Positions 1 through 34,680 of a stretch of 34,680 nucleotides of DNA are shown here, piece after piece. The stretch covers positions 1 to 34,680 of the IMG/VR virus record IMGVR_UViG_3300037796_000050; one strand, written 5' to 3'. A model generated the notes under the pieces. The model did not search any database. It saw only the letters and a list, made by a program, of their open reading frames with translations, and was not told the DNA's origin. A program made the position numbers and the translations under genes. Origin of the DNA: a virus. Numbering within the stretch: the stretch's first letter is position 1; each line of letters begins with the position of its first letter.

Positions 1-1
1 A

Positions 2-751
2 GAATGGAACAGCGCTAACGTACAGGAGACCAGCTCCTATGCTCTTGGCTCTGCCGGATGGTTCTATTGGTCAATTCATTTCGATACGTCAGCAGATACT
101 CTGCAACTGGTAGCCAATGATCAAGCACAGACGGCACAAGACGTCTCTGCCGATACTGCCTTAACGCATGGGTTTTCCTTGAAACTCCTGTTTGCGGAAG
201 CTGCCTACCGTCTCGACGATCTCCTCATCATGCCCTCGACCCTGCTCAGTACATCGGACTCGATCGACCACTATAATAGTGGTTACGCATGGGCAGCACA
301 GGACATAGAGACAGATCTGTTCCTCGTCGCGAAATCGGGAGGGCGGATCAATTTCTTGCAGCAGCCGAAGTTCCCTGACGGTGACGTTGCCAACACCGAG
401 CGAGTACAGACCGAGCACATCTTCACAGCCGACAACGAACTCGACTACACCTCGGATATAGCCGATAGCACCACAGTGACCGTGAGTGAGCTGCCGAGTA
501 ATACGGTGGCGATATTGGTGTATATACGGATAACTGATCCCGGTAAGCCCCTTAGCCTCGATATAAAAAGAAACAGCAGTGATACTACAGATTATATTCC
601 TGTACTGTCACAATATGCCGATGGCGGGACTAATATTATAGGAAATACAGTTTGGATAGCGACGGATGGGAACAGTTTTTATGTTGTCGGGGGGACGGGA
701 AGCGTCAACCCGTTCAAAATTTTCGACTACAAAACGAAGGGGGCAAATTAA
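2..751 (+). CDS. Tail/fibre structural protein, C-terminal part (5' truncated)
   Basis: The frame is open from the first bases of the window, so this is the 3' end of a longer gene; no start is visible. About 249 residues are seen, rich in Thr, Ser, Asp and Asn, with alternating hydrophobic and polar residues typical of beta-rich fibre or baseplate C-termini. The last stretch has repeated Gly-Gly turns and ends in a short basic tail. It lies directly upstream of a small assembly-type protein and the lysis genes, where siphophages usually keep the receptor-binding or fibre gene. The gene at the far right end of the window is also a tail gene, so the two may be near each other on a circular genome. 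No catalytic motif is seen. The tail role is inferred from position and composition. Confidence 0.6.
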   Translation, partial: EWNSANVQETSSYALGSAGWFYWSIHFDTSADTLQLVANDQAQTAQDVSADTALTHGFSLKLLFAEAAYRLDDLLIMPSTLLSTSDSIDHYNSGYAWAAQDIETDLFLVAKSGGRINFLQQPKFPDGDVANTERVQTEHIFTADNELDYTSDIADSTTVTVSELPSNTVAILVYIRITDPGKPLSLDIKRNSSDTTDYIPVLSQYADGGTNIIGNTVWIATDGNSFYVVGGTGSVNPFKIFDYKTKGAN

Positions 752-1125
752 TGACGGCGAAAGACCTTAGAAAAGCTATTATGCACTATCTCGGCAGAAA
801 TCCCACAGCAGACGAGATAGAGCTACATAGTGTACATCACCGGGCACACATCGAGAAGTGGAATTGTCCTGAGAAGCAACCCTCGGAAGCCGAGCTAGAA
901 ACGCTACTCGATGAAGTGAAAGACATTGACTACTCAGAGATGAAGGAGAAGATGCTCCCTGAGAAAGAGCGTAAAGAAGCTGAGTTCCGAAAGAAGTACA
1001 CACCGGAAAAGATACGTGAGTTGCAGGATCAGGCAATACAGGCACTAGCCGGGGGCAAGGCGATGCCTAGAGAATATCAGGAATATGTGAGAGAAAAGAG
1101 TGAGGCACAGGATGCAAGAGAATGA
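751..1125 (+). CDS. Small acidic tail-assembly-type protein (XkdW-like context)
   Basis: A 124-residue charged, helical protein whose ATG overlaps the stop of the preceding fibre gene (TAATG), with an AAGGGGG-type ribosome binding site. Residues 32-45 carry a Trp-Asn followed by a Gln-Pro-Ser-x-x-Glu-Leu motif. Similar W...QP(T/S)xxEL motifs are common in small phage proteins encoded just after tail fibre genes, including XkdW-like and fibre-assembly proteins. The C-terminal half is rich in Lys and Glu and likely helical. Translational coupling to the fibre gene suggests it acts on that product, perhaps as a chaperone. The family assignment rests on one short motif and position; a longer upstream start exists but would sit inside the fibre gene. 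Confidence 0.5.
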   Translation: MTAKDLRKAIMHYLGRNPTADEIELHSVHHRAHIEKWNCPEKQPSEAELETLLDEVKDIDYSEMKEKMLPEKERKEAEFRKKYTPEKIRELQDQAIQALAGGKAMPREYQEYVREKSEAQDARE

Positions 1126-1333
1126 GCTTGAAAAATTATCAAACAAAGAGCTATTGATCAAGACGTTCGGTGAGGTAGAGAGGCTTAAGGGAGTCGTTTC
1201 AAATGGGCTCACAGACAGGATCGTCAAGATCGAGCGCTACATTGAGAAAAGGCCGGAGAGGACTGTATCTATTATCTCATTAATCATAGCAGCAATGGCC
1301 GTGGGGCTAGCTGTATATTCGACGATGGTGTAG
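1112..1333 (+). CDS. XhlA-like holin-associated membrane protein
   Basis: A 73-residue protein with a charged N-terminal amphipathic helix (residues 1-50) and one C-terminal transmembrane segment (about residues 52-72, rich in Ile, Ala, Val), ending in the periplasm or membrane. This is the architecture of the haemolysin XhlA family, which helps holins in Bacillus prophages. The ATG at 1112 was chosen because GAGTGAGG lies upstream at a good distance; a GTG at 1100 is an alternative. It overlaps the preceding gene by 14 bases and is followed by the amidase, so it belongs to the lysis cassette. Holin function itself is inferred. Confidence 0.55.
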   Translation: MQENELEKLSNKELLIKTFGEVERLKGVVSNGLTDRIVKIERYIEKRPERTVSIISLIIAAMAVGLAVYSTMV

Positions 1334-1343
1334 GGGAATAGGA

Positions 1344-1847
1344 ATGCGCAATCATTTACGAGTGAAAAAAAAGTTAATTCTTACAAATGAAAAATCACGT
1401 CCAGGGATAAAGCTCGACTCTCTGTGGGGCCTCGTCTACCACTATGTCGGTAATCCCGGTCAGAGCAAAGACGGGGTGAGGGCGTACTTTGAGCAGGGCC
1501 ATTATGCATCGGCTCATTTTATTATCGATGATAAGGGGATAGTGCAAATTATTCCCTTGGGTGAGGTCGCATGGCACGCAGGGGCGCCATGGTGGAACAG
1601 GAATACCATAGGAATCGAGATGTGCCATGACGACTGGACTGGTGCGCTATCACGGCATGTCTGGGACAGAGCGGTTTATCTCGGCGCTGCGCTGTGTTAT
1701 TCATATGGCATCAACCCACAGGAAAATATAGTCCGGCATTACGACGTCACCGGAAAGCTCTGTCCGAAATGGATGGTCGAGCACGAGGCGGACTGGCTGG
1801 AATTCCGAGAGGAGATCGCGGAAGAGTTGGAGGTACTATGTCAGTAA
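1344..1847 (+). CDS. Endolysin, N-acetylmuramoyl-L-alanine amidase (Amidase_2/PGRP fold)
   Basis: A 167-residue single-domain lysin that should cut the bond between N-acetylmuramic acid and L-alanine in peptidoglycan. The zinc ligands of the T7 lysozyme/PGRP family are visible: His33 in a YHYVGN context, His132 in RHYDVTGK and Cys140 in LCPKW, with the His-to-Cys spacing of eight found in T7 lysozyme; Lys138 corresponds to the catalytic lysine. The GIEMCH segment (residues 90-95) is the conserved central strand. There is no signal peptide or SAR segment, so export depends on a holin. It sits between two small membrane proteins, as in a classic lysis cassette. The basic N-terminus (residues 1-12) may extend beyond the family core. 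Confidence 0.93.
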   Translation: MRNHLRVKKKLILTNEKSRPGIKLDSLWGLVYHYVGNPGQSKDGVRAYFEQGHYASAHFIIDDKGIVQIIPLGEVAWHAGAPWWNRNTIGIEMCHDDWTGALSRHVWDRAVYLGAALCYSYGINPQENIVRHYDVTGKLCPKWMVEHEADWLEFREEIAEELEVLCQ

Positions 1848-2047
1848 AAAAAACGCTCGGCGCCATTGGTACAGGCGTGTTCTTTTTCATCGCAGCGTAT
1901 GCAGTTATTCAGGACCCGGCACAGGTAGGGAATGTGCTTTTCCCTTTGGCCGGTCTGATTGCAGCACTGTTTGGCATTAAAACCTGGGGCGGAGTACAAA
2001 TCCAAAAAAATAAGGGGCGAAACAATGTGGGAAATACGATGCAGTGA
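1838..2047 (+). CDS. Holin-like small membrane protein
   Basis: A 69-residue protein with two hydrophobic segments (about residues 7-24 and 30-47) joined by a short Asp-Pro-containing turn, and a basic, Asn-rich tail. This is the class II holin layout. The ATG at 1838 is preceded by TTGGAGG and overlaps the end of the amidase gene, which fits coordinated lysis expression. The same frame is open further upstream, but that part is antisense-like, basic sequence inside the amidase gene and lacks a ribosome binding site. Function is inferred from topology and its place next to the endolysin. Confidence 0.7.
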   Translation: MSVKKTLGAIGTGVFFFIAAYAVIQDPAQVGNVLFPLAGLIAALFGIKTWGGVQIQKNKGRNNVGNTMQ

Positions 2048-2207
2048 ATGTGGCAAAAAAGTGCCAATGGTCAAACTAGTGGCAGGGCAATATCTCTGTA
2101 GGGATTGTTACCAGAGACTCGGAGGGCAAGACTACAAGAATGCGATGGATGAGGTAATGGGCGTAAAACACGGGGCAGGCTACCCGCCACCGGAGATAAG
2201 GGAGTAA
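2025..2207 (+). CDS. Small zinc-ribbon protein
   Basis: A 60-residue protein with two CxxC knuckles, Cys-Ser-Glu-Cys near residues 6-9 and Cys-Arg-Asp-Cys near residues 24-27, forming a minimal zinc ribbon; the tail is Gly/Pro-rich. The ATG at 2025 has AAGGGGCG upstream and overlaps the holin gene by 23 bases. It lies inside the lysis operon, but nothing in the sequence ties it to lysis. Similar orphan zinc ribbons are common in phage operons with no assigned function. Confidence 0.65.
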   Translation: MWEIRCSECGKKVPMVKLVAGQYLCRDCYQRLGGQDYKNAMDEVMGVKHGAGYPPPEIRE

Positions 2208-2209
2208 GG

Positions 2210-2644
2210 ATGGATGTTAAAAAAATCATCATTATTGGCATTATTGTTTTTATTGGTCTTCAGCTCGGCACCTATTTTCTCGGACAATGGCAGACCTCTA
2301 GAAATTTCTCTCGACAATTATCTGCGCTTAAAGAAGAACAATCAAAGGCTCTTGAAGGAGTACGAGAAGCAAAAACAGCAGTTACAGGAATACAAAAAGC
2401 AATTAGCGATGTTGGAAAAACTCTCCAACAGCAACATAAAGCTATTGAACGACTGGAAGAAGCAGATAGACAGCTATATCGAGATTTACAAGGAAGCTTA
2501 CAAGAAACAATTGACACGATTGTCAAAGCTGGAGACGCAGTTACAGAGCATACAGACTCGCTTGAAACAAGTGGAGAGCTCCTTAGAGAAAATGCCAGAA
2601 TACTTCAAGAAATTGGAAAGGGCACACACGGCAGCAGTGATTAA
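2210..2644 (+). CDS. i-spanin-like protein: N-terminal membrane anchor plus coiled coil
   Basis: A 144-residue protein with a short basic start, one Ile-rich transmembrane helix (about residues 5-25) and then some 110 residues of charged heptad-like sequence that should form a periplasmic coiled coil. This is the type II topology of Rz-type inner-membrane spanins, and the gene lies at the end of the lysis cassette. The ATG at 2210 has AAGGGAG five bases upstream. Almost the whole gene is overlapped in the +1 frame by a second convincing gene starting four bases later. Rz/Rz1 pairs of lambda-like phages also overlap in the +1 frame, though there the lipoprotein is nested. The spanin role is inferred. 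Confidence 0.7.
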   Translation: MDVKKIIIIGIIVFIGLQLGTYFLGQWQTSRNFSRQLSALKEEQSKALEGVREAKTAVTGIQKAISDVGKTLQQQHKAIERLEEADRQLYRDLQGSLQETIDTIVKAGDAVTEHTDSLETSGELLRENARILQEIGKGTHGSSD

Positions 2645-2741
2645 GACCGGTCTTATGTCTACGGGTATCGGCATTGGAATAGCTGTTATCGGCGGTGTAG
2701 CCGCATGGTTTTTTATAACTGATCCTTTAGAAATATTTTAG
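2214..2741 (+). CDS. Overlapping spanin-like protein: signal peptide, coiled coil, C-terminal membrane segment
   Basis: A 175-residue protein read in the +1 frame over the preceding gene. It has a clear Sec signal (two Lys, then Leu-rich residues 5-17, with a likely cleavage after the Ser at about residue 23), a long Lys/Gln/Leu coiled coil (about 35-135) and a Gly-rich hydrophobic C-terminal helix (about 143-168). The overall N-export plus C-terminal membrane helix resembles unimolecular spanins, but there is no lipobox cysteine. Both frames share the upstream AAGGGAG, nine bases from this ATG. Its 3' 97 bases extend beyond the first gene and encode the membrane helix, which argues that this frame is real. 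Partner or alternative to the upstream spanin; the exact role is inferred. Confidence 0.7.
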   Translation: MLKKSSLLALLFLLVFSSAPIFSDNGRPLEISLDNYLRLKKNNQRLLKEYEKQKQQLQEYKKQLAMLEKLSNSNIKLLNDWKKQIDSYIEIYKEAYKKQLTRLSKLETQLQSIQTRLKQVESSLEKMPEYFKKLERAHTAAVIKTGLMSTGIGIGIAVIGGVAAWFFITDPLEIF

Positions 2742-2749
2742 GAGGCACT

Positions 2750-3022
2750 ATGGAATTCGAAATTGATGATATGGTCTATGATCCTGGTGATGATTTGCCA
2801 CCATTGCTAAAACGCATACTAGACGTGGTAGAGAACATGCCGGACGGGAAATTGTATTCAACGGCTCGTCTGGCTCAGGAGACCGGATGCTCAAAAGACA
2901 CTATCCTGAGTCACACAGCACATCCGGCTTTGGATAAGTACAAAATCAAGCACAAAGGGAATAAAAACGTCTACGGAAACGAGAAAACGATAGAGGCATT
3001 CCTGGAGCAATTCGATGGCTGA
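2750..3022 (+). CDS. Small DNA-binding (winged-helix/HTH-like) protein
   Basis: A 90-residue acidic protein preceded by a very strong TTTAGGAGGCACT ribosome binding site. Residues 18-80 look like a small winged helix: a helix ending in LLKRILDVV, a YSTARLAQETGCSKDTI helix-turn-helix stretch (about residues 37-52), then a short basic wing. It overlaps the next gene by eight bases. Such a protein could be a transcription factor or an origin or packaging adaptor; nothing further can be assigned from the sequence. Confidence 0.6.
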   Translation: MEFEIDDMVYDPGDDLPPLLKRILDVVENMPDGKLYSTARLAQETGCSKDTILSHTAHPALDKYKIKHKGNKNVYGNEKTIEAFLEQFDG

Positions 3023-3878
3023 AAATGGCGAGTATACACTCGATGAAATCACACGTGAGGCAGTGCCCGATACAGTCAAAAAAGAGATGGACAATCTCAG
3101 AGAGGCACTTACACGGCTCCAGGAAGAACGTCACTACATTATCCCTGTCAAAGACAAGGGGAACACCATCAGGCTTGCTGTGATAAGCGATATACATGCA
3201 GGATCATTGTATGAGAGATTCGACGCTCTTGAAGAGTTCTATCGGCTGCTGAAAAAAGAGAAGGTCAAGACTGTGCTCATACCGGGTGACATTCTCGACG
3301 GTCATGGAATGTATCGCGGTCAAGAATTTGAGGTCTATGCTCATGGTGTGAGACGACAGATCGAGGTGCTACAAAAAAAATACCCGAGTGATAAGAACAT
3401 TCAGGAAATATTTATAACAGGAAATCACGACTACTCGTTTGACAAACAGGTGGATTTAGGAATAGGCGGGAAAATAGCCGAGGAGCTGGGATGGAAATAT
3501 GTAGGCAGAGACCAGGCATGGGTTGAGCTAAAATCACAAGATGGACACAGTTATAATGTTGGCCTGTATCATCCTGACGGAGGTACGAGCTATGCATTAA
3601 GTTACAAATCGCAGAAATTAGTCGAGCAAATCCCTGGTGGGAAAAAACCGGACATGCTTTTTATCGGCCATTATCACAAGGCAGAATGGATGCCACGGTA
3701 CAGAAATGTCGAGGTATTCCAGGCCGGGTGTTTCCAGAGCCAGACACCATATATGGCACGTAAACCGACCGACGCACATGTAGGCGGTTGGATAGTCGAG
3801 ATTGTCCTGGGGAAAAGAGAGCATCTTGTAAGCAGGGTAAAGGCGGAGTTTATATCATTTTATGAGCCAGAAGAATGA
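3015..3878 (+). CDS. Calcineurin-like metallophosphoesterase
   Basis: A 287-residue enzyme with the full metallophosphoesterase motif set: SDIHAG (Asp59, His61), GDILDGHG (Asp92), GNHDY (Asn137, His138), an isolated His186 in LYHPDGG, and GHYH (His219, His221), which bind a two-metal centre. The first ~50 residues are helical and specific to this protein. The family includes DNA exonucleases, DNA polymerase small subunits, cyclic-nucleotide phosphodiesterases and phosphatases; the arrangement resembles phage and archaeal nuclease-like members, but the substrate cannot be read from the sequence. It overlaps the upstream HTH gene, so the two are likely co-translated and may act together, for example on DNA or on a host signalling nucleotide. 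Confidence 0.9.
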   Translation: MAENGEYTLDEITREAVPDTVKKEMDNLREALTRLQEERHYIIPVKDKGNTIRLAVISDIHAGSLYERFDALEEFYRLLKKEKVKTVLIPGDILDGHGMYRGQEFEVYAHGVRRQIEVLQKKYPSDKNIQEIFITGNHDYSFDKQVDLGIGGKIAEELGWKYVGRDQAWVELKSQDGHSYNVGLYHPDGGTSYALSYKSQKLVEQIPGGKKPDMLFIGHYHKAEWMPRYRNVEVFQAGCFQSQTPYMARKPTDAHVGGWIVEIVLGKREHLVSRVKAEFISFYEPEE

Positions 3879-3891
3879 TCGAGGAAACTAT

Positions 3892-4074
3892 ATGATGGGA
3901 CATAGAGAAAAACTAAAATCAGGCGCCGAATACGATGCGATCTATAAAGTACCGCTCAAAGTATATGATAACAACACCGGTCTCAGGAAATACGTCAAAA
4001 AGCAGATAAATCGGCGTGAGCGAAGAAAGGCGAGGGAACAGTTAGGGGATGTACGGCTTGATTGCCTAACATAG
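3892..4074 (+). CDS. Small basic protein overlapping the tRNA-like element
   Basis: A 60-residue protein with a strongly basic middle (KKQINRRERRKAR, about residues 36-48), suggesting nucleic-acid or ribosome contact. The start at 3892 follows GAGGA with a good spacer; an earlier in-frame ATG at 3862 lies inside the phosphoesterase gene without a ribosome binding site. The last ten codons and the stop lie inside the tRNA-like element that begins at 4045, so one stretch of DNA serves both. No family is recognised. Confidence 0.55.
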   Translation: MMGHREKLKSGAEYDAIYKVPLKVYDNNTGLRKYVKKQINRRERRKAREQLGDVRLDCLT

Positions 4075-4129
4075 CTCAAATTTCACTGAGCTGTTAGGCA
4101 AGACACGGGTTCGAAACCCGTCATCTCCA
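4045..4129 (+). tRNA. tRNA-like element with alanine-type acceptor but no normal anticodon arm
   Basis: The ends are those of a tRNA. Acceptor strands GGGGATG (4045-4051) and CATCTCC (4122-4128) pair over 7 bp with a single wobble at position 3:70 (G3-U70), the discriminator is A, U8 and A9 are present, and the T arm ACGGG-TTCGAAA-CCCGT is perfect. G3-U70 plus A73 is the alanyl-tRNA synthetase identity signal, used by tRNA-Ala and tmRNA. Between them there is only a 3-bp D-like stem (GGC/GCC) without the D-loop GG, and instead of an anticodon arm a long hairpin: GCCTAAC/GTTAGGC continuing, past an AT bulge, into AGCTCA/TGAGCT with an 8-base loop. No CCA is encoded. It may be a degraded tRNA, a tmRNA-like shell, or a working aminoacylatable RNA. 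Confidence 0.55.
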
Positions 4130-4130
4130 T

Positions 4131-4201
4131 AGCAGGGTGGTCTAATGGTAGGATGCCGGTCTCATAAGCCGGAGCCGGAAGTTCGAATCTTCCCCCTGCA
4201 A
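4131..4201 (+). tRNA. tRNA with anticodon CAT (Met, or Ile after modification)
   Basis: A 71-base cloverleaf. Acceptor pairs 2-7 are GCAGGG/CCCTGC; A1 faces A72, an unpaired end otherwise typical of initiator tRNAs. The D arm is GTCT-AATGGTA-GGAT with two wobble pairs, the anticodon stem CCGGT/GCCGG holds the loop CTCATAA (anticodon CAT at 4163-4165), the variable loop is four bases, and the T arm GGAAG-TTCGAAT-CTTCC is perfect. The initiator hallmark of three G:C pairs next to the loop is missing, so elongator Met or Ile2 is as likely. CCA is not encoded. It starts one base after the tRNA-like element. Confidence 0.85.
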
Positions 4202-4327
4202 TACCGGGGCGGTAGGAACCGGATATAGGTCACTATATCGAGGTCGGGATGCAGACAAGGGATATGCCCTTGATAGCTTAGAACCTTGGCAACCCGTGCC
4301 GTAGGGGAGACGTCTCCTTTCCCGGTT
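4202..4327 (+). ncRNA. Unassigned multi-helix structured RNA directly after the tRNA
   Basis: A ~125-base non-coding stretch that folds into several perfect helices inside one closing stem. The closing stem is ACCGGG (4203-4208) with CCCGGT (4321-4326). Inside are CGGT-AGGA-ACCG (4210-4221), GATATAG-GTCA-CTATATC (4222-4239, 7 bp), an outer CGGG/CCCG plus GC/GC helix (4245-4252 with 4289-4296) enclosing CAAGGG-ATATG-CCCTTG (4256-4272), and GGAG-ACGT-CTCC (4306-4317). It begins at the end of the tRNA. It does not match riboswitch, RNase P, 6S or self-cleaving ribozyme signatures I could recall. It may be a ribozyme, a processing signal or a phage regulatory RNA. Confidence 0.55.
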
Positions 4328-4474
4328 TATAATGTGACAAAACGTATTCAGTCATCAACTATTGACAACTTTTCGTCAATCTGGAGATAGGTGATATTGT
4401 CAATATCCACCACAGACAGCGACAAGTAACGGGAAATTTATCACACAGGGAAGGTATGGTACGCTATCGCAGAT
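4328..4474. repeat. Non-coding stretch with inverted repeats around ATTGACAA/TTGTCAAT
   Basis: No gene is seen. The stretch holds ATTGAC-(8)-GTCAAT (4361-4380) and GATATTG-T-CAATATC (about 4393-4407), extendable to GGTG...CACC with one bulge. The octamer ATTGACAA recurs in both orientations, and TTGACAAT appears again near 4505. These could be operators, replication-initiator sites or a small hairpin cluster. The remainder up to the terminator shows nothing recognisable. Confidence 0.45.
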
Positions 4475-4501
4475 AAAAAAAGGCCAGCCGTGGGGCTGAC
4501 C
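4475..4501 (-). terminator. Leftward Rho-independent terminator
   Basis: Read on the minus strand, GGTCAGCC-CCAC-GGCTGGCC forms an 8-bp stem (one U-G pair) followed at once by seven T. There is no T-run on the plus-strand side, so it works leftward. No leftward gene lies upstream of it; it ends the predicted short transcript from the promoter at 4547-4575. Confidence 0.75.
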
Positions 4502-4541
4502 TCCTTGACAATAAAAGGTTCGTTATAAATTGTTCCGCCTC
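4475..4541 (-). ncRNA. Predicted ~67-nt leftward small RNA (oop-like arrangement)
   Basis: A leftward promoter (4547-4575) and a strong leftward terminator (4475-4501) enclose only about 67 bases, with no start codon followed by a meaningful frame. The transcript would contain one arm of an inverted repeat and an AAGGAGGTCAG stretch resembling a Shine-Dalgarno sequence, then the terminator hairpin. The layout recalls the short leftward oop RNA of lambda. Expression is inferred from the sites only. Confidence 0.45.
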
Positions 4542-4554
4542 TACAGTTTATAAC
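4522..4554. repeat. Inverted repeat GTTATAAA / TTTATAAC
   Basis: A perfect 8-bp inverted repeat with 17 bases between the arms. The right arm contains the -10 box of the leftward promoter and the left arm lies in the first transcribed bases, so it is a plausible operator. Confidence 0.5.
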
Positions 4555-4575
4555 ACATTTCCAAAGTACAGTCAA
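4547..4575 (-). promoter_or_regulatory. Leftward sigma70-type promoter
   Basis: On the minus strand the sequence reads TTGACT, a 17-base spacer, then TATAAA, each one mismatch from consensus. It points to the short terminated transcript at 4475-4541. Confidence 0.6.
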
Positions 4576-4616
4576 GCAAAATCCTTAAAAATTTCCGATG
4601 TGGTTCTCTTTTTTTC

Positions 4617-4646
4617 TTGACAGATAATAACAGCAGTGTTATTATC
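4617..4646 (+). promoter_or_regulatory. Strong rightward promoter with a perfect operator between -35 and -10
   Basis: TTGACA (4617-4622), a 17-base spacer, then TATTAT (4640-4645), about 30 bases ahead of the first gene of the early operon. GATAATAAC and GTTATTATC (4623-4631 and 4638-4646) form a perfect 9-bp inverted repeat filling the spacer and -10 box, which should block polymerase when bound by a dimeric repressor. The two RHH proteins of this window are candidate binders. Confidence 0.8.
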
Positions 4647-4676
4647 TAAATAGATATTAACGATAAGGAGAGGGAA

Positions 4677-5105
4677 ATGAGAGAAATTACATGGCAAGCA
4701 GAACAAGGAAAAGAGATCAAGGTCACTGTAGATATAAAAGCAAGCGAAGAAGTTTACAGCGATGGATGGGGCGGACAGGTCAAGAGCGGGAAATATATCG
4801 AAATTCCAGAAATTGTAGCCGAAGTCGAAAGCATGGGAGTTGTCGGACGGCAATCTGAGATTGACAGTGTAGCTCCTAACAATCGTGGCATTGTTGGAAG
4901 GATCGGCAAGCTTGGATTGCTACAAGATCGTTATGACCAGATTAAACAAGCAATTGAAGCAGAAAGAAAAGAGCTGACAGAAAATAACCAGGATTACGCC
5001 GACTATCTTAGACGTCAGGAAGAAGGGCGGAAAATAGCAGCAGAACACGAAGAATACGTTGAGAAAATCGAGCGAGCAGCACAAGGTGAACCCTATAAAA
5101 AATAA
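4677..5105 (+). CDS. Hypothetical early protein
   Basis: A 142-residue protein with AAGGAGAGGG ahead of its ATG, first in the operon driven by the 4617 promoter. The N-terminal half (to about residue 65) is beta-rich with a Gly-Trp-Gly-Gly turn; the C-terminal half (about 75-135) is charged and helical, likely a coiled coil. No family is recognised. Being first behind a strong repressible promoter, it should be made early and in quantity, which suits a host-takeover or single-strand-binding type role, but nothing in the sequence proves that. Confidence 0.65.
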   Translation: MREITWQAEQGKEIKVTVDIKASEEVYSDGWGGQVKSGKYIEIPEIVAEVESMGVVGRQSEIDSVAPNNRGIVGRIGKLGLLQDRYDQIKQAIEAERKELTENNQDYADYLRRQEEGRKIAAEHEEYVEKIERAAQGEPYKK

Positions 5106-5126
5106 GTTGTTAACGCGGAGAAAATC

Positions 5127-5390
5127 ATGAAAGCGATTGTAGTATTTAAAGATCAAAGGGCCGAGATTCACAATATCCCTATAAAGGGAAATCAAAAGAA
5201 AGACAGAGCAATAATATCTTATGGGTCAGATTTAAATCATCAAAAACCGGTAGCAGGAATAGCCTACAAAAAGGGTCTTATGTGGGGTGGACATCACGGT
5301 AGTTTTTCCATATTCGAAACAGTAGTACCCTCCCTTCGAGCTGATAATGATATCCCCTTCGGCCAAGAGGTGCCCGGATGGTACAAATAA
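5127..5390 (+). CDS. Hypothetical protein
   Basis: An 87-residue protein with a mixed alpha/beta look and an aromatic/Gly-rich C-terminal third containing GGHHGS (about residues 54-59). The ribosome binding site is weak (GCGGAG). It ends 13 bases inside the next gene, so the two are coupled. No family recognised. Confidence 0.55.
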   Translation: MKAIVVFKDQRAEIHNIPIKGNQKKDRAIISYGSDLNHQKPVAGIAYKKGLMWGGHHGSFSIFETVVPSLRADNDIPFGQEVPGWYK

Positions 5391-5785
5391 AACTGGAACG
5401 TATAGGAGACGACCGGGATTATGCTTTTGATCTCGGTCGTGCTCAAGCCGATGCCGTATTTCCTGGCCTGGGAAATATGGTTTTCGGAAAAAGAAAGTTT
5501 TGTAAAGCATGGTGCGCGGAAGTGATTGGTTTCCATGAGCAATATAAATTTGCTCGTACCTTTCTGAAACCTAACCGTGATTACACCGAAGCGAACAGCA
5601 TGGGTAGTCGCGGAGTATATGATTATTTTAATCTTGAAAACGGTAAAATATATGATATTTCATCGCCGAGTTCATGGAAAAAGGTAGACCGTTATTACTG
5701 TCGAGTCGAGAATAATCAGATGAGAAGAATAACAGAAAATGAGGTGGAACAATGGCTAAACGACCGCTTGGGACTGACGTCTTAA
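5378..5785 (+). CDS. Hypothetical protein upstream of the IbrA-like gene
   Basis: A 135-residue protein, rich in aromatic residues and Arg/Lys, with two Cys near residues 47 and 51. It overlaps both neighbours: its start lies in the preceding gene and its last 34 bases overlap the IbrA-like gene. No family is recognised. The tight packing suggests it belongs with the IbrA/IbrB module. Confidence 0.55.
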   Translation: MVQIKLERIGDDRDYAFDLGRAQADAVFPGLGNMVFGKRKFCKAWCAEVIGFHEQYKFARTFLKPNRDYTEANSMGSRGVYDYFNLENGKIYDISSPSSWKKVDRYYCRVENNQMRRITENEVEQWLNDRLGLTS

Positions 5786-6963
5786 CAGCAGCCAGGGAAA
5801 GAATTGAATATATCTTTGATTGTTTTGACCGCATTTACGTGTCTTTCTCTGGCGGGAAAGATAGTACAGTCATGCTTCATCTCGTGATGGATGAGGCAAT
5901 AAAAAGAGATCGTACTGTCGGGGTATTGTTTGTCGACCTCGAAGGTCAGTACAAGCTCACTATAGATCACATAATGGAAATGTACGAGCTATATAAATCT
6001 CACACCGAGTGGTATTGGATATGCCTGCCGATTGCGCTACGCAATGCCGTTTCTGTATATCAACCCAAATGGCAATGCTGGAATCCTGACAAAAGGGATA
6101 TATGGATACGTCAACCACCGGATATAGCCATTACGGATCAAGAATATTTACCGTTTTTTCGTCGAGATATGGAGTTTGAAGAGTTTACCCCGGCTTTTGG
6201 GGAATGGTATGCAGGTGGCGAGCCTACGGCTTGTTTCGTTGGTATTAGAACTGATGAATCCTTACACCGATGGGGAACCGTTACAAGTGACACCAAACAA
6301 ACATTTATGGATAAAAAATGGACTACTTGGATGCATGGAGCAGTATATAACGCGTATCCAATTTATGATTGGCGAACTCGTGATATTTGGATTTACAACG
6401 GCAAATACTACAAACCCTACAACAAGCTTTATGACCTGATGAATAAAGCCGGATTATCAATCCATCAACAACGTATCTGTCAACCATATGGCGATGACCA
6501 AAGAAAGGGGTTGTGGCTTTTCCATGTAATAGAGCCGGAAACATGGAGTAAGATCGTTGCTCGTGTTAATGGTGCTAATAGCGGAAGTGAGTTTGTTAAA
6601 TATTCCGGGAATGGTAGCGGACAAATAGTTATAACAAAACCGGAAAATCATACTTGGAAATCGTTTTCTGAGATGCTACTCGAATCTATGCCGGATAAAA
6701 TCAAAGAACACTATAAAAGCAAAATCGCTGTGTTTTTGAAATGGTATCATGATAGGGGCTATCCTAATGGTATCCCCGATGAAACTGACAGACAATCGGA
6801 GGCCGAACGGAAAAAACCGTCATGGAGAAGAATAGCAAAGATGCTATTGCGTAATGATTATTGGGCCAAAGGTTTGTCATTCTCTCAAACTAAACCAGCA
6901 CATTATGAGGCATACCAAAAAGTAATGAAAAACAGGAGGCGGAAATGGGGGATTATGATTTAA
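5752..6963 (+). CDS. ibrA-like: IbrA-like PP-loop (PAPS reductase family) protein
   Basis: A 403-residue member of the phosphoadenosine-phosphosulfate reductase/PP-loop ATPase superfamily. The PP-loop SFSGGKDST is at residues 31-39, followed by the FVDLEGQY strand; the middle part with YPIYDWRTRDIW and YNKLYDLMNKAGLS, and the RVNGAN segment, match my recollection of IbrA/YbdN proteins. In E. coli, IbrA acts with the ParB-like IbrB and together they activate prophage-encoded eib genes; their biochemistry is unclear. PP-loop relatives such as DndC take part in sulfur-based DNA modification. The adjacent ParB-like gene overlaps it by 19 bases, confirming the pair. A start at 5752 fits GAGGTGG upstream. 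Whether it acts in regulation, DNA modification or sulfur transfer is open. Confidence 0.85.
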   Translation: MAKRPLGTDVLTAARERIEYIFDCFDRIYVSFSGGKDSTVMLHLVMDEAIKRDRTVGVLFVDLEGQYKLTIDHIMEMYELYKSHTEWYWICLPIALRNAVSVYQPKWQCWNPDKRDIWIRQPPDIAITDQEYLPFFRRDMEFEEFTPAFGEWYAGGEPTACFVGIRTDESLHRWGTVTSDTKQTFMDKKWTTWMHGAVYNAYPIYDWRTRDIWIYNGKYYKPYNKLYDLMNKAGLSIHQQRICQPYGDDQRKGLWLFHVIEPETWSKIVARVNGANSGSEFVKYSGNGSGQIVITKPENHTWKSFSEMLLESMPDKIKEHYKSKIAVFLKWYHDRGYPNGIPDETDRQSEAERKKPSWRRIAKMLLRNDYWAKGLSFSQTKPAHYEAYQKVMKNRRRKWGIMI

Positions 6964-7457
6964 TCTGGACAAAAGACCATCCGGTAAGTAATATTCAATG
7001 GATATCAACCGATGAAATATACGGAAATGACTATAATCCTAATAAGGTGGCGCCACCGGAAATGAAATTATTAAAACATTCTATTGAGCAAAACGGATAC
7101 ACACAACCTCTAGTTGTATGGAAAGTAGAATATGGGTACGAGGTAATTGACGGGTTCCACCGTCATCTTGTAGGAAAAGAACTGGGGTTCTCTCACCTTC
7201 CGTGTGTAATTATTAATAATAAAGACACTGGAAGAAATGACAGGATAGCTGCTACTATACGTCATAATAGAGCAAGGGGCAAACACCAAATATCGGCAAT
7301 GAGTGATATTGTTGTAGAACTTTCACGTCGAAATTGGAGTGATAAACGCATTGCAAAAGAGCTCGGTATGGACGCAGATGAGGTGCTGAGACTCAAACAG
7401 ATTACAGGCCTTGCCGAATTGTTTGCCGACGAAGAATTTTCGGAGGCCTGGGAATGA
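6945..7457 (+). CDS. ibrB-like: IbrB-like ParB-domain protein
   Basis: A 170-residue protein with a ParB/sulfiredoxin-like N-terminal domain: NPNKVAPPEMKLLKHSI (about residues 31-47), TQPLVVW and the VIDGFHRH box (about 66-73) that in the superfamily binds and hydrolyses nucleotides, then IRHNRARGKHQI (about 104-115) and an HTH-like segment with LGMDADEVLRLKQ (about 140-152). The order and these segments agree with IbrB/YbdM. It has AGGAGG ahead of its ATG and overlaps the IbrA-like gene, so the two should be made together. The two-domain layout suggests DNA binding coupled to a nucleotide-driven reaction. Confidence 0.85.
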   Translation: MGDYDLIWTKDHPVSNIQWISTDEIYGNDYNPNKVAPPEMKLLKHSIEQNGYTQPLVVWKVEYGYEVIDGFHRHLVGKELGFSHLPCVIINNKDTGRNDRIAATIRHNRARGKHQISAMSDIVVELSRRNWSDKRIAKELGMDADEVLRLKQITGLAELFADEEFSEAWE

Positions 7458-7618
7458 ATGAATATACATCGAAAGAGGCTGCGGAAAAATTAGGAATTAC
7501 TCATAACAATTTCCGGCAAATTGTTTATAAACTTAAAATTAAACCGGAAAAAAAGATAGGCAACTATCCGATTTATACCGATAAGCAACTTGATAAAATC
7601 CAGCAAACTAGAAAATAG
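7454..7618 (+). CDS. Small HTH protein (MerR/excisionase-like)
   Basis: A 54-residue protein coupled to the ParB-like gene by an ATGA overlap, with CGGAGG upstream. YTSKEAAEKLGITHNNF (residues 4-20) followed by a lysine-rich second helix and a short IYTDKQLDKI segment is the layout of MerR-type or excisionase-like winged helices. It ends the early operon and is a likely DNA-binding regulator or an accessory factor of the IbrA/IbrB pair. Confidence 0.65.
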   Translation: MNEYTSKEAAEKLGITHNNFRQIVYKLKIKPEKKIGNYPIYTDKQLDKIQQTRK

Positions 7619-7621
7619 ATT

Positions 7622-7642
7622 GACCTTCGGGCCGGTTTTTTT
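7622..7642 (+). terminator. Weak rightward terminator
   Basis: GACC and GGTT (7622-7625, 7634-7637) flank an eight-base loop containing TTCGGG, running into a seven-T stretch. The stem is only 4 bp. Its position between convergent genes supports a terminator. Confidence 0.5.
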
Positions 7643-7678
7643 ATGTCTTGAAAATTTCTGACATCACCATACAGCAGA

Positions 7679-8467
7679 TTATTGACGAGACGTGGAATCT
7701 CTGAGACTGTCCACAAATTTCTTGGCAGCACTATCAGCGATCTCTTGTATTCCATCTTCACCGAGGGCATCGGCAATGTAGACTCTATCCTGTTCCCTGC
7801 GTTTTCGCCGCTCCCAAATCTGTTTCGCAGCCTCGTAGAGCTTTACATCGGAAGGATTTTCTTCATAGATTTTCTCTCTCCATGTATCGGTCAGGGTAAA
7901 TCGGCGTTGCATGTAAAGTTTTTCTCCTTCAACTTCCGTGACCTCACCAGTAACTCGCTGATTCTCTATTTCGCAGGATAGATGAAAATGCTTTTTGAAT
8001 ATTTCTATCAGAGTATCCAGTCCCTCAGTAATACCGACCATCCAGAATTTGCGCAGGACAGCTATTGTCTCCTCGACTGTCTTTACTCGACATTTTTCCA
8101 TATACCAATAGGCCATGCGGTTGCGAAAGATATTGTATGGGTAGGTGGTTGACCTGCCTACCGTATTATACCAGGTCGGGAATTTGATATTGAGGTTCCT
8201 CCGGGCACAGTCTAGGTGGTACATACTCACAAGCCAGTCTGCCGGATCACGGAGGACGGTAAAGTACTTGGGCTCTTCTATCCCGACATCTTTATGAAAT
8301 CCGTAGCCGATGACATGAGGGTCGATCACAATCTCTGTGGCCGGATTGACGTCTCTTACATAGAGATCGGTGCAGCCTCTGTGATGTCTTAATAGTGTAG
8401 TAAGAGTAGTGGAGCCAGTTCTCATTAGACGGATAAATATGTGAACAGGCATAGGTGAGTGTATCAT
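7679..8467 (-). CDS. PAPS-dependent sulfotransferase family protein
   Basis: A 262-residue protein with the two signature sites of sulfotransferases. The 5'-phosphosulfate loop is RLMRTGSTTLTTLL (residues 13-26, R-x-x-R-T-G-S/T type) and the 3'-phosphate site is VLRDPADWLVSMYH (residues 71-84, RDP...S type). Such enzymes move sulfate from PAPS to a carbohydrate or protein hydroxyl. In phages they are rare; a role in changing a host surface polysaccharide or a phage component is possible. It is encoded leftward with a lipoprotein and an RHH gene and has no good Shine-Dalgarno sequence of its own. About 60 bases separate its end from the IbrA/IbrB operon, so two PAPS-type folds are neighbours here. 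Confidence 0.8.
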   Translation of the reverse strand: MIHSPMPVHIFIRLMRTGSTTLTTLLRHHRGCTDLYVRDVNPATEIVIDPHVIGYGFHKDVGIEEPKYFTVLRDPADWLVSMYHLDCARRNLNIKFPTWYNTVGRSTTYPYNIFRNRMAYWYMEKCRVKTVEETIAVLRKFWMVGITEGLDTLIEIFKKHFHLSCEIENQRVTGEVTEVEGEKLYMQRRFTLTDTWREKIYEENPSDVKLYEAAKQIWERRKRREQDRVYIADALGEDGIQEIADSAAKKFVDSLRDSTSRQ

Positions 8468-8491
8468 AATAGGGAGGTTCTCTCAATACGG

Positions 8492-8896
8492 TTATGGTTT
8501 ATATGTGTGTTCCTTCTCATCTTTATCCCAGTATAAGACTTTATCTACCGTACAACTGCTGTAAAAGCGGTCTAGGCTGGTATCAAGGACAATCCACACA
8601 TCACGTTTGATATCATCCGGTTTTATTGATATTTCGAACGTGGGATTAGATTCAAATGATGTATTTTCATATTTCTGATATACGGTGAAGGTTGGACGCA
8701 TCTTTGTAATGTGGTATTCGGTTTTATTCTTAATATCGCATTTTACAGCCATCATAGAGCCATTATAGAAATCACTATAACTCAATACATCGATAATGAC
8801 CTCGTTGACTGCCTCTTCCTCTTCTTCTTCGTAGAGGTCCCATTCGCAACTGAGAAAAACAAGAAACAAAAGCAATATGGCAAGTATTTTTCTCAT
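8492..8896 (-). CDS. Lipoprotein (superinfection-exclusion or conversion type?)
   Basis: A 134-residue precursor with a lipoprotein signal: a basic start, Leu/Ile-rich residues 4-15 and a Phe-Leu-Ser-Cys lipobox with the acylated Cys at residue 17, followed by a striking run of glutamates (residues 22-27). The mature part (about 115 residues) looks like a small immunoglobulin-like beta domain: alternating strands and a central NKTEYHITKM strand. GGAGA lies at a good distance from the ATG at 8896; an earlier in-frame start at 8923 has no ribosome binding site. Transcribed from the leftward promoter at 9190-9218 with an RHH regulator and a sulfotransferase, it looks like a lysogeny- or infection-associated surface gene; the role is inferred. 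Confidence 0.7.
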   Translation of the reverse strand: MRKILAILLLFLVFLSCEWDLYEEEEEEAVNEVIIDVLSYSDFYNGSMMAVKCDIKNKTEYHITKMRPTFTVYQKYENTSFESNPTFEISIKPDDIKRDVWIVLDTSLDRFYSSCTVDKVLYWDKDEKEHTYKP

Positions 8897-8926
8897 ACAT
8901 TCTCCAAATTTTACATGCATCACTTT

Positions 8927-9148
8927 TTAATCTTGGATGATGCCTTTTGACTTCAAAAGCTTTTCCTTCCTCCGCAATTTTTGTCCATCTTCATACGAAA
9001 TCGGAATATCATATCCGTATTCCTCAACCATGCGGTAAAAGACATGCAAGCATTGCTGCTGCATGCTTCGCAGTTCAACTGCCGCCACTTTTCGCATAGC
9101 TTCATGAAGGTCTTTAGGCACTAAGGTAGTAACTTGCTTTTCAAGCAC
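8927..9148 (-). CDS. Arc/CopG-like ribbon-helix-helix regulator
   Basis: About 73 residues. A short beta-strand (EKQVTTLVPKDLHEAMRKVA) is followed by two helices and a C-terminal Lys-rich tail; this is the Arc-type layout in which the strand pairs in a dimer and enters the DNA major groove. A GTG at 9148 is preferred because GGAGGT lies six bases upstream; another GTG at 9154 lies too close to it. It is the first gene behind the leftward promoter and faces a second RHH gene across the switch region, so it may repress one or both divergent promoters. Confidence 0.75.
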   Translation of the reverse strand: MLEKQVTTLVPKDLHEAMRKVAAVELRSMQQQCLHVFYRMVEEYGYDIPISYEDGQKLRRKEKLLKSKGIIQD

Positions 9149-9189
9149 GATCACACCTCCGTGTGTAAATCTCCCTCCCTCTGCAACAT

Positions 9190-9218
9190 AGTATACTGCA
9201 AGCCCCGAAAAATATCAA
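9190..9218 (-). promoter_or_regulatory. Leftward sigma70-type promoter
   Basis: On the minus strand TTGATA, a 17-base spacer and TATACT, each one base from consensus. It drives the RHH, lipoprotein and sulfotransferase genes. An AT-rich stretch with TATTTA/TAAATA separates it from the rightward promoter at 9244. Confidence 0.7.
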
Positions 9219-9243
9219 ATATTTATTTTTTTAAATAATTCTG

Positions 9244-9279
9244 TTGACAGGAATATAAAGTCGTGGTATTATACTAGTA
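9244..9279 (+). promoter_or_regulatory. Strong rightward promoter with adjoining palindrome
   Basis: TTGACA (9244-9249), 17 bases, TATTAT (9267-9272): the same boxes and spacing as the early promoter at 4617. The 8-bp palindrome TACTAGTA (9272-9279) abuts the -10 box and is a candidate operator. It should drive the long rightward operon from 9499 to about 19944. Confidence 0.8.
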
Positions 9280-9498
9280 GTTTACATGGTAGACGGAATA
9301 AAAAGGGAGAGAAGGGATTGCCGTAAATGACGATGTGGAGAGAACTTAAATTTGTAACTTCCGATAATATATACACTGTCTCCACGCACATCTTACAGGT
9401 TTTTTTCTGATTATCGGCATTTCTAAAGGCAAGCATTAGCAAAACTTTTTTAATTATTTTTCTCTACCATGAAAACCCATAAACGTCAAGGAGTGTGT
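9280..9498 (+). promoter_or_regulatory. Structured leader with interleaved hairpins and a possible leader peptide
   Basis: About 220 untranslated bases lie between promoter and first gene. GTGGAGA (9335-9341) pairs with TCTCCAC (9379-9385), while CCGATAAT (9361-9368) pairs with ATTATCGG (9410-9417). The two helices interleave, so they form a pseudoknot or exclude each other. A seven-T run at 9400-9406 follows the first helix as in an attenuator. A 27-codon frame from ATG 9327 to TGA 9410 spans both helices, so ribosome position could choose between them; its ribosome binding site is poor. This looks like an attenuation or antitermination leader. Confidence 0.5.
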
Positions 9499-9672
9499 AT
9501 GAAGAAAGTATGGGTAACAATGAGTGAGGGAACCCACCAAAGCGTATCCCAAATAGCAAAAGAAAAATATCGAACTGTTCCCCGGCAAGTCCTTCTCCTG
9601 CTCGAAGAGAAGCTGGAAGAACTAGGGTATGAGACCGAAGGGCTGGACAAGGAAAAGGCTGAACAAAAATGA
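9499..9672 (+). CDS. Second Arc/CopG-like ribbon-helix-helix regulator
   Basis: A 57-residue protein: strand KKVWVTMSEGTHQSVSQIA (residues 2-20), a turn, then helix TVPRQVLLLLEEKLEELGY, the ribbon-helix-helix pattern of Arc and related repressors. AAGGAG precedes the ATG at 9499; an upstream in-frame ATG at 9469 has none. It is the first gene after the strong promoter and leader, suggesting early synthesis and feedback on the switch region. The paired, opposed RHH genes recall the Arc/Mnt immunity region of P22, where both repressors are of this fold. Confidence 0.75.
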   Translation: MKKVWVTMSEGTHQSVSQIAKEKYRTVPRQVLLLLEEKLEELGYETEGLDKEKAEQK

Positions 9673-9730
9673 GCTCTCCCCCGGAACAGTGTCGGCCAAC
9701 GCAAAACTTGAAATCTGAAAGGAGGGCAGT

Positions 9731-10231
9731 GTGAGCCTTTTCATTATATCCTCCTCTTTAAATAAGATTTTGCCGGGGGGGCGGATGGTTATGCCCTCCT
9801 CCATCCTAACCCTCGGCGTTTTTCTTCTGCTTTTGGGATGTTCTTTGGAACCGGGGGAACCTGTTGATCCCACTTTTGAACATGAGCCGGTGGGAGAAGA
9901 TTTACAGGAAATCTATAGCTGGATGTGTTTCAACGTCCGCTATGAGCCGGAAGAAGAGGATAACTGGAGAATGCCGGAGGAAACATATCACAGAGGGAGA
10001 GGAGACTGCGAAGACCTTGCAATCCTGCTTATGTACTTCCTTTGGGAGAACGGGGAGGCATCTGAGCTGGTGATTGTGAAGTCTGACAAGATACAGCCAG
10101 GCAGTCACCATGCGCTGGTGAGATACAACGGGGTGTTGCTGGAAGGATATGGGTTTGAGGCGAAAGATGGCCGTTACGGAGTCGTTGAGCGTTCATATAC
10201 TTTTCAGGAAGCGCTGAGGAAATGTCATTGA
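9731..10231 (+). CDS. Transglutaminase-like cysteine protease lipoprotein
   Basis: A lipoprotein precursor with a Leu-rich signal ending in LLLLGC (Cys37 counted from the GTG at 9731) followed by a small papain/transglutaminase-like domain. GRGDCEDLAILLMYFL (residues 89-104) carries the catalytic Cys93, GSHHALVRY (124-132) the His, and the LEGYGFEAKD segment the third acidic residue. Bacterial transglutaminase-like proteases with this motif cut peptides or cross-link proteins. GGAGGG lies ahead of the GTG; ATG codons at 9785 and 9791 give a more usual signal length and may be the true start. An outer-membrane or periplasmic enzyme made from the middle operon could modify the host envelope; that role is inferred. 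Confidence 0.7.
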   Translation: MSLFIISSSLNKILPGGRMVMPSSILTLGVFLLLLGCSLEPGEPVDPTFEHEPVGEDLQEIYSWMCFNVRYEPEEEDNWRMPEETYHRGRGDCEDLAILLMYFLWENGEASELVIVKSDKIQPGSHHALVRYNGVLLEGYGFEAKDGRYGVVERSYTFQEALRKCH

Positions 10232-10235
10232 CTTG

Positions 10236-10291
10236 ACGGCATCGGCAAAAGAGGCCGGGGTTTGCTGTGTGCTATCCCGTGTCGATGCCGT
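10236..10291 (+). ncRNA. Pseudoknot-like 5' leader element
   Basis: A perfect 9-bp stem, ACGGCATCG (10236-10244) with CGATGCCGT (10283-10291), encloses GCAAA/TTTGC (10245-10249 with 10261-10265). The loop of that inner hairpin holds CGGG, which can pair with CCCG (10276-10279) downstream to make an H-type pseudoknot. It lies 25 bases ahead of a strong TAGGAGG ribosome binding site. The compact pseudoknot just upstream of a start resembles small riboswitches, but no known class was recognised. Confidence 0.5.
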
Positions 10292-10320
10292 TTAGTGAAT
10301 CAATTTTATAGGAGGAAAAA

Positions 10321-10545
10321 ATGGATGGTGTTGAAATTACAAAAAAAGATGATCGAGTGATCACGGTGTGCCGAGATTGCTACGACTATTATGCAGGCGG
10401 GGAAGTTACCAACGGAGACAAGGAACACATGCGTTGTGAGATACTTGAATGTGATGAATGCGGGAAAAAAGATTATGGAGTTGTTCTTCGACGCAGGTGG
10501 GAAGAGGAAAAAGAAAAAGACCTCTCCAAGCGGAGAGGCCGGTAA
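10321..10545 (+). CDS. Small zinc-ribbon protein
   Basis: A 74-residue protein behind TAGGAGG. CxxC pairs at about residues 18-21 (CRDC) and 42-45 (CDEC), with a further Cys just before the second, form a rubredoxin-like zinc knuckle; the C-terminal 20 residues are a run of Glu, Lys and Arg. It follows the pseudoknot leader, which may control it. No family is recognised. Confidence 0.65.
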   Translation: MDGVEITKKDDRVITVCRDCYDYYAGGEVTNGDKEHMRCEILECDECGKKDYGVVLRRRWEEEKEKDLSKRRGR

Positions 10546-10588
10546 ACGGGCCGTGAACCCGGAAGAAAGTGTTACTGAGGAGGATACT

Positions 10589-10801
10589 ATGTATCACGAA
10601 AGAAAGTCAATATGGCAAAAAAGAATGTCTATTGAGAATTTTCGGGACTGTTTTCTGGCTTTAGCAGGAGACAGGAAGGCACAGGAGCGAGTCACCATCG
10701 AGGATGTTGACGATCTCAGATATGAAGTCGGATGGCCTTTCGAAATGTTTTATGAACAAAACAGAGAGAGGGTCCAGCTATACGAGGAGGTGGAAGTATG
10801 A
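10589..10801 (+). CDS. Small hypothetical protein preceding the ERF gene
   Basis: A 70-residue acidic helical protein with GAGGAGG ahead of its ATG and an ATGA overlap with the ERF gene. The frame is open upstream to 10391, but that part overlaps the zinc-ribbon gene and lacks a ribosome binding site. Coupling to the annealing protein suggests a recombination or replication accessory; no domain is recognised. Confidence 0.6.
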   Translation: MYHERKSIWQKRMSIENFRDCFLALAGDRKAQERVTIEDVDDLRYEVGWPFEMFYEQNRERVQLYEEVEV

Positions 10802-11673
10802 GTGACGAGAAAGCAGTACAGACCATCTCCGAGGAAAAACAAATTGAGCCGCGCAACGTGAACGCAGAAGCGTTGATATCTCAGGCAATAGATAAAGGCC
10901 TACCGATAGATACCATGGAACGGCTTTTGGCAATGCGCAGGGAGTTAAAAGAAGAGCAGGCCAAAGAGGCATTCTTTCGATCGCTCTCTGAGTTCCAGGC
11001 CGAGTGTCCAGAAATACCCAAAACGAAAAAAGTGATGAACAAAGACGGAAAGACGGTGCGATATTCCTATGCACCGTTAGATGTCATTGTAGCACACGTG
11101 AAAGACCTTTTACGACATCATGGATTTTCATACACCATCAAGACAGAGCAGGACGAAGATAATGTGACAGCCTTCTGTCATCTTCACCATGTAGAGGGGC
11201 ACACTGAGACTAGTCGTCTCGGTGTGCCAATAGATAAAGGTGGGTACATGAGCGCACCACAGAAAGTAGCATCGGCCCTGACATACGCAAAACGGTATGC
11301 ATTTTGCGATGCCACCGGAATCATGACCAGCGATGAGGATAACGATGCCAATGTGGATGAAAAGCCGGAGCAGAAAGAAGAAGAAATCCCACAGGAAAAC
11401 GCAGACTATGGACTCAAAATAAACGAGCAGATAAATAAAGCTGTCCATGAGACATTAATAAGCAAGCAAGAGGGGAAGACCTGGAAAAATGATCTTAAGG
11501 CAGCCGTTAAAAACATGGATGCGTTGAAACGGTTGGAAAAGCGAATCACAGACAGGGTGGAAAACATAAAGGCCAAACAGAAAGACCTTGACGAGACGGC
11601 CGACAAAGCTTTCCAGGGGCCGGAAGAAGGACAAATGCAGATCGGCTTGGACAAACAGATGGATATTTTCTAA
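10798..11673 (+). CDS. erf: ERF-family single-strand annealing protein
   Basis: A 291-residue recombinase that anneals complementary single strands, used by phages for recombination and genome circularisation. The ERF core spans about residues 45-185: LSEFQAECPEIPKTKKV, RYSYAPLDVIVAHVKDLL, the GHTETSRLGVP strand and QKVASALTYAKRYAFCDATG followed by an acidic SDEDNDAN stretch, all characteristic of the family. The C-terminal 100 residues are charged and helical and probably bind partners. It is followed by a PD-(D/E)XK nuclease, the usual exonuclease partner of such proteins, so the two should act as a two-component recombination system. Confidence 0.9.
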   Translation: MSDEKAVQTISEEKQIEPRNVNAEALISQAIDKGLPIDTMERLLAMRRELKEEQAKEAFFRSLSEFQAECPEIPKTKKVMNKDGKTVRYSYAPLDVIVAHVKDLLRHHGFSYTIKTEQDEDNVTAFCHLHHVEGHTETSRLGVPIDKGGYMSAPQKVASALTYAKRYAFCDATGIMTSDEDNDANVDEKPEQKEEEIPQENADYGLKINEQINKAVHETLISKQEGKTWKNDLKAAVKNMDALKRLEKRITDRVENIKAKQKDLDETADKAFQGPEEGQMQIGLDKQMDIF

Positions 11674-11682
11674 GGAGGAATC

Positions 11683-12342
11683 ATGGTTAAAGAAAAATCT
11701 ACAAACAAAACGAAACAGCACACCGTCTACAAAGCGAAAGACGGGAAACGTGTTCCTGGGACTACTACAATTCTCAGCTTGCTCGATAAACCGGCATTAA
11801 AATATTGGGCGAACAAAATTGGGTTGAATGGAATAGAGATACGTTCCTATGTCGATGAGAAGGCAGACATAGGGAAATGTGCTCATTACAGGATTGAGTG
11901 TGAAGTGAAAAACGAGGAACCGGATCTCTCGATCTATTCTCCCTGGGTAGTCGAACAGTCGGACAACTGTATGCTCAAGTGGTGGGAATGGTGTCGCGGG
12001 AAAGACATTACCTGGATCGGTTCTGAGCTCGAGCTTGTCTCGGAGACACACCGATATGGAGGGACCGTTGATCTGTATGCCAAGGTCGACGGAGAGCTCA
12101 CACTGATAGACATCAAAACGTCAGGTTCTGGGATTTGGCCTGAGATGAAACATCAAACAGCCGGAGCCTACCGGATGCTCCTCGAGGAGAACGGCTACCC
12201 GGTGGAGAAGGTGAAGATACTCAGAATTGGTAGAGACGAGGAAGAGGGCTTCGAGGAAGCGACCATCGGTAACTGGGATGCACACACAGAGGTATTTCTG
12301 CTGTGCAGGAAATTATATGAGGCGGTGAAGAAGGCAAAATGA
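11683..12342 (+). CDS. PD-(D/E)XK exonuclease, RecB/Cas4-like fold
   Basis: A 219-residue nuclease with the core set of the RecB-like family: His68 in GKCAHYR, Glu115-Glu117 in SELEL, Asp130 in YGGTVDLY, Asp143 and Lys145 in LIDIKTS, and Gln158...Tyr163 in HQTAGAYR. These bind a divalent metal and cut DNA. AAGGAGG precedes the ATG. As a neighbour of the ERF protein it most likely resects double-strand ends to give the 3' tails that ERF anneals, in the manner of lambda Exo with Beta. It overlaps the next gene by four bases. Confidence 0.88.
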   Translation: MVKEKSTNKTKQHTVYKAKDGKRVPGTTTILSLLDKPALKYWANKIGLNGIEIRSYVDEKADIGKCAHYRIECEVKNEEPDLSIYSPWVVEQSDNCMLKWWEWCRGKDITWIGSELELVSETHRYGGTVDLYAKVDGELTLIDIKTSGSGIWPEMKHQTAGAYRMLLEENGYPVEKVKILRIGRDEEEGFEEATIGNWDAHTEVFLLCRKLYEAVKKAK

Positions 12343-12830
12343 TATCAGTCAAAGCATACTATACATCCAAGGGAATTGAGCCTGCGAGTGAAGACGGTGA
12401 TAAGTTGCAATATTTCAAAAAGCAACTCAATGAAGGTGATGCGGTAGAGATCACCTTTAAGAAATGGCAGGAAGCGAGAAGTGATCGGGCGTTTCGGTAC
12501 TTCCACGCCATTATGAACAGATACGCTGATGAGCTCGGACTATCTCAGGTCTGGGCAAAACACGAGCTGTGTATCAATTTCGGCGTGGCGGTGGAGTATG
12601 ATGATAAATTCGAGCCGCCGAGTTGGCCCGGTCATTTCGTAGAGTATCATGATAAAATCTTTTTTCGGAAATCGACAAAAAATTACACTACACGAGAAAT
12701 GGCACATCTTATCGATATGTCACTCACTACACTTGAAGAAAACGGAATAGATATCGAGGACCTCAAAATAGAGTACAAGGATTATTATGCCGGTAAAGTC
12801 AAAGAAAACAGCACGACAGAAAGCAATTAA
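12339..12830 (+). CDS. ninB-like: NinB-like recombination protein
   Basis: A 163-residue protein. The RSDRAFRYFHAIMNRYADELG segment (about residues 47-67) matches the 'R-S-x-x-Q/A-N/F...' start of the NinB/Orf fold, and KSTKNYTTREMAHLIDMSLTTL (about 111-132) corresponds to the conserved 'S-T-x-x-M/Y...E-M-x-x-L-I' second half. In lambda, NinB (Orf) binds single-stranded DNA and helps recombination by the RecF pathway. It sits between the nuclease and the NinG-like gene, as in nin regions of lambdoid phages, which supports the call. Sequence similarity is judged by eye and is modest. Confidence 0.65.
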   Translation: MISVKAYYTSKGIEPASEDGDKLQYFKKQLNEGDAVEITFKKWQEARSDRAFRYFHAIMNRYADELGLSQVWAKHELCINFGVAVEYDDKFEPPSWPGHFVEYHDKIFFRKSTKNYTTREMAHLIDMSLTTLEENGIDIEDLKIEYKDYYAGKVKENSTTESN

Positions 12831-13161
12831 AAGGGCCGATGATGCCATGAGTGAATACATTCGGGCACGAGACAAAGAATGTGTTATCTGTGGCAGTCGG
12901 GAACGATTGACGAATGGGCATCTTATAACCAGGGGGAAATACTCAGTGCGGTGGAAAGAGCTTAATTGCCACTGTCAATGTCGAGGATGTAATCTTCTCC
13001 ACGAGCACCAGCCGGAACAGTACACATCATGGTTTATCCAGCGCTATGGTCTTGCTGCCTACGAAGAGCTGGTAAGAGAAAGCAACACGATAAAAAAATA
13101 TAAGACGCACGATATAGAAGAGATCGCACGATACTACAAGAAAAAATTGGAGGAGTTATGA
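12787..13161 (+). CDS. ninG: NinG (Rap)-like recombination endonuclease
   Basis: A 124-residue protein with the NinG zinc and HNH-type pattern: CVICG (Cys32, Cys35), LTNGHLITRG (His45) and the NCHCQCRGCNLLHEHQPEQY block (residues 60-79) with four more Cys/His ligands. Rap/NinG cuts branched DNA such as Holliday junctions and D-loops. Its start lies 44 bases inside the NinB-like gene behind AAGGA, so the two are translated together. Together with ERF, the nuclease and NinB it makes a complete recombination module. Confidence 0.85.
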   Translation: MPVKSKKTARQKAIKRADDAMSEYIRARDKECVICGSRERLTNGHLITRGKYSVRWKELNCHCQCRGCNLLHEHQPEQYTSWFIQRYGLAAYEELVRESNTIKKYKTHDIEEIARYYKKKLEEL

Positions 13162-13313
13162 GCAAGAAAGAATTACAAGAGAGAAATCATGAGCTAGAGG
13201 AAGAGGTAACCTACTGGAAAGATAAATATTGTCATCTTGTTGAACAGATCATCGAAGAGAAGACCCGCAAGGGAGAGACAATGATAGTGGATAATGCCAG
13301 CGTTGCTGGTTAA
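13158..13313 (+). CDS. Small coiled-coil protein
   Basis: A 51-residue, Glu/Lys-rich protein coupled to NinG by an ATGA overlap and preceded by TTGGAGGAG. Residues 3-40 look like a single amphipathic helix. No function is recognised. Its last codons make the CCAGC-GTT-GCTGG hairpin found before the terminator. Confidence 0.55.
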   Translation: MSKKELQERNHELEEEVTYWKDKYCHLVEQIIEEKTRKGETMIVDNASVAG

Positions 13314-13333
13314 GTAATAGGCCTGGACGTCTT

Positions 13334-13359
13334 CCCCGGAGACTGGTCCGGGGCTTTTT
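13334..13359 (+). terminator. Rho-independent terminator with GACTGG loop, abutting a ribosome binding site
   Basis: CCCCGGA (13334-13340), loop GACTGG, TCCGGGG (13347-13353), then CTTTTT. The AGGAGG of the next gene starts right after the T-run, so this stem can control both termination and ribosome access. The loop is identical to that of the terminator at 19990. Confidence 0.75.
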
Positions 13360-13369
13360 AGGAGGCTTC

Positions 13370-13714
13370 ATGCGCGTGGTTAAAGATTGGCAATTTGATG
13401 ACTCGACCGGAATACTACTTGGTGCTTACGTTGTCCGAGGGAAACACGGGGATGATGAGAGAGAGACTCTAAAATGCTATGTACAGACACCCTACTCAAT
13501 TATCGAGATACCCGGAAGATATCCTGCCGACTATCCTGTAGAGCCATGGCAGAAAGAGCAACAGGGCGATCGTTGTCTAAAGGATATAATCGTCTCTTTT
13601 TGCAGGGAAAAGGTCGAGGACGAAAAACGGGAGACATATGTGGGCTGGGAGGAGACTGTACAGTATTTAGAGCTGACTCTTGCTGAAATGAAAGAGGGGG
13701 AGTTATTCGCATGA
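13370..13714 (+). CDS. Hypothetical protein
   Basis: A 114-residue mixed alpha/beta protein behind AGGAGG. An N-terminal beta-hairpin (residues 1-25, alternating charged and hydrophobic) is followed by a YSIIEIPGRYPADYP segment and a Glu-rich C-terminal helix. No family recognised. It starts a new group of small coupled genes after the terminator at 13334. Confidence 0.6.
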   Translation: MRVVKDWQFDDSTGILLGAYVVRGKHGDDERETLKCYVQTPYSIIEIPGRYPADYPVEPWQKEQQGDRCLKDIIVSFCREKVEDEKRETYVGWEETVQYLELTLAEMKEGELFA

Positions 13715-13902
13715 GCATTGAAGAAAAATGTTTGCAATATTTACGAGAACATCCGATGCAGGAGATTCCGAAAGCGCGGCTCGTGAGCCTTGCAGGTGGT
13801 AATCCACATAACAGCTACACCATTATGCTGAAATTAACCTACATGGACCCCTGCATAGCCGAATGTGACAATGGCGCGATCCTGTATGTGGAGGAGCTGT
13901 GA
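13711..13902 (+). CDS. Small HTH-like hypothetical protein
   Basis: A 63-residue protein overlapping the previous stop (ATGA). IEEKCLQYLREHP...IPKARLVSLAGG...NSYTIMLKLTYMD reads like a three-helix winged-helix fragment, as in small phage DNA-binding proteins. Not enough for a family call. Confidence 0.5.
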   Translation: MSIEEKCLQYLREHPMQEIPKARLVSLAGGNPHNSYTIMLKLTYMDPCIAECDNGAILYVEEL

Positions 13903-14198
13903 GAAACCTATTACTGTTTGCAACGTTAATTATTTTCCTCTGCATCTGTGCCGGGTTTTTTGTGGCGAGCACTATCTATTTTACACGGCTTGGCCGGGAA
14001 ACGACAACTGAGACAATCCGGCAAGAATTGTCTCAACTTGAACAAGAGAGATTACCACAACCTGACAGCATTGACCTGCAATACTACGAGCGAGCCGGGA
14101 TAGAGATACCACTCTATGTCGTGACGATCTCGTATGAGCACACCGATAAGCGGGAGGCTGAGGAGACGATTAAACAAATTAAGGAAGGATTGAGATGA
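13899..14198 (+). CDS. Small membrane-anchored protein
   Basis: A 99-residue protein starting with GTG in a GTGA overlap behind GAGGAG. Residues 4-26 form one strongly hydrophobic helix; the rest is charged and soluble, predicted periplasmic or cytoplasmic. It resembles small phage inner-membrane proteins of unknown role. Confidence 0.6.
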   Translation: MRNLLLFATLIIFLCICAGFFVASTIYFTRLGRETTTETIRQELSQLEQERLPQPDSIDLQYYERAGIEIPLYVVTISYEHTDKREAEETIKQIKEGLR

Positions 14199-14455
14199 AA
14201 CCACCAGCAGAAATTATTGATACAGCAATTCAGTACATAAACAAAGCCGATGCTGAGGGCGTGTTCTGGAACACAGCAGCGGGGCCGGAAAACCCGCAAC
14301 GGATTGTACGGCAGCTTGAGGATTTAAAATTATCGATAAAAAATGATAGGAAAGCACTAAAATTTGCGTGGGATATTTTGATTGATGGATACGACAATAA
14401 TCAAAGTATGCTCGATAGATTTATCGAGTATGCTGATGATGCACAATATGATTAA
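14195..14455 (+). CDS. Hypothetical helical protein
   Basis: An 86-residue protein coupled by ATGA overlap to the membrane-protein gene. Mostly helical, with RIVRQLEDLKLSIKNDRK in the middle. No family recognised. Its stop codon touches the first structured repeat element. Confidence 0.5.
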   Translation: MKPPAEIIDTAIQYINKADAEGVFWNTAAGPENPQRIVRQLEDLKLSIKNDRKALKFAWDILIDGYDNNQSMLDRFIEYADDAQYD

Positions 14456-14533
14456 CCGCACGGGGCAGGTGAGGGTAGTAGTCGGAGGGCGAGGGCTACG
14501 GTATCCATACCGTGCTAGCCTGCCTCGATGCGG
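14456..14533 (+). ncRNA. Structured intergenic element, copy A
   Basis: CCGCA (14456-14460) pairs with TGCGG (14529-14533); after an internal loop, GGGGCAGG (14462-14469) pairs with CCTGCCTC (14519-14526). In the centre ACGGTAT-CC-ATACCGT (14498-14513) sits within GGCT/AGCC. The ends match copy B at 14700 while the inner pairs change together. It fills the whole gap between a stop codon and the next ribosome binding site. Confidence 0.6.
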
Positions 14534-14558
14534 ATTAAATAACAAGGAGGTGATGGCA

Positions 14559-14693
14559 ATGCGAGACGAAGAAAAACGGCATATACAGGCCCAAATCAAA
14601 CGTCTTCGCGCGGATGCGGAAAGGCATATGGCGTTAGCTGACGAACTTGAAGCACAAGCCGACCGCATGGCAGCCGATTTGAACGCTAAATAA
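14559..14693 (+). CDS. Small coiled-coil protein between two structured elements
   Basis: A 44-residue, Arg/Glu/Ala-rich single-helix protein. AAGGAGG at 14545 favours the ATG at 14559 over 14553. It is flanked on both sides by copies of the same RNA element. No function recognised. Confidence 0.5.
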   Translation: MRDEEKRHIQAQIKRLRADAERHMALADELEAQADRMAADLNAK

Positions 14694-14699
14694 TTTTTA

Positions 14700-14780
14700 C
14701 CGCACGGGGCTGATAGAATATATGATATTGCAGGGAAGACGGGCGGGATTAAGACACGGCATATCACAGCCTCAATGCGG
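14700..14780 (+). ncRNA. Structured intergenic element, copy B
   Basis: CCGCA (14700-14704) pairs with TGCGG (14776-14780), then GGGGCTG (14706-14712) pairs with CAGCCTC (14767-14773). Where copy A has AGG/CCT at the inner end, copy B has TG/CA, a compensatory change that keeps the helix. The inner part has a different hairpin (TGATAT...ATATCA). It lies just before the ribosome binding site of the zinc-binding gene. Confidence 0.6.
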
Positions 14781-14798
14781 ATTATAAGGAGGGAGAAG

Positions 14799-15071
14799 AT
14801 GGAAACAACACCTGTTAGGCACATAGAACATGCTCAAAAACGTTATATCTGCGATTGGTGTGGTGAAAAAATAGAGATCGGAGAGAGCTATAAGACCTGG
14901 TTCACCTATGGCGAAAACACAACGACACGATCACACCCGGAATGTTTTAGAGCAATGCTAGATTTTGATTGGTTTGAGCCTGGTGGTGAAATGCCTCTTA
15001 CCGGAACGTATCGTAGGGGCTGCTGTTGCGGTGAAAGTCCGGAACACTGTGAATGTGATTATAAGGAGTAG
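14799..15071 (+). CDS. Small zinc-binding protein
   Basis: A 90-residue protein. CDWCGEKIEIGESYK with a downstream HPECF makes a treble-clef-like or LIM-like zinc site, and the C-terminal CCCGESPEHCEC adds a second cysteine cluster. AAGGAGGG precedes the ATG at 14799. Such proteins are frequent in phage middle operons as nucleic-acid or protein binders; no specific role is visible. Confidence 0.6.
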   Translation: METTPVRHIEHAQKRYICDWCGEKIEIGESYKTWFTYGENTTTRSHPECFRAMLDFDWFEPGGEMPLTGTYRRGCCCGESPEHCECDYKE

Positions 15072-15076
15072 AGGAG

Positions 15077-15298
15077 ATGACAAGAACACCACACAAAGAA
15101 CTGATAATAGATATAGACGATATCAATATTTACCCCGGAGAAATACTGACAATTTGGGCAAACACGAAAAGCAGGGCAGATGACAGAGAAGCGTGCCAGG
15201 TTGAGGTGCGGGTAAACAAATATGGGGTAGTGGAAATATTTCACAATGCGGAGTATCCGGTGACCTTCGATACGTTCGAACATTATTATTCATTATAA
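15077..15298 (+). CDS. Hypothetical protein
   Basis: A 73-residue, mainly beta protein following the zinc protein by six bases, with GAGGAG ahead of the ATG. It may form a small barrel (strands around ELIIDIDDI, EILTIWANT, QVEVRVNKYG). No family recognised. Confidence 0.5.
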   Translation: MTRTPHKELIIDIDDINIYPGEILTIWANTKSRADDREACQVEVRVNKYGVVEIFHNAEYPVTFDTFEHYYSL

Positions 15299-15309
15299 GA
15301 AGTGAGAAA

Positions 15310-15516
15310 ATGATTTCTTTAAAAAAGATGAAATACCCGATAGACCGCACATTGTTACATCCGTTTCGATGTCCTTGTTGTGAAGGTAGGGCAGTTGGAA
15401 CCGACCCGGTATGGGGTTATTATTATTACCCCGAGGAAAATTGTATCTATTGCAATGCGTCGGGAGTAGTTGGCCCATTTAGGTGGCTATATTGGCAAAT
15501 CTTTATAAAGGAGTAA
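15310..15516 (+). CDS. Small zinc-ribbon protein
   Basis: A 68-residue protein with CPCCEG near residues 21-26 and CIYC near residues 45-48, a two-knuckle zinc ribbon, plus a Tyr-rich stretch between them and an aromatic C-terminus. The ribosome binding site is weak (AGAAGTGAG). Function unknown. Confidence 0.55.
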   Translation: MISLKKMKYPIDRTLLHPFRCPCCEGRAVGTDPVWGYYYYPEENCIYCNASGVVGPFRWLYWQIFIKE

Positions 15517-15520
15517 GAAG

Positions 15521-15988
15521 ATGACAAGAGAAGAAAAGATAAAAGACATTAAGCGACGATTATCAAAAGAATTAAAACATTTACGTTCTGTAAACGACGA
15601 GTCGGCGTTAGAAATAACAAATATACTTGCAGATTTGGATAATATTGAAGCGGAATGTTGCGAGACCTTACACACTAATGACATCCCCATCGGTGCACCG
15701 TGTGAAATAACTACATATATTGATGATCGCAAACAATTAGTCTACTGCATGGGAGATGGGTATTTTGCGGTTACAAGAGATGAAGACGAGTATTATCATG
15801 GGCACCTAAAGGCCGATGCACGCCCCCTAACAATCTGGGACATCCCGAATGAATTCGGTGGTCCGCCACCATGGGCAATTGCACGAGCGTATAACTCCTC
15901 AACGACTATATGGATATCAGATGAGATTTATTTTGCAGCTTATGAAAGCGTCGGCTACACCGTCGAACGCCGACCGGAGGAGGAGTGA
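15521..15988 (+). CDS. Hypothetical protein
   Basis: A 155-residue protein: a helical N-terminus (residues 1-50), then a beta-rich domain with HTNDIPIGAPCEITTYIDDRKQ and a Pro-rich EFGGPPPW turn near residue 111. GAGTAAGA precedes the ATG. No family recognised; overlaps the next gene by one base. Confidence 0.55.
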   Translation: MTREEKIKDIKRRLSKELKHLRSVNDESALEITNILADLDNIEAECCETLHTNDIPIGAPCEITTYIDDRKQLVYCMGDGYFAVTRDEDEYYHGHLKADARPLTIWDIPNEFGGPPPWAIARAYNSSTTIWISDEIYFAAYESVGYTVERRPEEE

Positions 15989-16215
15989 TGATGGAATGGA
16001 TTAGTGTTAAAGATAAATTACCGGAGTATCCACAAGTTGTCTTAGTGACTAACAAAGATTCTAATCTCTATTCTACTGCGTATTTTAACGGAACACAGTG
16101 GATTCCTGACCCATTTGTAATTGGATATGATAGTTGGGACGATTTCACAGCATTACGTTTGATGATTGAACCGACACATTGGATGCCGTTACCGGAACCG
16201 CCGAAGGAGGAGTGA
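15988..16215 (+). CDS. DUF551-like small protein
   Basis: About 75 residues. WISVKDKLPEYPQVVLVTN at the start and THWMPLPEPP at the end are the two anchors of the DUF551 family, small proteins found widely in phages and prophages with no known function. Either ATG at 15988 or 15991 fits the GGAGGAGG upstream. Confidence 0.8.
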   Translation: MMEWISVKDKLPEYPQVVLVTNKDSNLYSTAYFNGTQWIPDPFVIGYDSWDDFTALRLMIEPTHWMPLPEPPKEE

Positions 16216-16216
16216 T

Positions 16217-16411
16217 ATGGAAATGGAAATATATACAAAATATATATTAACATTCACAAAAGAAGAATTTGATGCATTGACGCGTTTATTAGGAAGGACA
16301 AGCATGGATACACGACGAGACTACTTCAATTTAACGGATAGGCAATCATTTCTTGTATCAGAGATGTATGAAAAAATGATGGCAAATAAAGATAAATATG
16401 AGGAAGAGTGA
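16217..16411 (+). CDS. Small hypothetical protein
   Basis: A 64-residue protein with a strand-helix start (YTKYILTFTKEEFDALTRLLGR) and a helical C-terminus, behind AAGGAGGAG. Overlaps the next start by one base. No family recognised. Confidence 0.5.
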   Translation: MEMEIYTKYILTFTKEEFDALTRLLGRTSMDTRRDYFNLTDRQSFLVSEMYEKMMANKDKYEEE

Positions 16412-16647
16412 TGAAATTATTGGATCAGGTCACGATTAAACGCCCCGAAACATGCGAAGATTGCCCGTTTTCAGCACACGATGCCGATGAGGGAGCACTA
16501 TGCTGTGGGTATCTGAGAGATCGTTACATGTATAAACAAGACGGGAATGTGAGATTTAAGCGAGTCAAATCGCCCAGTGATGCATATGAGCATATTAGGT
16601 TTTGTATGTTTGTCAAGCGTGATGAGAAGGAGTGGTATGGAAGTTGA
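16411..16647 (+). CDS. Cysteine-rich small protein
   Basis: A 78-residue protein with CEDCPFS near residue 15, a CCGYLRD pair near residue 32 and a single Cys near residue 64: four to five Cys that could bind zinc or a cluster. The pattern C-x-x-C-x-F-S...C...C resembles small phage zinc-binding proteins. It overlaps the next gene by 11 bases. Confidence 0.55.
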   Translation: MKLLDQVTIKRPETCEDCPFSAHDADEGALCCGYLRDRYMYKQDGNVRFKRVKSPSDAYEHIRFCMFVKRDEKEWYGS

Positions 16648-17047
16648 AAATAAAACATTAACTCAAGAAGAATTAAACGATGTGATGTGGAATAGTCTGC
16701 CATGGTGGCGGAAAGAACAGCTGTTACGGCAATCTGAAACCGGAAAAGATGAAATCATTAAACAAAAAGACAAAGAAATCGCTGCCCTCAAAGCCGAGAT
16801 CGAACAGTTGCGTGAAGAAATATTGAGCATAGCGATTGATCCATATGAGGCTTTTGATAATGCACCCAAAACCATTCTCGGCAAATCAGTTGAATATTGG
16901 TTTAAGTTAGAAGCCGAGATAGAGCGCAAGGATGAGGCTATAAAATGGGCCATACAGTATGTGGAAGATTACGACCCTTGCCCAGAAGGGAATGAATTAT
17001 ACCATGTTATGAAACAAGTCCTAAGCAAGGAGCAACGCGATGGATAA
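16637..17047 (+). CDS. Coiled-coil hypothetical protein
   Basis: A 136-residue protein. LTQEELNDVMWNSLPWWRKEQLL (about residues 7-29) is followed by a clear coiled coil, DEIIKQKDKEIAALKAEIEQL (about 37-57), and a C-terminal helical region. The ATG at 16637 follows AAGGAG. No family recognised; eight-base overlap with the next gene. Confidence 0.55.
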   Translation: MEVENKTLTQEELNDVMWNSLPWWRKEQLLRQSETGKDEIIKQKDKEIAALKAEIEQLREEILSIAIDPYEAFDNAPKTILGKSVEYWFKLEAEIERKDEAIKWAIQYVEDYDPCPEGNELYHVMKQVLSKEQRDG

Positions 17048-17294
17048 ACCAACGAAAAATGAAATTAGAAAAGCATATGAGAAATACTGCAAAGAAGATA
17101 TTGACGAAGATGATGCAAATGAGACAGCGGTAGTCTTTTTTAATGCTTATTTTGATGCACTTAAAAAGATTGAACGCCAGGAAACCTTTATCTGGCAACT
17201 GATTCAGTACATCGATGACCTGGCAGGGAATTTTTCAGACACGAAGCAATATCTTGAAAAAGTAAAGAAGGAGGTAAGCGATGAACGTATATGA
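17040..17294 (+). CDS. Hypothetical helical protein
   Basis: An 84-residue acidic helical protein starting inside the preceding gene behind AAGGAG. DIDEDDANETAVVFFNAYFDAL in its first half is notable. It overlaps the next small gene by 14 bases. No family recognised. Confidence 0.5.
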   Translation: MDKPTKNEIRKAYEKYCKEDIDEDDANETAVVFFNAYFDALKKIERQETFIWQLIQYIDDLAGNFSDTKQYLEKVKKEVSDERI

Positions 17295-17403
17295 CATTAT
17301 CACTTCATACGGTGCTGGACAGACCCATTGTGTTGTGGCAAGGGATATGGGTACGGCAGAGAAAATCTATAAAGAGAAATACGGGTGGGCTACTAAAATA
17401 TAA
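17281..17403 (+). CDS. Very small protein
   Basis: A 40-residue protein behind AAGGAGG. NVYDIITSYGAGQTHCVVARD followed by a short helix has a plausible folded pattern and the ribosome binding site is strong. No family recognised. Confidence 0.5.
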   Translation: MNVYDIITSYGAGQTHCVVARDMGTAEKIYKEKYGWATKI

Positions 17404-17441
17404 GAAATACGGCTACATGCCGAGTACGTGGAGGTAGAATC

Positions 17442-17612
17442 ATGAGCCCGTGGTGGTTACTGTTGATTATCCCAGGAGTCGTGTGTGTGACCCTGTATTT
17501 TATCGGGATGCTGCACTTAGGTAGCGAGAGCGATGCTTATTTGCGCGGATATCATGACGGGGCCCAAAAAGCATTAAAAGAGACGAGAGAAGCCATTGAT
17601 AAATATATGTAG
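17442..17612 (+). CDS. Small single-span membrane protein
   Basis: A 56-residue protein. After SPWW, residues 6-26 form one hydrophobic helix; a short charged helix follows. GGAGG precedes the ATG at 17442, and a 4-bp hairpin (CGGC-TACAT-GCCG) lies in the short leader. Function unknown. Confidence 0.5.
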   Translation: MSPWWLLLIIPGVVCVTLYFIGMLHLGSESDAYLRGYHDGAQKALKETREAIDKYM

Positions 17613-17630
17613 AGGGAGGGGATTGAGAAA

Positions 17631-17858
17631 ATGAGCACGGGGCGATATGAACCGCAGACAAGGGAGATGATGTGGCGAAAACTGAATAATCTTATACGAT
17701 ATAGGGGGACATGTGGATTTTGCGGATTCCATGATGCTCGGCATAGGCTTTTTGACGTAATAATATATAGCAATGATACTGATTATGAGCTGGCTCAGAA
17801 TTTGGAGCTGCCAATAGAAACGATAAAATTAATAAGAAAATTAAAACCGTATGCATAG
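17631..17858 (+). CDS. Small protein with CxxC knuckle
   Basis: A 75-residue protein with RGTCGFCGFHDARH (about residues 25-38) as a possible zinc site and a helical C-terminus ending LAQNLELPIETIKLIRKLKP, which could be HTH-like. GGAGGGG lies upstream. Function unknown. Confidence 0.5.
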   Translation: MSTGRYEPQTREMMWRKLNNLIRYRGTCGFCGFHDARHRLFDVIIYSNDTDYELAQNLELPIETIKLIRKLKPYA

Positions 17859-17876
17859 AGGGAGGGGAGCTATAGC

Positions 17877-18143
17877 GTGATAGAAAACAATTGGGAAAAG
17901 GCGAATGAAAAACTTTTGGAACGATATTTAAAAATAATAACAGAATGTGTAGAAATGGATGGACACGATTTTCATGAAAAAACTAAAGAACAGGTTGCTT
18001 ATGATAAAGAAAGAGATAGGGCAATAAAGCTCGCAGGATATGAAATAATACATTTTTCTGGAAGTGAAATATATAAAAACCCCTCACGAGTCATTGCAAA
18101 AATATTTCAGTTTATGGAATCAATGATTTTAAAAAATCAATAA
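17877..18143 (+). CDS. Mini endonuclease-like protein (DUF559/Vsr-type fold)
   Basis: An 88-residue protein starting with GTG behind GGAGGGGAG. The core ECVEMDGHDFHEKTKEQ (about residues 22-38), DKERDRAIKLAGYEIIHFSG (about 42-61) and SEIYKNPSRVIAKIF is the pattern of the DUF559/Vsr-like branch of the PD-(D/E)XK superfamily: 'E/D-x-DG-x-x-F/H...Q-x-x-x-D-x-x-R-D-x-x-L-x-x-x-G-Y-x-(V/I)-x-x-F-x-x-x-E'. The N-terminal strands of the full family are missing, so it is a minimal or truncated domain. The DNA here is more AT-rich than that of the late genes, suggesting recent arrival. It precedes the replication initiator gene. Confidence 0.6.
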   Translation: MIENNWEKANEKLLERYLKIITECVEMDGHDFHEKTKEQVAYDKERDRAIKLAGYEIIHFSGSEIYKNPSRVIAKIFQFMESMILKNQ

Positions 18144-18162
18144 GATTGGGGGTGTAAAGAAA

Positions 18163-18972
18163 TTGGCACGAGGAAGAATGTTAAATAAAAAAATAAGTTT
18201 GAATAAAGCAATAAATACATTATCAGATGATACATCAAGATTATTATTTACATGGACAATAGCGCATTTAGACGTAGAGGGGAGAGTTCCAGGAGACCCT
18301 TGTATTTTGAAAGCATGGGTAGTCCCAAGATTAACCCACATTACTGAAGAAAGGGTAAGGGAATGTATTCATGAATGGCACAACAAAGATTTAATCATAT
18401 GGTATGAAGCGAATGATGACTTGTGGATTCAGTTTCCAGAATTTGACAAAAACCAACCCAATCTTAGAAAAGATCGAGAAGAGCCTAGCAACATACCAGC
18501 GCCGGAGGAAGGCCGTATAATAGAAGAAAACATGCAGGAGTCATGCAGGAGTGATGCCGGAGCTACTCAGGAGGAACTACCGGTTAAGAGAAGAGAAGAG
18601 AAGAGAAGTAAAGAGAAGAAGAATTTGCCGGCAAAGCCGGCCAATGAACCACAATGGGACGATCTTGAAAAGAACATTGAAGACGCTTGCCTATCACAGC
18701 TAACCGATCCCTCACAGCAATATGATTATGGCAAAGAGCGTAAGCACGTCAAACAGATAGGGCAGCGTGCACGCAACAAGGATTCACCGGAAGAGTTTAT
18801 CAAACAGATATTCGAGACGCTGTACCGATTAAAACGAGAAGGGGATAATTTCTGGGTAAAGCAGCCATTTCTACCTTCAGTGATAAATAGCAAGGGAATA
18901 TGGCCACGGATTTTGGAGGAAATGGGGCGTGGGGATGAGGTGGAGAAACTGTTAGAGGAGATGGGAGTATGA
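18163..18972 (+). CDS. Phage replication initiator-like protein
   Basis: A 269-residue protein. The N-terminal ~100 residues form a winged-helix domain (TLSDDTSRLLFTWTIAHLDV, then RVRECIHEWHNKDLIIWYE), like those of phage replisome organisers; a charged linker of Glu/Lys/Arg repeats follows (about 105-160), then a C-terminal helical domain. This two-domain architecture with a flexible linker is that of lambda-O/DnaD-type initiators. TTG at 18163 is taken as the start with GGGGGTG upstream; ATG 18178 is an alternative. The helicase-loader-like gene overlaps its end. Repeat-rich linker DNA could contain initiator sites, as in lambda ori, but no clear iterons were seen. Confidence 0.7.
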   Translation: MARGRMLNKKISLNKAINTLSDDTSRLLFTWTIAHLDVEGRVPGDPCILKAWVVPRLTHITEERVRECIHEWHNKDLIIWYEANDDLWIQFPEFDKNQPNLRKDREEPSNIPAPEEGRIIEENMQESCRSDAGATQEELPVKRREEKRSKEKKNLPAKPANEPQWDDLEKNIEDACLSQLTDPSQQYDYGKERKHVKQIGQRARNKDSPEEFIKQIFETLYRLKREGDNFWVKQPFLPSVINSKGIWPRILEEMGRGDEVEKLLEEMGV

Positions 18973-19295
18973 CATATCGGGATTTTTTTGAACAGATAAT
19001 CGCCTATTTCGGAAGTTATGGAAAAGGGAAAAGTTGGATAGTAGCTGACTGGGTGAAAAACAACGTCAAACAAGAGTATTTACAGGAGCTATTTGACAAA
19101 CTAGTTGAGACGGTAGAGAGCAAATATAAAGTGCCACCAGATATATACGAGATAAAAAAGGTATACCGTGAACTGCCTCGCCATAGATTGAAACAGTTGG
19201 AAGAGCCTAAAATAAGTGACGAGGAGGCATTGGAGTATATCGAGAAGGTGAAGGGGCATATAGCCAGTTTAGCACAGAAAAGCAAGGAGGAGTGA
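18969..19295 (+). CDS. Helicase loader-like protein (G39P/lambda-P position)
   Basis: A 108-residue protein overlapping the initiator by ATGA. FFEQIIAYFG near the start and KYKVPPDIYEIKKVYREL (about residues 52-69) resemble the N-terminal domain of small phage helicase loader/inhibitor proteins such as G39P, where the aromatic start and a V/F-P-P-x-I-x-E/D-I/V motif are shared. Its place directly after the initiator supports a role in bringing the replicative helicase to the origin. The similarity is short and judged by eye. Confidence 0.55.
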   Translation: MTYRDFFEQIIAYFGSYGKGKSWIVADWVKNNVKQEYLQELFDKLVETVESKYKVPPDIYEIKKVYRELPRHRLKQLEEPKISDEEALEYIEKVKGHIASLAQKSKEE

Positions 19296-19297
19296 TG

Positions 19298-19570
19298 ATG
19301 GCTAAAGTGGGATTACAAGAGATGTTTAATTTTATGAGGGAAAATGCAATCGCCGAAATAGCTTTTGACTATTCGAATGAGCTGGGAAGTAGATATTTTG
19401 AAAATTTCATTGTCGTTACTATTCGACGGCGCAATAGATATGTGGAACAAAAGGTTTCCGAGTCCGAGATAGAATGGATGCAGGATTGTGAACTATTGGG
19501 ACTCATCATGGAACGAGCGGGGAGGGAGCTTGTAAGAAAAAGTATGTTGCCGAAAAGACAGGAGGCGTGA
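19298..19570 (+). CDS. Hypothetical protein
   Basis: A 90-residue protein behind AAGGAGGAG; three start codons in a row exist (GTG 19292, ATG 19295, ATG 19298) and the last has the best spacing. Beta strands around FENFIVVTIRRRNRYVEQKV suggest a small domain. No family recognised. Confidence 0.5.
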   Translation: MAKVGLQEMFNFMRENAIAEIAFDYSNELGSRYFENFIVVTIRRRNRYVEQKVSESEIEWMQDCELLGLIMERAGRELVRKSMLPKRQEA

Positions 19571-19623
19571 TGACGAATTCAGAAAACACTAGGATAATTG
19601 AAATGAGAGAGGTAGAGCAATAA
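19570..19623 (+). CDS. Possible 17-residue ORF
   Basis: An ATG overlapping the previous stop (TGATG) behind GGAGG opens only 17 codons. It may be a translational coupler rather than a protein. Confidence 0.2.
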   Translation: MTNSENTRIIEMREVEQ

Positions 19624-19653
19624 ACAAGACGGCACAACCGTGGGAGGGGAGCT

Positions 19654-19944
19654 ATTACGGGAGAACAGTTTATTTCATTCCGGTATTCCGATGATTATAT
19701 AGAATTACAGGAATACATACGGAGACAGGCCGAGAGGATGAGCAAGACAGAACACATTCAGGAAGAGCTCATTCAAGAATCGTGGTTGTGGATCTGTGCA
19801 GCTCCTGATATCTACGATGTACAATCGTTCTGCGATATAGCAGATATGGCAATGCAGGCATACATGAGACAGGAGAGGAAAGACAAACACGCAAAAGACG
19901 CTTATTACCACCGATTGAGCATGTTATTGGGTAAATATGTTTAG
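19654..19944 (+). CDS. Sigma-factor region-2-like protein with non-AUG start
   Basis: About 96 residues. YIELQEYIRRQAERM, EHIQEELIQESWLWICAA, DIADMAMQAYMRQERKDKH follow the helix order of sigma70 region 2 (…D-x-x-Q-E-x-W/F-L-x-x…; …Y-x-R-x-E-R…). The first in-frame ATG (19738) would remove the first helix. An ATT at 19654 has GGAGGGGAG two bases away, very like the neighbouring GTG genes, so a rare ATT start is likely. Lying just before a terminator and the terminase genes, at the place where many phages keep late-transcription activators of sigma-like type, it is a good candidate for turning on the late genes. The family call is by pattern only. Confidence 0.5.
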   Translation: MTGEQFISFRYSDDYIELQEYIRRQAERMSKTEHIQEELIQESWLWICAAPDIYDVQSFCDIADMAMQAYMRQERKDKHAKDAYYHRLSMLLGKYV

Positions 19945-19989
19945 AGCTATTGGAGATACGTACATATATATATGAAGGGGGAAGTTGTG

Positions 19990-20012
19990 GCCCGTGACTG
20001 GACGGGCTTTTT
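19990..20012 (+). terminator. Rho-independent terminator with GACTGG loop
   Basis: GCCCGT (19990-19995), loop GACTGG, ACGGGC (20002-20007), then TTTTT. It divides the middle operon from the late genes. Confidence 0.8.
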
Positions 20013-20049
20013 AAATTTATAGAGTCCATAGTAAATCAATAAGTGAACA

Positions 20050-20385
20050 ATGGGTAACAGAGCAAAGGGCGGGTTCGGAGATAACCCTCAAAATATCAAT
20101 AGAGCCGGGAGGCCCAAAAAAGGGAAAACGCTGACTGACATTCTCGAGAAACATGGGAAGAGGCGAGACATAGAATATGTCGATGAGAAGACAGGAGAGG
20201 TAAAAAAGCGTAGTCGCAAAGAGGAGTTAGCCAGGGAGCTGTGGGCGCTTGCAATGGATGGTGATATACAGGCCATTAAATACATATACGACCGCATAGA
20301 TGGGAAACCGACAGAGCACCAGGAGATAACCGGAGATATCGGCATAGAAATAGAGTATGTTGAAAACGAGAGTGAGGATCAATAA
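20050..20385 (+). CDS. terS: Small terminase-type protein (DUF5681-like)
   Basis: A 111-residue basic protein. GFGDNPQNINRAGRPKKGKTLTDIL (split over residues 8-32) is the N-terminal DNA-contact motif of DUF5681-type small terminase or terminase-associated proteins; the rest is helical and ends acidic. It lies immediately upstream of the large terminase and overlaps it by 29 bases. Such proteins recognise phage DNA and start packaging. The ribosome binding site is weak (AAGTGA). Confidence 0.75.
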   Translation: MGNRAKGGFGDNPQNINRAGRPKKGKTLTDILEKHGKRRDIEYVDEKTGEVKKRSRKEELARELWALAMDGDIQAIKYIYDRIDGKPTEHQEITGDIGIEIEYVENESEDQ

Positions 20386-21553
20386 TGCGTACCGCCACCT
20401 GGAACAGTACGGACCGCGGTTTGAAGTTGTCTACGGTGGTGCTGGAAGCGGCAAGAGTTATGCAATTGCTCAAGTCCTAATTATTACCGCATTGCGCGAT
20501 CCTGGACGGAAGATACTGTGTGTTCGGAAGGTGGCAAAGACTCTACGGTTTTCAATGTATGCGCTATTCCGGCACTTGATAGCAGAGTACGGACTGGGAG
20601 CATATTTTAGGGAGAATAAGAGCGAGTTCACGTTCACGTGTTTGAACGGATCGCAGATTATTTTACAAGGCCTGGATGATGTTGAGAAAATAAAATCGAT
20701 CTTCGGCATTACTGATATCTGGGTGGAGGAAGCCTCCGAGATTACGGAGGATGACTATAAACAACTTAATTTGAGGATGAGAGGCGGTGAGCATCCCAAG
20801 CGGATGCTTTTTTCATTTAATCCGATTTCTCGGCTGCATTGGCTGAAAGAACATTTTTTTGACCAGGCGCGGAGCAATGTACGTGTTACACACACGACAC
20901 ACAAAGACAATAGGTTCTTGGATACAGACTACCGTCAGGAGCTCGAGGCGCTGAAAGATATCGATCCGTACTTCTATTCGGTCTACTGCTTAGGAGAATG
21001 GGGAGAGCTTGGAAATCTGGTATTCAGCAATTACGTGATCGAGTCGTTTCGGTACGAATGGGATGATTACGACGAGCAAACGGTTGGCGTTGACTTTGGT
21101 TACAACGATCCGTCAGCCATTATTTTACTGGGCTGGAAAGATGACGAGCTGTATGTCCATGACGAGCTCTATGCAAGGGGGCTTACAAATACGGAGCTGA
21201 TCGATGCAGCACGCAATATTGTAATTGACGGAGATACGATAATGACGGCAGACAGTGCAGAGCCGGACAGGATAAGCGAGTTTCAGCAGGCAGGGTTTAA
21301 TATGATGCCAGCGAAAAAAGGCAAAGACAGTGTGCGTCATGGGATAGACTTTCTAAAACGAGTGAAGATACATATACACTCGGAACGCTGTCCAAGTACA
21401 GCACGAGAGATACAAGAGTACAAGTGGAAAGAGGACAAGGACGGGAATGTTTTGGACGAGCCGATAGGATATAACGATCATGCGATAGCAGCGATACGTT
21501 ATGGCGTTGAACAGAGGCGGCTCGCGAGGGATTTGGAGGTAGCATGGCTATAA
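20357..21553 (+). CDS. terL: Terminase large subunit
   Basis: A 398-residue packaging motor and nuclease. ATPase motifs: Walker A GGAGSGKS (residues 27-34), Walker B ITDIWVEEA (Asp120, Glu124), and the coupling stretch LFSFNP (151-156). Nuclease motifs: VGVDFGYNDPS (Asp246), ADSAEPD (Asp299) and GYNDHAIAAIRYG (Asp374). The layout matches the PBSX/Terminase_3 type that makes headful or cohesive ends; the exact packaging strategy cannot be read from the sequence. It starts inside the small terminase gene and ends ten bases inside the portal gene. Confidence 0.93.
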   Translation: MLKTRVRINNAYRHLEQYGPRFEVVYGGAGSGKSYAIAQVLIITALRDPGRKILCVRKVAKTLRFSMYALFRHLIAEYGLGAYFRENKSEFTFTCLNGSQIILQGLDDVEKIKSIFGITDIWVEEASEITEDDYKQLNLRMRGGEHPKRMLFSFNPISRLHWLKEHFFDQARSNVRVTHTTHKDNRFLDTDYRQELEALKDIDPYFYSVYCLGEWGELGNLVFSNYVIESFRYEWDDYDEQTVGVDFGYNDPSAIILLGWKDDELYVHDELYARGLTNTELIDAARNIVIDGDTIMTADSAEPDRISEFQQAGFNMMPAKKGKDSVRHGIDFLKRVKIHIHSERCPSTAREIQEYKWKEDKDGNVLDEPIGYNDHAIAAIRYGVEQRRLARDLEVAWL

Positions 21554-23589
21554 TTGACAGACTGGTAGATAAGATAGCGGATAAGATCACGAAGACCTAC
21601 AGCCTGAATGATCCGACCCTTGCAGCAATAGCCGGATGGACGAAGAAAGACGAGTTGCAGGATGCTTATAGCCAGCTGCCTACAGTGTACGCAGCGATTA
21701 CAGCGAAAGCACGGACACTATCAATGGTGCCGTTTTACATATACCCGAAAGGGGGCGACGAGCCGGTAGAACGCGGACCGGTGTATGATCTGTTCCAGAA
21801 TATCAATCCGCGATACTCGATATATGATTTCTGGACGTCCTGGGTGGTTGGGCTTGACCGGAAAGGTGAGCATTACATCTATCTAGACCCGGAGACGGAC
21901 CGAAACGGGGTGCCGCTTAATCTGTGGCCCTTTCCCAAAGATATGGTCAAACCGCTATTTGACCGAAACCAGTATCATGTCGGATGGCAGATACGACGAG
22001 GGAAGCGGACAATTGTGGCCACTTTGGATGAGATGATCTTTGACAGGTACTTCAACCCGAACAGCGATCTTGAGGGGCTCTCTCCTTTGGAGGCTGTGAG
22101 CAAGACAACGGAGGTCAAGTGGAAGGCATGGCAGTACAATAATAACTTCTTTGATAATAATGCGATTCCTGGAATTGTCGTGGAAGGGGATAAAGAGACA
22201 CGCGTAAATGAACAGCAACGGCAACGGTTGGAACATCAACTCTTCGAGCAACGGAAGGGTGTACAGAAAGCACACAAAGGACTTCTGCTTACCGGGGGGC
22301 TAACTGCGAAAACACTGTCATTCTCGCAAAAAGATATCGAGTTCCTAGAGACATTGAAATTGACCACAGAGGAAATCCTCCAGGTGCTCGGCGTGACGAA
22401 GACGCAGCTATCGATCATGGAGGATGTCAACTACGCCACTGCATTAACGCAGGATAGGGTGTTTATGCAGAAAACCATTATCCCTTTAGGGACACAGATC
22501 GAGACGAAACTGAACCAGCAATTTCTTAATCGATTTGGGTATGAGGGACATTTCGACTGGAACCAGGTTGATGCACTCAATTATGAAGTTTTGCACAAGG
22601 TTGAGGCTGCCGAGAAGCTGTTTAATATCGGCTTTACCGCGAACGAGATCAACGATCGACTAAACTTGGGATTTAAAGAGCAGCCATGGCGAGACGAACC
22701 GAAGCCACAGCAGGGGATGATGGAGCTTATGAGACAGGAGATAGGTGACCTCAAACAAGAGTTACTGACAGAGGTCAAGGCGCTTCCGAAAGAAGGGCCA
22801 GTAGAAAATGCGTCTAAACTCCTGGTCGAATCGAAGCGGGCGGAGATTTGGAAGAATCTTAATGCTCCGGTTATGCCGCTTATGAGCAAAGCAGCATCCC
22901 AGATACGTGAGTATTTTAGAGATGTTGAGCAGAAACTGCTCAAACGGTTTACAACCGGGAAGAACGTCAAGGACGTCACCGATTACATCAACCAGCAGAT
23001 AGACGAACTTGATACTGACTTTGACGATGAGCGATTGCGGAGGCTGCTGTCTGATCTTATCAGAGAGTCGGTCCTGCGCGGCGGATCCTCGATCCTTGGA
23101 GAGTTTGAAGGGGACACTGAGCCGATACAAGCGATGTTAAACGCTCGGCTCGATAAAATCAAGGGAATCAATCAGACAGTGGTCGAGAATCTACGGAAGA
23201 AGCTCAAAGACAGAATTGCCGAGGGAATCCCAGAGCGGGAGGCAACACAGAAAGTACTCGATACTGTCAAAGAGCAGATGAAAATATCCAGAAATCGAGC
23301 AAAAACGATCGCACGCACCGAAACGCACGGTGCCTATTCAGACGGCCGGTGGGAAGCAATGTCACAGACGGAGCCGGTAGGATTGATGTGGATATCCTCG
23401 AGGGACAGCAACGTAAGAGATTCACACCAGTGGATGGACGGGACCGTGACTAGGTTTGGACAGACGTTTGGCAACGGGTTGAAACGGCCACATGATCCGG
23501 CAGGCCCGGCAGATGAAGTGATCAATTGCCGATGCAAAGCCGTAGCGATACATGACCCTGAAGAGTTTAGAGAATTAGGAGGCAGATAA
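21544..23589 (+). CDS. Portal protein fused to MuF-type head morphogenesis domain
   Basis: A 681-residue fusion. Residues 1-390 are an HK97-type portal: SQLPTVYAAITAKARTLSMVPFYIY near the start, the GLDRKGEHYIYLDP and LEGLSPLEAVSKTTE segments, and the ATALTQDRVFMQKTIIPL helix. Residues about 395-520 are a helical linker. Residues 525-675 are a MuF-type minor head domain with SRNRAKTIARTETHGAYSDG, WISSRDSNVRDSHQWMDG, and NCRCKAV. Portal and minor head protein are separate in most phages; fusion fixes one MuF domain per portal subunit (12 per head). The C-terminal part may carry an injected effector-like role as other MuF proteins do, but no toxin domain is seen. Confidence 0.9.
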   Translation: MAIIDRLVDKIADKITKTYSLNDPTLAAIAGWTKKDELQDAYSQLPTVYAAITAKARTLSMVPFYIYPKGGDEPVERGPVYDLFQNINPRYSIYDFWTSWVVGLDRKGEHYIYLDPETDRNGVPLNLWPFPKDMVKPLFDRNQYHVGWQIRRGKRTIVATLDEMIFDRYFNPNSDLEGLSPLEAVSKTTEVKWKAWQYNNNFFDNNAIPGIVVEGDKETRVNEQQRQRLEHQLFEQRKGVQKAHKGLLLTGGLTAKTLSFSQKDIEFLETLKLTTEEILQVLGVTKTQLSIMEDVNYATALTQDRVFMQKTIIPLGTQIETKLNQQFLNRFGYEGHFDWNQVDALNYEVLHKVEAAEKLFNIGFTANEINDRLNLGFKEQPWRDEPKPQQGMMELMRQEIGDLKQELLTEVKALPKEGPVENASKLLVESKRAEIWKNLNAPVMPLMSKAASQIREYFRDVEQKLLKRFTTGKNVKDVTDYINQQIDELDTDFDDERLRRLLSDLIRESVLRGGSSILGEFEGDTEPIQAMLNARLDKIKGINQTVVENLRKKLKDRIAEGIPEREATQKVLDTVKEQMKISRNRAKTIARTETHGAYSDGRWEAMSQTEPVGLMWISSRDSNVRDSHQWMDGTVTRFGQTFGNGLKRPHDPAGPADEVINCRCKAVAIHDPEEFRELGGR

Positions 23590-24341
23590 TGCCGTTACCG
23601 GAACCGAGGAATGACGAGAGCAAAGAGGATTTTATCCAGCGATGTATGGAGGATGAGACAATGAATGAGGAATACCCGCGAGAAGACCAGAGACATGCAG
23701 TATGTGTATCACAGTGGGAACAGGACACCGATACTAGGCACTTGAAAGCGGTGATCAAAGGGAAAGACAAAGAGGGTATCTATTCGGCATTGGCATCTAC
23801 GAAAGACGTAGACCGTGACGGAGAGGTAATTCTTCCGAAAGCGTTTAAAAACCTAGACAGCTATCTCAAAACCAACCCAGTGATCTACTACGACCATGCA
23901 TGGGCCACCTTCGGAAGTCCAAACGAGGGAACACTTCCTATCGGGAAAGCAGTTTCCGGGCATGTTGATGAGGAGAACGGTCTGTATCTGTCTTGGAAAT
24001 TCTCTGAATTGCCGTTTGCGCAGATGGTCAAAACGCTGGTCGATGAGGGGATCCTCAACGGCGTATCGGTTGGATTTATCCCGAAGTCCTGGGATTGGGG
24101 GGAAAACAACGAACGAGTGTACACCGAGGTGGAGCTCCTTGAGCTCTCTGTGGTCGGCATCCCTGCGAACGGATACGCACAGATATTAAGACGACTGGAA
24201 GAAGATGGGAAACAAGAGGCTGCTGTTGCAGTCAAATCAATAATGAAACATGAATCTCATAGGTCGAATCTAGCCAGGAACCTGAGCATGAGCCTACGGG
24301 CGGAGCAAAAAGGCGGAGGCAAAGGCAGGCTGAGATTCTAA
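23589..24341 (+). CDS. HK97-family prohead protease
   Basis: A 250-residue serine protease of the U35/S78 type. The catalytic triad is visible: His103 in VIYYDHAW, Ser160 in NGVSVGFIP, and an acidic residue in ELLELSVVGIPAN (Glu185). The first 45 residues (PLPEPRNDESKEDFIQRCM...DQRHAVCV) form an extra N-terminal segment found in many phage proteases and in some capsid proteins. It cleaves the capsid delta domain during maturation. It overlaps the portal gene by a single base and is followed by the capsid gene. Confidence 0.92.
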   Translation: MPLPEPRNDESKEDFIQRCMEDETMNEEYPREDQRHAVCVSQWEQDTDTRHLKAVIKGKDKEGIYSALASTKDVDRDGEVILPKAFKNLDSYLKTNPVIYYDHAWATFGSPNEGTLPIGKAVSGHVDEENGLYLSWKFSELPFAQMVKTLVDEGILNGVSVGFIPKSWDWGENNERVYTEVELLELSVVGIPANGYAQILRRLEEDGKQEAAVAVKSIMKHESHRSNLARNLSMSLRAEQKGGGKGRLRF

Positions 24342-24355
24342 ACAAGGAGATAATC

Positions 24356-25672
24356 ATGGAACCTATACAACTTTTGAAAGATCGAGTAGAGGACAAAAAG
24401 GCCCTGCTCGAAGTGACCGAGGATGAAGCGAAACAGAAAGAGCTTACCTCGGAAATACTCGACCTTGAACGAGAGATCGGCAAGGAAGAGGCAAAGGCGG
24501 AGTTTGAAGCCAAACAGGCCGAGAAAGAATCTGCCGAACGGAAAGCCGCACAGACCCAGACTGAAACTGCCAAACAGACAGGCGCGCAGCGTGTTGAGGT
24601 CAAAGAGTCTGACGAATACAAGGGCTACAAGCTAAAAGCGGAAGTAGCTTCCTTGCAGGGATATGCAGGCTTGAACGAGAATGTCCGTAAGCGGTTTATC
24701 GAACGTCCAGACATTGCCGAGAAAATGGCGACTATGTGGATTGACATGATCGAGAAGGCAATGGCAGGTGGACCGCAAAGGGTGGCAAATATCAAAGCAT
24801 CTATGCAGGAAGACACCGACAGCGAAGGCGGTTATCTGGTATTCCCGGAATATCGCAACGAGGTGCTTTCCTATATCCGTGAGGAATCGGTGGCCCTCCA
24901 GGATGCACGGGTTGTACCGATGGCATCCGATGTCGCTTACTACCCGCGAGAGAATTCTACCGTCAGCGTGACCATAACCGATGAGGAAAACGATGCTACG
25001 GCATCCAACCCGACGTTTGAGCAGGTCACCCTTACTGCGAAACGGCACGACGCCTACGCCACCGCATCGAATGAGCTTTTGAATGACCAGTCGATCCCTG
25101 GCGGGATTGTGGCTATTCTTATGAGCCAGTTTAATGAAGCGGTCGGCCAGAAGATCGACTCTGCTACTTTCATCGGATCCGGCGATCCGGTCTCCGGTGT
25201 ATTCCTGAGCGCAGGGTATTCTGTAGTTTTCGGTAGCGGATCAAGTGCTTTCTCTGAGCTGCTCGAAAGCGATATTAGAGAGGTAATCTCTAAGATTCCG
25301 ACCTCCCGGCTGGCGGGAGCAAAGTTTTACTGCCACAGATCGCCAGCGTGGACCTACCTCTACGGTCTCAAAGACGGAGACGACAGACCGCTGTTTATAC
25401 CGTCAACGACCAGGGAGAATCCGCACCAGGTATACGGGTATCCTCTGAGACTGCCGGAGAAGGCGCCATCTTCGAGCGCGGCGGATACCGGGTTCATTGT
25501 ATTCGGGAACCTGCGAGGGTTCATGATCGGTGAACGTCTTGGAAATATCGAAATGATCGTCGATCCGTATACACTCGGCAAGTCCTACCAGACCAACTTT
25601 TATATCTTCACTCGGTGGGCATACGCTCACGGACTGCCGAACAACTACGCACGGATCGTAACGGCTAGCTAA
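24356..25672 (+). CDS. Major capsid protein, HK97 fold
   Basis: A 438-residue protein. Residues 1-100 are a charged coiled coil, the scaffolding-like delta domain that the protease removes. The shell domain begins near GGYLVFPEYRNEVLSYI (about residue 158), followed by SVALQDARVVPMAS, the E-loop-like stretch VSVTITDEENDATASNPTFEQV and TLTAKRHDAYATASNELLND, which are typical of HK97-type capsids. It is followed by a strong terminator, which should keep its own message abundant. AAGGAGA precedes the ATG. Confidence 0.93.
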   Translation: MEPIQLLKDRVEDKKALLEVTEDEAKQKELTSEILDLEREIGKEEAKAEFEAKQAEKESAERKAAQTQTETAKQTGAQRVEVKESDEYKGYKLKAEVASLQGYAGLNENVRKRFIERPDIAEKMATMWIDMIEKAMAGGPQRVANIKASMQEDTDSEGGYLVFPEYRNEVLSYIREESVALQDARVVPMASDVAYYPRENSTVSVTITDEENDATASNPTFEQVTLTAKRHDAYATASNELLNDQSIPGGIVAILMSQFNEAVGQKIDSATFIGSGDPVSGVFLSAGYSVVFGSGSSAFSELLESDIREVISKIPTSRLAGAKFYCHRSPAWTYLYGLKDGDDRPLFIPSTTRENPHQVYGYPLRLPEKAPSSSAADTGFIVFGNLRGFMIGERLGNIEMIVDPYTLGKSYQTNFYIFTRWAYAHGLPNNYARIVTAS

Positions 25673-25703
25673 TGAGACGGTTTTTAAAACACGTCATTTT
25701 GAA

Positions 25704-25730
25704 GGCGGGGCACAAAGCTCCGCCTTTTTT
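25704..25730 (+). terminator. Rho-independent terminator after the capsid gene
   Basis: GGCGGGGC (25704-25711), loop ACAAA, GCTCCGCC (25717-25724, one G-U pair), then six T. It sits in the gap between the capsid gene and the glycosyltransferase gene. Confidence 0.88.
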
Positions 25731-25744
25731 ATTGAGGGAGGAAG

Positions 25745-26872
25745 ATGAAAATACACTGGGCGAATCTGTGGGAAGGGATCGGGATAGCCTACGGGTACAG
25801 CAATCATCAGAAGAAGCTCCTCGAGGCGATCGAGAGACAGGGGATAGAGATTGACCGGGATGCTGATGTGGCGGTGCATCTTACGACACCTGCGACATTC
25901 CAGCCAACTGAAGGGAAGCTCAATTTTCTGTACACGATGTATGAGATGAACGATTTGCCGCCTGATTACGTGGAATGTCTCGATAAGGCAGATGTAATCG
26001 TGGTTCCATGCAAGCACAATAAAACAGTGTTTCAGAAGTACACCGACCGACCTATAGAGGTGTGCTGGGAAGGTGTGGATACAGATATCTACACCTACAC
26101 CGAGCGAGAGTTTCCACAGAACAGACCGTTTACCTTCCTGTGGTTTGGGGCGTCGAATCCGCGGAAAGGGACAGAGTACATGATGGGAGCATGGGAGGTG
26201 TGGAACCGGATGTATCCTGAGCTTAGAAACAAGACAATGCTCATTATGAAGACCACACAGAATGGGGATAATTATTTTAATGCGAGCGTGGTACAGCAAG
26301 AGGTTGACGGAAAGCTTGACTGGGTGGCGGATAAAAAGGTCCAGATGCCACAGGAGAGAATTGTGCGATGTGGTGGTAATGCGATTGTGGATACCCGAAA
26401 GATGCCGGAAGTGGTAGACGGGCCTATGCAGAATCCACCGGGCAGTTTGCAGCAGATATACCATTTTGCACATGCCTTTATTCTGCCCACTCGGGGTGAG
26501 GGTTTCGGGCTTACTTTAGCAGAGGCGGCGGCTACCGGATTGCCGTGTGTCTACACTCCATTCTCAGGGCCGAGGGATTTTATGAGTGAGAAGATCGGAT
26601 ACCCGATCAAATGGACAATGGGGAAGGCAAACACAGTCAACCCACAGGACGGCTCGACATTATTTGAGTCTACAGCAGCCACACCGGATATTGAGAGCAT
26701 TGTGCGGAGGATGTATCAGATATACAGCAATTATAACCGGGCACTTGCAAAAGGCCGGAAGGCAGCAGAGCACATGAGGAAAGGTTTTACCTGGGACATC
26801 TCAGCACAAAGTCTGATACGGATCATACAAAAATATACGGAGGAGAAATGGGAGACGCAAAAGTCAGCGTAA
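25745..26872 (+). CDS. GT4-type glycosyltransferase encoded in the head cluster
   Basis: A 375-residue GT-B fold enzyme. The N-terminal lobe ends with WEGVDTDIY (about residues 108-116), a conserved junction; FTFLWFGASNPRKGTEYMMGAW (about 129-150) starts the nucleotide-sugar lobe; FILPTRGEGFGLTLAEAAATG (about 245-265) has the GT4 E-x7-E motif (Glu252, Glu260). GT4 enzymes transfer a sugar from a nucleotide donor. It lies between the capsid terminator and the connector genes, with GAGGGAGGAAG ahead of its ATG, and its end overlaps a radical SAM gene. That position suggests virion proteins as the substrate, but lipopolysaccharide or another glycan is possible. Confidence 0.85.
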   Translation: MKIHWANLWEGIGIAYGYSNHQKKLLEAIERQGIEIDRDADVAVHLTTPATFQPTEGKLNFLYTMYEMNDLPPDYVECLDKADVIVVPCKHNKTVFQKYTDRPIEVCWEGVDTDIYTYTEREFPQNRPFTFLWFGASNPRKGTEYMMGAWEVWNRMYPELRNKTMLIMKTTQNGDNYFNASVVQQEVDGKLDWVADKKVQMPQERIVRCGGNAIVDTRKMPEVVDGPMQNPPGSLQQIYHFAHAFILPTRGEGFGLTLAEAAATGLPCVYTPFSGPRDFMSEKIGYPIKWTMGKANTVNPQDGSTLFESTAATPDIESIVRRMYQIYSNYNRALAKGRKAAEHMRKGFTWDISAQSLIRIIQKYTEEKWETQKSA

Positions 26873-27660
26873 CGACAAAGTGTAATGCCAAGTGCAAGAC
26901 GTGTCCGGTATGGAAACTGCCGAGCGATACCATGAGTTTTGGACGTTTCCAACAGTTGATTAAGATTCTGAATGACTCGAATAAAGTTGACCGGATACTG
27001 CTTAACAACACGGGAGACCTCTACAACATTCCAGATCATGTAAAGTATTTAACGTATGTAGAGAGACACATGAGGAAGCCGGTAATCATGACAACGAATG
27101 CTGGATTGATGGACTACGTTCCGACCATCTCATCTCTCATTATCAGCTTCAACGGGGGGAACAAGGAGGCGTACGAATATACCACCGGGGTAGATTTTGA
27201 CGAGACGGTGAAGCGGATAAGAGAAGCGTATCCTATGATGCGCAAAGTCCCTAGTGTTGAGATGCATTGTCTTATCTGGGACGGTAATGCGGAAAGCGAG
27301 AAAGACCTGCTTGATCTGTGGGATGATTTCCCAGGGCGTATACGAGTGAGCTATAAATACGACAATCAACATGAAGAGGACCACACACTAGAAGAGTACA
27401 AAACAGACCAGCGTATCCCATGTGATTATCTGAGTAAAAATATATCTATCATGCCGACCGGGCAAGTCGTGGCATGTGCGCATGATTTCAAACGAGTAAC
27501 GAATTTCGGGAATGTGTTTGAAGATGATATTGAAGCCATTCTCTGGTCAAAAGAACGGAGAGAAATGCTTGCGAAACACAATAAAGGAATATTCGACGGG
27601 CTGTGTGAAAATTGTAATTACAACACGTTGACACACGGGAAAATAAAATATCTGAGGTAG
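26848..27660 (+). CDS. Radical SAM enzyme with SPASM-like C-terminus
   Basis: A 270-residue enzyme. TTKCNAKCKTCPVW (Cys12, Cys16, Cys19) is the CxxxCxxC motif that binds the radical SAM [4Fe-4S] cluster; TGDLY and TTNAGLM are further core strands. The C-terminus has Cys192, Cys210, Cys253 and Cys256 with GQVVACAHDF, TNFGNVFEDDIEAILWS and GLCENC, a SPASM-type auxiliary cluster domain. SPASM proteins usually modify peptides or sugars. It overlaps the glycosyltransferase by 25 bases, so both are made together. The likely target is a phage structural protein or the sugar put on it; this is an inference from position. Confidence 0.88.
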   Translation: MGDAKVSVTTKCNAKCKTCPVWKLPSDTMSFGRFQQLIKILNDSNKVDRILLNNTGDLYNIPDHVKYLTYVERHMRKPVIMTTNAGLMDYVPTISSLIISFNGGNKEAYEYTTGVDFDETVKRIREAYPMMRKVPSVEMHCLIWDGNAESEKDLLDLWDDFPGRIRVSYKYDNQHEEDHTLEEYKTDQRIPCDYLSKNISIMPTGQVVACAHDFKRVTNFGNVFEDDIEAILWSKERREMLAKHNKGIFDGLCENCNYNTLTHGKIKYLR

Positions 27661-27664
27661 GACT

Positions 27665-28261
27665 ATGGCATATACGATAGATACTGACAATCAATTATTT
27701 ACACTCGCTGAGCTCAAGAGTTTTTTAAATTACCCAGATACCTCTAAAGATGATGAGCTCTCCAGAGTGGTCGATGCCGTATCCTGGTTTGTCAATTCGT
27801 TCACTGGGCGGAAATTGCTCGCACGAGACCTGACAGAATATTACGATGGTGACGGGACGAATAAATTATATGTAGACAATTATCCGATCAATTCTTCTTC
27901 CTCAGAGATAGAGGTGTATGTCTCGACCGATGTGCCGCGAGATTACAGCGCTGGCAATAAGGTTGATGCAGACAATATTCTTATCTACGACGATGAGGGA
28001 TTGATAGTCGTACTCAATACATTTTTCAGTGCCGGAGCACAGACAGTGAAGGTGGTCTATAACGGTGGGTACTCGACGGTCCCGCACGATCTAAAAGACG
28101 CATGTTTACAGGTGGCATCGATGCTGTGGAAACGGGAGAAGGGAAGCTTGCATGGGCTTACCACGGTGAGTTTTCAAAACGGATCGGCAACTTATGAAAT
28201 TGAGAAAGCGATGCCGGCATCAGCGAGACTCATCTTAGAGGATTACAGGCGATATGTATGA
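27665..28261 (+). CDS. Head-tail connector (gp6-like) protein
   Basis: A 198-residue protein. LFTLAELKSFLNYPDTSKDDELSRVVDAVSWFVN (two pieces, about residues 11-45) followed by TGRKLLARDLTEYYDGDGTNKLYVDNYPI is the well-known start of gp6-type connectors that form the ring below the portal; the C-terminal half with VPHDLKDACLQVASMLWKREK agrees. It overlaps the next head-tail gene by eight bases. Confidence 0.85.
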   Translation: MAYTIDTDNQLFTLAELKSFLNYPDTSKDDELSRVVDAVSWFVNSFTGRKLLARDLTEYYDGDGTNKLYVDNYPINSSSSEIEVYVSTDVPRDYSAGNKVDADNILIYDDEGLIVVLNTFFSAGAQTVKVVYNGGYSTVPHDLKDACLQVASMLWKREKGSLHGLTTVSFQNGSATYEIEKAMPASARLILEDYRRYV

Positions 28262-28721
28262 TATTGAGTTTGAAGATAATGGAGTAACACTGTCACTGAA
28301 ACGGATTCAGAAGGACATGCCGCATATTGTCAAAAAATTATTGGGAGCCTGGTCGGATGAGATCATAAAGATATCTGAGAATGAATATCTTGATGCAGCT
28401 CCAGGGAATACGCAGAGATTGCACAGCCGGTCAGGAGATTTATCGTCGGCATTGTACGCAAAGATAACCGGGGATTATGCGATCCTCGGCAACCCGATGG
28501 TGTACGCAGCCATCCACGAGAACGGTGGTACGATCACTGCGAGAAACAGTGAGTATCTGCATTTTAAAACTCGGGATGGCTCCTGGGTAAAGACACGACA
28601 GGTGACGATACCGAAACGGCCATTTCTGAAACCGGCAATTGATGAGGTCGTGAAAACAGCGAAAGCAAAACGGGTTGCTGACGTGGTATTAAAACGAGAG
28701 TTACAAAGGAGATGGAAATGA
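28254..28721 (+). CDS. HK97 gp10-like head-tail joining protein
   Basis: A 155-residue protein. RSGDLSSALYAKI, VYAAIHENGGTI, LHFKTRDGSWV and IPKRPFLKPAIDEV are the order of segments conserved in the HK97 gp10/neck family. It bridges the connector ring and the tail. It overlaps its neighbours on both sides. Confidence 0.88.
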   Translation: MYDIEFEDNGVTLSLKRIQKDMPHIVKKLLGAWSDEIIKISENEYLDAAPGNTQRLHSRSGDLSSALYAKITGDYAILGNPMVYAAIHENGGTITARNSEYLHFKTRDGSWVKTRQVTIPKRPFLKPAIDEVVKTAKAKRVADVVLKRELQRRWK

Positions 28722-29191
28722 CGAGCCATATAGAGGATGCACTGTACGGGGTTAAGGATTACGTAGATAGCAATATCAATACTTATCTTGACGGGCTCGA
28801 GGCAGAAAAAGGAGACGGGATTACCCTCACGGATTTCAAAGAGATTAAACTTGCCGAGGGGAACCCTAATAACATCTCGGTGTCACCGGTGATGTATATC
28901 TATCCGGTCAATGTGAGTGAGGTCATCCTCTCAATGGGCTCACAGGAGATCACCTTACAGCTCTCATTCTTTATGGTCGTCTCCGGGGGAAAGGAATCGG
29001 AACTTGTAATTAAAGCGATACGATACGCCGAGGCGATGCGTCAATGCATCCTCGCAGACACTACATGTGACAATGCTGTGGACGGGATACGGGAAGACAT
29101 GACGACCGATTACTGGTTTTCTTCTACCGAAGCGACACAGCAGACAATAATAGTATTCACAGCGTCCTTTGTATTGGACGTAGAAAGATAG
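28718..29191 (+). CDS. Tail terminator protein
   Basis: A 157-residue protein in the standard place between gp10-like and tail tube genes. SPVMYIYPVNVSEVILSMGSQEITLQLSFFMVVSG (two strands and a turn) followed by KAIRYAEAMRQCI and a C-terminal TASFVLDVER strand fits the small alpha/beta fold of tail terminators. AAAGGAG favours ATG 28718 over 28712. The assignment is by position, size and pattern. Confidence 0.72.
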   Translation: MTSHIEDALYGVKDYVDSNINTYLDGLEAEKGDGITLTDFKEIKLAEGNPNNISVSPVMYIYPVNVSEVILSMGSQEITLQLSFFMVVSGGKESELVIKAIRYAEAMRQCILADTTCDNAVDGIREDMTTDYWFSSTEATQQTIIVFTASFVLDVER

Positions 29192-29201
29192 GAGGCCTAA
29201 C

Positions 29202-30185
29202 ATGGGTATTATATCAGGGCAAGACAGCCATTGCCAAATCGGATTAGAGAGTACATGGGGGACTGGAGTTACCCCGACGCTCGAATTGTCCTTCACGTCC
29301 GAAAGCCTAAAATACGTCCCGAATTATATTTCAGAGGACGCATTGGTCGGACGAAAAACCACCTCCCGGATGGATGTTTCCGGGAAGAAAGGGGAGGGGG
29401 ATATCTCTTTCCTCTGCAAGCCGGATGAGATAGGGCTATTGCTCGCGGCTGCATTAGGGGCCGAGGGAGACTACAGTCAGATCGATTCATCCGCCGCTTA
29501 TTCTCATCAATTCTCACCGGTAGCCGGTGGGACCAGCGGATCGTTGCCACATCTTACCGTTGTCGTCGACCGGAAAGTAGCGGTAGCACAGTATACCAGC
29601 TACAAGATCGGACAATTGACACTGGAAGCTGCCGTCAATGATTACCTCCGCGGTACAATCTCGGGAGTGGCCTATGATGAGGAGGCCGGATCGCTTGAAA
29701 GCCTTACACCATCTTCTCTCAGGGCGTTCCAGTTTGTCGACGGTGAAGTAAAAGTCGATGATACGGCCTGGACCTCGCAGGTGACGGATATCAATCTCAC
29801 TTACAACAATAACCTCGAGGACGGTCTCTATACCATGGGTACGGATGGATACATGGCGGAGATTGAACCGCAGAAAAGGGAGATCACAGCAGAGATTGAG
29901 GTCCTCTATGATTCAACGACCAACACGGTACGGACCAACGATTTCAAGGCTGGGACGACGATTGACCTCTGGCTCAAGTTTGAGTCGACCGAGGAAGCCG
30001 ACACCGACATCCCATACCAGCTCATCATCGAGATGCCGTTGTGTTACATCACTGATGCGAGTCCTAATGTCGGCGGACCGGAGCGGATCCGGCAGACACT
30101 CTCGGTCTCAGCCTCAGAAAATGCGAGCAATGAGGCAATTACAGTCACCCTTGTCGATGCACAAGGCAACGATTATCTCAGTTAA
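29202..30185 (+). CDS. Major tail tube protein
   Basis: A 327-residue beta-rich protein behind ATAGGAGG. IGLESTWGTGVTPT (residues 13-26) and GKKGEGDISF, LLAAALGA are the typical N-terminal segments of siphophage tail tube proteins of the 'phage tail tube protein' type; the C-terminal half (about residues 200-320) has Thr/Ser-rich strands, possibly an extra surface domain. It polymerises around the tape measure to form the tail. Confidence 0.85.
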   Translation: MGIISGQDSHCQIGLESTWGTGVTPTLELSFTSESLKYVPNYISEDALVGRKTTSRMDVSGKKGEGDISFLCKPDEIGLLLAAALGAEGDYSQIDSSAAYSHQFSPVAGGTSGSLPHLTVVVDRKVAVAQYTSYKIGQLTLEAAVNDYLRGTISGVAYDEEAGSLESLTPSSLRAFQFVDGEVKVDDTAWTSQVTDINLTYNNNLEDGLYTMGTDGYMAEIEPQKREITAEIEVLYDSTTNTVRTNDFKAGTTIDLWLKFESTEEADTDIPYQLIIEMPLCYITDASPNVGGPERIRQTLSVSASENASNEAITVTLVDAQGNDYLS

Positions 30186-30195
30186 GGAGTAGCAA

Positions 30196-30546
30196 TTGAA
30201 ATTATCTAGCGCGAGAGAAAAAGGAATATTCAAGACTACGATCTATATTGGCCATTTCTTCGATGACGAAGAGGAAGCGGTATGGATCACCATGAGGGAG
30301 CCGTCCACAGACGAGACGGTGAAATTCAATAGCCAGGATGAGGCAGAATCACTGAAAGCGTTGAAAGAAGTTTTCCCGAATTGTATTGTCGACCACAATT
30401 TTGAGAATGATGAAGGGCAGAAGGCGAAGAAAAAGGAAGTGTTTGACTTCCTGCTTGAATCTTCTGCCCTGTTTGGCTACGTCACACAGAAGTGGCAGGA
30501 GTCGCTCCCTTTAGCCAAACGGATTCCTGGGAACTCAGACAAGTAG
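30196..30546 (+). CDS. Tail assembly chaperone, G-type product
   Basis: A 116-residue protein starting with TTG behind GGAG. It lies between the tail tube and tape measure genes, the position of lambda gpG. The CCCTTTA heptamer at 30507 lets part of the ribosomes shift to the -1 frame and add the T-type domain. The chaperone should coat the tape measure protein before the tube assembles. Confidence 0.85.
   Translation: MKLSSAREKGIFKTTIYIGHFFDDEEEAVWITMREPSTDETVKFNSQDEAESLKALKEVFPNCIVDHNFENDEGQKAKKKEVFDFLLESSALFGYVTQKWQESLPLAKRIPGNSDK
30507..30513 (+). promoter_or_regulatory. -1 ribosomal frameshift heptamer CCCTTTA
   Basis: In the G frame the codons read ctC CCT TTA, exactly the X XXY YYZ form. 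It lies within the overlap of two chaperone frames, 33 bases before the G stop codon, and the downstream frame is -1. Such sites yield the minor G-T fusion in lambda-type phages. Confidence 0.85.
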
Positions 30547-30788
30547 CAACGATCCTATTCTCAGGAGGCCGGATTACAAAAGAGCTCGAACCGTATGCAT
30601 TGAAATGGGGGATCATAATTAGAGTGTTCCTCATGTGTGTCAATCACGAGAATGCAACTATAGAGCACCTGCCGTATTCGGGAGGAATCATGGAGCAGCC
30701 GTATAAGACCATGCAGGTATTTGAGCTGTTGCAAACGCTTTTTATAAAGCAAATCCACAAGGAGCAAAAAAAGAGTAAACATGGCTGA
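30513..30788 (+). CDS. Tail assembly chaperone, T extension (made by -1 frameshift)
   Basis: The -1 frame runs on from the CCCTTTA site and adds about 91 residues (DSWELRQVATILFSGG, then KWGIIIRVFLMCVN...) to the first 106 residues of the G protein, giving a ~197-residue G-T fusion. An ATG at 30492 in the same frame lacks a good ribosome binding site, so frameshifting rather than initiation is the probable route. It overlaps the tape measure start by eight bases. Confidence 0.82.
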   Translation, partial: SQTDSWELRQVATILFSGGRITKELEPYALKWGIIIRVFLMCVNHENATIEHLPYSGGIMEQPYKTMQVFELLQTLFIKQIHKEQKKSKHG

Positions 30789-33201
30789 GGTAAGATATCG
30801 CATAACTGCGAAAGACCAGACAAAAAAAGCAACTCAATCGGCACAGAAAAATGTAGGTGGGCTCAAAAAGTCTGCCGCTGGTCTGGGAAAGTCTTTTGCT
30901 TCTGCCCTTGTCCCGATTGCAAGTGTAACGGCAGGATTGGCAGCACTAACAAAGACGATCTCTGATAGTGTGAAAGCCTATAGCAAACAGGAAGAAGCAG
31001 TCACGCGGCTGACCTCGGCATTGCAGGCAAGCGGCGCGGAAGTTGAAAGTGTAAGCGCCGAGCTCCAGGCTCATGCAAGCGCACTACAGGAGGTGACGAC
31101 ATTTGGTGATGAGGCCATCATACAACAGCAATCATTTCTCGCTTCCCTCGGATATACGAAAAACGAGATAAAAGAGCTTACCACAGCAGCCGTAAATCTC
31201 GCATCCTCTGGAATGGTAACACTTGATAGTGCTGTGAAAAACCTGGTGCGGACTAAATCTGGATTATCAGGAGAGCTCGGAGAGATCATTCCACAGATAC
31301 GCAACCTGACGAAAGAAGAGCTTGAAGCTGGAGAGGCCATTGATGTTGTACAAAAACAGTTTGACGGCATGGCGGAGTCCCTTGCAGACACAGGTGTTGG
31401 AGCGCTGAAACAGTATCGCAATGCGATGGGAGACTTGAAAGAGCAATTTGGTAAAACATTAGTCGATGCGATAAGACCGTTTGTCGAGGGGCTTACAAAT
31501 GTCATTCAGAAAATGACGGATGCGATAAGCAAAAGCAGGACATTAAAGAAAGCGTTAGACAATCTTGAAGACCCTACAAAAAACGTGAGCGAAGCTGGTA
31601 GAAAGGCAATTATAGAACAGAAGATTACGGAGATAACAAACAAAATTGCCGGTTATCAAGCCACAATAAAAAGTGGATATGCGACAAACACAGAGCAGTT
31701 AGAAAACCAAATAGAAAAGCTGGAGAAACAAAGAGAATTATACAGAGAATGGCTCGAAAGTAATAATAAGCAGGGTTCGTCTCTTGGCAACATACAAGGT
31801 AAAATTGAGGGGATAAATGACGACACAGAAGAACAGGTCACATTGACAGACAAGGTATTAAAAATATATGCAGAGACTTTAGGAAAGCTTCAGCCATTAA
31901 ACGAAAAACATGAAGACTGGAATGAGGTCATTGATGTTGGAGCAAAGAAAGCAGATATTCTTCAAGATGCATTGCAGAAAATGTTTGATTTAGGAGTACA
32001 AAAACCAACAGGCTGGCCGACAATTGTGCATTTAATTGAATTGTTAAAAGAGGCTGGAGAAAAAACAGAAGAGGCAAAAACCAAATTAACGAAACTGTTC
32101 GAGCTATCTGGTGAAGCTGCAATGGTCTTTGAACAGGGTAGACCACGAAGGGATCGGGGAGACACCGGACGCAGACCGAAAGGGTTTGAGAGTGAGCCGC
32201 CACCATCTCCCGCCTCATCCCCCACCGATGTCACAGGGGCGATGTCGCCATTTATCGGCGCGCTAAAAGATGCTGCCGGGAAGCTTGAGGGGTTTGCAGG
32301 CACGCTCGCACAATCAATGGCGCAGATAGGTCCTATCATGGGGCTGTTAGTAGCCGGATTCAAAAGAATTCTTTCATCATTGACTACACTCCTCAACCCA
32401 TTAATTAATGGCATCCTCGTCCCGTTGACGACCTTTTTGGACCAGATAGCAAAAATGCTAGCTAGTATGATAGCGCCAATCTTAAAAGCCTTATACCCTG
32501 TGATAGCTATTGTTGTCACATGGCTAAAAATACTTGCACAGGTGATATCATTCCCTGCTCAAGTGATTATAAAGACACTTCTGCCAGTGCTTAAGGTTTT
32601 TGGGACAGTCATGCAATGGTTGTATAACAAAATAATTGCTCCTATAGGGATAGCTATTTTCACAGTATTTGAACACCTGGGGAATGCACTTACGACCTTA
32701 TACAATATGCTGATAGCTCCTGTACTCTATTCTTTTGCAGAGGTAATCGCATGGTTGCATAACAAAATAATAAGGCCTGTGGGTAATGCGATTCTTGATG
32801 CGATGAACACTGTAGCAAAGGGGCTTGTGAATGCAATAAATGCAATAATCAAACTTGTGAACAAAATACCGGGAATAAATATATCGAAACTAGGAAAGCC
32901 AAATATAGGCGGGGCTGGAATAGAGAAAATCAATCTCGGTGATAAATCACAATTTGAGATGGGACAATGGGATTTTTCAGGAATGTTCCCGGGCCAGATA
33001 GATACTGGGAATTTGCCTGGAATGGGGACGCTTCCAGGAGATGCTGGTTCAGACGGAACAAGAGCCACCTACCAGAGAGCACGCCCTATAAAGATCAACG
33101 TGTACGTCGAGGGTAATAATTTCAACGGTGCCGGGGGATTGAGAGAGTTTGTCCAGCTTATCCGAGACGAGCTTGAATCTCTGGAGGTCTTACAGGTATG
33201 A
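30781..33201 (+). CDS. Tape measure protein
   Basis: An 806-residue protein. Charged coiled coils and Ala/Ser-rich helices (1-450), then several hydrophobic helices (about 515-690) with repeated aromatic-Asn-Lys-Ile-I motifs (WLYNKIIAPIG, LYNMLIAPVL, WLHNKIIRPVG), and a Gly/Pro-rich C-terminus. By the usual 0.15 nm per residue its length predicts a tail of about 120 nm. The DNA is locally more AT-rich around 31500-32100 than in the neighbouring late genes, suggesting a patchwork origin. The three repeated NKII-type helices may span the host membrane during DNA entry. Confidence 0.92.
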   Translation: MAEVRYRITAKDQTKKATQSAQKNVGGLKKSAAGLGKSFASALVPIASVTAGLAALTKTISDSVKAYSKQEEAVTRLTSALQASGAEVESVSAELQAHASALQEVTTFGDEAIIQQQSFLASLGYTKNEIKELTTAAVNLASSGMVTLDSAVKNLVRTKSGLSGELGEIIPQIRNLTKEELEAGEAIDVVQKQFDGMAESLADTGVGALKQYRNAMGDLKEQFGKTLVDAIRPFVEGLTNVIQKMTDAISKSRTLKKALDNLEDPTKNVSEAGRKAIIEQKITEITNKIAGYQATIKSGYATNTEQLENQIEKLEKQRELYREWLESNNKQGSSLGNIQGKIEGINDDTEEQVTLTDKVLKIYAETLGKLQPLNEKHEDWNEVIDVGAKKADILQDALQKMFDLGVQKPTGWPTIVHLIELLKEAGEKTEEAKTKLTKLFELSGEAAMVFEQGRPRRDRGDTGRRPKGFESEPPPSPASSPTDVTGAMSPFIGALKDAAGKLEGFAGTLAQSMAQIGPIMGLLVAGFKRILSSLTTLLNPLINGILVPLTTFLDQIAKMLASMIAPILKALYPVIAIVVTWLKILAQVISFPAQVIIKTLLPVLKVFGTVMQWLYNKIIAPIGIAIFTVFEHLGNALTTLYNMLIAPVLYSFAEVIAWLHNKIIRPVGNAILDAMNTVAKGLVNAINAIIKLVNKIPGINISKLGKPNIGGAGIEKINLGDKSQFEMGQWDFSGMFPGQIDTGNLPGMGTLPGDAGSDGTRATYQRARPIKINVYVEGNNFNGAGGLREFVQLIRDELESLEVLQV

Positions 33202-34680
33202 GCTTTGTAATTCAGGCTGATTTCGGTGCAGGCAACGAAGATATTTCTGCGCATTGTCTCAAAGATTTTAAGCGCACACAGAAAATCCATCGCGATCTCA
33301 AACCGACCATCGATACCTGTGAAATCACAATCATTGATGAGACAACTGCAAATAAATTCAATACTACCGATGCGGACATTCCGGTCACGATTACAAAGGA
33401 CGGGGCAGCGTTTTTTAAGGGCATTGTCAGGCCGACCTATAAAAATGTTGTAGAGTCCAGACTCAAAGGGTTTACCTGCGAGATCACCGATAAGGGTATT
33501 CTCCTACAGAAAAAAATAGACGAGAGCTTTGAGTATGCGGGATATACATTAAGCGATCCTACTAGCGAATCGACTTCACTTCTCCACCAGCTATTTTACA
33601 AGGCCGGATTCTCCGCTTCCGAAGTCGATTTCGCAGAGATAGACAAAACCATAGATTATTTCGTCGTCGAGCGGATGGAGAAAAAAACCTACGATAAGGA
33701 GATTCAGAAATTACTCTATGAATACGGGTATGTCTATTATTTCGATGCTTCAGGTGTGGCACATGTGTATGATCTGTTCCCGACATCGCTGAGCACAACG
33801 ACATTGAATAATGACGATCTGTATACACGTCTATCCTATACTCGGAAGGAGCACAGAGCCGAGGCAGTCAGGGTACGGTACTATCCGCATGTAACGAAGA
33901 ATGACATTATTGTCTTCTCAGATACCAGCGGTGGTGATAGTGATAATAAATGTAATATTGAGATTGCAGCCGATGACTGGTACCCGGAGGGAGTTGAGGA
34001 CGGTGACGTCTACTCCAAATACCGGGTGGAAGAGTACGAAATTATCACAGTCAATAACGCCACACTCGACTGGTCTCATGAGGATGACGTTACTCAGAAT
34101 ACTTTCACGCCATCTTTCAAGCGTGCGTTGGTGAAGTTTTATTCTTCTTCCGGGGGCACAATTACAAAATTCGACATCCGGGGTGATGCTGTTCTAAAAG
34201 ACAAAAACAGGATCAATGACGTCATCCAATATGTGGTTGCTGATAGTGACAAGATCAAAGATATTGAGGCTGAATACATTGATAACAAGACCGATGCTGA
34301 CCGATTAGCAAACGGGCTCGCAGATTATATCAGATACACAGATTTTATCTATGAGGCTGAGACCGAGGGGGTTTCCGTAGGGGCATATCACACCTTAGAA
34401 GAATCGGTGATGAGCATTAATACCAAAGTCCGTGTAGTCGAAGTCCAGGAAGATGCTTACGGGTATCAGAAGATAAAAATGGAGGGGATGGACGAATACT
34501 CAGTCACCTCCACCACGGCAGAATCCGAGTACAATGCACCCCTCCAGCCACCCGAGGAACAGAAAGAGACCACCCCTACTCAATACCTCACCTACGATGA
34601 CGACCAGGCAGGCTACACGGCAGCAGGGGGCACGACCACCCCGACAGCACCCACCGTGGAAGCGAATGGGTACTACAGAT
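33198..34680 (+). CDS. Baseplate/tail protein, N-terminal part (3' truncated)
   Basis: The frame is open from ATG 33198 to the window end, 494 residues. The layout suggests a phage tail hub or late-control-D-like protein: a beta start (FVIQADFGAGNEDIS, CEITIIDETTANKF), a GIVRPTYKNV strand, the helical YDKEIQKLLYEYGYVYYFDASGV segment and repeated beta-rich modules; the end becomes Thr/Pro-rich as a hinge. It directly follows the tape measure gene, where the distal tail or hub proteins stand. It may continue beyond the window end, possibly towards the fibre gene at the left end if the genome is circular. Confidence 0.75.
   Translation, partial: MSFVIQADFGAGNEDISAHCLKDFKRTQKIHRDLKPTIDTCEITIIDETTANKFNTTDADIPVTITKDGAAFFKGIVRPTYKNVVESRLKGFTCEITDKGILLQKKIDESFEYAGYTLSDPTSESTSLLHQLFYKAGFSASEVDFAEIDKTIDYFVVERMEKKTYDKEIQKLLYEYGYVYYFDASGVAHVYDLFPTSLSTTTLNNDDLYTRLSYTRKEHRAEAVRVRYYPHVTKNDIIVFSDTSGGDSDNKCNIEIAADDWYPEGVEDGDVYSKYRVEEYEIITVNNATLDWSHEDDVTQNTFTPSFKRALVKFYSSSGGTITKFDIRGDAVLKDKNRINDVIQYVVADSDKIKDIEAEYIDNKTDADRLANGLADYIRYTDFIYEAETEGVSVGAYHTLEESVMSINTKVRVVEVQEDAYGYQKIKMEGMDEYSVTSTTAESEYNAPLQPPEEQKETTPTQYLTYDDDQAGYTAAGGTTTPTAPTVEANGYYR

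Follow-up and report, generated by a model that had tools for sequence, protein, structure and literature searches.

The window, by which we mean the whole 34,680-base virus record analysed here, carries a head and tail cluster that fills its right half, and within this cluster two enzyme genes, GT and rSAM, lie between the capsid terminator and the connector gene. An earlier note, made from the letters of this DNA, had described such a pair at this place, and both reading frames are found exactly there. The features to which we refer are as follows.

7679-8467, minus strand: sulfotransferase homologue (weak Sulfotransfer_1 match; similarity to cassette proteins of relatives)
20357-21553: TerL
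21544-23589: portal
23589-24341: protease
24356-25672, plus strand: major capsid protein, HK97 fold (Pfam Phage_capsid, 5.6e-37; capsid-led census and tree)
25701-25727, plus strand: terminator-like hairpin (11 pairs, 7 of them G-C) and T tract, separating capsid from GT
25745-26872, plus strand: GT, a GT4 glycosyltransferase of GT-B fold, 375 aa (Pfam, alignment, Foldseek)
26848-27660, plus strand: rSAM, a radical SAM/Twitch enzyme, 270 aa (Pfam, alignment, AF2, Foldseek)
27665-28261, plus strand: head-tail connector, the downstream border of the cassette (Pfam Phage_connect_1, HCP; phrog_442)
28254-28721: neck
29202-30185: tail tube

The GT and rSAM reading frames, both on the plus strand, overlap by 25 nt, and each is preceded by a purine-rich ribosome site (GAGGGAGGAAGATG for GT, GGAGGAGAAATG for rSAM). 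Elsewhere in the window, a DUF3440 plus PAPS-reductase-like gene (5752-6963) overlaps a ParB_N gene (6945-7457), a pair that we take to resemble IbrA/IbrB; a tRNA-Met gene with anticodon CAT occupies 4130-4202; and a Calcineurin-like phosphoesterase gene (3015-3878), for which the top NCBIfam hits, none of them reaching its cut-off, are models of the small subunit of archaeal DNA polymerase II, may hint that the host or the source of the gene is archaeal.

Relatives and the capsid-to-connector interval

Neither window enzyme has a match in the 50,697 phage records of INPHARED, nor, by tblastn, do the rSAM of locus L088 or the members of a second rSAM family described below, and pattern scans that started from one window enzyme alone returned nothing from IMG/VR or genome_contigs. 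A search with the window capsid led to L002, a 16-kb contig whose order, TerL-portal-protease-capsid-GT-rSAM-connector, is identical to that of the window, at identities of about 56-57% for rSAM, 49% for capsid, 47% for GT, 45% for TerL, 40% for portal and 39% for connector. As in the window, a GC-rich hairpin with a T tract follows its capsid gene; a small zinc-ribbon-like ORF (CPNC...CLKCG; L002:9369-9514) that is absent from the window lies between its capsid and GT genes. Two-sequence profiles then revealed a family of 14 rSAM loci and 13 GT loci in IMG/VR. With a GT profile of 17 sequences, 360 viral relatives of GT came up, and 80 of these were retained. The pattern scan of genome_contigs (84,980 species), which hinges on conserved motifs and could let remote cellular homologues escape, gave a single relative, the phage contig L110, which had been binned in the MAG 'Dive96_bin1.91' and has the order GT-sulfotransferase-rSAM-connector-neck-tail. 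The small bacterial phylum of this MAG yielded distant cellular homologues only, and the plasmid search gave matches of just 22-24%, in Lawsonia and Brachyspira.

To avoid picking loci by their enzymes, the census of the interval was led by the capsid and covered non-redundant contigs with at least 1.3 kb downstream of the capsid gene, lineage capsids being those with a capsid profile score of at least 350 (n = 30) and the outgroup being nine more distant capsids. GT adjoins the capsid gene in 27 of the 30 lineage contigs vs none of the nine outgroup members, in a census biased towards the cassette clade, its capsid alignment having been built from cassette-bearing phages. Among the 23 complete lineage intervals, 22 contain GT, 15 contain this rSAM, three contain the second rSAM family and five contain no rSAM. 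Five outgroup members (L160, L161, L165, L168, L169) present an empty site, with the connector 85-137 bp behind the capsid gene, in keeping with the earlier suggestion that building a head does not in itself require the pair. The genomic survey proposed in the earlier note, of the pair next to HK97 capsid genes, shows the window's locus to be shared by a clade of tailed viruses, all uncultured. A scan led by TerL was uninformative because this gene has been swapped among relatives: the window TerL has 45% identity to that of L002 and about 20% to those of L085 and L086, where capsid and GT stay near 50%. Among isolates, the window TerL is matched best by that of Thermoanaerobacterium phage THSA-485A (53%).

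In the capsid tree, 52 rows form a core clade (support 100/99) in which no row is shown to be without GT, seven of them ending before GT could appear, and a separate clade of five (L183, L192, L199, L206, L209) has GT beyond the connector. On this tree the GT label must have been gained or lost more than once, and hence we do not claim a single origin. Small ORFs directly behind the capsid gene in these five contigs resemble decoration proteins, and in L192 the pair is reversed, with rSAM ahead of GT, and lies after the connector gene and before the tape-measure gene (L192:6202-8005).

The interval also receives other genes, be it between GT and rSAM or at another point. Sulfotransferase-like proteins occur in the cassettes of L090, L095, L099, L103 and L110, methyltransferases in the intervals of L089, L109 and L138, and NAD epimerases in those of L123 and L138; for sulfotransferase and methyltransferase, several matches fall short of the Pfam cut-off, and the sulfotransferase-like proteins of L095, L103 and L110 were assigned through their resemblance to that of L090 instead of by Pfam. 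Enlarged islands hold GDP-mannose 4,6-dehydratase, DegT aminotransferase, GT2, GT9, FkbM methyltransferase and B12-type radical SAM genes. The window's own sulfotransferase homologue, encoded far from the interval, matches cassette proteins of L099, L183 and L090 at 30-31% identity across some 210 aa and, judged from this similarity, could be an unlinked third component of the cassette pathway. The second rSAM family takes the place of rSAM behind the same GT in three contigs (L099:5803-6633, L101:11208-12035, L195:7436-8260), with a canonical GGEPT motif in the first two. Further radical SAM genes were also seen: one between capsid and connector in each of L224 (2813-4060) and L226 (2902-4173), the former with a B12-binding domain and the latter with a similar start that suggests the same, and several clustered with two sulfotransferase-like genes on one viral contig (L098:2423-11966).

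Purifying selection acts on both enzymes, which diverge in step with the capsid. Across 12 cassette loci, median pairwise identity is 48% for rSAM, 48% for GT and 47% for capsid, and 41% for protease, 38% for portal, 31% for connector and 27% for neck. GT identities are correlated with rSAM identities, and both with those of the capsid protein (Mantel r 0.76-0.81, p 0.0002), and no such correlation links enzyme identities with TerL. dN/dS ranges between 0.03 and 0.13 for both enzymes in close pairs with measurable dS. Since many viral contigs, independent of one another, show this gene order, the catalytic residues are all kept in both enzymes, and dN/dS is this low between close pairs, the pair is more than a chance neighbourhood, and we regard its presence in the head cluster as real, conserved and functionally coherent.

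Class and fold of GT and rSAM

GT matches the Pfam families GT4-conflict and Glycos_transf_1 above cut-off, and its E252-x7-E260 motif, N92 and R140-K141-G142 are invariant in an alignment of 17 relatives; with the GT-B fold matches, the E-x7-E motif and the Pfam matches place it among the GT4 enzymes. Its top Foldseek match, and its best PDB match in structure and sequence alike, is B736L of chlorovirus NY-2A (3oy2), also a virus-encoded GT-B enzyme, albeit from a eukaryotic giant virus and at about 13% identity. The acceptor of B736L, capsid included, and its role have not been demonstrated (PMC9614988). GT and rSAM are both without membrane segments (maximum KD19 near 1.1). An O-antigen seroconversion cassette of the gtrABC type was considered and rejected, given the lack of membrane segments in either protein and the capsid and connector genes as neighbours.

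The CX3CX2C cluster motif of rSAM (C12, C16, C19) is invariant in an alignment of 14 relatives, as are four auxiliary cysteines (C192-X17-C210-X42-C253-X2-C256), with no others conserved outside the core. The SPASM family of Pfam matches above cut-off and Radical_SAM below it, and in place of a GGE-type SAM-binding motif after strand 2 the protein has N53-x2-G56-D57, these residues again being invariant. The AF2 model (pLDDT 92.5) matches BtrN, SuiB and anSME, which together with the cluster motif puts rSAM in the radical SAM superfamily. A SPASM domain needs seven cysteines, for two auxiliary clusters (PMC6231123), and Twitch is its truncated one-cluster form (PMC6231123; PMC9012708); four conserved auxiliary cysteines, not seven, rule out a full SPASM domain and make rSAM a Twitch enzyme, as is BtrN. 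The SPASM radical SAM enzyme of the earlier note is therefore upheld as a radical SAM protein with a C-terminal Fe-S extension and corrected as to the kind of extension.

BtrN (PDB 4m7s, 4m7t), the dehydrogenase of butirosin biosynthesis, is likewise a small two-domain protein of radical SAM plus Twitch, and both enzymes have the pattern of a single auxiliary cluster fully ligated by cysteine. Entry 4m7t is the top Foldseek match of the rSAM model, BtrN is the only match of the rSAM profile in PDB, and C210, C253 and C256 of rSAM align with C187, C232 and C235 of BtrN, at an overall identity of about 18% over 218 aligned residues. The substrate of BtrN is free 2-deoxy-scyllo-inosamine; the enzyme oxidises an aminocyclitol alcohol (PMC9012708). 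It is the nearest solved relative of the phage protein, whose likeness to such a sugar oxidase is one of fold and cysteine pattern only. By VIA-align, BtrN is tied with SuiB, anSME and SkfB at Z about 19, so that fold alone leaves the substrate of rSAM unsettled. Three distant homologues of rSAM in cellular genomes have glycan-type genes as neighbours, encoding methyltransferases and a GT2-like protein and an NAD-epimerase-like protein, these ORFs having been judged by reading rather than by profile.

The structural tie with the peptide enzymes SuiB, SkfB and anSME is what commends a different substrate, namely a virion protein in which rSAM would oxidise, epimerise or cross-link an amino-acid side chain, making or flanking the sugar site of GT. 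A conserved protein substrate would also be expected to hold rSAM at about 56-57% identity between the window and L002 despite the diverged portal and connector. We nevertheless think this unlikely. SuiB, CteB, anSME and PqqE share with rSAM the radical SAM core, the C-terminal Fe-S extension and the overall fold (Z about 19), but have seven auxiliary cysteines and two clusters where the rSAM family has four cysteines. SkfB, SuiB and CteB contain an RRE domain (PMC6231123), unlike the rSAM family, in which an N-terminal domain of this type is absent: each of the 14 members has its cluster motif from residue 10-12 onwards, and a barrel strand is already present at residue 2. The lack of a peptide-recognition domain and the four-cysteine Twitch argue against the cross-link that the earlier note had offered as one option, and the exclusive BtrN match of the profile and the sugar enzymes that neighbour the pair in relatives likewise weigh against a side-chain substrate.

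A candidate virion-glycosylation cassette

The reading that we consider probable is that the interval encodes a virion-glycosylation cassette, in which GT attaches a glycan, rSAM tailors it, and sulfate or methyl is sometimes added. As a soluble GT4 enzyme, GT would transfer a sugar from a nucleotide donor to a virion protein during late gene expression, the likeliest acceptor being the capsid protein, product of the gene just upstream. rSAM would act on that sugar, either in the protein-linked glycan or at the precursor stage, perhaps as a BtrN-like carbon-radical oxidase or epimerase that leaves a keto or inverted sugar. Finishing could then fall to a sulfotransferase (in the window, the unlinked gene at 7679-8467) and, in relatives, to methyltransferases and NDP-sugar enzymes. 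The expected benefit would be a varied particle surface, with consequences for adsorption, for evasion of host or environmental binding, or for stability. Glycan decoration is favoured because sugar-nucleotide and glycan-tailoring genes fill the interval in relatives, so that of the decoration proposed in the earlier note the glycan gains ground and the cross-link loses it. From the position of the cassette and its co-divergence with the capsid we infer the capsid as acceptor, although the tail could serve instead, given the five contigs in which GT lies beyond the connector.

Some of the same cargo can be read as serving the cell rather than the particle: GDP-mannose dehydratase, DegT aminotransferase and GT9 in the enlarged islands are typical of surface polysaccharides, genes of polysaccharide type are found near the distant homologues of rSAM in cells, and the enzymes might modify host-surface glycans late in infection, for receptor masking, superinfection exclusion or release, merely riding the late operon. 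We judge this improbable, as both enzymes are soluble, with no membrane helices, and the locus stays with the capsid: the capsid-connector position is kept while other genes change, and GT and rSAM identities track that of the capsid. Nor was a flippase or membrane glycosyltransferase seen beside GT and rSAM. The earlier note had named co-occurrence with LPS or host-surface genes, in place of the capsid, as counterevidence to virion decoration; such co-occurrence is partly found in the enlarged islands, but as the genes there still lie between capsid and connector, it does not overturn that reading. Very improbable is an auxiliary metabolic or DNA/nucleotide-modifying function that is unrelated to glycans and parked in the late region, for while radical SAM enzymes serve many pathways and GT could in general glycosylate other acceptors, base-modification or nucleotide enzymes were seen in the interval of no relative and its cargo consistently comprises GT, sulfotransferase, methyltransferase or NDP-sugar enzymes.

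Virion glycosylation by phages is itself already known. Che8 and Rita encode GTs and have glycosylated capsids (PMC11256854, citing Freeman et al. 2023); these mycobacteriophages are, like the virus of the window, tailed phages with phage-encoded GTs and the capsid as likely acceptor. That source mentions no radical SAM or sulfotransferase partner for the system, and in the F1 phage Maravista, a relative of Che8 and Rita, the GT genes lie near the 3' genome end rather than adjacent to the capsid gene. The Arthrobacter phages Kitkat and DanielleIgnace encode distant GT4 homologues (26-28% identity) among their structural genes, but between the tail-terminator region and the tail genes, not directly behind the capsid, and with no rSAM partner annotated. 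No phage system that combines a GT with either a radical SAM enzyme or a sulfotransferase beside the capsid gene emerged from the literature searched (most subscription journals were outside its scope), where radical SAM and sulfotransferase tailoring in virion glycosylation is not described; together with the absence of rSAM from the INPHARED records, this is in line with the earlier note's statement that it knew of no described phage system with this pair.

Phage capsids are commonly regarded as bare protein, and glycosylated virions are, to our knowledge, known from few isolates. We propose, more tentatively than the cassette itself, that an uncultured tailed lineage has its capsid glycans rebuilt, on the particle or in preparation for it, by a radical SAM enzyme that oxidises or epimerises their sugars, and then sulfated or methylated, through a modular island at the capsid-connector site. 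If this is true, virion glycosylation would be a modular, evolving trait in a clade of uncultured viruses, and the virion would be a new kind of setting for radical SAM enzymes.
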